Positions 1-64,000 of a DNA stretch of 64,000 nt are shown here, piece after piece (within the stretch, counting starts at the first letter, position 1; each line of letters opens with the position of its first letter). The position numbers and the translations under genes are program-made. The notes under the pieces were generated by a model, which worked only from the letters and a program-made list of their open reading frames with translations, was not told the origin of the DNA and searched no databases. Origin of the DNA: Psychrobacter maritimus (GTDB lineage: Bacteria > Pseudomonadota > Gammaproteobacteria > Pseudomonadales > Moraxellaceae); NCBI RefSeq assembly GCF_904846345.1, contig NZ_CAJHAJ010000006.1, positions 1-64,000 of the forward strand. Reading direction: 5' to 3'.

Positions 1-27
1 TCATATCATAATGATTTGGTTTGTCAA
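1..27 (-). promoter_or_regulatory. third (edge-cut) outward stable-RNA promoter
   Basis: Read on the minus strand there is a perfect -35 TTGACA (27-22), a 16-bp spacer and a -10 starting TATGA that is cut by the window edge. The spacer length equals that of the two promoters upstream of it. It would fire leftward out of the window. The incomplete -10 makes this the weakest of the three. Confidence 0.5.
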
Positions 28-117
28 GCTTTTTTATAATTTGTTTCAATAAGTTATCTGGGTTTGTTATATGTAATTTACATATAAGTCATTCCAGTTC
101 GTCTTAATGAGGTGCGT

Positions 118-145
118 ATTATAGACGTTTAATTTGTTAAGTCAA
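118..145 (-). promoter_or_regulatory. outward stable-RNA-type promoter 2
   Basis: On the minus strand: -35 TTGACT (145-140), 16-bp spacer, -10 TATAAT (123-118), then acgcacc. The consensus -10, good -35 and short spacer are what rRNA and tRNA promoters of Gammaproteobacteria look like. It faces the left edge. Confidence 0.7.
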
Positions 146-287
146 GAGGTAAATTATTTTATTTTAAACTAGGTTAATCTAAAATGAATTTGCTCAGTTG
201 GATGATTAAGTAGTAGCTTGGTTAAAACCCGCTATTTTTAATCAGTGGTAATCCACGCCAATCCGCCTTCCCTTCCGACTGGGTGGC

Positions 288-315
288 ATTATACGCGCTT
301 TGGGGTGCGGGTCAA
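288..315 (-). promoter_or_regulatory. outward stable-RNA-type promoter 1
   Basis: On the minus strand: -35 TTGACC (315-310), 16-bp spacer rich in G and C, -10 TATAAT (293-288), and a GC-rich discriminator (gccacc). GC-rich discriminators are known to make rRNA promoters sensitive to ppGpp. The transcript would leave the window at position 1. Confidence 0.7.
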
Positions 316-478
316 GGGGGTTTGTGGGCTATTTTAGCGATTATCTGACCTCACCATCAATACCCTCTATTTATCAGTCAGTTAGGATTAAAAATAGTTT
401 TACCTTTAATGATAGTCAGCCTTTTTTATTTAAGACCACTTATTGCTTATATATAGTTGTCTCCTATATATGACACTT

Positions 479-1189
479 TTATAGCTTACCTATCTTTTTG
501 AAGAAGTCTTTATAGGCAGCCACTTTCTTATCTAAGGCTAGTGGATAAGCACGCGAGGTAGAAGGCAGTCTATATAAGGTAAGATTATTCACATCGGCTT
601 TTTTATTATTGTCACTCTGCCACTCATAAGGATAATCCATACTTTGATTGGTCTTCGGGTACTTGGACTTGGCAGGTGGCTCGGCTAATAAATTGAGTAG
701 CACCTCGGTGGCTTTACCGCCCGTGGTAAATAAGGTTTCAACCTTTGGCACTTGTGGCAAGATACTATCTAGGTCAACGGCGGTGACAACGGTTAAGTTT
801 TTATCTGAGGCATTACCGGTTTCGCGGATAGCTTGAGTAACGGTAGGACAAGAGGCAATGCCGCGCTCGAACATAAAGGCACGAATACGCTCAGGGTCAA
901 AACGCTTTTCATCGCCTACTCTAAAATAATCAACGTCATCAAAGAATACGCTGCCATAGATACGCCACATATCATTATAGAAGTTTGGATAGTGAAAGCG
1001 CATTGCCCATTTATCAGCGGTCGGTGGAAAAGTGCCCATCATCATCACGGTGGCATCAGGCGGTAGCACTGGACCGAACGGATGGGTTTCTACTTCTGCG
1101 GCGCGAGCTTCGGACAATATCGAGTTAGTATCCATTTTATGAGTATTATCATGCGTATGGGATGGTTGTGTAGTCATAAGATTCTTCAT
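479..1189 (-). CDS. uracil-DNA glycosylase superfamily protein
   Basis: Probably a DNA base-excision repair glycosylase of the UDG superfamily, closest in style to the hypoxanthine/uracil glycosylases of the family-6 type. Residues 52-56 (GTFPP), followed by a Trp/Tyr/Asn-rich stretch ending MWRI at 74-77, fit motif 1. LPSTS at 208-212 near the C-terminus fits motif 2. About 236 residues is normal for the superfamily. The first 30 residues are low in complexity and rich in His, Thr and Asn. An internal ATG at 1177 has a weak GAAGA ahead of it and is an alternative start. The gene stands alone, divergent from upp. Substrate (uracil, hypoxanthine or other) cannot be told from sequence alone. 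Confidence 0.75.
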   Translation of the reverse strand: MKNLMTTQPSHTHDNTHKMDTNSILSEARAAEVETHPFGPVLPPDATVMMMGTFPPTADKWAMRFHYPNFYNDMWRIYGSVFFDDVDYFRVGDEKRFDPERIRAFMFERGIASCPTVTQAIRETGNASDKNLTVVTAVDLDSILPQVPKVETLFTTGGKATEVLLNLLAEPPAKSKYPKTNQSMDYPYEWQSDNNKKADVNNLTLYRLPSTSRAYPLALDKKVAAYKDFFKKIGKL

Positions 1190-1448
1190 CAGAAAAGCGG
1201 TTTTTTTGCTATCATAGCAAGCCTAAACACTACTTCATTTATTAGGGCGCGATTATAGTCAAACATAGTCGGCTTAAATAAAATTAATCCTGTTATAAAT
1301 GCCTTTGGCTTATTTTTGTATTAAAGCATTAAGCTTACTATTGATGGGCTAAATATAGGGTTGAAGTGCAGTAAGTGTTTGTATCTTTTATACTAATGGC
1401 AACCGCAGTAACTGCGCAAGCATCAGACCAAAAACCAAGAGAGACCTT

Positions 1449-2096
1449 ATGAGCGACTTAAAAATCACCGTCATCGATCACCCGTTAGTCCGTCATAAAC
1501 TCAGCCTCATGCGCGAAAAAGACTGTAGCACCTATAAGTTTCGTACATTGACCAAAGAGCTTGCACGCTTGATGGCGTATGAAGCGAGCCGTGATTTTGA
1601 AATTGAAACCTTCCCGATGGAAGGCTGGTGTGGTGAAATCACGGGTGAGCAAATCATCGGTAAGACCGCAACGATTGTACCGATTTTACGTGCCGGTATT
1701 GGTATGCTCGACGGCGTGCTCGATTTGATTCCTACTGCGAAAATATCTGTCGTCGGTTTGCAGCGCGATGAAGAAACTTTGCAACCTGTACCCTTCTTTG
1801 AAAAGTTTGTCAGCCACATGGACAAACGCCCCGCCCTTATCATTGACCCAATGTTAGCCACCGGCGGCTCAATGGTTGCGACCATCGAGATGCTAAAGAA
1901 AAATGGCTGTACCAATATTAAAGCCTTGGTATTGGTTGCCGCACCTGAAGGCGTTCGTGTGGTCAATGAAGCGCATCCTGATGTGATTATTTATACCGCT
2001 GCACTAGACAGCCATTTAGATGAGCACGGTTATATCATTCCAGGTCTTGGCGATGCGGGCGATAAAATATTTGGTAAGCAGTTATTTAACAAGTAA
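1449..2096 (+). CDS. upp: uracil phosphoribosyltransferase
   Basis: Salvage enzyme that joins uracil to PRPP to give UMP and pyrophosphate in the cytoplasm. The 215-residue length is close to the usual ~208. The PRPP-binding loop DPMLATGGS lies at 133-141, and the C-terminal uracil-binding segment PGLGDAGDK is near 199-207. An ILRAGIG stretch at 79-85 is typical of the family. The start ATG follows AGAGAGACC. A short-chain reductase gene follows 78 bp downstream on the same strand with its own ribosome binding site, so co-transcription is possible but the functions are not obviously linked. Confidence 0.96.
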
Positions 2097-2174
2097 GACA
2101 ACGCCAATAAACCAAGACAAGCTGTCGTTATAAACCATGACACATGTACAAAACATCAATGATAAGGATATAAG

Positions 2175-2927
2175 ATGAACGTATTGATTACAGGCGCAAG
2201 CGCGGGTTTCGGTAAAGCGCTGGCTGAGCGTTTGGTTGCCAATGGTCATCGCGTGATTGGCTGTGCCAGACGCCTTGATAAGCTTAGTGCTTTGGCAGAA
2301 ACTTTGGGCGAGTCATTTTTACCTGTGGTCATGGATGTCAGTGACACGGCGTCTATTCCACAAATCATTGCGGATTTGCCGGCTGATTTCAAGCAAATCG
2401 ACGTTTTGGTGAATAACGCTGGACTGGCGCTTGGTACAGAGCCTGCGCACAAGGCCAGTCTCGATGATTGGATGCGTATGACCGACACCAATATTAAAGG
2501 TTTAATGGCGCTGACCCATGCAGTCTTGCCAGCTATGGTGGCGCGCGATAGCGGTTATATCATTAATGTGGGCTCAATTGCAGGTAGCTGGCCTTACTTT
2601 GGCGGTAACGTTTATGGCGCGACCAAAGCCTTTGTAAAACAATTTAGCTTAAACCTGCGTGCGGATCTCATCGGTACGCAAGTGCGCGTGACCAACCTTG
2701 AACCGGGTAATGTGGCGGGCACTGAGTTTTCAAACGTGCGCTATCATGGTGATGACGATAAAGCTGCTCAAGTTTATGATGGCTTTAAAACCATGACCGG
2801 CGATGATATTGGCGATATTTTATTATGGCTGATTGAATCGCCTGCCCATATTAACGTCAATCGTTTAGAAGTCATGCCGGTTGCGCAAACCTATAATGGT
2901 CTAACGATTGCTAAGCAAGATTCTTAA
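2175..2927 (+). CDS. SDR family NADP-dependent 3-hydroxy acid dehydrogenase, YdfG-like
   Basis: Classical short-chain dehydrogenase/reductase of 250 residues. TGASAGFG at 6-13 is the glycine-rich cofactor loop, NNAG at 80-83 the structural motif, and S134, Y147 and K151 the catalytic triad. Arg residues after the second strand (CARRLDK, 30-36) suggest NADP(H). The pattern and length match E. coli YdfG, which oxidises L-allo-threonine, serine and other 3-hydroxy acids and reduces malonic semialdehyde. AAGGATATAAG precedes the ATG. A strong terminator follows at 2972-3008. Confidence 0.88.
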   Translation: MNVLITGASAGFGKALAERLVANGHRVIGCARRLDKLSALAETLGESFLPVVMDVSDTASIPQIIADLPADFKQIDVLVNNAGLALGTEPAHKASLDDWMRMTDTNIKGLMALTHAVLPAMVARDSGYIINVGSIAGSWPYFGGNVYGATKAFVKQFSLNLRADLIGTQVRVTNLEPGNVAGTEFSNVRYHGDDDKAAQVYDGFKTMTGDDIGDILLWLIESPAHINVNRLEVMPVAQTYNGLTIAKQDS

Positions 2928-2951
2928 ACGCTTAACCGACCGTTTGGCTCA

Positions 2952-3608
2952 TTAACGTAATTCATAAGACCGAAGCAATATAGATTCCTCTATATTGCTT
3001 CTTTTTTTGGTACTGATACTCTCTTCATTGACCAAGCGCAAATCCTGAAAATCTAAAATCAATACCTCATTACGCAAGCGCTCACTAGTACGTTTATTGT
3101 GGCGTATCGGAAATCCTAAGACTTGCTTACCCTTAACCACTATCTGATTGATAATCATGGTCGGATTATTGATGGTAGCTTTTGCACTTAGCTTCTGAGC
3201 ATTGATGATGGCGGTAGCAGGATTAACCGTTGTGCTTAAAAATTTTATCTGGCGCACGCTTTTTGGCATATCACCTGCAAAAAACAATACTTGCTCTAAT
3301 GGCAAATACTGCGCGTGCCGCATTAATTCCTGACGAAATAGCAAAGGCATATCTACGTTAAAACTGTCTTCTGCTTGCCGAGAGAACGCCGTAAAATTAC
3401 TTTGTAAGTAACGTCCAAATACGCTGCTATTAATCCAGTCTTGATAAGTATCATTTTTTAACAGCTGCTTTGTGAAAGCGTCGGCATCTGCTGTGATATC
3501 TATTGTAAGCATCGCTAGTAACAGCGCCTGCGGATTGGTAAATTTTTGCTGCTGCCAGACTTGCGGATATAGGCTGCTATCGAGCAATGGTAAAGTTAAC
3601 TTGTTCAT
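2952..3608 (-). CDS. uncharacterised protein with degenerate ADP-ribosyltransferase-like core
   Basis: I do not recognise a named family, but the middle of this 218-residue protein reads like an ART-fold domain. VLFFAGD (107-113) sits where YRG is expected, FLSTT followed by NPATA (123-132) matches the STS motif, NPTMII with a KG turn (149-161) matches the next strands, and NEVLI with LRLV (180-193) matches the ExE and final strand. The catalytic Arg of the first motif is Ala here and the first Glu of ExE is Arg, so activity may be lost or changed. The last ~18 residues are encoded across the terminator of the convergent gene. No signal peptide or membrane segment is visible. The fold assignment is inference. 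Confidence 0.55.
   Translation of the reverse strand: MNKLTLPLLDSSLYPQVWQQQKFTNPQALLLAMLTIDITADADAFTKQLLKNDTYQDWINSSVFGRYLQSNFTAFSRQAEDSFNVDMPLLFRQELMRHAQYLPLEQVLFFAGDMPKSVRQIKFLSTTVNPATAIINAQKLSAKATINNPTMIINQIVVKGKQVLGFPIRHNKRTSERLRNEVLILDFQDLRLVNEESISTKKRSNIEESILLRSYELR
2972..3008 (+). terminator. intrinsic terminator of the upp/SDR unit
   Basis: A perfect 13-bp stem (2972-2984 with 2989-3001) with a TTCC loop is followed by seven T. It acts on the plus strand. It lies inside the last codons of the convergent gene at 2952-3608, which must read through the stem on its own strand. Confidence 0.93.
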
Positions 3609-3843
3609 AGACTGATATCCTTATATTTTACTTGCTGACGTTTGATTCGATTGGTCAAAGTCTATGACAAGTCGCTACTTTTACCGCTCAACTGCTTTCA
3701 ACACTTAACAAATTTTATGCTATGGTCAGTTACCTATTTTAATATAGTAGTCCTTCATTAGTGGCATAAATAATTCCACAATAAAGCATTTCGGCTAAAT
3801 CGGCTTGATAAAATTGCTTAATGAAAACAAGGTATACTGCCTT

Positions 3844-4800
3844 ATGAAGAAAAATTTAATTAACTTGCCTGCTAACTATCAGTTGAAAACGATTGACATC
3901 GCTTTGACTGACGGTACATTACTACCCGTATCTGTCATAGGCAATGGCAAACCTGTGCTGCTGCTACACGCTTATGGCATGGATGCACGTGAATTTTTGC
4001 CATTTATTTTACCTTTGGTTGGCAAATATGCATTTTACCTGCCGCACCTGCGAGGATTTGGCGCGGCAAAAGACATCAAGCTGACCCAGTTCGATTTTGT
4101 GCGCCAGTATGCCGATGATATCAGTATCGTCATTGAGCAAATTTGTTTGGCGCGTAATATAGAATCCTTACCTGTTGCCGCTATTTCGATGGGTGCCCAA
4201 GTGATGTGGGCGTATTTTGAGCGTTATGGCAGCGAAAGAGTCAGCCGCTATTTAAATATCGACCAAAGTCCTGCTATCCATAACCAGTCCGACTGGCAAG
4301 GTGGCTTGTTTGGCACGCGCCAGCAAGAAGTGTTTGATATTTTTCATGAGGTGATTGATAGGACGTTACCTTATGCTGACATCGAAAGCTTTACCCATCT
4401 GCCTTTTGCCCTGAAACGCCGTGCAACGGATGTCGAACGGCTGTTTTCTCTATTATCCGTTAATCGCACGCGCTCAAAAGCCTTTATACAAGTGATGACC
4501 TATAAAAACGACCCCAAACTTGCGCTTTATGATCATAGTATTTGGCATCATAAGATGCGCTGCTTACAAGCTTATTTAACATTACCCTATGACTTTCGCG
4601 GCGCTTTAGAGCGGGTCACCATTCCAGTGGTCAATCTGATTGGCGGGCGCTCAAAGCTATATGATGCTAAATGGCAGCAAAAAATCACCCAGATGCTACC
4701 CAATGCAACTGAGGTCGTGTTGCCGCGCTCAGGTCATGCAGTACCAATGGATGAACCTGTTGGGTTTTATAAAGTATTAAAAGGGTTTTTGCAGAATTAG
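3844..4800 (+). CDS. alpha/beta hydrolase
   Basis: 318-residue alpha/beta hydrolase. The oxyanion region LLLHAYGMD lies at 39-47, the nucleophile elbow AISMGAQ puts Ser at 115, and SGHAVPMDEP puts the catalytic His at 298. The acid is probably Asp274 or a nearby residue. The first Gly of the usual G-x-S-x-G is Ala. The start was set at the ATG at 3844. An in-frame TTG at 3805 would add 13 residues that do not look conserved. No signal peptide is seen, so it is probably cytoplasmic. The substrate is unknown. Confidence 0.8.
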   Translation: MKKNLINLPANYQLKTIDIALTDGTLLPVSVIGNGKPVLLLHAYGMDAREFLPFILPLVGKYAFYLPHLRGFGAAKDIKLTQFDFVRQYADDISIVIEQICLARNIESLPVAAISMGAQVMWAYFERYGSERVSRYLNIDQSPAIHNQSDWQGGLFGTRQQEVFDIFHEVIDRTLPYADIESFTHLPFALKRRATDVERLFSLLSVNRTRSKAFIQVMTYKNDPKLALYDHSIWHHKMRCLQAYLTLPYDFRGALERVTIPVVNLIGGRSKLYDAKWQQKITQMLPNATEVVLPRSGHAVPMDEPVGFYKVLKGFLQN

Positions 4801-4815
4801 TTGTTCATTTATATA

Positions 4816-4844
4816 AAAAAGCGACCTTAACGGGTCGCTTTTTA
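4816..4844. terminator. bidirectional terminator between convergent genes
   Basis: GCGACC/GGTCGC stem with a 6-nt loop, flanked by A and T runs on both sides. It serves the hydrolase (plus) and the DUF1653 gene (minus). Confidence 0.85.
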
Positions 4845-4876
4845 TTTGTGCAATAAATTTTAAACATTTTGAAGTA

Positions 4877-5113
4877 TTAATCAGCTAATACTTTAACTAA
4901 CTCAAATCTAGCTACTTGCTTACCATCAACTTCAACAGTTTCAGTAAACATCGCTAATGGTCGTACCCACACGCCATACTCACCGTATAGGCAGCGGTAA
5001 ACGACTAGTGATTCTTCCGTTTCTGAATGCTGCGCGGTATGCAATACTTGGTAAAGGCTGCCTTTATAATGGCGGTAGATGCCTTGGGGGTGTGAACAAG
5101 ATTTTTGGTTCAT
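4877..5113 (-). CDS. DUF1653 domain protein
   Basis: A 78-residue protein made almost entirely of a DUF1653 domain. The pattern GIYRHYKGSLYQVL near residues 11-24, then VVYRCLYG and VWVRPLAMF, is characteristic. The family is widespread and small, with no established biochemical role. It lies downstream of the micro-gene terminator and has only a weak ribosome binding site (AGCAA). Expression could come from a local promoter or from read-through. Confidence 0.85.
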   Translation of the reverse strand: MNQKSCSHPQGIYRHYKGSLYQVLHTAQHSETEESLVVYRCLYGEYGVWVRPLAMFTETVEVDGKQVARFELVKVLAD

Positions 5114-5144
5114 ATATTGTTGCTTGCTGTAAAAATAATTATCA

Positions 5145-5173
5145 ATAAAAAAGCATCTAATAACTAGATGCTT
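5145..5173 (-). terminator. terminator of the 5.2-kb micro-gene
   Basis: On the minus strand AAGCATCTA (5173-5165) pairs with TAGATGCTT (5159-5151), with a 5-nt loop, followed by a run of T interrupted once. It ends the short transcript predicted to start near 5276, and would also stop read-through from the alarmone synthetase gene. Confidence 0.85.
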
Positions 5174-5199
5174 TTGACAAAAATAAGTTGTTAGGAAGT

Positions 5200-5223
5200 T
5201 TAGCCATCGCCGTTAGGTAACAT
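5200..5223 (-). CDS. putative 7-residue micro-ORF
   Basis: On the minus strand an AGGAG (5235-5231) stands 7 nt before an ATG that opens a reading frame of only seven codons, MLPNGDG, ending in TAA. The site is better than those of most full genes nearby. A TTGACA -35 lies upstream at 5312-5307 and a terminator lies 27 nt downstream. The whole unit is about 130 nt. It may be a translated micropeptide, a leader peptide, or a small RNA with a decoy initiation site. I do not recognise the peptide. Confidence 0.45.
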   Translation of the reverse strand: MLPNGDG

Positions 5224-5281
5224 TGGAACTCTCCTGTTAAGTCGAATAAACAAAAACTATAGTATTCGTATTTAGTATCGC

Positions 5282-5296
5282 TATAGTAATACTATA
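5282..5296. promoter_or_regulatory. palindromic operator candidate
   Basis: TATAGTA (5282-5288), one centre base, and TACTATA (5290-5296) form a perfect 7-bp inverted repeat over the -10 region of the micro-gene promoter. A related half-site, TATAGTATT, occurs at about 5258-5266. The position would suit a repressor, but no regulator gene is adjacent. Confidence 0.4.
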
Positions 5297-5312
5297 CTAA
5301 TTGAGCTGTCAA
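5283..5312 (-). promoter_or_regulatory. promoter of the micro-gene
   Basis: Minus strand: -35 TTGACA (5312-5307), 18-bp spacer, -10 TACTAT (5288-5283). The -35 begins one base past the TAG stop of the alarmone synthetase gene. The -10 lies inside a perfect inverted repeat. Confidence 0.55.
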
Positions 5313-5313
5313 C

Positions 5314-7011
5314 CTATGCTTCGTTAAACAAACTTACAAATTCAGAAATAATTTCCATTATATTCAAAGCTGTTTCATGATCAAAATCATAGTCACGACT
5401 ACGAATTTTTCCTCTTAAAATTTGTGCACAACTCAAGAAATTAGTTTTATCTTCAAGAGCTATGTAAGCTCTAAGGAGAGTATCAAGAGTTTTTGCATCA
5501 GCACCGTTCAAATCGTTGAAACTAGCTTCTAAAGCTCTGAGTTCTTTCGATAATAACTCCTTATACTTGTTACTACGTGTTATATCGTAAAGTCTCGTAA
5601 GATAAAAAAGCAAATTATTTGTATAGTCTACAAAATCACTACTACTCTTATCAAAATACTCTAGACCTTTCATAGTATATTCATAGGCTTCCAAGTACAT
5701 GGTAACAATTGCATCACTATCAACTTCCTCTCGTAAGCTTTCAATTTTCAGCCAAATATAATAACCTATAATTTTAGGAGACTTAGAGAGTACGTAATCA
5801 ATATCAACCTTCTTTACTGGAAACTTCGAGTTATTGTTTTGAGCAAGACTAAAAGACTTTTTTAGAAACCTAATTCCTTTTTCAATATCCCCAATTCTAC
5901 CTAACGCTTGACCTAGTCTCATTGCAACCAAGCAATTTTCTTTATCTAACTCATGAAGTTCTAAATATAAATTTCTAGCCAATAGCAAACTTGCTTCTTT
6001 GTTAATAGACAATTGGCATAGAGCTTCATTTATACAGCAGTAGAAAGAAAAATTATCAAAGGTTTCTAGAGATTTATTAAGCATATGTGATTTTCTTAAA
6101 TCTAGAAAACTTTGAGCACAAGTTACAAGCTCATTATGTTTACCACTTAATATAGCTTTTTCTCTACATCCTGTTAATAGTATATATTTTTCAACCTCAT
6201 CTATCTCAACATCTTCTTCGAAAAAGTTACTAGAGTCAACTATGTCTTTTGGATTATCTAAAATTTTAGCTGAGTTTTTAGGGTTTAGCTCTATACGAGA
6301 CTCTTCAACTATTATGTCAGCATAATCTACACAAGCATCTACAAACTTCTTTAAAGTACTTAAATGTTGACTTAATGTAGGATGACTTGTCGAATCATTG
6401 ATATCTCTTAATCCGTACCTGTGCCTATGGTCTATTTCTCCCCAAGCATCTTCAAAAACTGTGCGAACTTGAATTTCAACCGGAATTCTAAGGCCTGAAG
6501 GTATCAACTTAGAAGATATAGCTTTGAGGTGACAAACAATATGAACACTGGAATATCCCTCTTTTATATCTTTAATTTCACAATTGATATCTATATTTTG
6601 AAAACACTCTTCAACATCAGATGTTATGTTTGAACTTGAAACATCTCCAATATAATAAATGGCTTCGGCAATATCGCATTCCATGAAAGGGTTTTTTGAA
6701 TTTCCTGAATCTTTGAGAATTTTAATAATTTGACGAATTGTTGTAACAATATCTTTTTTATATAGGACTACAAATCTCACACCAATTACATCAGTAATAT
6801 CTTCGAGACAATATTCTTCCTTTTCTTTCTTTTTCCTAATAACTTTTTCTAAAAGACCATCTTCGCTTTTTACTCTTGATTTATGAGCATAGCAAACTTT
6901 AGAAATATCATGTCCATTGAGATAGTTTACTATTTTCTGATGTGTATCTACTGCTTTACCATGTATGAACTCAACTTTTATACTTTCATCAATAGCTATT
7001 TTTTCAGACAT
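5314..7011 (-). CDS. RelA/SpoT-type synthetase domain fused to helical-repeat C-terminus
   Basis: A 565-residue protein. Residues ~15-235 are a RelA/SpoT nucleotidyl-synthetase domain: KSRVKS at 44-49, D71/D74 with GVR at 77-79, GYSSVHI at 152-158, EIQVRT at 179-184, and W190/E192/H195. No HD hydrolase domain is present, so it could make but not degrade (p)ppGpp or a related pyrophosphorylated nucleotide. Residues ~275-560 are alpha-helical with TPR-like spacing and may sense a partner or signal. The gene is clearly richer in A and T than its neighbours and sits alone between tyrS and a DUF1653 gene, which suggests transfer. Stand-alone synthetases with sensor tails are known as alarmone enzymes or as toxins in phage defence (toxSAS, CapRel). 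Which applies here is not known. Confidence 0.82.
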   Translation of the reverse strand: MSEKIAIDESIKVEFIHGKAVDTHQKIVNYLNGHDISKVCYAHKSRVKSEDGLLEKVIRKKKEKEEYCLEDITDVIGVRFVVLYKKDIVTTIRQIIKILKDSGNSKNPFMECDIAEAIYYIGDVSSSNITSDVEECFQNIDINCEIKDIKEGYSSVHIVCHLKAISSKLIPSGLRIPVEIQVRTVFEDAWGEIDHRHRYGLRDINDSTSHPTLSQHLSTLKKFVDACVDYADIIVEESRIELNPKNSAKILDNPKDIVDSSNFFEEDVEIDEVEKYILLTGCREKAILSGKHNELVTCAQSFLDLRKSHMLNKSLETFDNFSFYCCINEALCQLSINKEASLLLARNLYLELHELDKENCLVAMRLGQALGRIGDIEKGIRFLKKSFSLAQNNNSKFPVKKVDIDYVLSKSPKIIGYYIWLKIESLREEVDSDAIVTMYLEAYEYTMKGLEYFDKSSSDFVDYTNNLLFYLTRLYDITRSNKYKELLSKELRALEASFNDLNGADAKTLDTLLRAYIALEDKTNFLSCAQILRGKIRSRDYDFDHETALNIMEIISEFVSLFNEA

Positions 7012-7105
7012 TATAATTTCCAGTAGATTTAATCGTAATTTTATTATACTGTAAATCTCAATTACGCTTAAAGAATTATTTATAGAGACAGGATTTTATA
7101 AATAT

Positions 7106-8317
7106 CTAACCCACCGTCACCTTCGCATAAGCCTTTTTGCCTGCTTGGATAACGACTGTCTGACCAGAGGTTAAGCTAAAGCCTGCATCGACGACTTCGC
7201 CATCTACTTTTACCGCGCCGCGTTTAATCATATCTTTAGCAGATGAGCTGTTTTTGGCAAGCTCTGCTTGGTTTAATATCTGCGTGATAAATAATGCGTC
7301 CTGCCCTTCTAACTCTAACGTCACTTCTGGTAAATCGACTGGCAATTCGCCATCAGCTAATACGTTACCCGCTGATTTATGCGCATTAGCAGCCGCATCG
7401 GCATCATGGAAGCGCTCAATTAATTCTTCAGCAAGAATGCGTTTGATTTCTTGTGGGTTGCGACCGTTTTCCATCTCTGCCATTAACCTTTCGACTTCTT
7501 CCATCGGCTTAAAGCTTAAAAATTCAAAGTAGCGACGGATTAAAGTATCTGGCATCGACAGCAGTTTTTGGTACATGGTGCCCGGCGCATCGTAAATGCC
7601 AACATAGTTACCGAGCGACTTAGACATTTTATTGACGCCGTCTAGCCCTTCTAAGATTGGCACCGTGATACAAACTTGTGGCTCTTGACCGTAACGACCT
7701 TGCAGGGTGCGTCCCATTAGGATGTTAAAGGTTTGGTCAGTACCGCCCAGCTCGACGTCGGCTTTTAGCGCGATAGAGTCATAACCTTGCACCAATGGGT
7801 ATAAAAACTCATGGATAGCAATTGGTGTTTGCGCCGCGTAGCGTTTAGAGAAATCATCGCGCTCAAGCATGCGTGAGACGGTCAACTGGCTGGAAAGCTG
7901 AATCATATCGCCCGCTGACATATCCTTGAACCATTCAGAGTTAAAGACAATCTTGGTTTTTTCTTTATCCAAAATCTTAAAGACTTGCTCAGCATAAGTC
8001 TGCGCGTTGACTTTGATTTGCTCATCGGTTAAAGGTGGACGCGTGCTGTTTTTGCCAGAAGGGTCACCTATCTTGGCGGTATAATCACCGATTAAAAAGT
8101 AAATCTCATGACCCAAATCTTGAAAATGCTTCAGCTTATTAATCAGCACGGTATGACCCAAATGCAGATCAGGTGCGGTAGGATCAAAACCTGCTTTGAT
8201 ACGTAGCGGGCGATTCAGTTTTAACTTCTTAACCAAATCCTCTTCAGATAGGATTTCTTGTGTACCGCGTTGGATTAAGGCAAGTTGTTCTTCTAGGGTA
8301 TAAGTTTGAGTGGTCAT
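7106..8317 (-). CDS. tyrS: tyrosyl-tRNA synthetase
   Basis: Charges tRNA-Tyr with tyrosine in the cytoplasm. Class I signatures are clear: HLGH at 52-55 (the HIGH motif) and KMSKS at 230-234. Residues ~340-403 form an S4 RNA-binding domain. The 403-residue length fits the TyrZ-like branch common in Gammaproteobacteria. The start ATG follows GAGA. It is divergent from anmK across a 229-bp spacer, an arrangement also common in pseudomonads. Confidence 0.96.
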
Positions 8318-8546
8318 GATGCTCTCTTTATTGTCTTTATTTAAAGGGTAAAGCGTTTAGGCTATTTATACCAAGCACAAAAATAGGGTTAGCAGCGTCA
8401 AACTTGTTAAGTCTACTATCTATTAAATGTAGTACTTGCACTCGTTTATCACTACTCTGGTTTTTGGGAATGGGATTAAAGTTTCGTAGCCGGTAAAAGA
8501 TGTTAGAATTTGACAGATATACTAGCGTTTTTTAAGGTAAATTGCC

Positions 8547-9929
8547 ATGACCAACCCTACATCGATTGCTGATACCAATGATAATACTCATTCGACTATA
8601 AATTATGATAATAATTTAGATAACACTTTGGCTAATGGTCTAGAGAATAGCTTAGCGCATATTGACGACTTAAATTATGCCACCTTGACTGATGCGCTTG
8701 AACAAACCGTATTTGAAAACTTTGATGATGGCTTATATATTGGCATGATGTCTGGCACCAGCTTAGACGGTATGGACGTCGTGCTTTGTCAATTCGGTGG
8801 TGAAGAAAACACTCAACAACCCATGCGACTATTAGCAACTCGTAGTCAGGATTTCCCACCGCGCCTGCGAGAAGTGTTATTGGCTTTATGTCAGCCTAAT
8901 GGTGTGCAAGAATTAGTACCAACAGTGGGTGAACCAAACAGCGAATTAGACTGGTTCGGCTGGGCTAGTAAAGAATATGCTGAATTTGCCAGCGACGTGG
9001 TCAATAATTTGTTACAGCAATCCAATACTGATGTAGAGTCAGTGCTGGCAATTGGCTGTCATGGACAAACGGTGCGTCATCGTCCACAAATGGGCTTTAG
9101 CCTGCAATTGCTCGATGCCAATATCATCGCTGAGCGTACTGGTATTAGCGTGGTCAGTGATTTCCGCCGTCGCGATATGGCCGTTGGTGGTCAAGGTGCG
9201 CCTTTGGTACCTGCCTTTCACCAAGCTTTATTTGCCGCCCCTGATAGCACACGGGTGTTATTAAACTTGGGCGGTATTGCTAATATTACGGTCTTGCCAG
9301 CCAATGACAGTTCTGTTAATGATGCTGTTGTTAATAATAGTCCTGTCATTGGTTATGATACGGGTCCTGCCAATTTATTATTAGATGCGTGGACAGCATT
9401 GCATACGGATAAAGGTTACGATGCTGGCGGCGCATGGGCGCAGTCAGGCCAAGTCGTTGAGCCGCTACTTAATCAGCTGATAGAACATCCGTTTTTTGCA
9501 CGAACCTATCCGAAAAGCACGGGGCGTGAAGACTTTAACTTAGCATGGCTACAAAGCGAGCTGCAAAAATTTGACCAAGCCTCTGCTCATATTCGCTATT
9601 CATCAGCCGATGTACAGGCAACGCTTACTGAGCTGACCGCCATGAGTGCCAGTATGCAAATCAATATGTTTATTAATGCACAAGAAAATAGCTCGGTTTA
9701 CGTCTGCGGTGGCGGTGCGTTAAATGACTACTTGATGACCCGCTTACAGGCACATTTGCCCCATTGCACGGTAGAAACCACTGCCAGCTTAGGACTGAAT
9801 CCCGCTTGGGTCGAAGCCGTCGCCTTTGCGTGGCTGGCACGCCAAACTCTAATGGGCGAAACTGGTAACTTACCAGCTGTGACTGGCGCAAGTAAAGGCG
9901 TTGTACTGGGTCAGGTTTGTTTTGCCTGA
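8547..9929 (+). CDS. anmK: anhydro-N-acetylmuramic acid kinase
   Basis: Murein-recycling kinase that converts 1,6-anhydro-MurNAc and ATP to MurNAc-6-phosphate. The ATP-binding YIGMMSGTSLDGMD lies at 64-77, GCHGQTVRH near 171, and GYDTGPANLLLDAW in the C-terminal lobe. At 460 residues it is longer than the usual ~370. The first ~60 residues are a low-complexity Asn/Asp/Thr-rich extension. No later in-frame ATG would keep the core intact, so the extension appears real. Divergent from tyrS. Confidence 0.94.
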   Translation: MTNPTSIADTNDNTHSTINYDNNLDNTLANGLENSLAHIDDLNYATLTDALEQTVFENFDDGLYIGMMSGTSLDGMDVVLCQFGGEENTQQPMRLLATRSQDFPPRLREVLLALCQPNGVQELVPTVGEPNSELDWFGWASKEYAEFASDVVNNLLQQSNTDVESVLAIGCHGQTVRHRPQMGFSLQLLDANIIAERTGISVVSDFRRRDMAVGGQGAPLVPAFHQALFAAPDSTRVLLNLGGIANITVLPANDSSVNDAVVNNSPVIGYDTGPANLLLDAWTALHTDKGYDAGGAWAQSGQVVEPLLNQLIEHPFFARTYPKSTGREDFNLAWLQSELQKFDQASAHIRYSSADVQATLTELTAMSASMQINMFINAQENSSVYVCGGGALNDYLMTRLQAHLPHCTVETTASLGLNPAWVEAVAFAWLARQTLMGETGNLPAVTGASKGVVLGQVCFA

Positions 9930-9944
9930 TTGGTCAAATTTTAG

Positions 9945-9975
9945 TTTACATACGTACACTTATGTGTTTTATAAT
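9945..9975 (+). promoter_or_regulatory. candidate fabF promoter
   Basis: TTTACA (9945-9950) and a perfect TATAAT (9970-9975) are separated by 19 bp, about 50 bp ahead of the fabF start. The spacer is slightly long, so this is moderate evidence. Confidence 0.45.
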
Positions 9976-10024
9976 GGCTTTTGAAATAACATCCTCTTAG
10001 GACCGTAAGTACAGGATATAGCGC

Positions 10025-11428
10025 ATGAGCCAGCATAGCAGTTTACCGACCGACTCACTTACCGAGCAAACGATGAATAATACTCCCGTGGATATTGCTG
10101 CCAAACAAGCATATAAGCCAAGACAGAAACCACCGCACTACGAGCGTTCTGACGATATGCGCGTGGTGGTCACCGGTATGGGCGCGGTGACGCCTTTGGG
10201 ATTAGATGTCGAAAGCTCATGGGCAAGCCTGCTTAATGGCGAGAGCGGTATCGCGCCAATTACCCATTTTGATGCAACAGACTATCGTGCGCGAATTGCC
10301 GGTGTGGTCAAGGATTTTGACGCCAAGCAATATATGAATGCCAAAGACGCGCGCCGCTATGATGAGTTTATGCATTATGCCGTTGCGGCGTCTGCTATGG
10401 CATTAAAAAATGCCGGCTTTATCGATGAAGTCAGCGCTGCTGATGCGCCTGTGCAGAATGTCGACCAAGAGCGCTTTGGGGTGATTTTGGGTTCAGGTAT
10501 TGGTGGTATTCAAACCATTGAAAACAGTCGCGATACCCTACGTGAAAAAGGCGCGCTGAAAGTGTCGCCTTTTATCATCCCTGGTTCTATCGTCAATATG
10601 GCAGCAGGTTTGGTTGCGATTAAACATACTTTAAAAGGTCCAAACCTTGCGACCTCGACTGCTTGTACCACCGCGACCCATGCGATAGGAATTGCCGCAC
10701 GCTTGATTGCGTATGGTGATGTCGATGTGATGCTAGCAGGTGGTAGTGAAAAAGGCTCAAGCCCACTTGGTATATCAGGTTTTGGGGCGATGCATGCCCT
10801 CTCAACTCGTAATGACGAGCCAACCAAAGCCTCACGTCCTTTTGATAAAGACCGTGATGGTTTTGTGCTTGGTGATGGCGCTGGTGTCGTCGTCCTTGAA
10901 AGCCTTGCCCATGCTAAAGCGCGCGGAGCAACGATATTGGCTGAACTGGTTGGCTTTGGTATGAGTGATGATGCAAGCCATATTACCGCACCACCAGAAG
11001 ATGGTAGCGGTGCGGCACGAGCCATGCGCAATGCCTTAAACGATGCCGGTATCGAGCCTGCCGCAGTTGGCTACGTCAACGCCCATGGGACCAGTACTCC
11101 TGCTGGTGATGTCGCCGAATCTATTGCGATTGAAACCGTCTTTGCGCCAGTGAAAGACAGCATTTTGGTCAGCTCAACCAAATCTATGACTGGTCATCTA
11201 TTGGGTGCTGCTGGTGGTGTTGAAGCGATATTTACCGTCCTTGCCCTACAGCATCAGCATGTACCGCCAACCATTAATTTGGACAATGTCGAAGACAACT
11301 GTAATCTTGATTATGTTGCCAATCAATCACGCAAAGTTGAGAACTTACAATATGCAGTGTCTAACAGCTTTGGCTTTGGCGGCACTAACGGCTCATTGAT
11401 ATTTGCCCGTTGGCCGGTGCAACCCTAA
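10025..11428 (+). CDS. fabF: beta-ketoacyl-ACP synthase II
   Basis: Condensing enzyme of type II fatty-acid elongation. It joins malonyl-ACP to acyl-ACP with loss of CO2. The Cys-His-His triad is complete: C214 (TACTTATH), H354 (VNAHGTSTPAGD) and H391 (SMTGHLLGAAG). The C-terminal NSFGFGGTNG is typical. The conserved core begins at Met45 (MRVVVTGMGAVTPLG), leaving a 44-residue polar N-terminal extension. An ATG at codon 17 is a possible later start. The gene is not in a fab cluster here. A terminator at 11522-11558 ends it. Confidence 0.94.
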   Translation: MSQHSSLPTDSLTEQTMNNTPVDIAAKQAYKPRQKPPHYERSDDMRVVVTGMGAVTPLGLDVESSWASLLNGESGIAPITHFDATDYRARIAGVVKDFDAKQYMNAKDARRYDEFMHYAVAASAMALKNAGFIDEVSAADAPVQNVDQERFGVILGSGIGGIQTIENSRDTLREKGALKVSPFIIPGSIVNMAAGLVAIKHTLKGPNLATSTACTTATHAIGIAARLIAYGDVDVMLAGGSEKGSSPLGISGFGAMHALSTRNDEPTKASRPFDKDRDGFVLGDGAGVVVLESLAHAKARGATILAELVGFGMSDDASHITAPPEDGSGAARAMRNALNDAGIEPAAVGYVNAHGTSTPAGDVAESIAIETVFAPVKDSILVSSTKSMTGHLLGAAGGVEAIFTVLALQHQHVPPTINLDNVEDNCNLDYVANQSRKVENLQYAVSNSFGFGGTNGSLIFARWPVQP

Positions 11429-11521
11429 AGCTAAAAGAAATACCAGAAACAGCGCCAAAAAGCTTTTGATAGTCGCCGTTGTAACCTTGGTGTCAGATTT
11501 ACTACGTTTGTCCACTTGCAG

Positions 11522-11558
11522 CCCCTTATCGTACTTGCGTATGATAAGGGGTAATTTT
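11522..11558 (+). terminator. fabF terminator
   Basis: A 13-bp stem (CCCCTTATC continuing through GTAC) with a TTGC loop spans 11522-11551, followed by TAATTTTT. It lies between fabF and the next plus-strand gene. Confidence 0.88.
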
Positions 11559-11580
11559 TGGAACATTTATGGAAGATACC

Positions 11581-12510
11581 ATGTCAAGCTACTCATTTTC
11601 CCATCAGTTTTATCAACGCTGGACGTGTGCACCTGAGCCTATACACGCGGCAATCACCCAAGAGCTAAAAGACATCACCACCTTACTGCAAACAGAGACG
11701 CCATTTGAGAGCTTTGTTTTTAGCACCCACGACTTAGACGCGCATCTTGACAATCTTTATGAGAATCATGACGCCGAGCAAGCCATTGCCAAAGCCATCG
11801 CGGACAAACAAGCCCAAGCGCGTGCTACTGCTGAAAAAGAACGGCTAGAAGAACAACAAAAAATACAAGCGGCAGAAGAAGCCAAGCGTAAAGCAGAGGC
11901 TAAGATAGAAGAAGAAACCCGATTGCGTGAAGAAGCAGAAGCGGCGCAACAAGCACCACAGAAAAATGAGCTATTAGCAGCGGATAAAAACAGTTCAGAT
12001 AAAAGCGGTTCTGATGCTAAAACTGCTATCACTCATGCTAATGACACTAGCAAGGTCACAGCGCCAAGCGTAGATAATATTGATAAGGTTAATAATAGTG
12101 CTGATAGCAATGCTGCTAAAGCTCAGCCTACTGAACCATCAAATGCCGTAAAAACTGATGTTAATAACGACTCTAGTGCTAGCTCTGAAAATAAAACTGT
12201 CAGTGAGCATGCCAATACAATTAGCGGCAATGCAATTAGCGATAGCCATATTGCTAATGATAAGCGCATTAAAGAAGATAGCAGCATTAAAACAATCAAT
12301 GATAAAGCCAGCGCCGCCATCAAGCTGGCATTAAAAGATGCAAAGCTAAATACCACCCATCAAGAGCTAATCCGTGAGCTTGAAATGCAAATTGATGATT
12401 ATCTTAGTGAACAAATGATGCTGATGTCTGAAAACTTAAAATCTTGGTTACGGGCGGAGATGACTCAAAATTTAAGTGAAGATAAAGTAGAAACGAATAA
12501 AGAATCGTAA
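11581..12510 (+). CDS. hypothetical coiled-coil protein
   Basis: 309 residues counted from the ATG at 11581, which has GGAAGA just upstream. An ATG at 11569 is possible but overlaps that site. The first ~60 residues are compact and mixed (QFYQRWTCAPEPIHAAI). Residues ~60-140 are a long Glu/Ala/Lys/Arg heptad-like helix, ~140-245 are low-complexity Asn/Ser/Asp/Lys, and ~245-300 are a second helical segment (ELEMQIDDYLSEQMMLM). There is no signal peptide or membrane helix. I do not recognise a family. The shape suggests a scaffolding or tether protein, which is inference only. Confidence 0.7.
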   Translation: MSSYSFSHQFYQRWTCAPEPIHAAITQELKDITTLLQTETPFESFVFSTHDLDAHLDNLYENHDAEQAIAKAIADKQAQARATAEKERLEEQQKIQAAEEAKRKAEAKIEEETRLREEAEAAQQAPQKNELLAADKNSSDKSGSDAKTAITHANDTSKVTAPSVDNIDKVNNSADSNAAKAQPTEPSNAVKTDVNNDSSASSENKTVSEHANTISGNAISDSHIANDKRIKEDSSIKTINDKASAAIKLALKDAKLNTTHQELIRELEMQIDDYLSEQMMLMSENLKSWLRAEMTQNLSEDKVETNKES

Positions 12511-12567
12511 AAAAGCTAAATATTGCTATCCGTTCATAAATCGATAGCAATAAATCTCTAGAATAGA

Positions 12568-12598
12568 AAAAGCCCCGTAAATTTACGGGGCTTTTTTT
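12568..12598. terminator. bidirectional terminator
   Basis: AGCCCCGTAAA/TTTACGGGGCT (12571-12592), flanked by A and T runs, sits between the coiled-coil gene (plus) and aminopeptidase P (minus). Confidence 0.93.
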
Positions 12599-12628
12599 GT
12601 TTTAAATTCAGGAATATAAGCTTTTATT

Positions 12629-14464
12629 TTAGATAGCTTTTGTACGCTCGGTTAACCATTCAAGTGCCGCACCTTTAACTCGGTCTTTTAGCTCGGCATA
12701 AACTTGGCTATGATAGTCATTTAGCCAATCAATCTCTACTTGGGTTAATAATGCAGGCTCAATCAAACGCGTATCGATTGGGCAATAAGTGATGGTCTCA
12801 AAGTTTAAGAATTTGCCAAACTCAGTCTCAGTCGGACTCGCCACTGGCATATTGACCACTAAGTTTTCAATACGAATACCCCACTTGCCTTCACGGTATA
12901 AACCTGGCTCATTACTGGATATCATGCCTACTTTCATGGCGCGCTCTTTTGGCGTACTGGCACTATAAGCAATGACTTGTGGGCCTTCATGCACATTTAA
13001 GAAGTAACCAACACCATGTCCGGTACCATGACCATAATCCATTTGTGCCTGCCATAATGGTGCACGGCAAATCGCATCGATGAGTGGTGAAGCAATGCCA
13101 TCAGGGAAATGCGCTTTTGCTAACGCAATATGTGCTTTAAGCACGGTGGTAAAGTCACGTTTATGCTCGCTGCTTACTTTGCCAATACCGACCACACGGG
13201 TGATATCGGTAGTACCGTTTTGATACTGGGCGCCTGAGTCAATCAGCAATAATCCACCTTCGCCCTCAGCGACGTCAAGGTAGCTGAATTTTTCTGGCGT
13301 CGCGCGGTAATGCGGCAGTGCACCATTTTCATTAAAGCCTGCAATCGTTGGAAAGCTTGGCGATACGTAATGCGGCTGCTGACTACGTGCTTCGATGAGC
13401 ATACTATCGACATCAAGCTCACTTAAACGTTCACCGGCTGCTAGACGCTGCTCAAATGTAGCGAAAAACTCACTTAATGCCGCGCCATCTTGACGCATGG
13501 CTTCACGTACATGATCAATATCTGAGTCAGATTTAACTGATTTAAGCAAAGTACTTGGTGCCATTTGCTCGATAAAGCCAACATCGTCCGCCATCTTTGA
13601 TAGCGTACCGACTGCCACTTTACTTGGGTCTAGCAATAATAAATCTTCTGGCGTTAATGTAGACAATGCTTCTTGCACCGCTTCATAATCAGCAAGCGTG
13701 ATACCACTGTCTTTTAGGGCTTTTTCAATGTCAGCGCTGACTTTATTATTATCAATAAACAAGGTCGCTTTATCCGCATCAATCAACATATGCGCCAAAA
13801 ATACAGGGTTATAATCGACATCAGCGCCGCGTAAGTTGGTCAACCAAGCGATATCATCTAAGCTTGAAAGCAAATGATGGGTTGCGCCTGCATCCGCCAT
13901 ACCTGCGCGCACGGCGGCAAGTTTTGAGGTCGCAGACTGCGCAACAAATTGCTCATCGTGTTGGTATAGTTGTGCCGATGGTAGCGCTGGACGATCGCTC
14001 CATATATCTGTCAATACATCGCGTTCAGTGATTAAGGTAATATCATTGGCGTCAAAAGCATCAAGCAATCTGTCTTGCTCAGCGATAGACAGCACATTAC
14101 CATCGACGGCCACGCTATCGCCCTCGGCCAAGTGCGTAGCGAGCCAATCGATATGGTTTGGCTGACCGGGTGCCAGTTTCTCTAAAGTGATACCGGTGCC
14201 TGCTAATTGATGAGCGGCGTGTACCCAATAGCGGCTATCTGTCCACAGTCCCGCAAAATCAGCGGTAACGACCAACGTACCGACTGAACCGGTAAACCCT
14301 GATAACCATAAACGCGCTTGCCAATACTCAGGCAAGTACTCAGATAAATGTGGATCTGCTGACGGCACGATAATCGCGGTCAGGTCTTGCGCCGCAATAG
14401 CAGCACGCAGGCTGGTAATACGTTGTTGAATTTCAGTTTTTGGAATGGCTTCTTGAGTAGACAT
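12629..14464 (-). CDS. aminopeptidase P family metallopeptidase (Xaa-Pro)
   Basis: 611-residue M24B peptidase. It removes an N-terminal residue that precedes proline, using two Mn/Zn ions. All five expected metal ligands are visible: D409, D420, H483 (GHGTGHGVG), E519 (SNEPGLY) and E533 (RIEN). Two creatinase-like N-terminal domains occupy ~10-310, and a short C-terminal M24 extension follows the catalytic domain. This matches the ~600-residue three-domain type, not the ~440-residue PepP. AAGGGA precedes the ATG. It lies downstream of a peptide transporter on the same strand, which fits a shared role in peptide use. Confidence 0.92.
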   Translation of the reverse strand: MSTQEAIPKTEIQQRITSLRAAIAAQDLTAIIVPSADPHLSEYLPEYWQARLWLSGFTGSVGTLVVTADFAGLWTDSRYWVHAAHQLAGTGITLEKLAPGQPNHIDWLATHLAEGDSVAVDGNVLSIAEQDRLLDAFDANDITLITERDVLTDIWSDRPALPSAQLYQHDEQFVAQSATSKLAAVRAGMADAGATHHLLSSLDDIAWLTNLRGADVDYNPVFLAHMLIDADKATLFIDNNKVSADIEKALKDSGITLADYEAVQEALSTLTPEDLLLLDPSKVAVGTLSKMADDVGFIEQMAPSTLLKSVKSDSDIDHVREAMRQDGAALSEFFATFEQRLAAGERLSELDVDSMLIEARSQQPHYVSPSFPTIAGFNENGALPHYRATPEKFSYLDVAEGEGGLLLIDSGAQYQNGTTDITRVVGIGKVSSEHKRDFTTVLKAHIALAKAHFPDGIASPLIDAICRAPLWQAQMDYGHGTGHGVGYFLNVHEGPQVIAYSASTPKERAMKVGMISSNEPGLYREGKWGIRIENLVVNMPVASPTETEFGKFLNFETITYCPIDTRLIEPALLTQVEIDWLNDYHSQVYAELKDRVKGAALEWLTERTKAI

Positions 14465-14919
14465 AACGTCCCTTATTGTATATAAAAAATTAGTATAAAA
14501 GCACGAGCACCATGCTATTTAAAACGCTGCATAAGTAGAAAAAACCCTCTCAATACAGCGCCGCAGAATCGATAGGTTCTCGATATATTGTTATTATAAA
14601 CTGACATCATCAGCTGATTATTAGCGGTTGATTAAGTGGGCGTTTATTAAGTTTGCTACAGATACAACCTAGCGCATATAACGATATGGGGATGATAACT
14701 GACTTATAAATGCCTTTAACAGCAATACCTATTTAATCGTGAAAGAATCGTAAAGGAATCATGAACGAATCGTAAAAATGATCGATAACTCAAAATAAAA
14801 GAAGCCACTGTTTAGTAGCTTCTTTATTTTTATCACCTATCAAATGACGGCTATAAAGAGTGCTATAAATAGCGCTAATACTCTTGTGCTTATATTGGCC
14901 GCTTGTTTACGTTCATTGC
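14465..14919. other. intergenic region between peptide transporter and aminopeptidase
   Basis: 455 bp with no credible reading frame. A terminator-like hairpin (AGAAGC...GCTTCT) lies at 14796-14830, with T-rich sequence on both sides. The rest is AT-rich spacer that should contain the aminopeptidase promoter. I cannot place the promoter with confidence. Confidence 0.5.
14796..14830. terminator. terminator of the POT transporter gene
   Basis: AGAAGC (14800-14805) pairs with GCTTCT (14818-14823), with one mismatch and three further pairs around a GTTT loop. T runs lie on both sides. Confidence 0.7.
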
Positions 14920-16476
14920 CTATATTCTGATATTACTGCTGTTTTTAATCATATTGCTCATCGGTTTTGACAATGCTAATAAAATCAGCGCGGTCACTAC
15001 CAAGAACATGGTCATAATAGAGAATAAATCCGGTAAACCTTCGATTTTATCAGCGGTGACATGGCTACCAAAGAAGGCAGCGACCAAGTTACCCATCGCA
15101 ATAGAAGCAAAAAACAGCCCCATGATTTGACCTTGCATCCCTTCAGGTGCCAAGCGCGTCATTGACGACATACCAACAGGACTTAGCGCCAGCTCACCTA
15201 GCGTCAGTAAAAACAAACTGCCAACCAACCACAGTGGTGATGCCAAAGCACCGGGAGCGACCAAGATACTTTTTGATGCCATAATCATCAGCCCAAAACC
15301 TGCAGCGGCTAACAACATACCAAGCGCAAATTTTACCATGCTATTAGGCTCAAGACCTTTAGCACCGAGCTTCACCCACAAAATACTGATAATGGGCGCT
15401 AATAATAAAATAAATAACGGATTGAGCGACTGAAACCAAATACTTGGGATATGAAAACCCATGACTTCTAAATCCGTATAACGGTCAGCAAATAAGTTAA
15501 ACGAGGTTGGCTGCTGATCAAAACTTGACCAAAACAAGGTTGAACCAATAATCAATAACAGACAGACCAGTAAGCGTTTTTTATCTGAGGAGCTCAACCG
15601 TGATGACATAAACATCACCGCAAAATATAGTAGCACCACAGCTGCGATGGTATAGGTCATATACTCTGCGACCAATATCGGATTAAATGGCATCAAACCG
15701 GTGCTAATGAGCACAATCAATACCACAAAAATAGCCGCAACGCCTAATACCCAGCGCCCTATATTTTGGAATCGGTCATTTGCATGTTCCCAATCAGCGG
15801 TGATGTTTTTGGCACGCGCATAACGATTTAATGTCTTTCTGGCTGAAAAACGGTAAATCAGTAACGAAGCCAGCATACCAATACCACCGACGCCAAAGCC
15901 TGCATGCCACATGCCTTTTTCTCTAAACACCCCAACAATCAGCGCTGCCAATAGCGCACCGATATTGATACCCATATAAAACAGCGTAAATCCTGCGTCA
16001 CGGCGATTGTCCGTTTCGGGATATAACGCCCCAACCATGACCGTAATACAGGTCTTAAACAATCCTGACCCAATGACAATAAACATCAAGCCGACAAAGA
16101 ATAGCACCATGCCAAACATGGCTGACAACGCAATACATAAATGCCCAAGCGCAATAATGATACTGCCCCACCACAGCGCCCGCTCCTGACCAAGCCAGTT
16201 ATCCGCCAACCAGCCGCCCGGTACTGCCGCCAAATATAATGAACCGGCGAAAATACCATAGATGGCAGAAGCCGTTGCTTCATCAAAACCGAAACCACCA
16301 CTGCCAACCGTCGCCACCATAAAGAGTACTAATAATGGACGAATACTATAATAAGAAAAACGCTCCCACATCTCGGTGAAAAATAACGAGCTTAAGGGTT
16401 TAGGATGCCCCATAAAGCCATTATCTAATGCTTCTAATTCAGCAGCACTAGCGTTCGATTGTGAGTCTGTGCTCAT
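14920..16476 (-). CDS. POT family proton-dependent oligopeptide transporter
   Basis: Inner-membrane symporter of di- and tripeptides with protons, 518 residues, with about 14 predicted membrane helices. The family signature ERFSYYSIRPLLVLF (38-52) corresponds to the ExxERFxYY motif of POT/PTR2 proteins. FYMGINIGALLAALIVG near 180-200 is the second hallmark. AAGGAATAG precedes the ATG. With the downstream aminopeptidase P it could form a peptide uptake and breakdown pair, although a terminator lies between them. Confidence 0.93.
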   Translation of the reverse strand: MSTDSQSNASAAELEALDNGFMGHPKPLSSLFFTEMWERFSYYSIRPLLVLFMVATVGSGGFGFDEATASAIYGIFAGSLYLAAVPGGWLADNWLGQERALWWGSIIIALGHLCIALSAMFGMVLFFVGLMFIVIGSGLFKTCITVMVGALYPETDNRRDAGFTLFYMGINIGALLAALIVGVFREKGMWHAGFGVGGIGMLASLLIYRFSARKTLNRYARAKNITADWEHANDRFQNIGRWVLGVAAIFVVLIVLISTGLMPFNPILVAEYMTYTIAAVVLLYFAVMFMSSRLSSSDKKRLLVCLLLIIGSTLFWSSFDQQPTSFNLFADRYTDLEVMGFHIPSIWFQSLNPLFILLLAPIISILWVKLGAKGLEPNSMVKFALGMLLAAAGFGLMIMASKSILVAPGALASPLWLVGSLFLLTLGELALSPVGMSSMTRLAPEGMQGQIMGLFFASIAMGNLVAAFFGSHVTADKIEGLPDLFSIMTMFLVVTALILLALSKPMSNMIKNSSNIRI

Positions 16477-16616
16477 AAATCTATTCCTTTAAAAACCACT
16501 GTAATGATGACCAAACTTCTAATTATTCTGCTAGGCGGTCACATAGGCGCATTATTGTTTCACTTGCCTAGAACCAAGTAAAGAAAAAAAGGTTTAATAA
16601 TTACACAAGTACCCAC

Positions 16617-16654
16617 AAAAAAACCCGCCCTCAATTCGCTAAGGGCGGGTTTTT
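16617..16654. terminator. terminator between POT and the Ala/Glu-rich protein gene
   Basis: ACCCGCCCT (16623-16631) pairs with AGGGCGGGT (16642-16650), with A and T runs on the two sides. Facing minus-strand genes on both sides, it most likely ends the gene at 16812-17258. Confidence 0.88.
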
Positions 16655-16811
16655 ATGAGCTGTACAAATAAAACAATCGCCATGACCGTTTTAATTAATC
16701 AATATTATTAATCAATACCATAGACATTAGAAGCAATATTATAAGAGATATAGCTATGACAAACTCTATTGCTAGGTCTAGAAATTGAAGCAACAGCTAT
16801 CTAAATAAAAA

Positions 16812-17258
16812 TTACTCTGCTGTCGCAGCTTTTTCAGTCGTGCCAGCATCCAAATCAGCATCGGCTTGCTCGGCTGTCACGTCAGCATCAGCAACCGCTG
16901 CTTGATTAACAGTGCCTTCAGCCGTGGCTGTACCAGCTTCAGCGCTAACCACAGCACTGTCCGCATCGGTAGCTGGCGTTGCGTTAGCATCCGCTGCAGT
17001 ATCGCTCGTTGCTGCTGCATCAGTCTCTGCAGCAGGCGCAGCCGCTGTTTCAGCAGTCGCAGCTTCTTCCGGAGCAGCAGTTGCTTCTGCTTCCTCGGCG
17101 GCTGACGCTTCAATGGTCTCAGGAGTGATATGCTCACCCGCTGGACGCAAGAAACCAGAAATGCCAATCAATAAGACGATACCTAAAAATAAGGCAACAC
17201 CGCCTAAAGCATATAGGAACTCTTTCTTGGGGTTGTTATTAACGATATCTTCTGACAT
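16812..17258 (-). CDS. hypothetical single-pass membrane protein with Ala/Glu/Asp-rich tail
   Basis: 148 residues. A short polar N-terminus (1-12) is followed by one membrane helix at ~14-36 (ALGGVALFLGIVLLIGISGF). After it come ~110 residues made almost only of Ala, Glu, Asp and Thr. With a positive-poor start the topology is uncertain, but the acidic tail is probably periplasmic. GGATAAGGT precedes the ATG. I do not recognise a family. Such tails are acidic and probably disordered. Confidence 0.7.
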   Translation of the reverse strand: MSEDIVNNNPKKEFLYALGGVALFLGIVLLIGISGFLRPAGEHITPETIEASAAEEAEATAAPEEAATAETAAAPAAETDAAATSDTAADANATPATDADSAVVSAEAGTATAEGTVNQAAVADADVTAEQADADLDAGTTEKAATAE

Positions 17259-17419
17259 ACCTTATCCACCTTGCACAGAATATTTAAAATATTGGGCTAT
17301 TATATCGCAATTTATACTGATTTGTGAAAACCCTTAACTATTTAAAGGTTTTATTCATAAAAAAAGTGAAATCCGCTCTATATTGCCATGCTTAACGTAT
17401 CAAATTACTAAATGGCAAC

Positions 17420-18994
17420 CTAGGCAACCAAACGCGTCCGCGGGGTCGCACGCTTGCCAAGATAGCTTAATAATAATAGAAGCGCAATAATGATTAAGAT
17501 AGGATAATTACCAAAGTTCATAAACGGCGTATTACCAACACGGGCTTGAATATCACCGCGTAATACCGTGCGCTCAAACTGCGGGGCGCGCTCAACGATA
17601 CGACCTTTGTGGTCGATAATAGCGGTAACACCCGTATTGGTCGCGCGCATAAACCAGCGACCATTTTCTAACGCGCGCATTTGTACCATTTGCAGATGCT
17701 GCAGTGGACCTGCTGAAGTGCCAAACCACGCATCGTTTGAGATGGTCAATAAAAAGTCAGTATTGATGGCATTTTTACGGGTGGTATCAGGATAAGCAAC
17801 CTCGTAGCATACCGCCGCGCCCAAGTTATGTCCACGAACCCGCAGCGGCGATTGATTGTCACTACCGCGACTGTAGCTTAAAATCTCTTGGCTACCCGCC
17901 AGATTAGGCAGAATATCTAACATGCCTTCAAACGGAATATATTCGCCAAACGGTACTAAGCGCTGTTTTTTATACAGCCCTTCTGCTTCCGCGCCTAACG
18001 CAATCACACTATTATAAAATGGTGGATATTTGTCAGTTTTGGCATCAAAAGCCGCTTCATCTTTATAAGGAATGCCGGTCACCCAAGTGGTATTGGTTTC
18101 TTTGGCCATTTTTACCATTTCGGTGATAAAACCAACCGCATCAGTTTGGAACATCGGAATCGACGATTCAGGCCATAAAACAATGTCACGCCCCCACTCG
18201 GTACGCGTTAGGTTTGCATAGATTTTTAGCGTTTCTATCTGATATTCGGTCAGCCATTTTAAATCTTGCGGGATATTGCCTTGGATTAATGACACCGATA
18301 AATCAGGCGTGCCTTTTGGCTTCGTCCATTGTGGATTTATTAACCATAATGCGCAGCTTACCACCAGTAAAGCGCTGGCAGGAATCATATAACCGCCGCG
18401 ACGACGCAGCAGCTCGACCAAACTTGCCGCCAATAATACCGCAACGAAAGAGACAGCAAACACGCCGGCAACGGGCGCTAATGACGATAGCCAATATTGC
18501 TCAGTAAAGGCATAACCGACAAATAACCACGGGAAACCCGTAAATAGCCAGGTTTTCATCCACTCTTGTAGTACCCAAAGCGCTGCAAATGATAACGGCT
18601 GCTTGCCGACCACCCGATTAAAAATTAACGCCAAAAAGCCATGGAATAATCCCATGCCCAAACCCATTAGCGCAATCATAATCAGCGCCAACCAGACGGG
18701 CGTATCGCCATAAACATGGATAGAGGTATAGAGCCAAAATGCTCCCACACACCAAAGTCCCGTGCCATAAGCCTGACCAATGACAAACGCTCGCTTGCCG
18801 CTCATTTGCGGCATCAGTAACGCGTATAAAATAGCAGGCGATACCAAGGCGACTGGCCAAAAGTCATATGGCGCGAGCGCAAAGATAAACACTGCCCCTG
18901 CCAGCAACGCAATCAATATAGTCAGCACCATAGGTAAGCCCTTTGGCTTATCGGGGTTCAGGCGTTTTTGCAAATCAACAGTAGACAGACGCAT
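17420..18994 (-). CDS. lnt: apolipoprotein N-acyltransferase
   Basis: Adds the third acyl chain to the N-terminal Cys of lipoproteins in the inner membrane. It has 524 residues, with about six to seven N-terminal membrane helices, a periplasmic nitrilase-like domain (~230-490) and a final membrane helix. The catalytic Glu276 (LWPESSIP), Lys343 (YKKQRLVPFGEYIP) and Cys396 (AVCYEVAYP) align with E267, K335 and C387 of E. coli. It lies downstream of corC on the same strand, as in many Gammaproteobacteria. The small lipoproteins at 44.5 and 46.4 kb are likely substrates. Confidence 0.96.
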   Translation of the reverse strand: MRLSTVDLQKRLNPDKPKGLPMVLTILIALLAGAVFIFALAPYDFWPVALVSPAILYALLMPQMSGKRAFVIGQAYGTGLWCVGAFWLYTSIHVYGDTPVWLALIMIALMGLGMGLFHGFLALIFNRVVGKQPLSFAALWVLQEWMKTWLFTGFPWLFVGYAFTEQYWLSSLAPVAGVFAVSFVAVLLAASLVELLRRRGGYMIPASALLVVSCALWLINPQWTKPKGTPDLSVSLIQGNIPQDLKWLTEYQIETLKIYANLTRTEWGRDIVLWPESSIPMFQTDAVGFITEMVKMAKETNTTWVTGIPYKDEAAFDAKTDKYPPFYNSVIALGAEAEGLYKKQRLVPFGEYIPFEGMLDILPNLAGSQEILSYSRGSDNQSPLRVRGHNLGAAVCYEVAYPDTTRKNAINTDFLLTISNDAWFGTSAGPLQHLQMVQMRALENGRWFMRATNTGVTAIIDHKGRIVERAPQFERTVLRGDIQARVGNTPFMNFGNYPILIIIALLLLLSYLGKRATPRTRLVA

Positions 18995-19338
18995 AGCAGT
19001 TATCCAAAACCTTATTATTCAGTAATTTAAAACTTATCAAACTTAAATGTTAACTTTGAGGGATTCAATCAGTGGCGCATTCAACACTTACTTGATAGCC
19101 CTCTATATAACGATAAAGACATTACTCAAAAATCAAACCTGCCCATGATACCAGTCTGTACCACTCAATGGGTAAATTTGCGTTGCAAAATATCGGTTTT
19201 AAAAGCAAAAAAAACACGACCGCAATCGTGTTTTTTATAGCTATAAAGACATCAAGTTATAACGTTACTGATAAACTTGCTAGGCAGTTATGAAAAGCTC
19301 AGTCATAAAAGCTCAGTCATAAAAAACTCAATAATAAA
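18995..19338. other. spacer between corC and lnt
   Basis: 344 bp without a credible gene. A hairpin AACACGA/TCGTGTT (19213-19232) with flanking A and T runs lies at 19211-19236 and would terminate corC transcripts. lnt therefore probably has its own promoter in the remaining AT-rich sequence. Confidence 0.5.
19211..19236. terminator. corC terminator
   Basis: AACACGA (19213-19219) and TCGTGTT (19226-19232) form a stem flanked by A and T runs. On the minus strand it follows corC by about 105 bp. Confidence 0.8.
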
Positions 19339-20238
19339 TTAATGGCTACCTATCAGTATTTGCTGGTCAGCATTGATTTTAGTCAGCTCTAAATTCTGAA
19401 TAAAGCGCCCTTCGACATCGGTAATGGTGATTTGCCAATCATCGATAACCACGCTTTCACCTTCCAAATCACCAACGTAACCAAGCGCCTGCATGACCAA
19501 ACCGCCCATGGTATCGACATCGGTATCATCAAAGTGGCTACCTAGCTCATCATTACAGTCTTCTATCACGGTCGACGCTTGCACGCGCCATGTGTTTGGC
19601 TTTTCGGGGTCGGCGACAATATTATTGATATCACTGTCTTCGTCAAAGTCATCATGCTCATCAACGATGTCGCCAACGATTTCCTCGAGTAAGTCTTCCA
19701 TGGTTACCACACCGCCAAAGTTACCAAACTCATCGACCACAATCGCCATATGCACTTGGGTACGCTGCAATGAGCGTAACAAAGTATCAGAACGCGCGGT
19801 TTCACTGATATAGAGTGGCTGACGGACAAGGTCTCTGAGACGTTTGCTGTCGATTTTGTCTTCTTGGTCGCGCACCATATGCACGAGGATAGGAATCAAA
19901 TCTTTTGCCAATAAAATACCGATAACAGCGTCGTCGTCTTGGCTATCAAATACCGGATAGCGCGAGTGCGTGGTCTCAAGAATGATGTCCATTACTTCAG
20001 CAAGACTGGTACTTTCATGCAACCCAACCACTTGCGGGCGCGGGGTCATAATTTCGCGAACTTGGGTCGCAGGCAGGTCGAGCACGCCTTCTAGCATATC
20101 GACGGTATCAGGCTCTAAGAATTGACGCGAGTCCTGTACCAAACGAATCAGTTCATCACGGGTTTCGGGGGCGGTCGATAGCCAGCGTTTTAAGCCGCGC
20201 ATCGACCAACTACTCGGGCTGGGAGTGTCGTCAGACAT
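19339..20238 (-). CDS. corC: CorC/HlyC family CBS-domain protein
   Basis: 299 residues. Two CBS domains (about 60-120 and 130-190) open with the hallmark MTPRPQV. A CorC/HlyC transporter-associated domain occupies ~205-290. The family is tied to magnesium and cobalt efflux. The short form lacks the DUF21 membrane domain and acts as a cytoplasmic accessory. Its place upstream of lnt matches the ybeZ-ybeY-corC-lnt order in other Gammaproteobacteria, but ybeY and ybeZ are not adjacent here. Confidence 0.9.
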   Translation of the reverse strand: MSDDTPSPSSWSMRGLKRWLSTAPETRDELIRLVQDSRQFLEPDTVDMLEGVLDLPATQVREIMTPRPQVVGLHESTSLAEVMDIILETTHSRYPVFDSQDDDAVIGILLAKDLIPILVHMVRDQEDKIDSKRLRDLVRQPLYISETARSDTLLRSLQRTQVHMAIVVDEFGNFGGVVTMEDLLEEIVGDIVDEHDDFDEDSDINNIVADPEKPNTWRVQASTVIEDCNDELGSHFDDTDVDTMGGLVMQALGYVGDLEGESVVIDDWQITITDVEGRFIQNLELTKINADQQILIGSH

Positions 20239-20457
20239 GGTGATGTGATTTAACCTCTTTAGTTAATAGCAATTAGTTAATAGCAATTGTGAATGTCATG
20301 TAAAATCATAAAAAATGTAGATGGGGATTAAAGTAATAAATAAAACCGGCCATTTATCATTAGATGATTAAATAATAAATATAAATAGACCAGCTTAATG
20401 TGTTTCACTTTATCGCAAGGCTTGCTGACATTCAACGACAAATTCACTCAAATTGTA

Positions 20458-20487
20458 TTGTCAGTGTGTTATAAACTTTGCTATGGT
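20458..20487 (+). promoter_or_regulatory. candidate promoter of the DUF4105 gene
   Basis: TTGTCA (20458-20463), an 18-bp spacer and TATGGT (20482-20487) lie 31 bp before the ATG at 20518. This location supports 20518 rather than 20398 as the start. Confidence 0.4.
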
Positions 20488-20517
20488 CAAAGCCTTTATT
20501 TATCAATAACAAACACT

Positions 20518-21831
20518 ATGTCCCTACGCGCGTTTTTCTCTCGCCTGCTCACGCCGCTTTCAAATAGCCATCGCTCAGAGAATGGCGCCGCTCATGGTCG
20601 CCAACAAAAGCGGACATGGCGATATTACCTTGTGCAGTTTTTGATCGTTACTACCCTGCTGCTATCCGCTATTTGGCTATTGATGGCGCTTTGGTATCAG
20701 TTTGGGATGCGCGCGCTTATCACGTGGTTGGCAACTATCGTGATTGTCGGCGTACTGATAGCCTTGCTTAGTAGCCGTTATTGGCCAAAAACCGCTAAAC
20801 AGTTAAATAACCAACAAGCGACTAGTCAATCAATTACTAAGGCAAAAACAAGCACAAACACAAATAAAAAATCAGCAAGCAAATGGCTAATGGGTTTATA
20901 TGCCGCTATTTGGTTCGTCGGTCTTGGCTGGTTTTTCTCTATTGAGCCTGAGCAAGATCGCGATTGGATGCCTGAAGTCAGTGAGCGAGTCACGTATGAG
21001 CGTGATGGCAATAATCCTAATTTGGTTACTTTCAGCAATGTACGTAACTTTGATTGGCATACGGATCAGGAAGCGACCGAACACTGGGACACGCGCACCA
21101 TTGATATGTCTAAATTATCTGGCGTCGATGTCACCAACTCCTATTGGATGGGACCGCTGATTGCTCATACTTTGGTCAGTTTCCGCTTCGAAGATGATAG
21201 ACCGCTTGCCTTCTCATTTGAGATTCGTAAAGAAAATGGCGAATCGTTTTCGGCATTGGCAGGGTTTTTTAGACGTTTTGAATTAAGCCTGATTGCCGCA
21301 GAGGAGCGCGATATTATTTACACGCGTACCAATGCGCGTGGCGAGCAAGTTTATCTGTTTCCGGTCAGCAATCTACAGCAGCATGAGGTCAAGTCATTAT
21401 TTGAATCTTACCTAACCGCCGCCGATGAATTGAATGCCAAGCCAGCTTGGTATAACACCTTGATTAGCAACTGTACCAATATCATTTTTTATATGGCGCG
21501 TATTGTCAGTGGTGACCGTCTGCCATGGGATTACCGGATTTGGGTATCTGGTTGGCTGCCAAACTATTTATACGACGTCGGCATGCTCGACGCCAATCCT
21601 GAAAAAGACGATCAGCCTTGGTCAATGGATACTTGGTACGAGCGTACCCATATCAACGCCAAGGTTCGCGGCTTTGATAATCAAGCTAACTTAGAATCTG
21701 ACATTAACAGTCACGAAAACAGCCGCCAGTTCTCTGAGCAGATTCGGCAAGGTATCCCTATGCCGCTATTAGCTGATTCGCAAACGAATGCCGAAGCAAG
21801 TGCTAAATTGGCGGCTGATGCTAAGGATTAA
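20518..21831 (+). CDS. DUF4105 (Lnb N-terminal periplasmic domain) membrane protein
   Basis: 437 residues from the ATG at 20518. Three membrane helices occur in the first ~150 residues, around a Gln/Ser/Lys-rich loop. The remainder is a DUF4105 domain, with Asn, Trp and Asp-rich motifs such as RNFDWHT, YWMGPLIAHTLVSF and the conserved NCTN, followed by hydrophobic residues. The role of the domain is not settled. An upstream ATG at 20398 would add 40 residues lacking conservation signs and would include the candidate promoter. The 3' end overlaps the convergent YcgN-like gene by 11 bp. Confidence 0.82.
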   Translation: MSLRAFFSRLLTPLSNSHRSENGAAHGRQQKRTWRYYLVQFLIVTTLLLSAIWLLMALWYQFGMRALITWLATIVIVGVLIALLSSRYWPKTAKQLNNQQATSQSITKAKTSTNTNKKSASKWLMGLYAAIWFVGLGWFFSIEPEQDRDWMPEVSERVTYERDGNNPNLVTFSNVRNFDWHTDQEATEHWDTRTIDMSKLSGVDVTNSYWMGPLIAHTLVSFRFEDDRPLAFSFEIRKENGESFSALAGFFRRFELSLIAAEERDIIYTRTNARGEQVYLFPVSNLQQHEVKSLFESYLTAADELNAKPAWYNTLISNCTNIIFYMARIVSGDRLPWDYRIWVSGWLPNYLYDVGMLDANPEKDDQPWSMDTWYERTHINAKVRGFDNQANLESDINSHENSRQFSEQIRQGIPMPLLADSQTNAEASAKLAADAKD

Positions 21832-22492
21832 CCCAATTTACCACCCGCGTTTCCATCTCTTCATCAGACATACCAATCTCGGAAACACAGCGCCCTGCTA
21901 CGCCAACATTGGCAGCCCGCATTTGCTGCTGGGTTGCCACCGCATCTTGGGTTAATAACAAATGCCAACTTGGCAAACCTTGTCCTTTATACAAACACTT
22001 ATAAGCGCAGTGCGATGGTAGCCACATCATCTGCGGCAAATTCTCCATAGTCAGTTGAATACAATCGGGCACATGCTCTTGGCGCGTGTCATAGTGCTGA
22101 CAATAGCCCGTCGCACAATCCATCAGCTGGCAAGTCACGTCGGTATATTCGACCATTTCTGCTTCATGACTATTGTCATCGTCGCTAACGTGCTCATCGT
22201 CGATATATTTGATGAGACAGCAACTGCCGCAGCCATCACATAAGGCCTCCCATTCGCTATGGTTTAATTCTGACAGCGCAAAACGTGACCAAAACTGCGG
22301 ACGCAATGTTTCAGTCGGTTTATTGTCGCTGTCCTCGTCATTGGCATTGTCGCTGCTAGTATTGCTAGCAGGAAATAGACTCACGATTGGCTTTAGCCCT
22401 GAGTTTATTTCTGTATTTGAAGCAGCTTTGTTCTGCGAGGCTGAATCAGAATCTAAGTTGGCAGAAGATTGATTTAACAAGTTGATAGTCAT
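21821..22492 (-). CDS. YcgN-like UPF0260 cysteine-cluster protein
   Basis: 223 residues. After ~75 low-complexity residues rich in Asp, Ser and Asn, the conserved UPF0260 part begins at FWSRFALSELNHSEWEALCDG. CDGCGSCC and further Cys residues (CQLMD, CATGYC, C near PDCIQL) form the predicted zinc- or iron-binding cluster. E. coli YcgN is ~150 residues, so the N-terminal extension is unusual. The biochemical role is not established. It is convergent with, and overlaps by 11 bp, the DUF4105 gene. Confidence 0.85.
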   Translation of the reverse strand: MTINLLNQSSANLDSDSASQNKAASNTEINSGLKPIVSLFPASNTSSDNANDEDSDNKPTETLRPQFWSRFALSELNHSEWEALCDGCGSCCLIKYIDDEHVSDDDNSHEAEMVEYTDVTCQLMDCATGYCQHYDTRQEHVPDCIQLTMENLPQMMWLPSHCAYKCLYKGQGLPSWHLLLTQDAVATQQQMRAANVGVAGRCVSEIGMSDEEMETRVVNWVNP

Positions 22493-22667
22493 AGCGTTGT
22501 AGTCGATTTTTTATAAAGAGACATTTTGATAAAGAGCGTTACAGTATTATAGCTGTTTTTGCTCAACTTGGGCGTTAAGGTAGTACGAGTAAGCAAAAGG
22601 ATTGCGCTAGCATACGCATTATTCATATTTATAGAACAACACTCATAACATAAAAAAGGACAATAAT

Positions 22668-23408
22668 ATGTCAATTAAGACCTTTGAATTAATCAGTACC
22701 ACTGAAAATAACGTCCAACTGATCAGCTATGTGGCGCTGCCAGAATCGGCCTCAGATGACAATCCAGTAGCAGGGATTTTGGTCGCGCCAGAATGGTGGG
22801 GCGTGGTCGATCACCCAAAATCGGTGGTTGAGCGTTTGGCAGAAGCAGGCTATGCTGCCGTGGCGATGGACGTTTACGGTGAAGGCAAACTGACCACTGA
22901 TGCGGCCATGGCAAATATGTGGATGACACAAGTACTTGAAGACCAAGACATGCTGATGGCGCGCTGCCGTTTAATCCTCAATGATTTTGGTGACCAATTG
23001 GCCGTTAATCGCGATAACTTAGCAGCGATTGGGTTTTGCTTTGGCGGTAAAGTCGTCCTCGATATGGCGCGTGAAGGCATGCCATTAAAAGCAGTCGCCA
23101 CCTTCCATGGCAACCCATCAGCAAAACAGCCAGCAGACAAAAACTTTAAAGCTAAAGTGTTGGTCGCTCATGGTCGTGATGATTCGATGGTATCCATGGA
23201 TGCCATAGAAGGTCTGAAATCTGAGCTAGATGCCGCTGATGTCGACTACACTATCGATGTCTATGACAACGCTAAGCACGGATTTACCAATCCGCATGCT
23301 GATGAGCGCGCTGCTAAAAATGGTGTCGACCTTGGCTATAATGAAGCCGCGGCTAAGCAAAGCTGGGAGAATATGCTTGAGTTTATGAAAACCAATCTCG
23401 GTCAATAA
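22668..23408 (+). CDS. dienelactone hydrolase family protein
   Basis: 246-residue alpha/beta hydrolase of the dienelactone hydrolase family. The nucleophile is a cysteine, C124 in GFCFGGK. D172 (HGRDDSMV) and H204 (KHGFTNP) complete the Cys-Asp-His triad. Dienelactone hydrolases open dienelactone to maleylacetate in chlorocatechol breakdown. No such pathway genes are near, so the natural substrate is open. AAAAAGGAC precedes the ATG. A hairpin at 23462-23493 ends the transcript. Confidence 0.9.
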   Translation: MSIKTFELISTTENNVQLISYVALPESASDDNPVAGILVAPEWWGVVDHPKSVVERLAEAGYAAVAMDVYGEGKLTTDAAMANMWMTQVLEDQDMLMARCRLILNDFGDQLAVNRDNLAAIGFCFGGKVVLDMAREGMPLKAVATFHGNPSAKQPADKNFKAKVLVAHGRDDSMVSMDAIEGLKSELDAADVDYTIDVYDNAKHGFTNPHADERAAKNGVDLGYNEAAAKQSWENMLEFMKTNLGQ

Positions 23409-23461
23409 TTTTAAAGTTATTGTAAATTAAGATTATTATAAATAAAGACAAGACAAGAAAT

Positions 23462-23493
23462 AAGGGTCGCTTACTAAGTAGGTGACCCTTTAA
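23462..23493 (+). terminator. terminator of the dienelactone hydrolase gene
   Basis: AAGGGTC (23462-23468) pairs with GACCCTT (23484-23490), followed by TAATTT. The T run is short. Confidence 0.65.
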
Positions 23494-23580
23494 TTTGTCG
23501 CCATATACAATAACTACAACGACTAATCTTGTGCTTATTAGCAAATAGCGTCATTATCACTTTATTACCAAGTGGATTGA

Positions 23581-26500
23581 GTGACGAGGATGCTATATCT
23601 ATTAATGAGCCCGTTGGGTTGGCTGGCTTTTATTGTTTTATTAATCGTGGTTATGGTGCTATATACCAAGATTAATCGGCAAATTGAGCAACTGCGCCAT
23701 GATATGACGGCGCTACAAGCTGAGCTTGAGCAGCTTGCAGATAGCGTGAATACAGCAAAGCCCTCGCACGCTGCGTATATACATCCTACTCAAGATAGTA
23801 GTTCTGAATCAGTAGATTCATTAACACAATCAGTAGAAGAATTGGCTACCTCCGCTGTTCTCATTCCCGATGCTACTTTTATTCCTAATGTCGAATCTAC
23901 AAAAAACCAGCATTTAGAAACAACACCTCCAGAGCTGCCGATATTATCAAAGTCACCACAATCGCCCTCACCGCCACAATCGAAAATCCCACAAAAAACT
24001 ATCGCAACCATAGAGCCAGACGAACGCTCCTTGCCTATCGTCACCTCCGTTATTCACTCTATGCAAAATTGGTTTTTTGGCGGTAATTTAGTGGTGCGCG
24101 TTGGGGTATTGGTGTTGCTCGTCGGCGTGGTGTTATTGCTGCGCTTATTAAGCGATTATATCGAAATCCCCATTACCATAAAACTCATTGGCATTGGTAT
24201 CATTGGTTTAGGACTCGCAGCGCTGGGATTAAAATTAGCAAAAAACCGTTTTGCTTATGGTATTACCCTGCAAGGAGCAGGTTTAGCGATTGCTTATTTA
24301 ACCACCTTTTTTGCCTATAGCGTCTATCAAGTGCTCTCAAGTGTGCCGAGCTTTATGGGACTTGGTATCTTGTCAGCCATCACCATTGGCTTAGCCGTGC
24401 GTCAAAATGCCTTACCGTTGGCATTGTTAGCGCTTTCTGGCGGCTTCTTTGCGCCGATATTGACCAGTAGTGATATTGGTAATTTAGTGACATTATTCAG
24501 CTACTATCTATTATTAAACGTCACCATTGCCATTATCGCTCACTACCGCACTTGGAAAATGCTCAACCTGCTCGGCGTAATGATCACCTTTGGACTGGCC
24601 TATTATTGGGGTGTGACGGAAAATTTAAGCGCTGTTATTGAGGCGCAGCGCTGGTCATTGGTATTACTAGTCGCGCTGCATGTACTACTATATTTATTTG
24701 TCGTCATTCGCTACGCGCAACAAATTATCGCTTATAACACGCTTAATGAAGCAGGTTTCGCTGATACAGATGCTGTAGATACTTTTAATAGTGTAAACAA
24801 CGTCAACCACATGGATAAGGTTCATCCAAGAAACAACAGCTATGTATTTCCTATTGATACCGGTTTACTGTTTTCAGTACCGATACTAGCCTTTGGTTTA
24901 TTTTCAGCATTATTGGATGGTATTCCTAACGCGTTAACCATTACCAGTGCTGTTTTAGCGGCGATTTATTTGGGCATTGGCTGGCTGTTTGTCCAGCGTA
25001 GCCAGCATTATGCCTTAATCACCGAGGGTATGCTGGCGTTAGGGTTTGGCTTTTTAGCGGTGGTCATCCCACTGGCAATCGATGCTGAATGGATTGCCTT
25101 TGGCTGGTCGGTACAAGGGCTGGCGCTGGTATGGTTTGGACGGCGCTCGCTACGTGCATGGTCAGTATTGTTTGGGTTGTTATTACAGCTGCTCAGTATC
25201 GCCATGCTGATGATAAACGTGGTCTTTACGATCAAAGATTATCCAACGCTGGCATTAACGATTTCAGCTCTTAGCTATCTAGCAACGATGTTTATTTTAC
25301 GCGCCAGTAACTCGCCTGCCGTTTTAGATAACAGTCTAAGCCGCGCTTCACAGCAGCATATGACGTCTGATTTACCATCTTCAATCACCGACATAACAGC
25401 AAATGTAGCCCAGTCACTAGGTATTAGTAGCCAAGCTGCTCAGCAATGGCTTACCAGTATCGATAGCCAAAGTATGGCGTTTAACCTGATGTGGCGCAGG
25501 CCAATTTTGAGTCGTTTTTTAACCTTTACCGCAATGGTTTGGCTGCTGTCTGTATTGGTCATCGATTTTGACCAATGGTTTGCCAGCTGGCAATTAGCAA
25601 CGACGGCACTGCTAGGGTTGGCAATGTTAACGAGCTTAGTTATTTATCAAGCAATTAATCACTATCATTCGTGGCGTGAGATTAGACAGTTTAGCCATGG
25701 TTTATTGCTGCTATTTTATGCCATGTTACTGTTTCAACTGCCGCAAAAATATGAATTTGATTATCAATGGACAACCTTTCATTGGCCTATATTTATTGCC
25801 TTATTCATAGGTTGGTTGGTCGTTGGGCAACTATGGTTAAAGTCATGGCATAAAGAAGCGGAATTAAAAAGTTTTGATAGTGCGAGCTGGCTTGGTGCTG
25901 GAATTATCCTGTTGGCAGAAGCCATGCATTATGGCTTGCCCGATTCAAAAGGCGTCATGGCTATTTTAGTGCCGATTGCGCTGATGTTGGCAGGCTTATG
26001 GTGGACACAGCGTCATGCTATGGTTCAGTACAATGACAACCCATCAAAAGCAGCTAATTCAGCGCTTGTACCTTATTGGTTTGATTGGCATCAGGCACTG
26101 TTAGACAGTGCCAAAATATTTGTGCCTATTGCTTTAGGCTGGGCTATTTTTACCAACTTTACTTACGATGGTATTATTTGGGGATTGCCCTATTTTCCTC
26201 TATTTAACTTATATGATGTGACGTTATGGCTGGTGGTTTTTTACAGCTTGGGCGTTTATTTGCTCCGTCAGCCATATGGCATGAAATCGAGAAACCTATT
26301 AAGCGCCATTCCTAAAAACGATATGCTATTAATTATCTTAGCGCTGATTGGCCTTTGGATAGGCTCTAGTATGTTGGTTAGAACGCTGCATGCATTTATC
26401 GGTACGCCTTTATGGACTGGCGGTTTATACGACGTTACAGGGGGCGCTTGGAATAGCGAGCAGGTACAAACGGGGCTAACCATTTTATGGACGCTCATTG

Positions 26501-26730
26501 CTTTGGTCGCCACTATTATCGCCAGCCGCTATGGACAGCGAACACTATGGTTTATGGGCATTGGACTATTGGGCGTTGTGGTGCTAAAACTGGTAATTGT
26601 CGATTTATCACAGACCGAGGCAATTTGGCGGGTGATTTCCTTCCTTGGCGCGGGTAGCTTAATATTAGTCATTGGTTATTTAGCACCATTACCACCAGCG
26701 CGCGAGGATTTAACAGACGAGTCTGCATGA
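23581..26730 (+). CDS. DUF2339 multi-pass membrane protein
   Basis: 1049 residues. An N-terminal membrane helix (~9-30), a short coiled-coil segment (INRQIEQLRHDMTALQAELEQL) and a Pro/Ser/Thr-rich linker (~60-150) lead into more than 20 hydrophobic helices, as expected for DUF2339. The W-F-x-G-G-N-L-V-V-R-V-G-V-L motif near 162-175 marks the start of the domain in this family. The function is unknown in all members. The start is GTG at 23581. An ATG three codons later is an alternative. The gene stands alone. Confidence 0.87.
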   Translation: MTRMLYLLMSPLGWLAFIVLLIVVMVLYTKINRQIEQLRHDMTALQAELEQLADSVNTAKPSHAAYIHPTQDSSSESVDSLTQSVEELATSAVLIPDATFIPNVESTKNQHLETTPPELPILSKSPQSPSPPQSKIPQKTIATIEPDERSLPIVTSVIHSMQNWFFGGNLVVRVGVLVLLVGVVLLLRLLSDYIEIPITIKLIGIGIIGLGLAALGLKLAKNRFAYGITLQGAGLAIAYLTTFFAYSVYQVLSSVPSFMGLGILSAITIGLAVRQNALPLALLALSGGFFAPILTSSDIGNLVTLFSYYLLLNVTIAIIAHYRTWKMLNLLGVMITFGLAYYWGVTENLSAVIEAQRWSLVLLVALHVLLYLFVVIRYAQQIIAYNTLNEAGFADTDAVDTFNSVNNVNHMDKVHPRNNSYVFPIDTGLLFSVPILAFGLFSALLDGIPNALTITSAVLAAIYLGIGWLFVQRSQHYALITEGMLALGFGFLAVVIPLAIDAEWIAFGWSVQGLALVWFGRRSLRAWSVLFGLLLQLLSIAMLMINVVFTIKDYPTLALTISALSYLATMFILRASNSPAVLDNSLSRASQQHMTSDLPSSITDITANVAQSLGISSQAAQQWLTSIDSQSMAFNLMWRRPILSRFLTFTAMVWLLSVLVIDFDQWFASWQLATTALLGLAMLTSLVIYQAINHYHSWREIRQFSHGLLLLFYAMLLFQLPQKYEFDYQWTTFHWPIFIALFIGWLVVGQLWLKSWHKEAELKSFDSASWLGAGIILLAEAMHYGLPDSKGVMAILVPIALMLAGLWWTQRHAMVQYNDNPSKAANSALVPYWFDWHQALLDSAKIFVPIALGWAIFTNFTYDGIIWGLPYFPLFNLYDVTLWLVVFYSLGVYLLRQPYGMKSRNLLSAIPKNDMLLIILALIGLWIGSSMLVRTLHAFIGTPLWTGGLYDVTGGAWNSEQVQTGLTILWTLIALVATIIASRYGQRTLWFMGIGLLGVVVLKLVIVDLSQTEAIWRVISFLGAGSLILVIGYLAPLPPAREDLTDESA

Positions 26731-26880
26731 TAGTCTGCTCTGAGCGTTAAATGAAATTATAACCTGATAACTTGATAACGTTGGGTGATAGCGCTGGTTG
26801 TGTAGTAAACTGGACGCCATTAAAGAGTAAGCAAAGAGTGTCTTACTTTTAGCATTTTTTATAAAAGGTTATAAAAGCAG

Positions 26881-27837
26881 ATGGATAAGAGAGCAAGTAT
26901 TCAGTGGTTCCCTGGGCATATGAACAAGGCCCGTAACGAAATCAAAGAAATCATGCCGCAGATGGACGTCGTCATTGAAGTGATTGACGCGCGTATTCCT
27001 TATAGTAGCGAAAACCCAATGGTCGCGGCATTACGCGGCGAAAAACCGGTCATCAAAATTTTAAATAAAGCCGACCTCGCCGATCCTGAATTAACCAAAG
27101 CGTGGATGGAATATCTTGAGCAACAAGACGGCGTCAAAGCCATCGCTTGCGACAATAATAAAGCTGATGACGTCAAACGTATTATCGCGATATGCAAATC
27201 CCTCGTGCCCAATAAAGTCGGCACCGGTCGCCAAATCAAAGCCATGATAATGGGTATTCCAAACGTTGGTAAATCGACCTTGATTAATACCTTAGCTGGA
27301 CGCGCCGTGGCAAGAACCGGCGACGAGCCAGCGGTAACCAAGTCGCAGCAGCTGATTAAGCTTGACGATGACATTATGCTCTATGATACCCCCGGTATGC
27401 TATGGCCAAAGGTTGAAAACGAAAACTCTGGCTATCGCTTGGCTGCGACCGGCGGTATTCGTGATACCGCTTTTGACTTCGCTGATGTGGCCAGTTATAC
27501 CGCTGAGTACCTAATGCAAGCCTATCCTGAGCTGCTAAAAACTCGCTATAAAATTGAAGAATTACCCAAGACTGATTGGGAGTTTTTTGAAGTGGCGGGA
27601 CGCAATCGCGGCTGTGTGCGCGCGGGCAATCAAGTCGATACTTATCGCATGTCTGAGATTCTGATTAACGAGTTACGTAGTGGCAAGCTTGGCGATATTA
27701 CGCTCGAGACGCCTGCAATGACAGAAGCTGAAGAGCTGGTCGTCGCCGAACAACGCATCGCTGCCGAAGAGAAAAGAATCGCTAAAGAAGAAGAGAAACG
27801 TTTGCGTCGTTTAAAAACGCGGAAGAATCGGAAGTAG
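26881..27837 (+). CDS. ylqF: ribosome biogenesis GTPase YlqF/RbgA
   Basis: 318-residue circularly permuted GTPase that helps mature the large ribosomal subunit. The order of motifs shows the permutation: G4 NKAD (62-65) comes before G1 GIPNVGKS (125-132) and G3 DTPG (169-172). A C-terminal domain with a Lys/Arg/Glu-rich end (EEKRLRRLKTRKNRK) is likely to touch rRNA. The best-known member is B. subtilis RbgA. Orthologues in Moraxellaceae are expected from general knowledge of the family. Confidence 0.93.
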   Translation: MDKRASIQWFPGHMNKARNEIKEIMPQMDVVIEVIDARIPYSSENPMVAALRGEKPVIKILNKADLADPELTKAWMEYLEQQDGVKAIACDNNKADDVKRIIAICKSLVPNKVGTGRQIKAMIMGIPNVGKSTLINTLAGRAVARTGDEPAVTKSQQLIKLDDDIMLYDTPGMLWPKVENENSGYRLAATGGIRDTAFDFADVASYTAEYLMQAYPELLKTRYKIEELPKTDWEFFEVAGRNRGCVRAGNQVDTYRMSEILINELRSGKLGDITLETPAMTEAEELVVAEQRIAAEEKRIAKEEEKRLRRLKTRKNRK

Positions 27838-27874
27838 GTAGAATATTCTCTATAAGTATATTTGAAGTTCGTAG

Positions 27875-27891
27875 GGTGCGCCTAGCGCACC
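27875..27891. repeat. short palindromic intergenic hairpin
   Basis: GGTGCGC, CTA loop, GCGCACC. It resembles the short GC-rich hairpins that recur in intergenic DNA of many bacteria. There is no proper T run, so it is not a good terminator. Confidence 0.45.
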
Positions 27892-28093
27892 TGCTATATT
27901 TTATTATTTACCTTTAACTTATCTGCAGATTTACTCAAACTTTACTTGGCAAACAAGACGGTCAATTATAATTTCATCTTCTGATATTGAAAACGAAGCT
28001 CACCCGCTGTTGTCTTGTATCAATCGTATTACACCCCATAAACGTTCTTAATCTCAAATTCATATATCCCTGTTCAATTTACAAGGAATACTC

Positions 28094-29341
28094 TTGCCTA
28101 CTCAATTTTCTCAATCATCAACCAACCTCAACTCCCTCGCCCCACGCCTTCTCGACTGGTTTGCAATTAATGGTCGCCACGACTTACCTTGGCAACAGCA
28201 CCAAACCCATACGCCTAACCCTTATATCGTTTGGTTATCCGAAGTCATGCTACAGCAAACGCAAGTAACGACAGTGCTGCCCTACTTTGCGCGTTTTATG
28301 GAATCCTTTCCAACGGTACAGGATTTAGCCGCAGCAGAATGGGATATGGTGGCGGAGCATTGGGCGGGGCTTGGCTACTATGCGCGCGCGCGTAATTTAC
28401 ATAAAGGCGCGAAGCAATTGGTCGAAGTCATTAATGAGACGGGCGACTTTCCGCAAACCTTAGCCGGTTGGGAGGCGATATCTGGCGTTGGCCCGTCGAC
28501 CGCTGGGGCGATTATGGCGATGGGGCTACATCGCTATGGCGTTATCTGTGATGGTAATGTCAAACGCGTCCTGACACGCTGGGCAGCAATTGATGGCGAT
28601 ATAACTAAATCTGCCACTACTAAAGAGCTGTGGGCATTGGCAGAACGTCTAACGCCTAGAGAGAACTCAGGATTATTTGCGCAGGCGATGATGGATATGG
28701 GCGCAACTTTATGCACGCGTAGCAAACCTGCTTGCCTATTATGTCCGCTACAAGATGATTGCTTAGCGCACGCGCAGGGTCGCGAAACCGATTATCCGGT
28801 CAAAGCAAAAAAACAGCCCAAACCCAGTAAGTTTAGCAATGCCTTACTGATTAAAGATGCAGATGGCAATATCTTATGGCTACAGCGTCCCGATAACGGC
28901 ATTTGGGGCGGATTGTGGAGTTTGCCGCTAGAATTTGTAGAAAAGATTAGCGGCAAAGCTGCTGTTAAAAATACTGGCAAGAATATAGATAAAAAACTGC
29001 CGGAAGCGACTGCTGAGCAGCCTTTAGAAGTTGCTATTAATGAAAAAGTCTATGAAACAGAATTTACCACCGCTGAGCAAATTATCAATGAATGGCTGAT
29101 AAAGAATAATTTAGCAGCAGCACCAATGAATAAAACCTTACTTGATGACGCGCCTATTAAACATTCATTAACCCATTTCCATTGGTATTTAACGCCGCAA
29201 TCAGTGACTTTAAATAATGAGCAAACTGCAGAAATAACCCAAGCACTACAAGCAGCAGAGATTAATATTAATTGGTTAAATGCTGATGATGCACAAGCAA
29301 CGCTTGGATTACCACAAGCGATGGTTAAGATTTTAGAATAA
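28094..29341 (+). CDS. mutY: adenine DNA glycosylase
   Basis: Removes adenine mispaired with 8-oxoguanine. 415 residues. The catalytic Glu is E50 (SEVMLQQTQV). The helix-hairpin-helix GVGPSTAGAI (131-140) precedes the catalytic D153. C207, C214, C217 and C223 form the C-x6-C-x2-C-x5-C [4Fe-4S] site. A NUDIX-like C-terminal domain follows, with an unusually long Lys/Thr/Asn-rich insertion at ~295-345. The start is TTG at 28094, chosen because AAGGA sits 6 bp upstream and the first helix follows directly. Confidence 0.95.
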   Translation: MPTQFSQSSTNLNSLAPRLLDWFAINGRHDLPWQQHQTHTPNPYIVWLSEVMLQQTQVTTVLPYFARFMESFPTVQDLAAAEWDMVAEHWAGLGYYARARNLHKGAKQLVEVINETGDFPQTLAGWEAISGVGPSTAGAIMAMGLHRYGVICDGNVKRVLTRWAAIDGDITKSATTKELWALAERLTPRENSGLFAQAMMDMGATLCTRSKPACLLCPLQDDCLAHAQGRETDYPVKAKKQPKPSKFSNALLIKDADGNILWLQRPDNGIWGGLWSLPLEFVEKISGKAAVKNTGKNIDKKLPEATAEQPLEVAINEKVYETEFTTAEQIINEWLIKNNLAAAPMNKTLLDDAPIKHSLTHFHWYLTPQSVTLNNEQTAEITQALQAAEININWLNADDAQATLGLPQAMVKILE

Positions 29342-29370
29342 TGAGTGAATGCAACTAAATAACATTCATA

Positions 29371-29408
29371 AAAAAAGCGACTCACAATAAATCATGAGTC
29401 GCTTTTTT
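29371..29408. terminator. bidirectional terminator between mutY and tesB
   Basis: AAAAAAGCGACTCA (29371-29384) pairs with TGAGTCGCTTTTTT (29395-29408). It serves both convergent genes. Confidence 0.93.
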
Positions 29409-29441
29409 AATTTATAAAATACTAAAAACTTAAGACAGAAC

Positions 29442-30344
29442 TTAAGACTTCGGCACTCGTAAGCGCATCAAGCCTTCTTGTTGTACCGTTGCTACCAATC
29501 GGCCATCTTGCCAAAACTGCCCATGGTTCAGACCCATGGCATTGGATGTGGTATCACTCCACATGTCGTATAGCAGCCAATTATTTAAGTCAAACTCACG
29601 ATGAAAATGCATCGAGTGGTCGATACTCGCCGCTTGCAAACCACTGGTCATAAAGCTTACACCGTGCGACATCAGCCCCGTACCTACTAGGTAGAAGTCG
29701 GATGAAAATGCCAATAGTGCTTGCTGAATTGCTATGGGTTGATTGCCCAATTCACGAATACGCAGCCAGTTTGCTTGCTTGGGTTTCATCGGTTCTGGAT
29801 GAATAGGGTCACGCGGTTTGACCGGTTTAATCTCGACGTGACGACGACGCATAAAGCGCGCCTTAAGCGCATCGGGGACTTTACCGACATACTCTTCTTT
29901 TAAATCCTGCTCGGCAAGCAAATCCTCTGGCGGCGGATAAACGGGCATATCCTCTTGATATTCTAAGCCCTCTTCCATCGGTGAAAACGACGCAATCATC
30001 GAAAATATCACTTGCTCAACAGGCGCTTTACCGCGTACTTCTTTATATTGAATCGCCGTTACTTCACGCGCAGACAGGCTGCGGCCATCACGCAGGCGGC
30101 GTACTTTATAAATGACCGGCTGATTGATATCACCACCGCGCAAAAAATAGCCGTGCAGTGAATGACAGGGTTTGTCTTTATCCAGTGTATGCGCCGCTGC
30201 CATAATCGCTTGCGCCAGCACTTGCCCACCAAAAATACGACTGCCAACATAGTCGTGGCTTTTACCTTCAAAAACATCAGGGCTGACTTCAATAAGCGCG
30301 ACAGTAGCCAGCAGCTCATCTATCAGTTGCGGATAATCAGACAT
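29442..30344 (-). CDS. tesB: acyl-CoA thioesterase II
   Basis: Double hot-dog thioesterase that hydrolyses medium- and long-chain acyl-CoA. About 300 residues from the ATG at 30344. The longer frame up to 30398 adds 18 residues (MLIPRCLALLIRIRKRIV) with no sign of conservation, while AAGGAAAC lies just ahead of the shorter start. GGQVLAQAIMAA and HSLHGYFLRGGD mark the N-terminal hot dog. Asp in HREFDLNNWLLYDM, Thr in SDTTSNAMG and Gln in VATVQQEGLMR give the D-T-Q catalytic set. Confidence 0.93.
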   Translation of the reverse strand: MSDYPQLIDELLATVALIEVSPDVFEGKSHDYVGSRIFGGQVLAQAIMAAAHTLDKDKPCHSLHGYFLRGGDINQPVIYKVRRLRDGRSLSAREVTAIQYKEVRGKAPVEQVIFSMIASFSPMEEGLEYQEDMPVYPPPEDLLAEQDLKEEYVGKVPDALKARFMRRRHVEIKPVKPRDPIHPEPMKPKQANWLRIRELGNQPIAIQQALLAFSSDFYLVGTGLMSHGVSFMTSGLQAASIDHSMHFHREFDLNNWLLYDMWSDTTSNAMGLNHGQFWQDGRLVATVQQEGLMRLRVPKS

Positions 30345-30693
30345 GACGATACGTTTCCTTATTCTTATCAATAACGCCAAGCATCTGGGTATAAGCACCT
30401 AACGATATTGATCTCGATACCATATGCTTAAGCCAATACGGCGTTTTAATTTAAAATAATATGAAATGGCTTGCAGTAAACTACAAGATAACGCTTAGAG
30501 CGCGCAATAAATGACCAGTAAAACGATTGCTAAGAACTCATTATAAAGCGAAAAGCCAATCATCTTAACGAATATTAACGGCTTTGACTAGGCAGTTACC
30601 GCGCAATGTTAAGTCTAAAACAACTATCTAAGATAGTGTTAATAAATAAAAAACGAGATGCTTATTGCCATCTCGTTTTTATATTTGCCAAAT
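30345..30693. other. spacer between rapA and tesB
   Basis: 349 bp without a credible gene. It contains the rapA terminator at 30651-30680. The rest is AT-rich and should carry the tesB promoter, which I cannot place. Confidence 0.5.
30651..30680 (-). terminator. rapA terminator
   Basis: AAACGAGATG (30651-30660) and CATCTCGTTT (30669-30678) form a 10-bp stem with an 8-nt loop. T-rich sequence follows on the minus strand. Confidence 0.9.
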
Positions 30694-33582
30694 TTATGGT
30701 TTCACGGCCACGAGCACACGGATAGAGTCTGGTACTAAAGACAGATTACCCAATGCTTGCTCGCCTTGGGCTTTTAGCTGCTCTAGACGCTCAATCTCTT
30801 CTGGGCGGACGTTAGGATTGATGGTTTGCAAATGCTTTAGGCGTTTGATTTCACGTGACCACTGCTGGCTAAAACGCGCACTGGCTTGTTCACCAATCTC
30901 TGCTAACTGCTGACGGGCAATGTCTTCGGCTTCATAATAGCGCTGCTCAATCACATCGCCGCGTACTTTTATCACTTGGCGGGCGCGGTTTTTATCCAAA
31001 CGTTCAATATGCGGCATAATCATATCGGCGCTGATACGGGCGGATAAATCACTGCCCTGCTCACTGATAAAGACACGGATATTTTGTGTGGTCAAAGTCG
31101 CAGGTAAATTGAGCAATCTTGGCGCAATCGCTTCGACGCGGAAATTTACTTCAAGCAACACCATACCTTGCGGGACGGCAGCACTTTTTAGCATCGCAAC
31201 GGTGGTATTACCAAAGGTGCTGGTACTTGCCAGCTCATAAATCGCGCGCATCAACGGATGCTCGTGAGTGATAAATTCGATATCTTCACGCTGCAGCGCT
31301 TGCTCACGCTCAAAGGTCAAGGTCATACCATCTTCATCGCCAAGTGGCAGACCGTCGATATAATCGCTAATCTCAGTGCTATCAATTGGTGCAATCACCC
31401 ATGAACCATCACGTTGGATATTGTGGTCGATATTGGCGGAAGCAAAAAAGCGCTCGATAAATTGCGGCAATAAATTATGCCCATCAAAATCACGCATGGC
31501 ATCAGCAATACGCCCAGCGACACGCGGACGGCATGAGTTGTACTCTAAAAGACGATCGCGACCGGCTTGCAACTGCGCCTCAAGATCCAAACGCGTTTGT
31601 AGCGCGGCATCGATAATGTCTTGCAAAGTGGTGCGGTTAGCGTCGTTATCCGCGCCTTCAAGCATTGGCTTTAGGTCTTGGATATACTGCTCTTGCACGC
31701 TTTGGGCGGTCGGTGAAATCTGATTGAACATATTTAGCGCGTCGTTATACCACCGATATAGACGCTCTTGCGCCGTACCTTGTACATAAGGGACGTGCAG
31801 CATAATTTGCTGCGTTTGTCCGATACGGTCTAGGCGACCGATACGTTGCTCTAAGGTATCTGGGTTGGCAGGCAGGTCCCACAATATCAGCTGGCTTGCA
31901 AACTGGAAGTTACGACCTTCCGAGCCAATCTCCGAGCACAATAATATCTGTGCGCCTTCACTATCAGCAAAAAACGCCGCCGCTTGGTCACGCTCAAGCA
32001 AGGTCATCTGCTCAGTAAAAATGGCGGTTTTAATACCGGCATGCAGACGTAAGACGGCTTCTAAGCTTTCAACCGTCGCCCCACTACGGGCAATCAGCAA
32101 TACTTTTTTATGCTTAAGCTCACCCTTTAAGATATCAATCAACCACGGCACACGTGGGTCATCTTCTAACCAGCTACCGTCAGGTTGGTTTTCTTCACTC
32201 CATAGCTGCTCGCGCAATTTACCATTGGTTTGATAGCTATCGACCCATGCTTCAGGTAGCGGCAATGGATACGGCTGGCTGCTACGACCATAGAAGCCTT
32301 TGACACTTTCACGGGTATTACGGAATAAAATACGTCCCGTACCATGACGGTCAAGCAACTCATTAAGCGCATAAGTACGCAGTTTTTCGTCGTCATTAAT
32401 GTTTGCTAATTCATCGATACTAATAGTAAGCAGTTGACTTAACGCCGCAATTTGACCATCACTTAACGGCTTATCTTCGATTAAAACGCTCGCAACCGCT
32501 GCGGTTTCGGCAAAGGCTTCTTGACCGTCGATAAATTCATCCAAGTCATCAAAACGATCGGGGTCTAATAAACGCAGACGGGCAAAGTGACTTTGCGCGC
32601 CAAGCTGTTCAGGCGTCGCGGTTAATAGCATCACCCCCGGTGTTTCTTCAGCGAAGTCAGCAATCAAGTCATATTTATCATTGCCACCTTGCGCTTCATC
32701 CCAATGCAGGTGATGCGCCTCATCGACGACCAATAAATCAAAACCGGCTTCCATCGCTTGGTCATACAAGTCAGGATGGTCGAGCAATAAATCCATACCC
32801 GCAATAATACATTGCTCAGTAGCAAAGACGTTTTGCTCAGGGTCGTGCTCTTTAATCGCTGCCGTACGTACTAAATCAAATAAGGCAAAATTTAGATTAA
32901 AACGGCGGCGCAGCTCAATCATCCACTGATATTGCAAACTGTCTGGTACGAGGATTAATACGCGCTCAGCTTTGCCAGTCAATAGCTGCTGATGAATAAT
33001 CAGACCCGCTTCAATGGTTTTACCCAAACCGACTTCGTCAGCAAGCAAGACACGCGGCGCGATACGTTTCCCAACTTCATGGGCGATATACAGCTGATGC
33101 TCAATAATATCGACGCGCGCGCCCATTAGACCTTTAAGCGGATGACCCGCTAGCGCCGATTGCATACGCAAAATGTCTTGGCGCAGCTCGTACCAATCGC
33201 CACGCTCAATACGACCAGCAAGTAGACGCTCAAGCGGCTTTGCAAGCGTGATATTGGCCGCCAAACGGGTTTCCATAATGCCTTTTTCATGCTCATCGAC
33301 ACTGTATTTGAGCACGCCCATCACTTCTTCGACCGCGGTTACGGTATAGGTTTTACCGGCTTGGTCAGAAATGCTATCGCCTTCTTTGAACACCACGCGC
33401 GATAACGGCGCAGAGTTTTTTGCATAGACGCGGGTCTCTTCACTTTGTGGAAATAAGATATGTACACAGCGGTCATCAACATCGATGACCACCCCCAAGC
33501 CAAGCTCAGACTCCGTATCAGATAAATAACGTTGACCAACGGCAAATTCGGTGCTGTGCAATGAAGCGATAGAGATAGTCAT
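30694..33582 (-). CDS. rapA: RNA polymerase-associated ATPase RapA
   Basis: Swi2/Snf2-type ATPase that binds RNA polymerase and promotes its recycling after termination. 962 residues, against 968 in E. coli. Two Tudor-like N-terminal domains (~15-105) precede the helicase core. Walker A GLGKT is at 185-189 and DEAH at 287-290. Helicase C motifs include SEGRNFQFASQLILWDLP and QRIGRLDRIGQ. The RapA_C domain fills the end. It is a single gene with a long spacer upstream. Confidence 0.96.
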   Translation of the reverse strand: MTISIASLHSTEFAVGQRYLSDTESELGLGVVIDVDDRCVHILFPQSEETRVYAKNSAPLSRVVFKEGDSISDQAGKTYTVTAVEEVMGVLKYSVDEHEKGIMETRLAANITLAKPLERLLAGRIERGDWYELRQDILRMQSALAGHPLKGLMGARVDIIEHQLYIAHEVGKRIAPRVLLADEVGLGKTIEAGLIIHQQLLTGKAERVLILVPDSLQYQWMIELRRRFNLNFALFDLVRTAAIKEHDPEQNVFATEQCIIAGMDLLLDHPDLYDQAMEAGFDLLVVDEAHHLHWDEAQGGNDKYDLIADFAEETPGVMLLTATPEQLGAQSHFARLRLLDPDRFDDLDEFIDGQEAFAETAAVASVLIEDKPLSDGQIAALSQLLTISIDELANINDDEKLRTYALNELLDRHGTGRILFRNTRESVKGFYGRSSQPYPLPLPEAWVDSYQTNGKLREQLWSEENQPDGSWLEDDPRVPWLIDILKGELKHKKVLLIARSGATVESLEAVLRLHAGIKTAIFTEQMTLLERDQAAAFFADSEGAQILLCSEIGSEGRNFQFASQLILWDLPANPDTLEQRIGRLDRIGQTQQIMLHVPYVQGTAQERLYRWYNDALNMFNQISPTAQSVQEQYIQDLKPMLEGADNDANRTTLQDIIDAALQTRLDLEAQLQAGRDRLLEYNSCRPRVAGRIADAMRDFDGHNLLPQFIERFFASANIDHNIQRDGSWVIAPIDSTEISDYIDGLPLGDEDGMTLTFEREQALQREDIEFITHEHPLMRAIYELASTSTFGNTTVAMLKSAAVPQGMVLLEVNFRVEAIAPRLLNLPATLTTQNIRVFISEQGSDLSARISADMIMPHIERLDKNRARQVIKVRGDVIEQRYYEAEDIARQQLAEIGEQASARFSQQWSREIKRLKHLQTINPNVRPEEIERLEQLKAQGEQALGNLSLVPDSIRVLVAVKP

Positions 33583-34365
33583 AAGGCGATGTCTTTTGTA
33601 CTCAGATGATAAGAAAATAGATAGTTAATGAGGCAAGCTACGTTGACTGGCCAAGCTAGCATTACTGGCTCGATAGCTCGATGTCATTAATAAGCTGCTG
33701 GTCATTGGAGATATCAGCAACGCCCAACTTAAAAGCTAGGTCGATTGATAAAACAGACCATTATATAACGTTAGCGCCTAGATGAGTGCGTTAAGTTGAC
33801 TTTTCAAGAGCAGATTTTGCCAAGATTGCCGCAAAGCCAAGCATAAGTTGATCTTATAAAACAACAAGATAACGACTCGCAAGTAAACAAAAAATATTGC
33901 CATCATATAATTGTTGCTGTATTGTTAAAAAATGCAATAGGTTATTTCTTTATGCGGCTAATTTGGCTAAGTGTTTCTGATTAATCATCTCTGGGTAAGT
34001 GTCTCTGGCTAAATACCTCTGACTGAATCTCTACAATATTTAGCTGAGCCATATTGAAATGACTGTCTGCGTTGTCTAAGTTTACCAAGTACCTATTATC
34101 TATCATCTATATTTAAGCATTAACGGTATCTAATCCCACTTTTATAGATTCATGGTCATTATAGATTCATAGTCGTTATAGATGCAGTCTAAACGCTATA
34201 GAGATAGTAGTGCTTACTATAGTCCATTTAGTTATCACTTATAACATTATACATAATTATATTTTATGAGAGTGATGATAACTTTGAGTGTCATATCGCA
34301 TTAATCCCTTTAATCCCATTAACAATCTTCTTTGTGCTTCTTATCATCCAAGGACAAACCCCATC
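33583..34365. other. long divergent spacer between rapA and the kinase gene
   Basis: 783 bp with no reading frame worth calling. It holds a 17-bp tandem repeat at 34142-34192, and loose repetition of TCTCTG-type words around 33975-34035. Both divergent promoters must lie here. No clear -35/-10 pair stands out. Confidence 0.5.
34142..34192. repeat. 17-bp tandem repeat upstream of the kinase gene
   Basis: Two near-identical units, TTATAGATTCATGGTCA (34142-34158) and TTATAGATTCATAGTCG (34159-34175), are followed by a third, diverged copy to 34192. The array lies ~175 bp before the histidine kinase start. Confidence 0.7.
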
Positions 34366-36678
34366 ATGAGTGCCTCCAAAAAAGTTGGCTTTTTTAACCA
34401 AGTCAGTACCCAAGTGACGACCATTCTATTTATCGCTTTTGCGGTCGTACTGGCGGTCGTCGTCTATGTTGTTGATAAAGAAGGCTATGAGAAAATTCGC
34501 CTTGAGTCAGCAAAACTGGTCGCCGAGCGTGGTAATACAGCGGTCAATAGTATCTCAGCCGATATCAATCGCGTGATGCGTAGTGCCCTACTACTGCAAC
34601 AAAGCGCGCAAACGCTGCCACCGCAAGAAGCGATTTTGCAAGCTAGTACCGCCAATGCCTTTGATAAGCGCGATTATAACTTGTTAGGTAGTGGCGGCAT
34701 TTGGCCTGAAAAAGGCGCACTTGGTGTCAATGCTGCAACCCATCCGTTTTTAATGGTGCGTCAAAACGGCGATTATCAAGCGGTACTCAGCGACCCAAAC
34801 CCTACCAATCCTTATTATCAAGAAGATTGGTTTAGCGTTTTAAAATTGCTCAAACCTGAAAGCTGTATTTGGAACCATGTCCGCGCGAGCCAAACCAAAG
34901 GCGAGCTGGCAATGAGCTGCGGTGTTGCAATCGAGCGTGACAATCAGTTCTGGGGTGCCAGTACGGTTAACTTTACCCTAAACCAGCTACAAGAAAACAT
35001 CGTGAAGCTAAGCGAAAGCTCGGGCTCAGGTTATATTTTATTGCTGGATAACAGTGATAAAGTTATCGCCTCGTCTAACCCTGAACGCTTAAGCTATATT
35101 GATGAAGAAACCGGTACGCCGCTTGATATCAAACAAGTTATCAACGCTGACCCTGCTTGGAATCCGGTATTAAACTTCTTGGAAGCTCAGCGTAACGAGA
35201 CTATCGAGCGCGTTGCAGCTAGCGTATCGCCGCAAGTTCAGCAAGTATTGAATACGATTGATAAAGCAGAAACAGGTGATTCCAAAGGTTATTATTTGGT
35301 CAACTATGCCGCTTATCTAAATAATAGCGAAAACAAGCAAAACGCCATGGATAGTCGCTTATTGCAGAGCTTTGAGCTGACTAAAGACAACTTTTACAAC
35401 GGCAGTCAAGCGTATGTGTTTGAGATTCCTGAGACTTATTGGAAACTGATTGTTGTCCAGCCTGATGCTGAAATTAACGCTATCGCCGATAATCTCAGTG
35501 AAAACTTGATTAACTGGATTGCCTTGGCGCTATTAATCACAGCGGGTGTGATTTACTTTATGTTGACTTTCTTAGCCTTTAAACCGCTAAAAGAAACCAC
35601 TGATAAAATCTCGCAAGCGGAAAAGCTGATTAACGACAAGCAATATAATAAGCTGAGCGAGGTTAAATTCGCTGAAGGTCGCAACGAGATTGGACTGGTA
35701 AATGGCTCTATTAATGACCTATTAGACCGTATCCAATCTAACGAAGGTAAGCTTGCCAATATCAATCAGCAGCTAGAGATTAAAGTCGAAGAACGTACCG
35801 CTGAGCTGCAAGATACGCTAAAAGAGCTGAAAAACTCACAGCTGCAATTGATTCGTTCAGAAAAAATGGCGACGTTAGGTCAAATGGTTGCTGGTGTTGC
35901 TCATGAAGTAAATACGCCATTATCTTATGTGCAAAACAACCTTGAAATTATCGGACAGCTAACTGAGCAATACGAAGAGCTGATTGACCTGGTACAAGGG
36001 TTAAAAGCCGTTAAAACGGATGCCGCTGCTGATGGCAAAATTGACAAGCTATTGGCAGATATCGTCCGTGCTTCCGATGAAATCCAAGAAGATGATTTGT
36101 CCGCTGAGCTCAAAGAGCTGATTAAAGATTCGTTATTTGGCGTTGAGCAAATCACCGAGATGGTGCTTAATCTGCGTAACTTTGCCCGTCTTGACGAATC
36201 AAAAGTGAAAACCATCGATGTGCGCGAATGTATCGAAGCGTCATTGAAAATCGCTGGCAACTCTATCAGACATCAAGAGATTGTTACTGATTTTGCTCCG
36301 ACCCCTGAGATTAAATGCTCGCCGTCACAGATTAACCAAGTCTTGGTGAACTTGCTCAATAACGCCGCGCAAGCCATGGGAGAAAAACCGGATGGCAAAA
36401 TCGAAGTGCGGACGCGCTCTGATGACAGCAATGTCTATATCGATGTCAGCGACAACGGCAAAGGTATGAGCACAGAGATTCTCAATCAAATCTTTGAGCC
36501 TTTCTTTACCACTAAGGGCGCAGGCGAAGGTACTGGACTTGGCATGGCCATCAGTCAGCAGATTATGGAGCAGCATAATGGCGACATTCAAGCGGTCTCG
36601 ACCGAAGGCGTTGGCACCACCTTTACCTTAACGCTACCGATTGATAATGATTTAACGGAACAAAGCCTAGCAGCGTAA
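34366..36678 (+). CDS. sensor histidine kinase
   Basis: 770 residues from the ATG at 34366. An in-frame ATG at 34288 would add 26 residues with no conserved look, and AAGGA lies at 34350. A membrane helix (~16-36), a large periplasmic Cache-like sensor (~40-365), a second helix (~380-400), a HAMP-like linker and a coiled coil precede the catalytic part. H513 in VAHEVNTPLS is the phosphorylation site. NNAAQAM, DNGKGM and GTGLGMAI are the N, G1 and G2 boxes. The TPLSYVQNN form resembles HisKA_4-type kinases. The response regulator gene follows 83 bp downstream and is its likely partner. Confidence 0.9.
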   Translation: MSASKKVGFFNQVSTQVTTILFIAFAVVLAVVVYVVDKEGYEKIRLESAKLVAERGNTAVNSISADINRVMRSALLLQQSAQTLPPQEAILQASTANAFDKRDYNLLGSGGIWPEKGALGVNAATHPFLMVRQNGDYQAVLSDPNPTNPYYQEDWFSVLKLLKPESCIWNHVRASQTKGELAMSCGVAIERDNQFWGASTVNFTLNQLQENIVKLSESSGSGYILLLDNSDKVIASSNPERLSYIDEETGTPLDIKQVINADPAWNPVLNFLEAQRNETIERVAASVSPQVQQVLNTIDKAETGDSKGYYLVNYAAYLNNSENKQNAMDSRLLQSFELTKDNFYNGSQAYVFEIPETYWKLIVVQPDAEINAIADNLSENLINWIALALLITAGVIYFMLTFLAFKPLKETTDKISQAEKLINDKQYNKLSEVKFAEGRNEIGLVNGSINDLLDRIQSNEGKLANINQQLEIKVEERTAELQDTLKELKNSQLQLIRSEKMATLGQMVAGVAHEVNTPLSYVQNNLEIIGQLTEQYEELIDLVQGLKAVKTDAAADGKIDKLLADIVRASDEIQEDDLSAELKELIKDSLFGVEQITEMVLNLRNFARLDESKVKTIDVRECIEASLKIAGNSIRHQEIVTDFAPTPEIKCSPSQINQVLVNLLNNAAQAMGEKPDGKIEVRTRSDDSNVYIDVSDNGKGMSTEILNQIFEPFFTTKGAGEGTGLGMAISQQIMEQHNGDIQAVSTEGVGTTFTLTLPIDNDLTEQSLAA

Positions 36679-36761
36679 TCGCTAGGTTCTGTCTTATTTT
36701 AATTGCTATTTTAATGATTATATAAAGCTATAGCACTATTATTCATCATAAGGATACCATC

Positions 36762-37718
36762 ATGAATGAATTGGAAATGGAAACCCCTAGCGCCGCGTTA
36801 GGGTCTGAAGCAAAACCGAAGTTGGCGTTCATTGACGATGAACAACGTATTTTACGTTCGATGAAACTGCTGTTTCGTAAAACACATGACGTTTTTATCA
36901 CCACTGACCCGACTGAATATATCGACTATATCAAAAACAACCACGTACACGTGGCGGTCAGTGACCAGCGTATGCCTGAGCGCGTTGGTGTCGATATCTT
37001 GCGCGAAGTTAAAGAAGTATCGCCGTCTACCATGCGTATCTTATTGACCGGTTATGCTGATTTGAACGCCATTATCGGCTCTATTAACGATGGGGAGATT
37101 TATCGTTATTTGACCAAACCTTGTAAATCTGAAGAGCTGCTTGCCGTCGTCGGTCGCGCCACCGAAATCGCTTTGACCTATAACCCAGACGAAGACGCTG
37201 AGCAATTTGACAGCTCAGGCAACAAGCAAACGCTATTGGTCATCGATGAAACCAACGATCTGATTGAGCAAATACGTAAGCAGTTTTCTAACAGCTATAG
37301 AGTCCTGCATGCTAAAGGCTTAGAAGAGGCTTATGATTATTTGGCGAATGAAGATATTGGTGTTTGTATTACCGACATCAATGTCAGTGGCGAGAACATT
37401 GCGCCAATTATCTTTACCTTAAAACAAGATGCGCCGCACTTGGTGGTTTTAGTACAAACTGAATTCCAAGATGCAGGCTTGTTGATTGACTTGATTAATA
37501 AAGGTCAGGTCTATCGCTGCTTACCAAAACCAATGCGCGCCAGCTTACTTGAGATTAGCGTCAACCGTGCCTTTCAGCATCATACAAAACTGAAGGCCAG
37601 CCCTGAATTGGTGAAGCGCTATGAAGTCGAGCATGACCCTGAAAACGACGTGCGTATCGATTTAAGCAGTCGCGTACGTAGTCTGATTGGCAAATTGCGT
37701 AAGCGCTTTTCTTTATAA
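36762..37718 (+). CDS. response regulator with two receiver domains and no output domain
   Basis: 318 residues. Receiver 1 (~20-130) has D25/D26, phosphoacceptor D68 (SDQRMP), T96 and K119. Receiver 2 (~155-270) keeps D162 with E163, D205 (ITDINV) and K256 (LPKPM), so it may still accept phosphate, although the switch residue is unclear. The C-terminus is a short basic helix (RSLIGKLRKRFSL). No DNA-binding, HD-GYP or GGDEF domain is present. It follows the kinase directly and has AAGGATACC ahead of the ATG. Confidence 0.87.
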   Translation: MNELEMETPSAALGSEAKPKLAFIDDEQRILRSMKLLFRKTHDVFITTDPTEYIDYIKNNHVHVAVSDQRMPERVGVDILREVKEVSPSTMRILLTGYADLNAIIGSINDGEIYRYLTKPCKSEELLAVVGRATEIALTYNPDEDAEQFDSSGNKQTLLVIDETNDLIEQIRKQFSNSYRVLHAKGLEEAYDYLANEDIGVCITDINVSGENIAPIIFTLKQDAPHLVVLVQTEFQDAGLLIDLINKGQVYRCLPKPMRASLLEISVNRAFQHHTKLKASPELVKRYEVEHDPENDVRIDLSSRVRSLIGKLRKRFSL

Positions 37719-37761
37719 GCGTAAAAACGATATAAGCACAAAAATTCCTGTCGCAAAAAAT

Positions 37762-37797
37762 AAAACCTCTATTTCAACTTGAAGTAGAGGTTTTTTA
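37762..37797 (+). terminator. terminator of the kinase/regulator operon
   Basis: AAAACCTCTA (37762-37771) pairs with TAGAGGTTTT (37785-37794), extended by TTC/GAA in the loop and followed by T. Confidence 0.9.
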
Positions 37798-37880
37798 CTG
37801 TGCGCTTTTTGATGGGGTTTTTGACATGCTTTTTGACTAAACCCTGCAACGTGCTACATTAAGCCGATAACTATGTCAGT

Positions 37881-37945
37881 CTATTTAAAATGCAAGCCCA
37901 TTTAAAACGTACTCTATTTAAAACGTAACCTATTTAAAATAACAA
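37881..37945. repeat. four tandem 16-17 bp units with ATTTAAAA core
   Basis: Units begin at 37881, 37898, 37914 and 37930. Each carries C-T/C-ATTTAAAA, and the middle ones continue CGTA. They end 18 bp before the start of the dehydrogenase gene. A similar array lies at 40767-40826. Confidence 0.8.
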
Positions 37946-37962
37946 TGAGATAAGGAATCATC

Positions 37963-38898
37963 ATGCAAGCGGTTTTTTTAGACAAAGGTACTTTCTCTGA
38001 TAATGTCGACTTGCCAGCACCCGTTGGCGTTACTGACTATATTACTTACGACGATACGCCTCAAGAGCTGATTATTGAACGCTGTCAAAATGCCGACATT
38101 ATTTTTACCAATAAAGTCCAAATTAGCGCTGACATCATCGCCAATCTGCCCAAGTTGAAGCTTATCCAGCTAACTGCCACTGGTATGAATAATGTCGATC
38201 AAGATGCCTGTGCTAAGCACGATATCGCGCTATATAACGTCGCTGGTTACGCGGTCAAAAGCGTGCCCGAGCATACCTTTATGCTCATGCTAACTGCCAT
38301 GCGTGCTGGTATTCATTATCATGCAAAAGTTGCTGACGGCACGTGGCAAGATAACGGCAATTTCTGCTTGCTCGATATCCCACTGATAGATTTGGAAGAT
38401 AAAACGCTGGGGATTATTGGTGTTGGCACTATTGGTAAACGCGTCACCGACATCGCCCGCGCTTTTGGGATGACGGTATTGTGGGCGGAGCATCAAGGGC
38501 GTGCGCCGCGTAATGAGGATTATACGACCTTTGAAGACGTACTGGCGCAGTCTGATGTACTGAGCTTGCATTGCCCATTAAACGAGCAAACCCAACACTT
38601 GATTAATGCAGATACTTTAGCAGAAATGGCTAAACAGCCGCTGATTGTGAATGTCGCCCGTGGTGGTATTGTCGATAGCCAAGCGCTAACTAATGCGATT
38701 AACAACAAGCAAATTATCGGTTATGCCACCGATGTATTTGAGCAAGAGCCGATTGTCAAAGACGACCCTTTATTGACCCTTGCTGACCATCCGCGGGTGA
38801 TATTTAGTCCACATAATGCGTGGGGCAGTAAAAGTGCGCAAGAAACCTTGTGGCAAATTTTAAGTAAGCAAGTGTCAGAATTTATCGATAAGCATTAA
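37963..38898 (+). CDS. D-2-hydroxyacid dehydrogenase (glycerate dehydrogenase type)
   Basis: 311-residue NAD-dependent D-2-hydroxyacid dehydrogenase. The Rossmann motif GVGTIGKRV is in the central domain. Arg in NVARGG, Glu in FEQEP and His in SPHNAWG are the catalytic residues. The sequence pattern is closest to hydroxypyruvate reductase/glycerate dehydrogenase (HprA-like), which interconverts hydroxypyruvate and D-glycerate. Related 2-keto acids are possible. AAGGAATCATC precedes the ATG. Downstream, the first end of a MITE-like element starts 12 bp after the stop. Confidence 0.88.
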   Translation: MQAVFLDKGTFSDNVDLPAPVGVTDYITYDDTPQELIIERCQNADIIFTNKVQISADIIANLPKLKLIQLTATGMNNVDQDACAKHDIALYNVAGYAVKSVPEHTFMLMLTAMRAGIHYHAKVADGTWQDNGNFCLLDIPLIDLEDKTLGIIGVGTIGKRVTDIARAFGMTVLWAEHQGRAPRNEDYTTFEDVLAQSDVLSLHCPLNEQTQHLINADTLAEMAKQPLIVNVARGGIVDSQALTNAINNKQIIGYATDVFEQEPIVKDDPLLTLADHPRVIFSPHNAWGSKSAQETLWQILSKQVSEFIDKH

Positions 38899-38908
38899 AA
38901 GACAATCA

Positions 38909-39084
38909 CTAGGGCGCGTCCTCATTTTAAATATGGTGATAAAAATGAGATAAATTGTAGCCAAACAAGGAAAATAGTGCAGTTAATATCGGGATATTAC
39001 CCAGCTATTTGACGAAGTTTGGCAAAATTTAGCCATTTTTAGACCATTTAGATGTCCATCGATTGAATTGAGGACACGCCCTAA
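38909..39084. mobile_element. MITE-like element, ~172 bp
   Basis: The left end AGGGCGCGTCCTCATTTTAA (38911-38930) and the inverted right end (39082 back to about 39063) match at 17 of 20 positions. TA occurs at both outer borders (38910-38911 and 39082-39083), which would fit a TA target duplication. The interior is non-coding. The ends recall IS5-family (IS427-type) termini, from memory. It fills the whole gap between two convergent genes. Confidence 0.75.
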
Positions 39085-39090
39085 TAAAGC

Positions 39091-40722
39091 TTAACGGCTA
39101 AAGCGTAACCAATCGTCTTTTATGTTACGGTATTTGAGCATCACGCGGTCACTAAGATAATTGTTAGTGACCCGCCAAGGATAAATATCGCCTTGTTTTG
39201 GTAGCTCGTGTTGCGCGCGCTGGACATAGCCTGCCGATAGCGCGCCCATGACCGTATCGGGCTGAGCATGTGCCTCGCTATGCGCAGTTTTTGCTTGCGG
39301 CACTGCCACTTGATAACGGTGCTTATGCATATGGTTGAGCAGCCGCAGCACATATTGACAAGCCAAGTCGATTTTTAGCGTCCACGACGCATTGGTATAG
39401 CCAAATAGCGCCACCATATTTGGCACACCTTCAATCATGACCGCCTTATAAGTCATGCGCGAGCCGATATCGATTGCTTGCCCATCGACATAGACTTTAG
39501 CACCGCCAAGCATTTGTAGCTTTAGCCCCGTTGCGGTAACGATGATATCAGCCTCAAGGTGTTTGCCAGAGTCAAGCATGATGCCAGTCTTGGTAAAATG
39601 GCTGATTTGATCGGTCACTACGGCAGCTCTATTGCCATGTAACGCCATAAATAAATCACTGTCTGGCACCGCACAAAGCCGCTCATCCCAAGGGTTATAA
39701 GCGGGCATAAAATGCGCAATATCAACCCCGCTGCCTTTTAATTCGGTTTTAACGCCACGTTTTAATAATGCTTTCATCACCTTAGGCGCAAACACAGCCG
39801 CTCGATAAGTCCCTTGTTGCATCAACACATTGCGCGTGCGCAGTAGCTTATAAGCTTGCGTTTTCGAGAGTGGCGAAAACTTGCCTGCCAGCCAATCAAG
39901 CGTATAATCATCGCCCGGTACACTTGCCACATAGGTCGGCGACCGTTGTAGCATGGTAACGTGCTGCGCGCACTGCTCGCTTTCTTCATCGACCATAGCG
40001 GGCAGTAGCGTCATCGCTGTAGCACCGCTGCCAATAATGACCACTTTTTTACCGTCATAATTCACATTTTGCCAATGCTGCGGATGGACAATAGCACCCT
40101 GAAAGTCCTCTTCTTTATCAAAATGAGGCCTGTAACCTTGCTCATAATCATAATAGCCTGTAGCACCGACGACAAACTTTGCCGTTAAGGCAAATACCTC
40201 ACCGCTTGCAAGATTTTTTACCGTTGCCGTCCACTGCTGACTATGGCTTGACCAAGACAGCTGCTGCACCTCATGCTGATAGCGGATATGTTCAGTGATA
40301 CCAAACTCGCGCGCCGTATCAGCAATATAGTTTTTAATATCACCGCCTTTTGCCAATACTCGATGGTCCAACCACGGACGAAAGCTATAACCAAAAGTCA
40401 AGGCGTCAGAGTCTGAACGAATACCAGGATAAGTAAACAAATCCCACGTACCGCCCAAATCTGCGCGTTTTTCTAATACCACAAAGCGCTGGGTAGTTTT
40501 TTGCGGCTTCCTTTTTGTTAGCTGTTTTAAGCGACTTGGGCTTTTATGCCCAAACAGCCCTTTGTGCTTTTGCTGCTGCAATCGACTGGCCATGCCGATA
40601 CCGGCAATCCCAGCGCCGATGATAAGCACCTCACAATCGACGGACGTATTTGAGGCTGCGGGCGATGATTTAGATCTAAAGCGCTTTTTAAGTGCCTGTT
40701 TGGCGGCAGTTATATCAAGCAT
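39091..40722 (-). CDS. flavin-containing monooxygenase, Baeyer-Villiger type
   Basis: 543-residue FAD/NADPH enzyme. The FAD-binding GAGIAG is at 36-41, and the Baeyer-Villiger fingerprint FxGxxxHxxxW is intact as FQGAIVHPQHW (207-217). The NADPH-binding GSGATA is at 231-236. Such enzymes insert oxygen next to a ketone to form esters or lactones. The substrate is not predictable. A basic ~28-residue leader precedes the first strand. Its stop codon lies just inside the right border of the MITE-like element. Confidence 0.9.
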   Translation of the reverse strand: MLDITAAKQALKKRFRSKSSPAASNTSVDCEVLIIGAGIAGIGMASRLQQQKHKGLFGHKSPSRLKQLTKRKPQKTTQRFVVLEKRADLGGTWDLFTYPGIRSDSDALTFGYSFRPWLDHRVLAKGGDIKNYIADTAREFGITEHIRYQHEVQQLSWSSHSQQWTATVKNLASGEVFALTAKFVVGATGYYDYEQGYRPHFDKEEDFQGAIVHPQHWQNVNYDGKKVVIIGSGATAMTLLPAMVDEESEQCAQHVTMLQRSPTYVASVPGDDYTLDWLAGKFSPLSKTQAYKLLRTRNVLMQQGTYRAAVFAPKVMKALLKRGVKTELKGSGVDIAHFMPAYNPWDERLCAVPDSDLFMALHGNRAAVVTDQISHFTKTGIMLDSGKHLEADIIVTATGLKLQMLGGAKVYVDGQAIDIGSRMTYKAVMIEGVPNMVALFGYTNASWTLKIDLACQYVLRLLNHMHKHRYQVAVPQAKTAHSEAHAQPDTVMGALSAGYVQRAQHELPKQGDIYPWRVTNNYLSDRVMLKYRNIKDDWLRFSR

Positions 40723-40766
40723 AATACAATCCTTGTTTTTGCATGATGGGTTTTAATTTACATGGT

Positions 40767-40826
40767 GTATTTAAAAGAAATCTATTTAAAATCAATCTAT
40801 TTAAAAGAGAACGACTTAAAAAGGGC
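40767..40826. repeat. four tandem 15-bp units with (A/C)TTAAAA core
   Basis: Units start at 40767, 40782, 40797 and 40812. The first three share TATTTAAAA; the last is diverged and covers the stop codon of the pseudouridine synthase gene. This resembles the array ahead of the dehydrogenase gene 3 kb away. Confidence 0.75.
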
Positions 40827-41529
40827 TTGGGCTTTCCCAATCCATCCAAGCACCAAGTGTCGGATGTTTTAGGCGTAACTGCTGGGCATGTAAATTGAGC
40901 CGTGGCGCAATCGTTAATGCCGTACCTTCTGCATAAATTGGGTCGCCAATCATCACATGCCCGACGTGCACCATATGCACACGTAGCTGATGACTGCGAC
41001 CGGTAACGGGCTTTAATAGCACGCGCGTGACGGTTTGACCGTTGCACTCTTCATGCGCCAGCACCTCATACAACGTTAATGCATGCTTAGACCAATTGGG
41101 ATCGACGATATGACGCGGTTTGGTTGCAGGCTCATAACGTACTGGCACTGATATCTCACCTTTGGCACCGACGCTTTGCCACTGACCAAAGACACGCGCT
41201 TGATAACTTTTTTGTGGCAGCCGCTCAATAAACTGCTTACTAATATGGGTTTGCGCGGCGGCATTTTTGGCAAAAATCAGCAGCCCTGAGGTATCCATAT
41301 CTAAGCGATGAATCAACTTAACCGCTGGATTGGCACGCTCAAGTCGTGCTAATAAACTCACCTTGAGCGTTTTACCATCTACGCTTAACAATCCTGCAGG
41401 CTTATCGACGACCCAAATATCATCATCTTCATAAACGGTAACGGCTTGCGCAAATTCTCGAAAAAACTCCGGTGGATACGCATTTTCTTCAGCATTCAGG
41501 GCGTCTATCTTTTCATCAGTGAAAGGCAT
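40816..41529 (-). CDS. RluA-family RNA pseudouridine synthase
   Basis: 237-residue pseudouridine synthase. HRLD at 74-77 with TSG just after places the catalytic Asp at 77. PVTGRSHQLRVHM is the second family motif. Without an S4 domain and at this length it is most like RluA, which modifies 23S rRNA U746 and tRNA position 32, but the target cannot be fixed from sequence. The gene lies upstream of the monooxygenase gene on the same strand, with a repeat array between. Confidence 0.88.
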   Translation of the reverse strand: MPFTDEKIDALNAEENAYPPEFFREFAQAVTVYEDDDIWVVDKPAGLLSVDGKTLKVSLLARLERANPAVKLIHRLDMDTSGLLIFAKNAAAQTHISKQFIERLPQKSYQARVFGQWQSVGAKGEISVPVRYEPATKPRHIVDPNWSKHALTLYEVLAHEECNGQTVTRVLLKPVTGRSHQLRVHMVHVGHVMIGDPIYAEGTALTIAPRLNLHAQQLRLKHPTLGAWMDWESPSPF

Positions 41530-41995
41530 AAAATTTAGCTACTTATAGTAATGGGTTCTATATTGATAAGGTTTCGATATTCATAAGCTTCGATGTCAAA
41601 GCCATTGTTAATAAAGCTATCCTTAAAGCTATCCTTAATTTTGGATAAAGTTAACTTTGAGCAAAATGGGTGGTAAGTGCGCAGTTAAAAATAATAATAA
41701 ATCAGTATTCGACCAGTATTCAAAGCGACGACTGGATTTGCGTTAAAAATGACGATAGCGATGGCAAGTGACAGATAAAACATAACCTGTGTCGTTATGT
41801 TTCGATTTATTGTGCTAATAGTAATTGTTAAACAATTTAACCGGCCTGCATCTGTCAACTTTGAGCAAACATGTTAATATAATGGCAGAATTTCACCCCT
41901 TCTTAACCATTCTTTAGCCATTCATCTGTTTAATATGACCCTCATATTTATATAGACGGCTGGTAATAGAAATAATAAAACAAGAGAGAAAAATT
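41530..41995. other. divergent spacer upstream of trxA
   Basis: 466 bp without a gene. It holds a 12-bp tandem duplication TAAAGCTATCCT (41611-41634) and two copies of AACTTTGAGCAAA (41653-41665 and 41857-41869). A TATAAT (41878-41883) follows the second copy and may be the trxA -10, but its -35 is weak. Confidence 0.5.
41653..41869 (+). repeat. spaced direct repeat AACTTTGAGCAAA
   Basis: Identical 13-mers at 41653-41665 and 41857-41869, 204 bp apart. The second ends 8 bp before a TATAAT ahead of trxA. Confidence 0.6.
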
Positions 41996-42322
41996 ATGTC
42001 AGACCTTATTGTTAACACCACCGATGCAAACTTTGACCAAGATGTTCTACAATCAGACGTGCCAGTTTTAGTAGATTTTTGGGCAACTTGGTGTGGTCCT
42101 TGTAAAGCCATTGCGCCTATTTTAGAAGATTTAGCGACTGAGTACCAAGGTAAAGTTAAAATCGTTAAAGTCGACGTCGATAGTAACCCACAAGCGGCGA
42201 GCCGTTTTGGTATTCGTAACATTCCTACCCTGTTTGTCTTTAAAGACGGCGAAAAAGTCGATTCAGTGATGGGTCTACAGCCAAAAGCCGCATTAGCAGC
42301 CGTACTAGATAAGCATCTATAA
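41996..42322 (+). CDS. trxA: thioredoxin
   Basis: 108-residue thioredoxin 1. The redox site WCGPC gives Cys33 and Cys36. D27 and the cis-Pro in NIPTLFVF are in place. It reduces protein disulfides in the cytoplasm. GAGAGAAAAATT precedes the ATG. It is followed by a terminator and then rho, the trxA-rho order known from E. coli. Confidence 0.97.
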
Positions 42323-42373
42323 TCGTTTTTAGTAATTGTTTACTAAAAGGTTTTTATATAAAAATCGACACCG

Positions 42374-42409
42374 AAAAAGCTATTGTCTACAGCAGATAAT
42401 GGCTTTTTT
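42374..42409 (+). terminator. trxA terminator
   Basis: AAAAAGC (42374-42380) with ATT pairs with AAT and GCTTTTT (42402-42408), with one mismatch and a 13-nt loop, followed by T. Confidence 0.75.
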
Positions 42410-42461
42410 GCTGCTTTTCTGAGCAAAAAACGAGATTATACGAATTTTTTGGCAAAAATTA

Positions 42462-42491
42462 TTGACAATGCCAGCTTGAAGCCCGTATAGT
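42462..42491 (+). promoter_or_regulatory. rho promoter
   Basis: A perfect TTGACA (42462-42467), an 18-bp spacer and TATAGT (42486-42491). The transcript would start near 42498. Confidence 0.8.
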
Positions 42492-42849
42492 CTGCTGACA
42501 AGAGAAAACTAACCATTTTCCTAAGTGTCTTGTCGCTATTCTCCTCGTGTTTATCAACAAAAACACAATCGTCATTATAAAACACCACTACTGAACGCAA
42601 TGACTAAACACAATTACTGATATTGAGTTTTTGACGCAGACTCTTATGTAGACTTCTTTATCTTTACCTCTTATGAGCGTGCCTGACTTTCTGGCAACGC
42701 GTCCATAAGCTGGCACGTAAAATCCAACCTACATAAACCCCAATGCTGTGCATATACCCGCTATCGCCCTATATCCGTTGTTTTAATCAATGTCTTGATT
42801 TGTGCTGATAATGGCATCTCTCATCTGATCAACTGCTAATGACCTATCT

Positions 42850-44118
42850 ATGAATCTTACTGAATTAAAGAAAAAAACAATCGCTGAGCTATTGGCCATC
42901 GCCAAAGAAATGGGTCTTGATAATATGGCGCGTAGCCGTAAACAAGACATTATCTTTGCGATTTTAAAAACCCATGCCCGTAACGGTGAAGCCATTTATG
43001 GTGACGGCGTGCTTGAGGTTCTTCCTGATGGTTTTGGCTTTTTGCGCTCATCTGAAGGCTCTTATTTAGCAGGTCCTGACGATATTTATGTCAGCCCCAG
43101 TCAAATCCGTCGCTTTAGCCTCAAAACAGGCGACAGTATCGCGGGCACCATTCGTCCGCCAAAAGACTCTGAGCGTTATTTTGCGCTATTAAAAGTCGGT
43201 GAGATTAACTTTGATACGCCAGATCGCTCGCGTCATAAGCTGATTTTTGAGAACTTAACGCCACTATTCCCAACTGAGCAATTAAAGCTCGAACTTGGTA
43301 ATGGCACAACCGAAGATTTGACCGGTCGTATCATTGACCTGATTGCCCCAATTGGTAAAGGTCAGCGCTCAATTATCGTTGCACCGCCAAAAGCCGGTAA
43401 AACCATGCTGCTACAGACCATCGCGCAGTCAATTACCCGTAATAACCCCGAATGTTATTTAATCGTACTCTTGATTGATGAGCGTCCAGAAGAAGTCACC
43501 GAGATGGTGCGTACGGTACGCGGTGAAGTGGTTGCTTCTACCTTTGATGAGCCGCCACAACGTCACGTCCAAGTGGCTGAAATGGTTATCGAAAAAGCCA
43601 AGCGTTTGGTTGAGCATAAACAAGACGTGGTCATTTTACTGGACTCTATTACCCGTCTTGCCCGCGCCTATAACACCGTGATTCCATCATCGGGTAAAGT
43701 ATTGACCGGTGGTTTGGATGCCAATGCCCTTGAGCGTCCAAAACGCTTCTTTGGTGCGGCGCGTAACGTTGAAGAAGGCGGCAGCTTGACCATTATTGCC
43801 AGTGCACTTATTGATACGGGTAGTAAAATGGACAGCGTTATCTTTGAAGAGTTCAAAGGAACCGGTAACCAAGAGATTACCCTTGAGCGTGATTTGGCGG
43901 AAAAACGCGTCTTCCCAGCCATTAATATCAAAAAATCAGGCACACGTCGCGAAGAGCGCCTGCTTGATGAAGATAAATTGCGTAAGGTTTGGATTTTACG
44001 TAAGCTGCTTCAACCAATGGATGGCGTGCAAGCCACTGAGTTCTTGCTAGACCGTCTAAAAGAAGCCAAGACCAACGACGAGTTCTTTGAGCAAATGAAA
44101 CGTAAATCACAAAACTAA
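42850..44118 (+). CDS. rho: transcription termination factor Rho
   Basis: Hexameric RNA-dependent ATPase that ends transcription at rut sites. 422 residues, against 419 in E. coli. The N-terminal helical and cold-shock RNA-binding domain lies in ~1-125, with GFGFLRS at 61-67. Walker A PPKAGKT is at 179-185, followed by DERPEEV and the Q/R-loop region [20 protein letters not shown]. The ribosome binding site is poor (atgacctatct), which fits a gene controlled in its leader. Confidence 0.97.
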
Positions 44119-44167
44119 TTGATAGTCATTGTTTATTAAATTGATTAGATAGTGAATATGCAAACAT

Positions 44168-44196
44168 AAAGACTGCCTTAGGGTGGTCTTTTTTTG
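44168..44196 (+). terminator. rho terminator
   Basis: AAAGACTGCC (44168-44177) pairs with GGTGGTCTTT, with two wobble pairs and a TTAG loop, followed by T. Confidence 0.75.
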
Positions 44197-44452
44197 CTTT
44201 TTAAATACTCGTTTAAAAACTTTCTCGCTATATAGTCGATTCCACTTAAAAAGAATATAGAGCTGTGGAGATAATCCTTAGAAACAGTTAGCGGACTTTC
44301 ATTATAAATACAATAACTCCAAGCAAAAGCCCTACCAACGATACAGTGAAGCAACATACTTTACAGGTTATTTGCAAAGCTTAGCGTTTCTACTACGCCG
44401 CGATAGACATAAACGGGCTACTATGCAAAGTAGTACTAACATCACTAGATAC

Positions 44453-44486
44453 ATATTGTATTTTAAACTGTATATTGTATTTTAAA
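44453..44486 (+). repeat. direct repeat ATATTGTATTTTAAA
   Basis: Two identical 15-mers at 44453-44467 and 44472-44486, ~25 bp ahead of the lipoprotein start. Confidence 0.65.
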
Positions 44487-44510
44487 TTTGACGACTTAAT
44501 AGGTGATAAT

Positions 44511-44747
44511 ATGAAATTTGCTAAAACTTTTGCAATGACAGCCATTACTAGCTCAGCATTAATCATGACTGGTTGTAATACAGGCCCATACGGCAACGCA
44601 AACAACACCGTAAGAGGTGCTACTGCAGGCGCTGCTGCTGGTGCTCTAATCAGAAGTAAAGGCGATAGTAAAGACATCGCACGTGGTGCATTAGCGGGTG
44701 CTGCTCTTGGTGGCGCTGGTGGTTATATCTACGACCAAACCAAATAA
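44511..44747 (+). CDS. small glycine-zipper lipoprotein
   Basis: 78 residues from the ATG at 44511, which has AGGTGA upstream. A signal peptide (MKFAKTFAMTAITSSALIMTG) ends in the lipobox LIMTGC, so Cys22 should be lipidated. The mature part has Gly/Ala-rich zipper helices (RGATAGAAAGALI and ARGALAGAALGGAGGYIYD), as in Rick_17kDa/YmgG-type envelope proteins. Likely outer-membrane-associated. Acylation would depend on lnt, present in this window. Confidence 0.85.
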   Translation: MKFAKTFAMTAITSSALIMTGCNTGPYGNANNTVRGATAGAAAGALIRSKGDSKDIARGALAGAALGGAGGYIYDQTK

Positions 44748-44785
44748 TATATTTTAGATAGCTATCAACAGACAGTTATCAAAAT

Positions 44786-44817
44786 AAAAAGCCTGCAATT
44801 AAATTGCAGGCTTTTTT
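44786..44817. terminator. bidirectional terminator
   Basis: GCCTGCAATT/AATTGCAGGC (44791-44811) with A and T runs on each side, between the glycine-zipper lipoprotein and the metallopeptidase gene. Confidence 0.9.
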
Positions 44818-44882
44818 ATGTTTATTTATTAAGCAATGAAGCAATACTTTTATAATCCTCACTATTTATCATGCTCTACTAC

Positions 44883-45770
44883 TTATAGTGCCCCACTAAA
44901 AGTATCGCAAGATTGAATATTGCCACTCTCTAAACCACGGGTAAACCACTGAACGCGCTGTTGACTGGTACCATGAGTGAAATTATCAGGTACGACTGCC
45001 CCACCACTGGCACGCGCCAAGCGATCATCACCGATTTGACTGGCGGCATTGATGGCTTCATCGATATCACCGGCTTCTAAAAACTGCACGCGCTCTTGAT
45101 TACGCTGTGCCCAAACGCCCGCAAAACAATCCGCCTGTAGTTCTTGTAATACCGACAGCTTATTGGCCTGTGCGCGCGTAACTTGACGACCGGCTTCATT
45201 TACTTGTTGGGTAATACCGAGCAAGGTCTGTACATGATGACCAACCTCATGAGATATCACATACGCTTGGGCAAAATCTCCGGCCTTCCCTTGGTTTTCG
45301 CTATCACCTGAGCCTTGCTCATCGCCTGTAATGCCTAAGTTTTGGCGCATCTCTACAAAAAACGACGTATCCAAATAAACCGTTTGATCACCCGGGCAAT
45401 AAAAAGGTCCTGTTGCTGCACTGGCGCTGCCACAAGCGGAGCGGACTTGCCCATTAAATAAAATCAGGGACGGCTCTTTATAGGTACTGCCGGCCTCATT
45501 GAATATCTGATGCCAAACTTCTTCCGTATCCGCCAAGACTACTTTGACAAACCGTGTATCACGGTCGTCACTGGTCGCAGGCTCAGTAGAGGTACTACTG
45601 CCACCGCCTGCCACCACTTGACCGGTCTGTAGTGCAGTCATTGGGTTGACCCCAAACACTAACCATAAGATGCCAGCGATGATAATCCCGCCGATACCGC
45701 CACCGATCATCTTGCCGCCACCACTGCTTGTGCGTACATTAGAACTGCCGCGTCTGCCTTGCCATTTCAT
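44883..45770 (-). CDS. YpfJ-family neutral zinc metallopeptidase
   Basis: 295 residues from the ATG at 45770, preceded by AGGAGAG. The frame up to 45800 adds 10 residues with no site. A basic N-terminus (MKWQGRRGSSNVR), a Gly-rich stretch and one membrane helix at ~25-45 are followed by the peptidase domain. HEVGHH is the zinc site HExxH. CGSASAATGPFYCPGDQTVYLD is split by two Cys that may form a disulfide. The domain is likely periplasmic. The biological substrate is unknown. Confidence 0.9.
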   Translation of the reverse strand: MKWQGRRGSSNVRTSSGGGKMIGGGIGGIIIAGILWLVFGVNPMTALQTGQVVAGGGSSTSTEPATSDDRDTRFVKVVLADTEEVWHQIFNEAGSTYKEPSLILFNGQVRSACGSASAATGPFYCPGDQTVYLDTSFFVEMRQNLGITGDEQGSGDSENQGKAGDFAQAYVISHEVGHHVQTLLGITQQVNEAGRQVTRAQANKLSVLQELQADCFAGVWAQRNQERVQFLEAGDIDEAINAASQIGDDRLARASGGAVVPDNFTHGTSQQRVQWFTRGLESGNIQSCDTFSGAL

Positions 45771-46420
45771 AAAATCTCTCCTAAAAAATACCATAGTCAT
45801 CGCTATGCGTATCGTCGTTAGTCCTGTTATATAGTTATGGATATTTAATAATTTTAAGCTCAGTCCCTTGATTGCCTATTTTAATTAGCTATTTTTCATT
45901 TTTCATTTAGCCATTAACCGTAAAAAACGAGGTCGAACAACGCTTCTGATGTCGCTATTGTTTTGTTGCTAAGACTTCGTTTCTTACTACTTTTATAGAC
46001 GGTTTTTATTGATAGCTTTTACGAATACTACCGCTATTTATACCCTGCTAATATTCATCATTCAATGGCTATATTTGATGATAATTGTACTGACAATAGG
46101 CCATAAATGGGTATAAACTAGCACCCTAGTCATGAGAGAAAACCTTTTATAGAAAAACCCTTAAATCGTACTGATGTCATTGATTATACGTCGATTAATT
46201 TGGCTTGTTGTATTAAAAGTTATATTAAGTAGACCATGTAAACCCCTATTTACAATTTTATTGTTACTTAATTGTACAAGCTCTTTCCATGCAGAAAGAA
46301 ATCATATAGAATGCGTGGAAGCTGAGTAGCTGCGATTAATACTAGTTGAATTCTGAGACATCTCGGATATTCAACCTTTTTTGCTGCTACTGATCATTTC
46401 ATTTTCCCGGAGAAAACCTT
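45771..46420. other. long divergent spacer
   Basis: 650 bp between the metallopeptidase and the acidic lipoprotein gene, with no credible reading frame of 60 codons. Its right end holds a terminator-like hairpin (46345-46382). The rest is AT-rich with no repeat I can support. Confidence 0.5.
46345..46382 (+). terminator. leader hairpin/attenuator before the acidic lipoprotein gene
   Basis: GTTGAAT (46345-46351) pairs with ATTCAAC (46369-46375), with an inner GAGA/TCTC stem, followed by C and six T (46377-46382). It lies 38 bp before the ATG and points into the gene. Confidence 0.6.
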
Positions 46421-46777
46421 ATGAACTTAAAATTACTTGCTCTAGCTGGTATCATGACTGCAACTATGGGCCTTACCGCCTGTGACAGCAACAAAGAAAA
46501 CGCTGCTGAAGATTTATCTGACGCACAAGAAGAAGTGCAAGATGCTTCTGAACAGTTAGACGAAGCTGCTGCTGAAGGCGAAGCTGTTCCTGCTGATGCA
46601 GAAGCTGCTGTTGCTGACGCTGAAGCTGACATCGCTGATGCACAAGCTGCTACTGCTACTGACGAAATCGATGCTGAAGTACCTGTAGACGGTACTACTA
46701 CTAGCGTTGACGTAGCTAGCGAAACTCCTGCAGTAGACGCAGCTGACGAAGTTGTAGTTGAAGAACCAGCTCAGTAA
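46421..46777 (+). CDS. acidic Ala/Asp/Glu-rich lipoprotein
   Basis: 118 residues. The signal peptide MNLKLLALAGIMTATMGLTAC ends in the lipobox GLTAC, so Cys21 is the expected lipidation site. The mature part is almost entirely Ala, Asp, Glu and Val, starting with a helix with heptad character (AEDLSDAQEEVQDASEQLDEAA). GGAGAAAA precedes the ATG. It resembles small Psychrobacter/Acinetobacter envelope lipoproteins in style, without a known role. Confidence 0.82.
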   Translation: MNLKLLALAGIMTATMGLTACDSNKENAAEDLSDAQEEVQDASEQLDEAAAEGEAVPADAEAAVADAEADIADAQAATATDEIDAEVPVDGTTTSVDVASETPAVDAADEVVVEEPAQ

Positions 46778-46810
46778 TTTTTATTTTTCATAATAAAAAT
46801 ACTGTAGTAA

Positions 46811-46840
46811 AAAAAAGAGAGCTTACGCTCTCTTTTTTTA
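46811..46840 (+). terminator. terminator of the acidic lipoprotein gene
   Basis: GAGAGC/GCTCTC stem (46817-46832) with a TTAC loop and a run of seven T. Confidence 0.9.
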
Positions 46841-47019
46841 TGTCTGTTATTTAGGATTTTATCAGCGCTTCAAAGGTTAGGTAAAAAATGCGTTAGGCTA
46901 TGGTGCTAAATAACATTGACTACCCTATCTTGTAAATCATTTGCTTTATAAATCTAAAAAGCCAATAGAATGACTTTCATCATCGCTATTGGCTCAACAG
47001 AGTAACTTATTAACAAAGT

Positions 47020-47319
47020 TTACTCATCAAATAAACGTTCATCGACCTGCTGACGAAATTTTTGACCGGTTTTAAAGGTAACCACACGGCGCGCAGACAC
47101 CGCAACAGGCTCACCTGTCTTTGGGTTACGACCGGGACGGCTGTTTTTATCTTTCAGCTCGAAGTTGCCAAAGCCTGAAAGCTTGACCTCTTTGCCATCA
47201 ATCAAACTCTCTGACAATTCATCGAAAAAGTTCTCCACCAAACAGCGGCCTTCTTGGCGTGTCAGGTTAAGATGACTCATCAAATGCTCAATCATGTCAG
47301 ATTTGGTTAAGGTGCTCAC
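47020..47319 (-). CDS. ihfA: integration host factor subunit alpha
   Basis: DNA-bending nucleoid protein that pairs with IhfB. 99 residues. [10 protein letters not shown] at the N-terminus, and [21 protein letters not shown] (split around the DNA-minor-groove arm) with the conserved RPGRNP, identify the alpha subunit. The start is GTG at 47319 with AGGAG 7 nt upstream. It lies downstream of pheT on the same strand, the usual pheST-ihfA order. Confidence 0.96.
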
Positions 47320-47512
47320 AGTACGACTCCTATGCTATGTCGTGATGTCGAATATCATGGTTTAGCGGTATGAGGATTAATGTTAGCTATTATAAAGGTT
47401 TTTTGCCGTCATTTTAATAAAGTCTGCAATAAAATCCTTTATTAATAACCACTTAACTTACTTTATGCCTAAAACTTTCTATCAGGTAATCTTTTTCATC
47501 AATAGCAAAGCG

Positions 47513-47541
47513 CCATAGCCTCGCTTATGAGGAGGCTATGG
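47513..47541. other. hairpin between pheT and ihfA
   Basis: CCATAGCCTC (47513-47522) and GAGGCTATGG (47532-47541) form a 10-bp stem. There is no clear T run on the minus strand, so it is more likely an mRNA-processing or partial-termination structure than a full terminator. Confidence 0.5.
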
Positions 47542-47568
47542 AGGATTTTATATTTTTAGGATTAGATA

Positions 47569-49974
47569 TTAGCTGTCACGCAACTGCGCAGCGTGCTGTT
47601 CGGTTAGGGCTTGCACTACCTTATCGGTCGCTGTCTTTACCGCTTCATCAGAGAGTGTCTGTGTTCTGTCTTGCCATATCAGCGCAAAAGCTAATGAACG
47701 TTGACCCGCTGGCACTTTATCACCTTGATACACATCAAATAGCCACATATCTGTCAATAACTCACCAGCTGCCGCGCGTATCGTCGCGTCTAACGTCTGT
47801 AAGCTAATATCGCTATCGACTAAGATGGCAATATCACGGCGTACTTGCGGGAATTTGCTTGGCGTGGTGATGGTATGCTGTTCACGTACAAGGGTTAATA
47901 ATGGCGCAAGTGATAATTGAGCCACCCATGTAGCTGGCAAATCCAATTGTTTAGCGGTATTAGGATGCAATTGACCCAACCAACCGACATACTGATCATC
48001 GATATAGAGCTTGGCACTTTGACCCGGATGTAAGAAAGCTAGCTCACTACGCTCATAGCGGATACGCGCACTATCTACTTGCGCAGGTAATAACTGCTCA
48101 ATATCATGCTTCAAATCATAAAAGTCTAATGCCCGGTTTTGATACGCTTGCTCGTCCCAAACATCGCCGACTGCTACTAACGCAATACTTGGCGTTTGTA
48201 CCAATTCGCTAATGCTTTGACCGACAAAACTGAGACCGGTTTCAAAGAAGCGCACGCGCGGCTGCTGACGATTGAGGTTATATTGCACACAAGGCAACAA
48301 GCTTGACAGCAAAGTACGGCGCATTACCGCTAAGTCGCTAGAGATAGGATTGGCCAGTGCCAACACTTCTCCTAACGCTTTATCATCAAGCAAGGCTTCT
48401 ATTTTTGCATCACTAAAGCTAAAGCTAATCGCTTCCATATAGCCATTATCGACCAGTGCCAGCTTCATTTGATGCGTTAAGTCTGCGGTATCGTCATAAT
48501 CCATGCTGACTTGCAAATGCGGCAAGACGCTTGGAATATTATCATAGCCATAGATACGCGCAATCTCTTCGATTAAATCCTCGCGGATACTCATATCAAA
48601 GCGATACGATGGCGGCGTGCAAATCAGGCTATCTGCTTGCTGCTCTACCTCAAAGCCTAATTGATTCAATATACGTACCATCACTGCTGGTTCAATCTCA
48701 ATACCAATGACATCACGTACTTTAGTGAGTGGCAAGGTAATGGGCGCGCGTGCTGGCAGGTTTTCAGTACTTTCTGCTCTTACTATTTGCCCTGCTTGAC
48801 CGCCAGTAACGCTAGTAATCAAATCACAAGCGCGTGCCAGTGCTAGCTCTGGCAATTCAAAATCGACACCACGCTCAAAGCGTTGTGAGGCATCAGTATG
48901 CAGACCAAAACGGCGTGCACGTGCAGCAATAGCAAGCTGGTTAAAGAAGGCGCTTTCTAAGACGATATTGGTGGTGCTATCAGTAACGCTACTGCGTTGA
49001 CCGCCCATGATACCCGCGAGCGCAAGTGCGCCTTTATCATCAGCAATGACCAATTCATCACCCGTTAGAGTAATGGTTTGCTCATTTAATAAGGTAATGG
49101 TCTCGCTAGGCTCTGCCAAACGTACAACGATATCACCAACAATGGTATCGGCATCAAACGCATGTAGCGGCTGACCCAATTCCATCAACACATAGTTTGT
49201 CACATCGACCAAAAAGTTATGCGAGCGTAATCCCGATTGGACTAGTGCATCTTGCATCCACTTTGGGGTGTCGATGCTACGATCAATATTACTGATTGAT
49301 TGTAAAAGATAGCGTGGGCACGCCTCAACCGTACTGACTGTCACCGCTGGCGTTGCGCTGTTATCAGTAGCTGCTACATTGGCAGGAATTTCAGGCTGCT
49401 GCATCGGCAAATCGTTAATCACTGATATCTCGCGCGCAATACCACGTACGCTAAAGCAATCACCACGGTTTGGGGTGATAGAGATATCTAGTATCTGATT
49501 GTCTAAACCTAAATACTCACGGATATCCATACCAATCGGTGCATCAGCTGGCAATTCAAGCAAACCATCGATGCTATCGGTTAAATCAATTTCAGACGCA
49601 CCGCAAAGCATACCGTTAGAGTCGACACCGCGTAGGTTACCGTTTTTAATTTCAAAACCTGCACCATTATCAGAGGGCAAAATGGCACCAACGGTCGCAA
49701 CAGGCGCTTTCATACCGACCGTTACATTGGGCGCACCGCAAACGATTTGTAACGGTTCAGATGCACCAATATTCACCTGCGTAACGCGCAGTTTATCAGC
49801 ATCTGGATGCTGTTCAACGCTGATGACTTCACCAACAACCACACCACTAAAGGCACGGGCAACCGCAAAGCGATCATCAATCTCTAGCCCTGCCATGGTG
49901 AGTTGTTCGGCCAATTGCTCACTGCTATTGTTGGGATTTACCCATTGACGTAGCCACTGTTCGCTAATTTTCAT
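47569..49974 (-). CDS. pheT: phenylalanyl-tRNA synthetase beta subunit
   Basis: 801-residue beta chain of the alpha2-beta2 enzyme. The N-terminal tRNA-binding EMAP-like domain (~40-150) includes FSGVVVGEVISVEQHPDADKL split across strands. B3/B4 editing (HNFLVDVTNYVLMELGQP region), B5 and a C-terminal FDX-ACB anticodon-binding domain follow. The length matches the usual ~795. The downstream gene of pheS, with a 104-bp gap. Confidence 0.96.
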   Translation of the reverse strand: MKISEQWLRQWVNPNNSSEQLAEQLTMAGLEIDDRFAVARAFSGVVVGEVISVEQHPDADKLRVTQVNIGASEPLQIVCGAPNVTVGMKAPVATVGAILPSDNGAGFEIKNGNLRGVDSNGMLCGASEIDLTDSIDGLLELPADAPIGMDIREYLGLDNQILDISITPNRGDCFSVRGIAREISVINDLPMQQPEIPANVAATDNSATPAVTVSTVEACPRYLLQSISNIDRSIDTPKWMQDALVQSGLRSHNFLVDVTNYVLMELGQPLHAFDADTIVGDIVVRLAEPSETITLLNEQTITLTGDELVIADDKGALALAGIMGGQRSSVTDSTTNIVLESAFFNQLAIAARARRFGLHTDASQRFERGVDFELPELALARACDLITSVTGGQAGQIVRAESTENLPARAPITLPLTKVRDVIGIEIEPAVMVRILNQLGFEVEQQADSLICTPPSYRFDMSIREDLIEEIARIYGYDNIPSVLPHLQVSMDYDDTADLTHQMKLALVDNGYMEAISFSFSDAKIEALLDDKALGEVLALANPISSDLAVMRRTLLSSLLPCVQYNLNRQQPRVRFFETGLSFVGQSISELVQTPSIALVAVGDVWDEQAYQNRALDFYDLKHDIEQLLPAQVDSARIRYERSELAFLHPGQSAKLYIDDQYVGWLGQLHPNTAKQLDLPATWVAQLSLAPLLTLVREQHTITTPSKFPQVRRDIAILVDSDISLQTLDATIRAAAGELLTDMWLFDVYQGDKVPAGQRSLAFALIWQDRTQTLSDEAVKTATDKVVQALTEQHAAQLRDS

Positions 49975-50078
49975 AAATATCTCGGATCAGAATTTTATAA
50001 TAAAGATTTTGAATTAAAGGTTGGACTATTAACCTGTCATATTAACAAGGAGCACTTTTTATATAAACAAAGAGCACT

Positions 50079-51459
<1,381 letters not shown>

Positions 51460-51816
51460 TTAGGCCAATTCCGCTTTTGCTTTTTCAACCAAGGTGGTGA
51501 AAGTCGCTGCATCATGCATAGCGATGTCAGCAAGTACGCGACGATCGATTGCAATGTTAGCTTTTTTCATGCCATTGATAAAGCGGCTATAGCTTAAGCC
51601 GTTTAAGCGTGCACCAGCATTGATACGTGCAATCCAAAGACGACGGAAAGTACGTTTTTTGTTGCGACGGTCACGATAAGCATATTGACCAGCTTTGGTC
51701 ACTGCCTGTACCGCTACGCGGTAAACACGTGAACGGGCACCGTAGTAGCCTTTTGCGCGCTTTAAGATTTTTTTGTGACGGCGATTTGCCTGTACACCAC
51801 GTTTTACACGGGCCAT
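51460..51816 (-). CDS. rplT: 50S ribosomal protein L20
   Basis: 118 residues, strongly basic. [18 protein letters not shown], with [15 protein letters not shown] after it, is the L20 signature. It is an early 23S rRNA binder and, in E. coli, a translational repressor of rpmI-rplT. It follows rpmI by 155 bp. Confidence 0.97.
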
Positions 51817-51971
51817 AAATTACTCCAAGATATTTTTAATCATTATTAAACGAATCACGATGTCATTAATTAATAGACACCGTTATCAGATTGCAAAGTC
51901 AGATATTTTTAACTCAGTCGCTATTTATTAATTAAACAGCGCTTAATTAAAGATAAATGACGATAGCCTTA

Positions 51972-52169
51972 TTAGATGTATGGGCACATACGACGAACTG
52001 CTGCTTCGTCAGACTTGTCCACCATCTTAAGACCGCGCAACTGGCGAATACGCTTAGCTGATTTCTTGGTCAAGATATGGCTTTTGAATGCTTGCTTACG
52101 CTTAAAGCCGTTCGCTGTTTTTTTGAAGCGTTTAGCTGCACCGCTTCTGGTTTTCATCTTAACTTTCAT
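51972..52169 (-). CDS. rpmI: 50S ribosomal protein L35
   Basis: 65 residues, basic. [18 protein letters not shown] at the start and a Lys/Arg-rich tail are characteristic. It is the first gene of the cluster here. In most Gammaproteobacteria infC lies directly upstream, but here a promoter and a divergent hisIE are found instead. Confidence 0.97.
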
Positions 52170-52727
52170 GATGATTTGCCTCTTTGTCTTTGATAGAACC
52201 TGGTCGTCAAATAGTCAATAACGAATAGTGGCTGTAAAAACAGGCACTAAACCTCTATTTGCCTCGAGGTGGGAGGCGTCATTTTAACAGATCATGCGCA
52301 GTTTTGCCAAGGAAAGTTTCAGCTCGGTTTATCGTATGTTGTTCTTTCTAATCACAAATACCATGGCGCTTATTTTAAGTAGTTAAACCTTGGTCTTTAG
52401 CCACTTAAAACACAAGCTTCGAAATAGAAACTAAGCTATACAAACTTAATAAAACTAAGGTTAGCTGAGTCTAATTTACAATTATTATTTTATCAAAATC
52501 CCGCTCAGGTATAATTGTGCTTTATTTACTGCTTTAACATATTGAATGTCAGCCTAAGCTGTGTTTAAGTAGAGAGTGAACACTGATAAAGCGCTCTCAT
52601 AAACGATAGATAGGCTAAATGACTTCATAAGCTTCTTTTTATTGATGAGTGCTTTTTATTAAAACCTATTTTTTATTATTAATTAGTTTGTATGACTAAT
52701 TACTTTCTACTTATAAGACGATAGACG
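52170..52727. other. divergent spacer between rpmI and hisIE
   Basis: 558 bp without a gene. The left part holds the rpmI promoter and leader. A TATAAT at 52510-52515 is the only candidate -10 toward hisIE, with a poor -35. Confidence 0.5.
52281..52310 (-). promoter_or_regulatory. rpmI-rplT promoter
   Basis: Minus strand: -35 TTGGCA (52310-52305), 18-bp spacer, -10 TAAAAT (52286-52281), then a GC-rich gacgcctccc. The ~105-nt leader contains overlapping GCCTC/GAGGC hairpins near 52255-52278 that could be the L20 control region. Confidence 0.65.
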
Positions 52728-53576
52728 ATGACTTTACCTGCTTGGCTTGCTGCCGTAAATTTTAATGCTGATGGTTTGATTCCTGCAATTGCACAAGATT
52801 ATGTGTCAGGGCGTATTTTGATGATGGCGTGGATGAACGCCGAATCCCTACAATTAACCGCGCAAACGCAGACGGCGGTGTACTTTTCGCGTTCGCGTGG
52901 CAAGTTATGGCATAAGGGCGAATCTTCTGGGCATACCCAGCGCGTGCATGATATTCGTCTAGATTGCGACGCCGATGTGATTGTCCTTAGCGTCACTCAA
53001 GCCGGTGGTATCGCTTGCCATACCGGCCGCGAGTCTTGTTTTTATCAGCGTTTGGATTTGTCAGGGCAAACACCTGAATGGCAAACAGTCGATAAAGTAT
53101 TGAAAGATCCTGCAGAGATTTATCAGACAAACGCCGCAGCAAAAGCCACGCCTGAAATTAATGAAGCGCCGTCTCAAGATGTAATGCATTCAGACACCCA
53201 TCAAAATAACAGCCTTGCTACCACTCATTCTATTTTGCAGCAGCTTGATAAAGTATTGGCCGAGCGCAAACAAGCGGATGCTGATAGCTCATATGTAGCA
53301 AGCTTATACGCCAAGGGTTTAAATAAAATATTAGAAAAAGTCGGTGAAGAAAGTACAGAGAGCATCATCGCTGCTAAAGACTTTGCCAATTGCGATGAAA
53401 GCACTGATAAAACCCAATATGACGAAGCGCGTCATGAGCTTATCTATGAAGTCGCTGATGTCTGGTTCCATACTTTAGTAGGTTTGGCTTGGTTCGATAT
53501 CGAGTCAGAGGCGGTATTAAATGAATTAGGTCGACGCTTTGGTCTCTCAGGTATTGATGAAAAAGCGGCGCGCTAG
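52728..53576 (+). CDS. hisIE: bifunctional phosphoribosyl-AMP cyclohydrolase / phosphoribosyl-ATP pyrophosphatase
   Basis: Second and third steps of histidine synthesis in one protein of 282 residues. HisI occupies ~1-115, with [18 protein letters not shown] and metal ligands C80, C97 and C104. HisE occupies ~165-275, with [15 protein letters not shown] and a DVWFH helix. A ~50-residue Asn/Ala/Thr-rich linker joins them, longer than in E. coli HisIE (203 residues in all). It lies upstream of tatABC, a neighbourhood also seen in pseudomonads. Confidence 0.94.
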
Positions 53577-53765
53577 CGTTTTTTAAGCTTAGCCATTACC
53601 CTGTTTGATTATTGTTGCTTTCACCTTTTTGTCATAACGGCAGGTTATAATAGTGTGACGTGTTACTTCGCATAAGCTGTCGATAGATTTTGTGTACGAC
53701 AGCAATATTCTATACACTCAACGTATTCCTATAAAGACTGAAAACCAAGACATAAGGATAGCATT

Positions 53766-54008
53766 ATGGGCAGTTTTTCCATTACGCATTGGCTGATTTT
53801 ATTGGTGGTGGTGGTTGTCGTATTTGGCACCTCCAAACTAAGAAATGCCGGTAAAGATTTGGGCGGCGCGGTCAAAGGTTTTAAAGAAGCCGTCAAAGAC
53901 GAAAATACTGAACATGCCAAAAAACAAGTGGTGCTCGACCATGATGGCAAAGCACACCCTGAAGAGCGCCCAACAACCACTAAGGTTGATGACAAGCATA
54001 ATGTATAG
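53766..54008 (+). CDS. tatA: Sec-independent translocase subunit TatA
   Basis: 80 residues. One N-terminal helix ([14 protein letters not shown]), the FG hinge and an amphipathic helix ([19 protein letters not shown]) are diagnostic. It forms the pore-like oligomer for folded proteins. ATAAGGATAGC precedes the ATG. tatB follows after 26 bp. Confidence 0.95.
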
Positions 54009-54034
54009 CATCTAGACAGTGACATCGGAACATT

Positions 54035-54742
54035 ATGTTTGATATCGGGTTTTCTGAATTATTGCTTTTTGGCGTCATTGCCTTAATCGTTTTGGGGCCA
54101 GAAAAACTGCCCCAAGCGGCTCGTACCGCTGGACAATGGTATGCCAAAATTCGCCGCACGGTTTCTACCTTGCAGTCTGAAATCGAAGCGGAACTTGACT
54201 TAGCTGAGACGCGCCAGCAAATGCAAAAAGAGCTGGCCAAAATTCGCCAAACGGAAGCAGAAATGCGCCGTGAAATGGCAGAGATGCGCGGCAGTATGCA
54301 AGAGTTTGAATCCTCGCAGAATCAGCATCTAAAAGCAGCACATCAGCCTACAACCGATAAAGTGGATAACATAAACAATAAAAACGATGGTGAAAGAGGC
54401 GATAATTCGCCCGCGGCGCCAAAAGAGTTTGACTATGCCTATGACAGTGATGGGTCAGATAAAAAGTCAAAAGAGCCTGAACTTTCAGAGACTCAAGGTA
54501 ATGATGATAGCGACACTCAACACATCACTACACAAACAACGCAAAGCAACATTCAAAATATCAGCACCAAACCATGGGAAAATATGTGGTTCCGTCTGGG
54601 CGCTTATGATAAAGCAAGGCGTCTGCCGCAAGCGCCCTATTTACCCAATTATAAAGCCGACATTTTATTAAACAGCCCTGTCAACCATTTGAACAGTCCT
54701 TTACCCAAACAGGCTTCTGTTAATAAGCAGGAGAATGATTAG
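54035..54742 (+). CDS. tatB: Sec-independent translocase subunit TatB
   Basis: 235 residues. The short N-terminal helix MFDIGFSELLLFGVIALIVLGPEKLP, given here in parts (FDIGFSELLLFGVIAL, then GPEKLP), is the TatB hallmark. A long amphipathic coiled-coil region (~30-95) and a low-complexity Asp/Asn/Ser/Thr-rich tail follow. It receives twin-arginine substrates with TatC. The last base of its stop overlaps the tatC GTG. Confidence 0.94.
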   Translation: MFDIGFSELLLFGVIALIVLGPEKLPQAARTAGQWYAKIRRTVSTLQSEIEAELDLAETRQQMQKELAKIRQTEAEMRREMAEMRGSMQEFESSQNQHLKAAHQPTTDKVDNINNKNDGERGDNSPAAPKEFDYAYDSDGSDKKSKEPELSETQGNDDSDTQHITTQTTQSNIQNISTKPWENMWFRLGAYDKARRLPQAPYLPNYKADILLNSPVNHLNSPLPKQASVNKQEND

Positions 54743-55686
54743 TGGGCTTATTTAAACGTAAAAAAAGCCGCCAAGAAAAAATAATGGATGCAGATATTAA
54801 GGCTGCAACAGAAACCCTTGATAGTAATACCGATAGTGAGAACGTCGATAACAGTAAGGTCGATAGTAGTACTGTCGATAACATTAATGTCGATAGTAAT
54901 AATGAGGACTCTGGCGATATCTTAAGCTCACTGGGCGATATGCCGATTACCGAGCATTTGATTGAGCTACGTCGGCATCTGATTAAGATATGCGTCGCGG
55001 TATTGGTGATATTTTTAGCCTTGGTCGGATTTTCACGCGAGCTGTATGATTTTTTATCTGACCCATTGGTTGCTCAGTTGCCCGCCAACTCGACGATGAT
55101 TGCGACCGATATCACCTCTAACTTTATGGCACCGATACGCTTGACCATATTTGTCGCGGCCTTTTTTGCCATGCCGTATATTTTGTATCAAATCTGGTCG
55201 TTTGTCGCACCCGGTTTATATAAAAAAGAGAAAAAAGTCGCCATTCCTGTACTGATGTCCTCGATATTTTTATTTTATGCGGGCGTGGCTTTCTCTTATT
55301 TTATTGTACTCAAAGGCGTACTTAAGTTTTTTATCATGTTTGCGCCGCAGAACGTCTTGCCGATGACAGATATCGACAGTTATTTAAGTTTTGCGCTCAA
55401 ATTATTCATGGTATTTGGGCTGACGTTTGAGATTCCGGTGGTCACCTTACTATTGATATTGGCGGGTGTCGTCTCCATTCAGAGCTTAGAAGATAAACGC
55501 CGTTATATTATCGTCGGCTGTTTTGCCGTTGCAGCGGTCGTTACACCGCCTGATGGCGTGTCAATGTTGATGCTCGCGATTCCGATGTGGTTATTGTTTG
55601 AGCTGGGATTATTTTTAGCAAAAATTTTAATCAAAGAAGAGCGCAGCCTTGATGCAGCAGACGATATAGAATTGAAGAAAGAATAG
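54742..55686 (+). CDS. tatC: Sec-independent translocase subunit TatC
   Basis: Six-helix receptor for twin-arginine signal peptides, 314 residues. MPITEHLIELRRHL near 68-81 is the N-terminal signature. The helices include ALVGFSRELYDFL and FSYFIVLKGVLKFF. The first ~65 residues are an extra cytoplasmic segment with a repeated DNxxVDSxxVDN pattern. The start is GTG at 54742, overlapping the tatB stop. An ATG at 54784 is an alternative that keeps the core. Confidence 0.93.
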   Translation: MGLFKRKKSRQEKIMDADIKAATETLDSNTDSENVDNSKVDSSTVDNINVDSNNEDSGDILSSLGDMPITEHLIELRRHLIKICVAVLVIFLALVGFSRELYDFLSDPLVAQLPANSTMIATDITSNFMAPIRLTIFVAAFFAMPYILYQIWSFVAPGLYKKEKKVAIPVLMSSIFLFYAGVAFSYFIVLKGVLKFFIMFAPQNVLPMTDIDSYLSFALKLFMVFGLTFEIPVVTLLLILAGVVSIQSLEDKRRYIIVGCFAVAAVVTPPDGVSMLMLAIPMWLLFELGLFLAKILIKEERSLDAADDIELKKE

Positions 55687-55911
55687 CTCTACTTATCAGA
55701 CACTTATTGCAAAACAGCCAACGCGCTAATCTGTTAATATAACCTGCTTATTTCCACCTTTATTTTCTATTAACTTTTTTATTTTGTCCTGTGCGCTTGC
55801 AAATATTTTGCAATCAATATCCTCATCATGACCAGTCGGCCATTGTCTATGCAGTGGCTTTTTTTACCCCCGTTATTTTTGCCCCCATTCTAGTTTTTAG
55901 GTAGCTTTACT

Positions 55912-57411
55912 ATGTCCGCATCTATGCCAGCTTATATGAGCGATCCCACCGATGAGCAGCTGAACGCGCTAAATATGGCGATGGATCACAAGTCATTTAA
56001 AGTGGTCGCTTATGCGGGCGCAGGGAAAACGACGACGCTCAAATTAATCGGTGAGCGTTTGCGTGGTCGCGGCTTATATTTAGCCTTTAACAAAGCAATT
56101 GCCAACGATGCGCGGCAAAAATTCCCCGGTCACGTCGATTGTCGGACCTTTCACTCACTAGCCTACCGTCATGTACCACGTGATATCACCGCCAAATTGT
56201 CCTTGCCAAGATTTTCACCCAAACGTTTAGGTGATGATTTGGGTCTGCAACCGGTACAAGTCCGTCGGCAAATGGATGGGATGAATAAATATATTACCCT
56301 CACGCCAGCGCGCTTGTCGCGGTTTGTCAGTGATGCGGTGAGCAATTTTTGTAGTACGCACGCCAGCTATCCTGCGCCAAGGCATATTGAGTTTCCAAGC
56401 TGGCTCGATGATTCTGATGCTGAGCAGCTGCGTGAAATGCTCTACCCTGCCGTTGAGCAGCGTTGGTTACAGTCAATTGATGCGCGCCATCCTGCTGGTA
56501 TCGGGCATGATATTTATCTTAAATTGTGGGCATTATCGAAGCCCAGTATTCCCGCAGATTTTATCTTATTTGACGAAGCGCAAGATGCCGATCCCTTGAT
56601 GATGGGGATTTTGACCCAGCAGCCACGGCAAGTGATTTATGTAGGTGACGCCCATCAACAGATTTATGAATGGCGCGGGGCGGTCAATGCGATGAAAAAA
56701 CTGCCATTGCCGCAAACCTTGTTGACCCAATCGTTTCGTTTTGGCGAACCGATTGCTGAGATTGCCAATACCTTGCTCAAAGCTTTACAGGAAGATGTGC
56801 CATTAAAAGGCAATCCAAATAAGCAGTCTTCTACCGACAAAGGCATGGTTCATAGTAAAAAAGACGCCATTCTTTGCCGCACCAATGCTGCTGCTATGTC
56901 GCAATTGCTAACAGGCTTAAAGCTTGGTCACCGCGTGGCGTTGCAAGCAGATACCGATCGTATGCTTAAATTCTGTCAGGCAGCCGAAAACTTAAAAAAT
57001 GGTAAATCGGCGTATGGCGTCCCTGAGCTGGCGTATTTTTATAATTGGGGTGACGTCCAAGAATATTCTGAAACCAATGAAGGCAGCGACCTTAAAACCT
57101 TGGTCAAATTGGTCGATGATCATGGGACTAATGTGCTCAGCCAAGCGGTGAACAGTTTATCCAGCATCGAGAATGCCGATTATGTCATCTCAACCGCGCA
57201 TAAAGCCAAAGGGCTTGAGTGGGGTAAAGTACAACTTGATGATGACTTTTATTATGATGTGACGACCAATGCAGTCAAAATTAGCCCAGAAGAATTGCGT
57301 CTGCTCTACGTTGCTTGCACGCGGGCACAGAGCAATTTAGATATTCATAATATTAAAGACTTGATATCAGGATTACAGACGGGTAAAAAGGTGGTTTTTG
57401 GTAATACTTAG
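55912..57411 (+). CDS. FBH1-like UvrD/Rep superfamily I helicase
   Basis: 499-residue SF1A helicase. Q-like start DEQLNAL, Walker A AGAGKT (35-40), motif Ia LAFNKAIANDA (57-67), TFHSLAY (79-85), DEAQD (221-225), GDAHQQIYEWRGA (245-257), TAHKAKGLEW and LLYVACTRAQ are all present. The LAFNKAIA...CRTFHSLAYRH arrangement closely recalls eukaryotic FBH1, without the F-box. It is much shorter than UvrD (~720), with small 1B and 2B insertions. The role may be clearing or remodelling recombination intermediates. This is inference. Confidence 0.85.
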   Translation: MSASMPAYMSDPTDEQLNALNMAMDHKSFKVVAYAGAGKTTTLKLIGERLRGRGLYLAFNKAIANDARQKFPGHVDCRTFHSLAYRHVPRDITAKLSLPRFSPKRLGDDLGLQPVQVRRQMDGMNKYITLTPARLSRFVSDAVSNFCSTHASYPAPRHIEFPSWLDDSDAEQLREMLYPAVEQRWLQSIDARHPAGIGHDIYLKLWALSKPSIPADFILFDEAQDADPLMMGILTQQPRQVIYVGDAHQQIYEWRGAVNAMKKLPLPQTLLTQSFRFGEPIAEIANTLLKALQEDVPLKGNPNKQSSTDKGMVHSKKDAILCRTNAAAMSQLLTGLKLGHRVALQADTDRMLKFCQAAENLKNGKSAYGVPELAYFYNWGDVQEYSETNEGSDLKTLVKLVDDHGTNVLSQAVNSLSSIENADYVISTAHKAKGLEWGKVQLDDDFYYDVTTNAVKISPEELRLLYVACTRAQSNLDIHNIKDLISGLQTGKKVVFGNT

Positions 57412-57481
57412 TTTTCTCTTTTATCTCACAACTCATAGTCTTTGCCGCCCTCAATTTACAATAAATAACAGCTTACCAACC

Positions 57482-58516
57482 ATGAATAACACCCCATCTT
57501 TATCTCAAGCACTACAAGAGCGTCAACACACTATTCAGCGCTTGTTTGCCAACCCCGTTCGTCTCCTTGCGCCTATGGAAGGCTTAACCGATCCTTTAAT
57601 GCGCCAAATCCTAACCCAAATTGCGTCAGACTTGGGTCGCCCTTATGATTGGTCGGTCAGTGAATTTATTCGCGTCACTCAGCATGTATTGCCAGCGCAC
57701 GTTTTTTATAAATACGTGCCAGAACTACATCATGATGCCAAAACCGCATCCGGTACGCCGATTCATATTCAGCTACTCGGTAGCGAAGCGCAATTGATGG
57801 CAGAAAACGCCGCCTATGCGTGTGAGCTTGGTGCGCCGGCGATTGATATCAACTTTGGTTGTCCGGCTAAAACGGTCAACAGCCATCGCGGTGGTTCAGT
57901 GCTACTTGATGAGCCCGAAGTGATGTATGAGATTATCAGCGCCGTACGCCAAGCGGTTCCTGCTCATCTTCCCGTATCCGCAAAGATTCGCTTGGGCTAT
58001 ACCGATACCAGTCGCATGGATGATATCAAAGCTGCCATTGCTGCGAGCGGCGCCGATTGGCTAACCATTCACGCACGTACCAAAACCCAAGGTTATAAGC
58101 CGCCGGCTTATTGGGATAAAATTCAGAATTTTAATACCTTAGATATTCCAGTGATTGCCAATGGCGAGATTTGGAAGAGTGAGCATGCGCAAAACTGTAT
58201 GGCGCAGTCTGGTACGACGCATCTGATGCTTGGTCGCGGAGCCGTTACCCGTCCCGACTTGGTTGCCCAGCTCAATACTGACAGTTCTAAAAACCTAGAA
58301 AATACGGCGACATTATTGTGGCAAGATTTAATTACCCATCAGATTAAGTTTTTAGAAGGTGCGGCGAAAAGCGATGTGGTTTTAGTCGGTCGTTATAAGC
58401 AGTGGTTAGCGATGCTGACCAAAGGCTATAGCGAGGCGAAAACAGTATGGGACGATATCAAACGAGAAAAAAATAAAGCAGTGATTATCAAGGCGCTACA
58501 AGCAAGCGTTGCTTAA
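57482..58516 (+). CDS. dusC: tRNA-dihydrouridine synthase, DusC type
   Basis: FMN enzyme that reduces uridine in tRNA. DusC of E. coli acts on U16. 344 residues from the ATG at 57482. The frame from 57398 overlaps the helicase gene and adds an unconserved hydrophobic stretch. APMEGLTD (30-37) fits DusC rather than the APMAGVTD of DusA/B. C127 in NFGCPAKTVN is the catalytic acid. NGEIW and GRGAVTRPDL complete the barrel motifs. Confidence 0.9.
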   Translation: MNNTPSLSQALQERQHTIQRLFANPVRLLAPMEGLTDPLMRQILTQIASDLGRPYDWSVSEFIRVTQHVLPAHVFYKYVPELHHDAKTASGTPIHIQLLGSEAQLMAENAAYACELGAPAIDINFGCPAKTVNSHRGGSVLLDEPEVMYEIISAVRQAVPAHLPVSAKIRLGYTDTSRMDDIKAAIAASGADWLTIHARTKTQGYKPPAYWDKIQNFNTLDIPVIANGEIWKSEHAQNCMAQSGTTHLMLGRGAVTRPDLVAQLNTDSSKNLENTATLLWQDLITHQIKFLEGAAKSDVVLVGRYKQWLAMLTKGYSEAKTVWDDIKREKNKAVIIKALQASVA

Positions 58517-58608
58517 GGAATCACTACCTTATTGATAACATACTCTATTGCTAAAACAGCGCATTTTAAAATAGCCCGTTTTACAACAGCGCGCTCAGGC
58601 TAATCGGC

Positions 58609-59034
58609 TTACATACTGACCCGAATCGCTAAATAAAATAACATCAATGAGCAGGCCATCGATAGTGTCCAAAGAATAGAGCGAAAGGTGGCCAAATTGG
58701 TAATATAGGCCACGCAAAAACCAATACGAATCAGCACATAAAGCCAAGCGATGGTATTAATAATTAATTGCGGTACAAAAAACAGCATCGCAATCAACAC
58801 TGCCGCCAAAAATATAGGCAAGGTCTCATAGCTGTTTTGCTGGGCGGCATTAGCCCGCGCGGCAGCTCCCGTCGTCCCTTGTAAAAAATCACGCGGATGG
58901 GCATTATCAGCCAAATTAAAGCCACCAATTGCTTTTGCCGTCAGCGCCATCACTAGGGGCAGCAAACTTGCCACTACCATTGCCCAAATACCTGACGCTG
59001 CGCTATCGGGAATCAACCCAAAGAATAGACTCAT
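58609..59034 (-). CDS. MAPEG family membrane protein
   Basis: 141 residues with four predicted membrane helices. RANAAQQNSYETLPIFLAA in the loop to helix 2 is the MAPEG hallmark seen in bacterial members. Eukaryotic relatives are glutathione-dependent; the role of the bacterial ones is usually unknown. It lies 14 bp after the OsmC-type gene and is probably co-transcribed with it. Confidence 0.88.
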   Translation of the reverse strand: MSLFFGLIPDSAASGIWAMVVASLLPLVMALTAKAIGGFNLADNAHPRDFLQGTTGAAARANAAQQNSYETLPIFLAAVLIAMLFFVPQLIINTIAWLYVLIRIGFCVAYITNLATFRSILWTLSMACSLMLFYLAIRVSM

Positions 59035-59048
59035 TAGTATAATCTTCC

Positions 59049-59462
59049 CTATCCTGCAATGACTTCAAAATCATGAGTCACATTGACGCCGCCCTGTACT
59101 AGCATCCGACTGGCTGAGCAGTATTTTTCTGCAGACAGTTTGATTGCCTTTTCTACCTGGCTTTCTTTGACATCTTGTCCGGTCACCACAAAATGCATAT
59201 GAATGTCAGTATAAACGGCTGGCACGGTTTCGGCACGCTGCGCAGTCAGCTCACAGCGTACGTCTGTCACTTCTTGGCGCGACTTTTGTAAAATTGCAAC
59301 CACGTCATAGCTTGCACAGCCACCAAGCCCTAATAAAATCAGCTCCATTGGGCTGGCGCCTTTTTCTTTATCGGCATCGATTTGGACGTTATGCCCTGAT
59401 GGTGACACACCCATAAAGGCTTTATTTTCTTGCCACGTAACGCTTGCTTTTGACTCTGACAT
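59049..59462 (-). CDS. OsmC/Ohr family protein
   Basis: 137 residues from the ATG at 59462, with AAGGA 9 nt upstream. The two redox Cys are C49 (GLGGCASYD) and the Cys of KYCSASRML. This YhfA-like OsmC subgroup may reduce organic peroxides, but Ohr activity is not proven for it. It forms a likely two-gene unit with the MAPEG gene. Confidence 0.88.
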   Translation of the reverse strand: MSESKASVTWQENKAFMGVSPSGHNVQIDADKEKGASPMELILLGLGGCASYDVVAILQKSRQEVTDVRCELTAQRAETVPAVYTDIHMHFVVTGQDVKESQVEKAIKLSAEKYCSASRMLVQGGVNVTHDFEVIAG

Positions 59463-60012
59463 TTTCAATATTCCTTGTTTTAATTGCTACGATTTTGAAT
59501 GCGCATGCTTCTTAATTCACATGGTTTTTAATTTGAATAGTAACGGTTTCTTATTTTTTGAAGAACAATGTCTTTTGGAAAAATAATGTCTTTTAGAAAA
59601 ATAATGTCTTTTGCTAGTGTAGCATAAGCCAAAACGAGATTTATAAAGCCATATCCTTGTTTACCTTTTATAAACCGTTTCAGCGCATGTCTTTTAGAAA
59701 TCACCATTTCACCCTGAATCTGATTGTTAAGTATTTATCACGATAATATTATTCAAACTTATTACTCGTATAAGATCCATCATAAAAAACTTACAAAAGT
59801 CTAATTATAACCCACTGATTTTAAAGTATTAATCTTGTGAAACATTTTATAGCAAAATACTGTTACACATTTGGGTTGTTTCTTGGTTTAATAACGGTAA
59901 TGAATCTTATTTTGCCATGGTATCGATAACAGTCACCCTATAATAATTATGATTGCTGTCACTGTACCTTGTTGAAATAAGCTATTTTTAAACAATTTAA
60001 AAGGGTTTAGTC
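59463..60012. other. divergent spacer upstream of rppH
   Basis: 550 bp without a gene. It carries an 18-bp tandem repeat (59567-59612), with a diverged further copy near 59686-59700. The rest is AT-rich. No clear promoter pair stands out for rppH. Confidence 0.5.
59567..59612. repeat. 18-bp tandem repeat AATGTCTTTTRGAAAAAT
   Basis: Unit 1 at 59567-59584 and unit 2 at 59585-59602 differ at one base. The third is partial, 59603-59612. A related word (ATGTCTTTTAGAAAT) recurs at about 59687-59701. Confidence 0.8.
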
Positions 60013-60534
60013 ATGATAGATGCAGACGGCTTTCGTGCCAATGTCGGCATCATCTTGGCAAATACACAAGGGCAAGTTCTGTGGGCAAAACGTATTGGTC
60101 ACAACGCTTGGCAGTTCCCTCAAGGCGGCATCGACCGCGGGGAGACGCCGATGGATGCGATGTATCGCGAGCTCTGGGAGGAGGTCGGCTTACATCCGCG
60201 TCACGTGGATTTACTGGCGGTCACGCAAGATTGGTTGCGCTACCGCCTGCCGAAACGTTATGTGCGTCATGGGCAGTATCCTTTGTGTATTGGGCAAAAA
60301 CAAAAATGGTTTTTGCTGCGCTTAGATGAGCCGAATACTCAACATATCCGCTTTGATGAGGGTAAACCAGAATTTGACCATTGGCAATGGGTCAGCTACT
60401 GGTATCCACTCGGACAAGTGATTCATTTTAAACGTGGGGTATATCGTCGCGCCTTGCAAGAATTGGTGCGCGAACTACCGCTTAAACAAGAACTGATTAT
60501 TCCAGAACAAAACAACCATTTGTTGGTGGAATAA
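60013..60534 (+). CDS. rppH: RNA pyrophosphohydrolase
   Basis: Nudix enzyme that removes pyrophosphate from 5' triphosphate mRNA and so starts decay. 173 residues, near the 176 of E. coli. The Nudix box runs from G38 to L60 with E53, E56 and E57 in place. [11 protein letters not shown] before it and [21 protein letters not shown] after it are RppH traits. AAAAGGG precedes the ATG. Confidence 0.95.
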
Positions 60535-60566
60535 ATAGTTAAATTTATTGTTTTAGTAGTAAATAC

Positions 60567-60600
60567 GAAAAAGCCTGTATCACTCGATACAGGCTTTTTC
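60567..60600. terminator. bidirectional terminator between rppH and the alcohol dehydrogenase
   Basis: GAAAAAGCCTGTATC (60567-60581) pairs with GATACAGGCTTTTTC (60586-60600), loop ACTC. Confidence 0.93.
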
Positions 60601-60619
60601 GTATTTATAATTGCTAAAA

Positions 60620-61714
60620 TTATGGTTTGATAGCAACTTTTAAGACCCCATCACGCTGATGCATAAATAAATCATATGCTTCTACAATATCGTCTAGCGC
60701 ATAAGTATGTGTCACCATCTCTGATAAATCCACACGACCTGACTCAATGACATTCAGCAAACGACGCATGCGTTCCTTACCACCTGGACAAAGTGCCGTA
60801 CGAATCGTGTGATCGCCAAGACCAGCAGCGAAATTCGCTATTGGAATGACTAAATCCTCAGAATAAACGCCAAGACTTGAAAAAGTTCCACCCGGTTTTA
60901 ATATCTTGATGCATTGATTAAAGGTAGCTTGCAAACCTAATGCTTCGATACTACTATCGACACCACGCCCACCAGTGATTTTCATAATTTCATCAACCAC
61001 ATCAACTTCTGTGAAATTAAGCGTAATGTCCGCTCCTAATTTCTTCGCCATCGCTAGACGCTGATTGTTACCATCAACAGCGATAATCAGTGACGCACCT
61101 TTGAGCCTTGCCCCAGCAGTAGCACATAAGCCAATAGGCCCCTGTGCAAAGATAGCGACAACATCACCGATCTGAATATTAGCGTTTTCTGCCCCCTTGA
61201 AGCCTGTTGACATAATGTCAGGACACATCAGCACTTGCTCATCCGTCAATCCATCTGGCACTGGACATAGATTGGCCTGTGCATCAGGCACTAGCACATA
61301 CTCTGCTTGCGTACCATCAATGTGATTACCAAAGCGCCAACCGCCGGTCGCTTTATAACCATGACAAGAGCATTTGCCATCGGCATCAAGATAGCCACCA
61401 TCTTGTGAGGGGAAGCCATCTTGGCTAGCATAAGAGGTAAATGTTGGACAAATCGCGCCAGCGATGACTCGTTGCCCTTCTTTATAACCCATCACTGCAC
61501 TACCTAGCTTTTCAATAATCCCTACCGGTTCATGCCCAATTGTCAATCCTTTTGCAACAGCATACTCACCTTTAAAAATATGAATATCGGTACCACAAAT
61601 CGTCGTAGTGGTAATTTTTAATAAAGCATCGTTCGGGCCGACATCAGGAATTTTCTTATCAACAATTTCAATTTTACCTGGCTCAACGAATATTAATGAT
61701 TTCATCATAGTCAT
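60620..61714 (-). CDS. zinc-dependent secondary alcohol dehydrogenase-like protein
   Basis: 364-residue medium-chain dehydrogenase. The catalytic zinc ligands look like C40 (ICGTD), H61 with E62 (GHE) and D166 (CPDIMSTGFKGAE). An Asp in this place is typical of the secondary-alcohol dehydrogenases such as those of Clostridium beijerinckii and Thermoanaerobacter. The usual four-Cys structural zinc lobe is absent. GPIGLCATAGA is the cofactor loop, and Asp in IIAVDGNN points to NAD rather than NADP. AAGGAG precedes the ATG by 7 nt. Likely 2-alcohol/ketone interconversion. Confidence 0.88.
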   Translation of the reverse strand: MTMMKSLIFVEPGKIEIVDKKIPDVGPNDALLKITTTTICGTDIHIFKGEYAVAKGLTIGHEPVGIIEKLGSAVMGYKEGQRVIAGAICPTFTSYASQDGFPSQDGGYLDADGKCSCHGYKATGGWRFGNHIDGTQAEYVLVPDAQANLCPVPDGLTDEQVLMCPDIMSTGFKGAENANIQIGDVVAIFAQGPIGLCATAGARLKGASLIIAVDGNNQRLAMAKKLGADITLNFTEVDVVDEIMKITGGRGVDSSIEALGLQATFNQCIKILKPGGTFSSLGVYSEDLVIPIANFAAGLGDHTIRTALCPGGKERMRRLLNVIESGRVDLSEMVTHTYALDDIVEAYDLFMHQRDGVLKVAIKP

Positions 61715-61928
61715 ATCGTACTCCTTGTTAAACTAACCTCTGATTAGAGGATAGTAGGCATTATTAATGGCGCTTAAATGACCTATATATCCAGTTTATG
61801 TCATCAGAGTCACTATTAACAGGTAAATCCCTAAATATATTGGGGATTTATAATTACCTCTGCAATAAGGCTTAAATAATAACTAGAAAAGCCTAGCCAT
61901 CAGTCATAGTAAAATGACAATATATAAA

Positions 61929-62741
61929 TTACTCATATTCTCGACTCTGTAGTTGAGCACGTAAGATAGGTTCGGCATCGATAGGACTTGGAGATTGATT
62001 TAAAGTCAGAATACTTTGGGTGCGAGTACCGTATGTCGGGACGGTAGCATCCATGCTAAACAAAGCAATGGGCTCAATATAAATAGAAGATAGTGCTTGC
62101 TCAATCTGCTTAGCAACACCCGTTTCGGGTAATTTATTTTCTGGCGCTGGCGTTTTATCGGACATCACTGCAAACGCCGCTTCTTGCCAATACTCAGGAG
62201 CGCTATTTTCAGCAATCAACGGTATGACTTCTTGGCGTAAGCGACCGCGGAGGCGTTCGGTTTTAAACCAAGCTTCTTCTGGTTGACCATTGGATAGCAC
62301 ATGCAATCCAGCGTATAGCGGCGTCGGTGCATGACCACGATTATTGACAATCACCGCTTGCGCCGCATCACCAATAATAAGGTTAAAGCCTGCGTAATCC
62401 TGCAGACTAATTTGCCGAGCAAAATCCATCGGGCTTAGCGTACTGGTCAAGAAATCGGTGACCAACTCACCGCGCGAGCGTTCGTCATTACTTGCTTGCA
62501 CACCATCTCGAAAGTTTAATACCGCCGCCCAGCGACCATTTTGCTCGTAAAAATTGCCATATGGCTCTTGATGTATACCAAGCCATGTGCCGCCACTTTG
62601 CTTATCACGCCCTGCATAAACAGGCTTATCCGCCCACTGATGGAGCGGCTCTGTCGGACGCTGCAAAAACTCATCACGATTGGACAGTAAGACCAAAGGT
62701 AGCTCATCAAATAACTGCCAAGCAATGGCGACAATACACAT
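61929..62741 (-). CDS. NRDE family protein (TANGO2 homologue)
   Basis: 270 residues. The Cys right after the initiator Met (MCIVAIAW) and SNRDEFLQRPTEPLHQW are the family hallmarks. TWLGI and NFRDG follow as in other NRDE proteins. The family has an N-terminal-nucleophile fold. Human TANGO2 is linked to metabolic crisis and possibly haem or lipid handling, while bacterial roles are unproven. AAAAGGAAAAC precedes the ATG, which confirms that Cys2 is exposed. Confidence 0.92.
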   Translation of the reverse strand: MCIVAIAWQLFDELPLVLLSNRDEFLQRPTEPLHQWADKPVYAGRDKQSGGTWLGIHQEPYGNFYEQNGRWAAVLNFRDGVQASNDERSRGELVTDFLTSTLSPMDFARQISLQDYAGFNLIIGDAAQAVIVNNRGHAPTPLYAGLHVLSNGQPEEAWFKTERLRGRLRQEVIPLIAENSAPEYWQEAAFAVMSDKTPAPENKLPETGVAKQIEQALSSIYIEPIALFSMDATVPTYGTRTQSILTLNQSPSPIDAEPILRAQLQSREYE

Positions 62742-62807
62742 AGTTTTCCTTTTATAAGATTATTAGGTGGTGTTTCAACATAAAAGAGGGTCGTTCAAAA
62801 TAGCGTT

Positions 62808-62879
62808 CTGCTGGGATAAAATTTTCTCGCTTGCTGTGCGCTTCGCACTCCAGAGGCTTCACAAAATTTATCCCAGCAG
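62808..62879. repeat. 72-bp cruciform repeat
   Basis: CTGCTGGGATAAAATTTT (62808-62825) and AAAATTTATCCCAGCAG (62863-62879) are inverted copies differing by one T. Inside, GTGCG-CTT-CGCAC (62836-62848) forms a second hairpin. It lies in the spacer between two minus-strand genes and has no coding capacity. Confidence 0.85.
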
Positions 62880-62939
62880 CACTCCCATCAGCACTGTATT
62901 CTTTTTAAATTGAGTCAATTATATGGTTCTGGTTTAACA

Positions 62940-64000
62940 TTAATTCGTGCTTAATTTTTTATCGGCAGGGTAGCTGATTTGATACGTCGATTGCACGACT
63001 TGCGCTTGTTTACTTGGTAAATCAAACTCCCAAGCGACCATGCCTTTATTATCATTCCAGTCTTTTTGGCTAATAGCTGGCGTGTGCGCCGCAGTGACTT
63101 TAATGCTGTCATCACTACTAACCGGCTCAGCGCTTAACACTTGCAAGCGCACGCTACGATTGTGCTGATTGGTAAACTGATAAGCTTGGGTGATGGTTTT
63201 GGTTTGCTGACGGTTAAACACGCCTTTATCGCCTTGTTTATTCTCATCGGTCAGCTGCTTCACCAGTAAACTTGGGTCAATACCAAAACCGATACCCTGC
63301 TCTTTTAGGTTTTGATAATTATAGCGCGACTGTCCAACATAGTTATCGTCGCGGTATAACTGCAATGAGCCATCAGCCCAAGCGGGCGTCAAAAACGGCG
63401 CGGATGCATACCAATAAGCGGCGGTCTCAGCACTTGGCGTGCTACGTAGCCAAAGCTTACTGGTGCCAGATTGCTCATCAATGACCGTGCGTACGCGTCT
63501 GCCGTCACTTGGAATACTCACACGCTGCGGCAGTCTATATTCGGTGATGCCATTTTTATTTTGACTGCTGACGCTAAAGCTCGGTAGCGGTGGCATCTCT
63601 GCAGCCCCTGCTCCACCATAATTGTCTCTTGCAGACACGACCACTGGCGCTGCTTCCATCATTGGTTGTGCATAACGGCTTAACTTAGCCTGCTCTTCCT
63701 CATATAACGACAAGCGCTCAACTCTTGGCAACTGGCTAGTGGTCGTTTGATTGGGATTAACGGTGCTTAAGATAACCGGCACGTTGTTCCAGTTCTCTCC
63801 CGTTTGTTGGGTGATGATGGCAGAAGCGGTGATATTCAGCTGCTTACTATCGGTATTTAAGCGCGCTTGATAAGTCGGCTCCCAACTGGCACCGCGCACT
63901 TGATAGTGCAGTTTAACGGTGCTTGGCGTGCGACTGGCAGTACGTACACTGACTTGGGTCACACTATTCTGTTTCGAGGTAGTATTGCCGGCTAGCAGCT
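62940..64000 (-). CDS. DUF4139 domain protein, partial (5' end off window)
   Basis: The reading frame stays open through position 64000, so this is the C-terminal ~353 residues of a longer gene. VKLHYQVRGASWEPTYQARL and NWNNVPVILSTVNP are typical of DUF4139 (the ASWxPxY-type mucoidy-inhibitor A-like family). A Gly/Ala/Pro-rich loop, beta-rich repeats and a C-terminal strand (VAWEFDLPSKQAQVV) follow. A GTG at 63962 is only an internal codon. Family members are often secreted. Function unknown. Confidence 0.85.
   Translation of the reverse strand, partial: LLAGNTTSKQNSVTQVSVRTASRTPSTVKLHYQVRGASWEPTYQARLNTDSKQLNITASAIITQQTGENWNNVPVILSTVNPNQTTTSQLPRVERLSLYEEEQAKLSRYAQPMMEAAPVVVSARDNYGGAGAAEMPPLPSFSVSSQNKNGITEYRLPQRVSIPSDGRRVRTVIDEQSGTSKLWLRSTPSAETAAYWYASAPFLTPAWADGSLQLYRDDNYVGQSRYNYQNLKEQGIGFGIDPSLLVKQLTDENKQGDKGVFNRQQTKTITQAYQFTNQHNRSVRLQVLSAEPVSSDDSIKVTAAHTPAISQKDWNDNKGMVAWEFDLPSKQAQVVQSTYQISYPADKKLSTN

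Follow-up and report, generated by a model that had tools for sequence, protein, structure and literature searches.

A stretch of 64,000 nucleotides from Psychrobacter maritimus (the window) carries, directly behind the gene for an alarmone synthetase, a promoter, a palindrome, a Shine-Dalgarno sequence (SD), a seven-codon reading frame and a terminator. Does this tiny unit make a product, and what would that product do? The original prediction left the choice between an undescribed micropeptide, a regulated leader and a small RNA. A check of the sequence found every predicted part in its place on the minus strand, including the -35 element one base past the stop of the synthetase gene (Table 1). 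We consider the unit very probably a real translated gene and a partner of the synthetase gene beside it. The best overall explanation, with a probability of about 0.55, is that the two may form a toxin–antitoxin-like growth-arrest module with an antitoxin of only 6–15 residues.

Table 1. The micro-gene, its partner gene and their surroundings in the window.
Feature	Position	Strand	Basis
Whole micro-gene unit	5312-5149	minus	
Micro-ORF ATG TTA CCT AAC GGC GAT GGC TAA (MLPNGDG)	5200..5223	minus	sequence; similar micro-ORFs beside RSH-TPR relatives
SD AGGAG, 7 nt 5' of the ATG	5231..5235	minus	sequence
-35 element TTGACA	5307..5312	minus	sequence; 1 base past stop of synthetase gene (TAG, 5316-5314)
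-10 element TACTAT, spacer 18	5283..5288	minus	sequence
Perfect 15-bp palindrome TATAGTATTACTATA spanning the -10	5282..5296		sequence
Intrinsic terminator hairpin, 12-bp stem, T-rich tail TTATTGAT	5149..5175	minus	sequence
Partner gene, 565-aa RelA/SpoT synthetase with TPR domain (RSH-TPR)	5314..7011	minus	Pfam, profile and structure searches
Alarmone-synthetase domain, residues ~10-241, RelQ/SAS1 fold	6289..6984	minus	PF04607; 5dec_B; catalytic Asp and Glu kept
TPR superhelix, residues ~266-565, putative receptor for the peptide	5317..6216	minus	consensus-TPR match; model and fold search
tyrS	7106-8317		
DUF1653 gene	4877-5113		PF07866
tyrS-DUF1653 interval	4877-8317		

The partner gene encodes a synthetase domain followed by a predicted TPR superhelix. 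The first part matches RelA_SpoT (PF04607) at E 8.9e-13, with 49 bits against a cut-off of 27. In the predicted model of the window protein (mean pLDDT 83.6, pTM 0.55) it aligns with 5dec_B (Z 17.4, rmsd 3.0, 186 residues aligned), and the C-terminal part aligns with LGN (4wnd_A, Z 19.7, rmsd 4.2, 261 residues aligned). No TPR match above the Pfam cut-off was found in the window protein; with profile A3, its C-terminal part matches a consensus TPR at E 3.1e-9. Foldseek matches include two RRNPP receptors, Rap of pLS20 (E 1.2e-4) and NprR (E 4.5e-4). The partner from a Magnetococcales locus (L083), in which Pfam likewise names no TPR, is modeled with the same synthetase and TPR superhelix (mean pLDDT 78.9, pTM 0.52; 5dec_B Z 16.3, LGN Z 17.0, Rap of pLS20 Z 14.6). 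Pfam scans of six partner proteins found no hydrolase domain.

Among the residues that all 13 relatives share are R46, K48, K56, D74, G77, R79, Y153, S155, H157, E179, Q181 and R183; in S. aureus RelP (6ewz) the counterparts of D74 and E179 are likewise Asp and Glu. Because the catalytic and other synthetase residues are invariant, the synthetase looks intact. The TPR region contains ten more invariant residues: C332, R365, Q368, W420, A442, N465, N466, Y470, D510 and T511. All but A442 fall on alternate helices. In TPR folds the A helices face the groove, and we infer from the model that these alternate helices are the groove-lining ones. Once Magnetococcales are added, all 14 proteins still share R365, Q368, N465, N466, D510 and T511.

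Relatives of the partner gene elsewhere are accompanied by micro-genes of their own. A second Psychrobacter locus, common to two other genomes, encodes a partner 45% identical to that of the window. Right after its stop follow TTGACA, an SD, the frame ATG-ACT-ATG-TTA-CCA-AAG-GGT-GAT-GCT-TAG (MTMLPKGDA) and a terminator (L072). A pattern-limited scan of an 84,980-species collection gave 13 loci; a Cupriavidus plasmid (L085) and two Magnetococcales loci (L089 and L091, from the order of genome G130) also belong to the non-redundant set of 17 RSH-TPR genes, which includes the window and several metagenome bins (Table 2). Left out of it were L070 (near-identical to L072), L071 (from the genome of L072) and L087, L090 and L092 (duplicates of L076, L083 and L084). 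Partner proteins are 24-44% identical to the window protein in 12 aligned members and 20% identical in the Magnetococcales member L083.

Table 2. Micropeptides encoded beside RSH-TPR genes.
Locus	Predicted product	Placement relative to partner gene
Window	MLPNGDG	with SD, downstream
L072	MTMLPKGDA	with SD, downstream
L073	MIVLIPEGDG	with SD, downstream
L074	MCSKPTGEG	with SD, downstream
L075	MTRPIGEGRRLI	with SD, downstream
L076	MIYPTFESSPINDG	with SD, downstream
L077	MLRPSNDG	with SD, downstream
L078	MTFSPDWNV	with SD, downstream
L080	MIYPEEGEGD	with SD, downstream
L081	MKRPNGDG	with SD, downstream
L085	GTG start, then TTAWPNNDG	with SD, downstream
L083, L084	MIRSGR	with SD, downstream
L089	MMIRSGR	with SD, downstream
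L091	MRHPHVYS	with SD, downstream
L079	MLIPNGDG	divergent, upstream, 304 bp from the start of the partner
L082	candidate MRFNQRESNAPIDGE, 15 codons	overlaps the stop of the partner; nearest AGGAG 12 nt away

An SD with an ORF of 5-15 codons lies at most 300 nt downstream of 15 of the 17 RSH-TPR genes, against 3.5 expected from shuffles (first-order, 1000 each; the downstream stretch of L079 is 209 nt long, ended by its contig). The core P-x-[G/N]-[D/E]-[G/A], a motif chosen post hoc on the very sequences counted, occurs in 9 of the 17 against 0.001 expected from the shuffles; the downstream frames of L078, L080, L083, L084, L089 and L091 were counted as lacking it. For background, 229 SD micro-ORFs were collected from both strands of 81 sequences (410,085 bp), omitting L093-L110 (picked for the motif), duplicates and six control loci. 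The motif is present in 10 of these micro-ORFs, all of which adjoin a partner gene, and in 0 of the other 219. Shorter RSH genes have no motif-bearing micro-ORF downstream or divergently upstream (0 of 6), and an SD micro-ORF of any kind follows one of the six; the five that were scanned with Pfam have RelA_SpoT and no TPR hit.

The surrounding signals recur as well. A GGAG-type SD precedes 16 of 16 micro-ORFs (L082 lies outside this set). Exact TTGACA accompanies 10 of the 16 and TTGAC with another last base four, with neither found in L074 and L091. A hairpin with a T-run occurs in 14, L074 and L078 being the exceptions; about eight of these hairpins are convincing by eye and several others are weak. 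A directly translated micropeptide gene (MLPNGDG) that forms a two-gene module with the synthetase-TPR gene is thus strongly supported by sequence comparison, and so is the micropeptide option of the original prediction, as start, SD, C-terminal codons and stop recur in unrelated bacteria. That prediction had looked to the genus for an ATG, codons and AGGAG kept between varying flanks. Such a pattern appears, in spirit, across unrelated bacteria; within Psychrobacter, only 2 of the 104 other genomes have the partner gene. The further remark that none of the parts is needed by neighboring genes is contradicted, since such micro-genes travel with the upstream synthetase gene.

Blastn with the micro-gene region matched 46 of the 105 Psychrobacter genomes at E ≤ 0.01, nearly always through the terminator hairpin and a few short stretches, and among the 105 only the window's own genome matched over the full length. 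Non-conservation, suggested by blastn alone, was rejected because relatives of the micro-gene are too diverged for this method. A second full copy was not found in the window's own genome, nor was similar DNA found in plasmids or phages. Hairpins closely similar to AAAAGCATCTA...TAGATGCTTTT, as in the terminator of the window, occur at many places in Psychrobacter genomes. A resemblance within the slot had suggested that the micro-ORF is a remnant of a GNAT gene, an idea dropped after the other micro-genes turned up.

The pair lies between tyrS upstream and a DUF1653 gene downstream. All 105 Psychrobacter genomes have tyrS, whereas the gene for the 565-aa protein is present in three (that of the window, G053 and G022). 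Among 30 of the 105 tyrS loci, 13 have DUF1653 soon after tyrS and 12 have it behind an insert several hundred bases long; in 5, the window included, it is beyond reach. Scanned inserts encode a CAP12/Pycsar TIR protein (L044), an IrrE-like peptidase followed by a DUF4411/PIN-like protein (L060) and a GNAT protein (L041); similar inserts at other loci were recognized by eye. The pair of the window is thus cargo in a variable slot that also takes genes of defense and toxin type. The interval (L040-L068 and the window) can be described as a Psychrobacter cargo hotspot that holds TIR effectors (CAP12/Pycsar, PDC-S35), pairs of IrrE-like peptidase and PIN/DUF4411 genes, GNAT genes or nothing.

The distribution of the partner gene is sporadic. 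It occurs in 6 of 398 phylum-wide genomes and 1 of 369 of the class, the window's own genome counted in both. The order of G130 has it in 4 of 48 genomes and that of G125 in 1 of 78; a 40-genome subset yielded two. Among the neighbors at other loci are genes for HsdR of a type I restriction system (L077), a phage portal protein (L075), Fic proteins (L078, L082) and an integrase (also L082), as well as for an Xre/MbcA antitoxin (L081) and IS21-type proteins (L073). Other contexts are unlike these: L083, for example, lies between AtuA-family and 4-alpha-glucanotransferase genes. Of 20 nearby ORFs scanned, 5 match no family. RSH-TPR was not found in viral contigs or phage records, the latter giving just one RSH-only inovirus gene, and there was no E. 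coli DNA match. A TPR-only profile, which missed G130, G157 and G268 (all matched by the full profile) and is not sensitive to Magnetococcales of the IRSGR type, matched 3 of 388 genomes. Each match was the RSH fusion, and the idea of swapped effectors on the same TPR domain was rejected. RelA/SpoT-type synthetases are also encoded on tiny replicons, namely the Vibrio inovirus PQ189320 (L086, 6571-7581), a 3.5-kb Klebsiella plasmid (L114, 436-1572) and Paracoccus pMARC1 (L111, 1712-2881). Their C-terminal parts are unnamed by Pfam, and no micro-ORF with the motif accompanies them.

What could so short a peptide do for a synthetase? We propose that it would be made constitutively and that its C-terminal end (P-x-G/N-D/E-G in most) would sit in the groove on the concave face of the TPR superhelix, where the bound peptide would keep the synthetase inactive. 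Being foldless, the peptide would be degraded fast. If transcription or translation stopped, for example upon phage infection, it would be depleted first and the synthetase would fire, making alarmone or pyrophosphorylating tRNA and so halting growth and phage production.

The steps of this scheme differ in how firmly they can be put. Binding of the peptide by the TPR domain is probable. In the PxGDG group, conservation of the peptide is strongest at its C-terminal residues, which would suit a groove that recognizes a free C-terminus; TPR grooves read the EEVD tails of Hsp90 and Hsp70 in this way. The near-consensus promoter and strong SD point to a constant supply, which makes an inhibitor a good deal likelier than an activator. 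Furthermore, the variable slot, the sporadic distribution and the defense-type neighbors are in line with a growth-arrest module, and we lean towards a role in defense. One binding mode may not hold for all peptides, given the variants MTFSPDWNV, MIRSGR and MRHPHVYS. A bolder version, on which we would not quite bet, is a new immune or toxin–antitoxin class in which the antitoxin consists of nothing more than a directly translated peptide of 6-15 residues, which plugs the TPR groove with its free C-terminus. Its continuous synthesis could serve as a running proof of host transcription and translation, so that shut-off by a phage would arm the enzyme, and pairs of peptide and groove (PxGDG, IRSGR, HPHVYS) may co-evolve around an invariant R-Q-N-N-D-T core of the groove.

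The proposed module resembles toxSAS (FaRel2, PhRel, CapRel) in its RelA/SpoT-family synthetase without a detected hydrolase domain, its small adjacent partner gene and its frequent location near mobile or defense-type genes. It differs in that the partner product has just 6-15 residues and the synthetase bears a TPR domain. The literature links toxSAS effectors to immunity against phages (PMC11559606) and has them neutralized by structured antitoxin domains, in an article whose main text contains neither the word "TPR" nor the word "peptide" (PMC11782079). General Pfam models found no pZFD, Panacea or Tis1-like antitoxin domain adjacent or fused in six partner proteins and 20 nearby ORFs; the Xre/MbcA antitoxin ORF of L081 lies about 1.6 kb upstream. 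The synthetase fold and catalytic residues are shared with the small alarmone synthetases RelQ/SAS1 and RelP/SAS2, for which we know of neither a TPR domain nor a micropeptide partner. The PADLOC candidate PDC-S33 matches the synthetase domain weakly (E 2.1e-5 in the window, 3.5e-9 in L080, 1e-4 in L085, 8.2e-4 in L083, none in L072) and only over a stretch of 38-54 residues, which leaves the TPR part and the micropeptide outside the profile. A literature search on toxSAS with micropeptide or tetratricopeptide, mostly without subscription papers and preprints, gave no match, and in the broader literature no title or abstract among the matches listed describes a pairing of micropeptide and TPR-synthetase.

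The alternative that survives best, which we still judge unlikely, makes the peptide an activating or signaling ligand of the RRNPP/arbitrium kind. The TPR-synthetase would be off until bound by peptide that comes from lysed neighbors or rises in some cell state, and the partner could then be an ordinary (p)ppGpp synthetase with the peptide as activator or signal. The structural matches to Rap and NprR and the product length of 6-15 residues fit this idea, as does gene order: the peptide gene lies mostly just downstream of the receptor gene, which is also the arrangement in arbitrium. A predicted TPR superhelix with a short peptide encoded alongside is indeed common to these genes and to Rap, NprR and AimR-AimP. 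Unlike in RRNPP receptors, the other domain is a RelA_SpoT synthetase instead of an HTH DNA-binding or Rap-type effector part, and the hosts are Gram-negative-type bacteria. The peptide appears to be translated at its final size, with no secretion leader or pro-region and no room for a signal sequence, whereas AimP is described as a propeptide of about 30 aa that is secreted and processed (PMC12472986). The near-consensus promoters and SDs, which suggest constant production, also speak against an activating or signaling ligand.

Inhibition by a directly translated peptide has a parallel in PatS-HetR of Anabaena, where the C-terminus of a very short, directly translated peptide inhibits a cytosolic protein, the cyanobacterial transcription factor HetR. 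The micropeptide proposed here would act by analogy, as an inhibitor with its C-terminus. The ending RSGR of MIRSGR (L083, L084, L089) is superficially like the RGSGR contained in cyanobacterial PatS, probably by coincidence.

It is very unlikely that the transcript rather than the peptide does the work, as a small RNA or as an RNA antitoxin against the synthetase. In favor of an RNA, most loci have a promoter and a terminator from which a short separate transcript is predicted. Yet codon choice varies among the 10 motif carriers: Pro is CCT, CCA or CCC, the third residue GGT/GGC or AAT/AAC, Asp/Glu GAT, GAC, GAG or GAA, and the last Gly GGC, GGG, GGT or GGA (one Ala). All three stops, TGA, TAA and TAG, are used. 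Three Magnetococcales share IRSGR with the last Arg written AGG, CGA and CGG. Since the codon changes are synonymous and the stops vary, conservation follows codons, and the small RNA of the original prediction is improbable as the working product. Moreover, the micro-gene lies on the same strand as its partner at 15 of 17 loci, leaving no antisense pairing, and across the whole window no Rfam family scores at or above its gathering threshold.

The regulated leader of the original prediction is rejected: that the unit serves as a leader peptide or attenuator of the gene behind it is barely credible. A short ORF with a terminator ahead of a gene is attenuator-like. The next gene differs by locus, however; it is DUF1653 in the window, while L081 has a GGDEF gene and L075 a phage portal gene on the opposite strand. 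The micro-gene of L079 is divergent and upstream, and in the 104 other Psychrobacter genomes blastn finds the region no further than the hairpin and short matches. The palindrome, proposed to be regulatory, was rejected as a conserved operator. Among 12 other micro-gene regions compared (L079, L082, L089 and L091 left out), 11 have no palindrome with arms of at least 6 and that of L085 is unrelated. The window contains 17 palindromes with arms of at least 7, and the one at the promoter is probably incidental.

Each part of the micro-gene alone occurs at about the chance rate (22 promoter-like sites in 3000-9000 against 17.8 expected from shuffles, and 5 terminator-like sites against 4.3), and the comparative evidence puts the whole above chance. 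That promoter, SD, short ORF and terminator came together by chance, with nothing but these single rates in its favor, has a negligible probability, as recurrence in unrelated bacteria in effect refutes it.

Genes this short fall under ordinary annotation thresholds. With partner genes of 6-15 codons hidden in this way, effectors that seem to consist of one gene may in some cases belong to two-gene systems, and a search for a TPR effector followed by an SD, a micro-ORF and a terminator offers a recipe for finding more. The module lends itself to direct tests of whether a minimal peptide controls a growth-arrest enzyme, and RSH-TPR with its micropeptide would be a ready receptor–ligand pair for structure work.

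Viral contigs hold lookalikes of the micropeptide. A scan for SD-M-x-P-x-G-D-G-stop found 17 stretches, whereas a control with the motif reversed found 0; a stricter scan gave three, namely L094, L095 and one out of frame. Twelve of the 17 were rejected as one MRPRGDG family (L096, L097, L099, L100, L102-L105, L107-L110) that overlaps, in antisense, the first part of an ORF (MKIPPARYPSPLG.., 72-84 aa, 12 of 12). L101 has an internal stop and L098 is weak, while in L095 and L106 the SD of the next gene itself seems to create the match. We do not claim phage copies of the micropeptide. The sole remaining lead is L094, a phage contig in which a gap between structural genes (3617-3652, minus strand) reads AAGGAG, 8 nt, then ATG and a frame for MRPNGDG with a stop; it may be a decoy with which the phage mimics the micropeptide, or a chance match.
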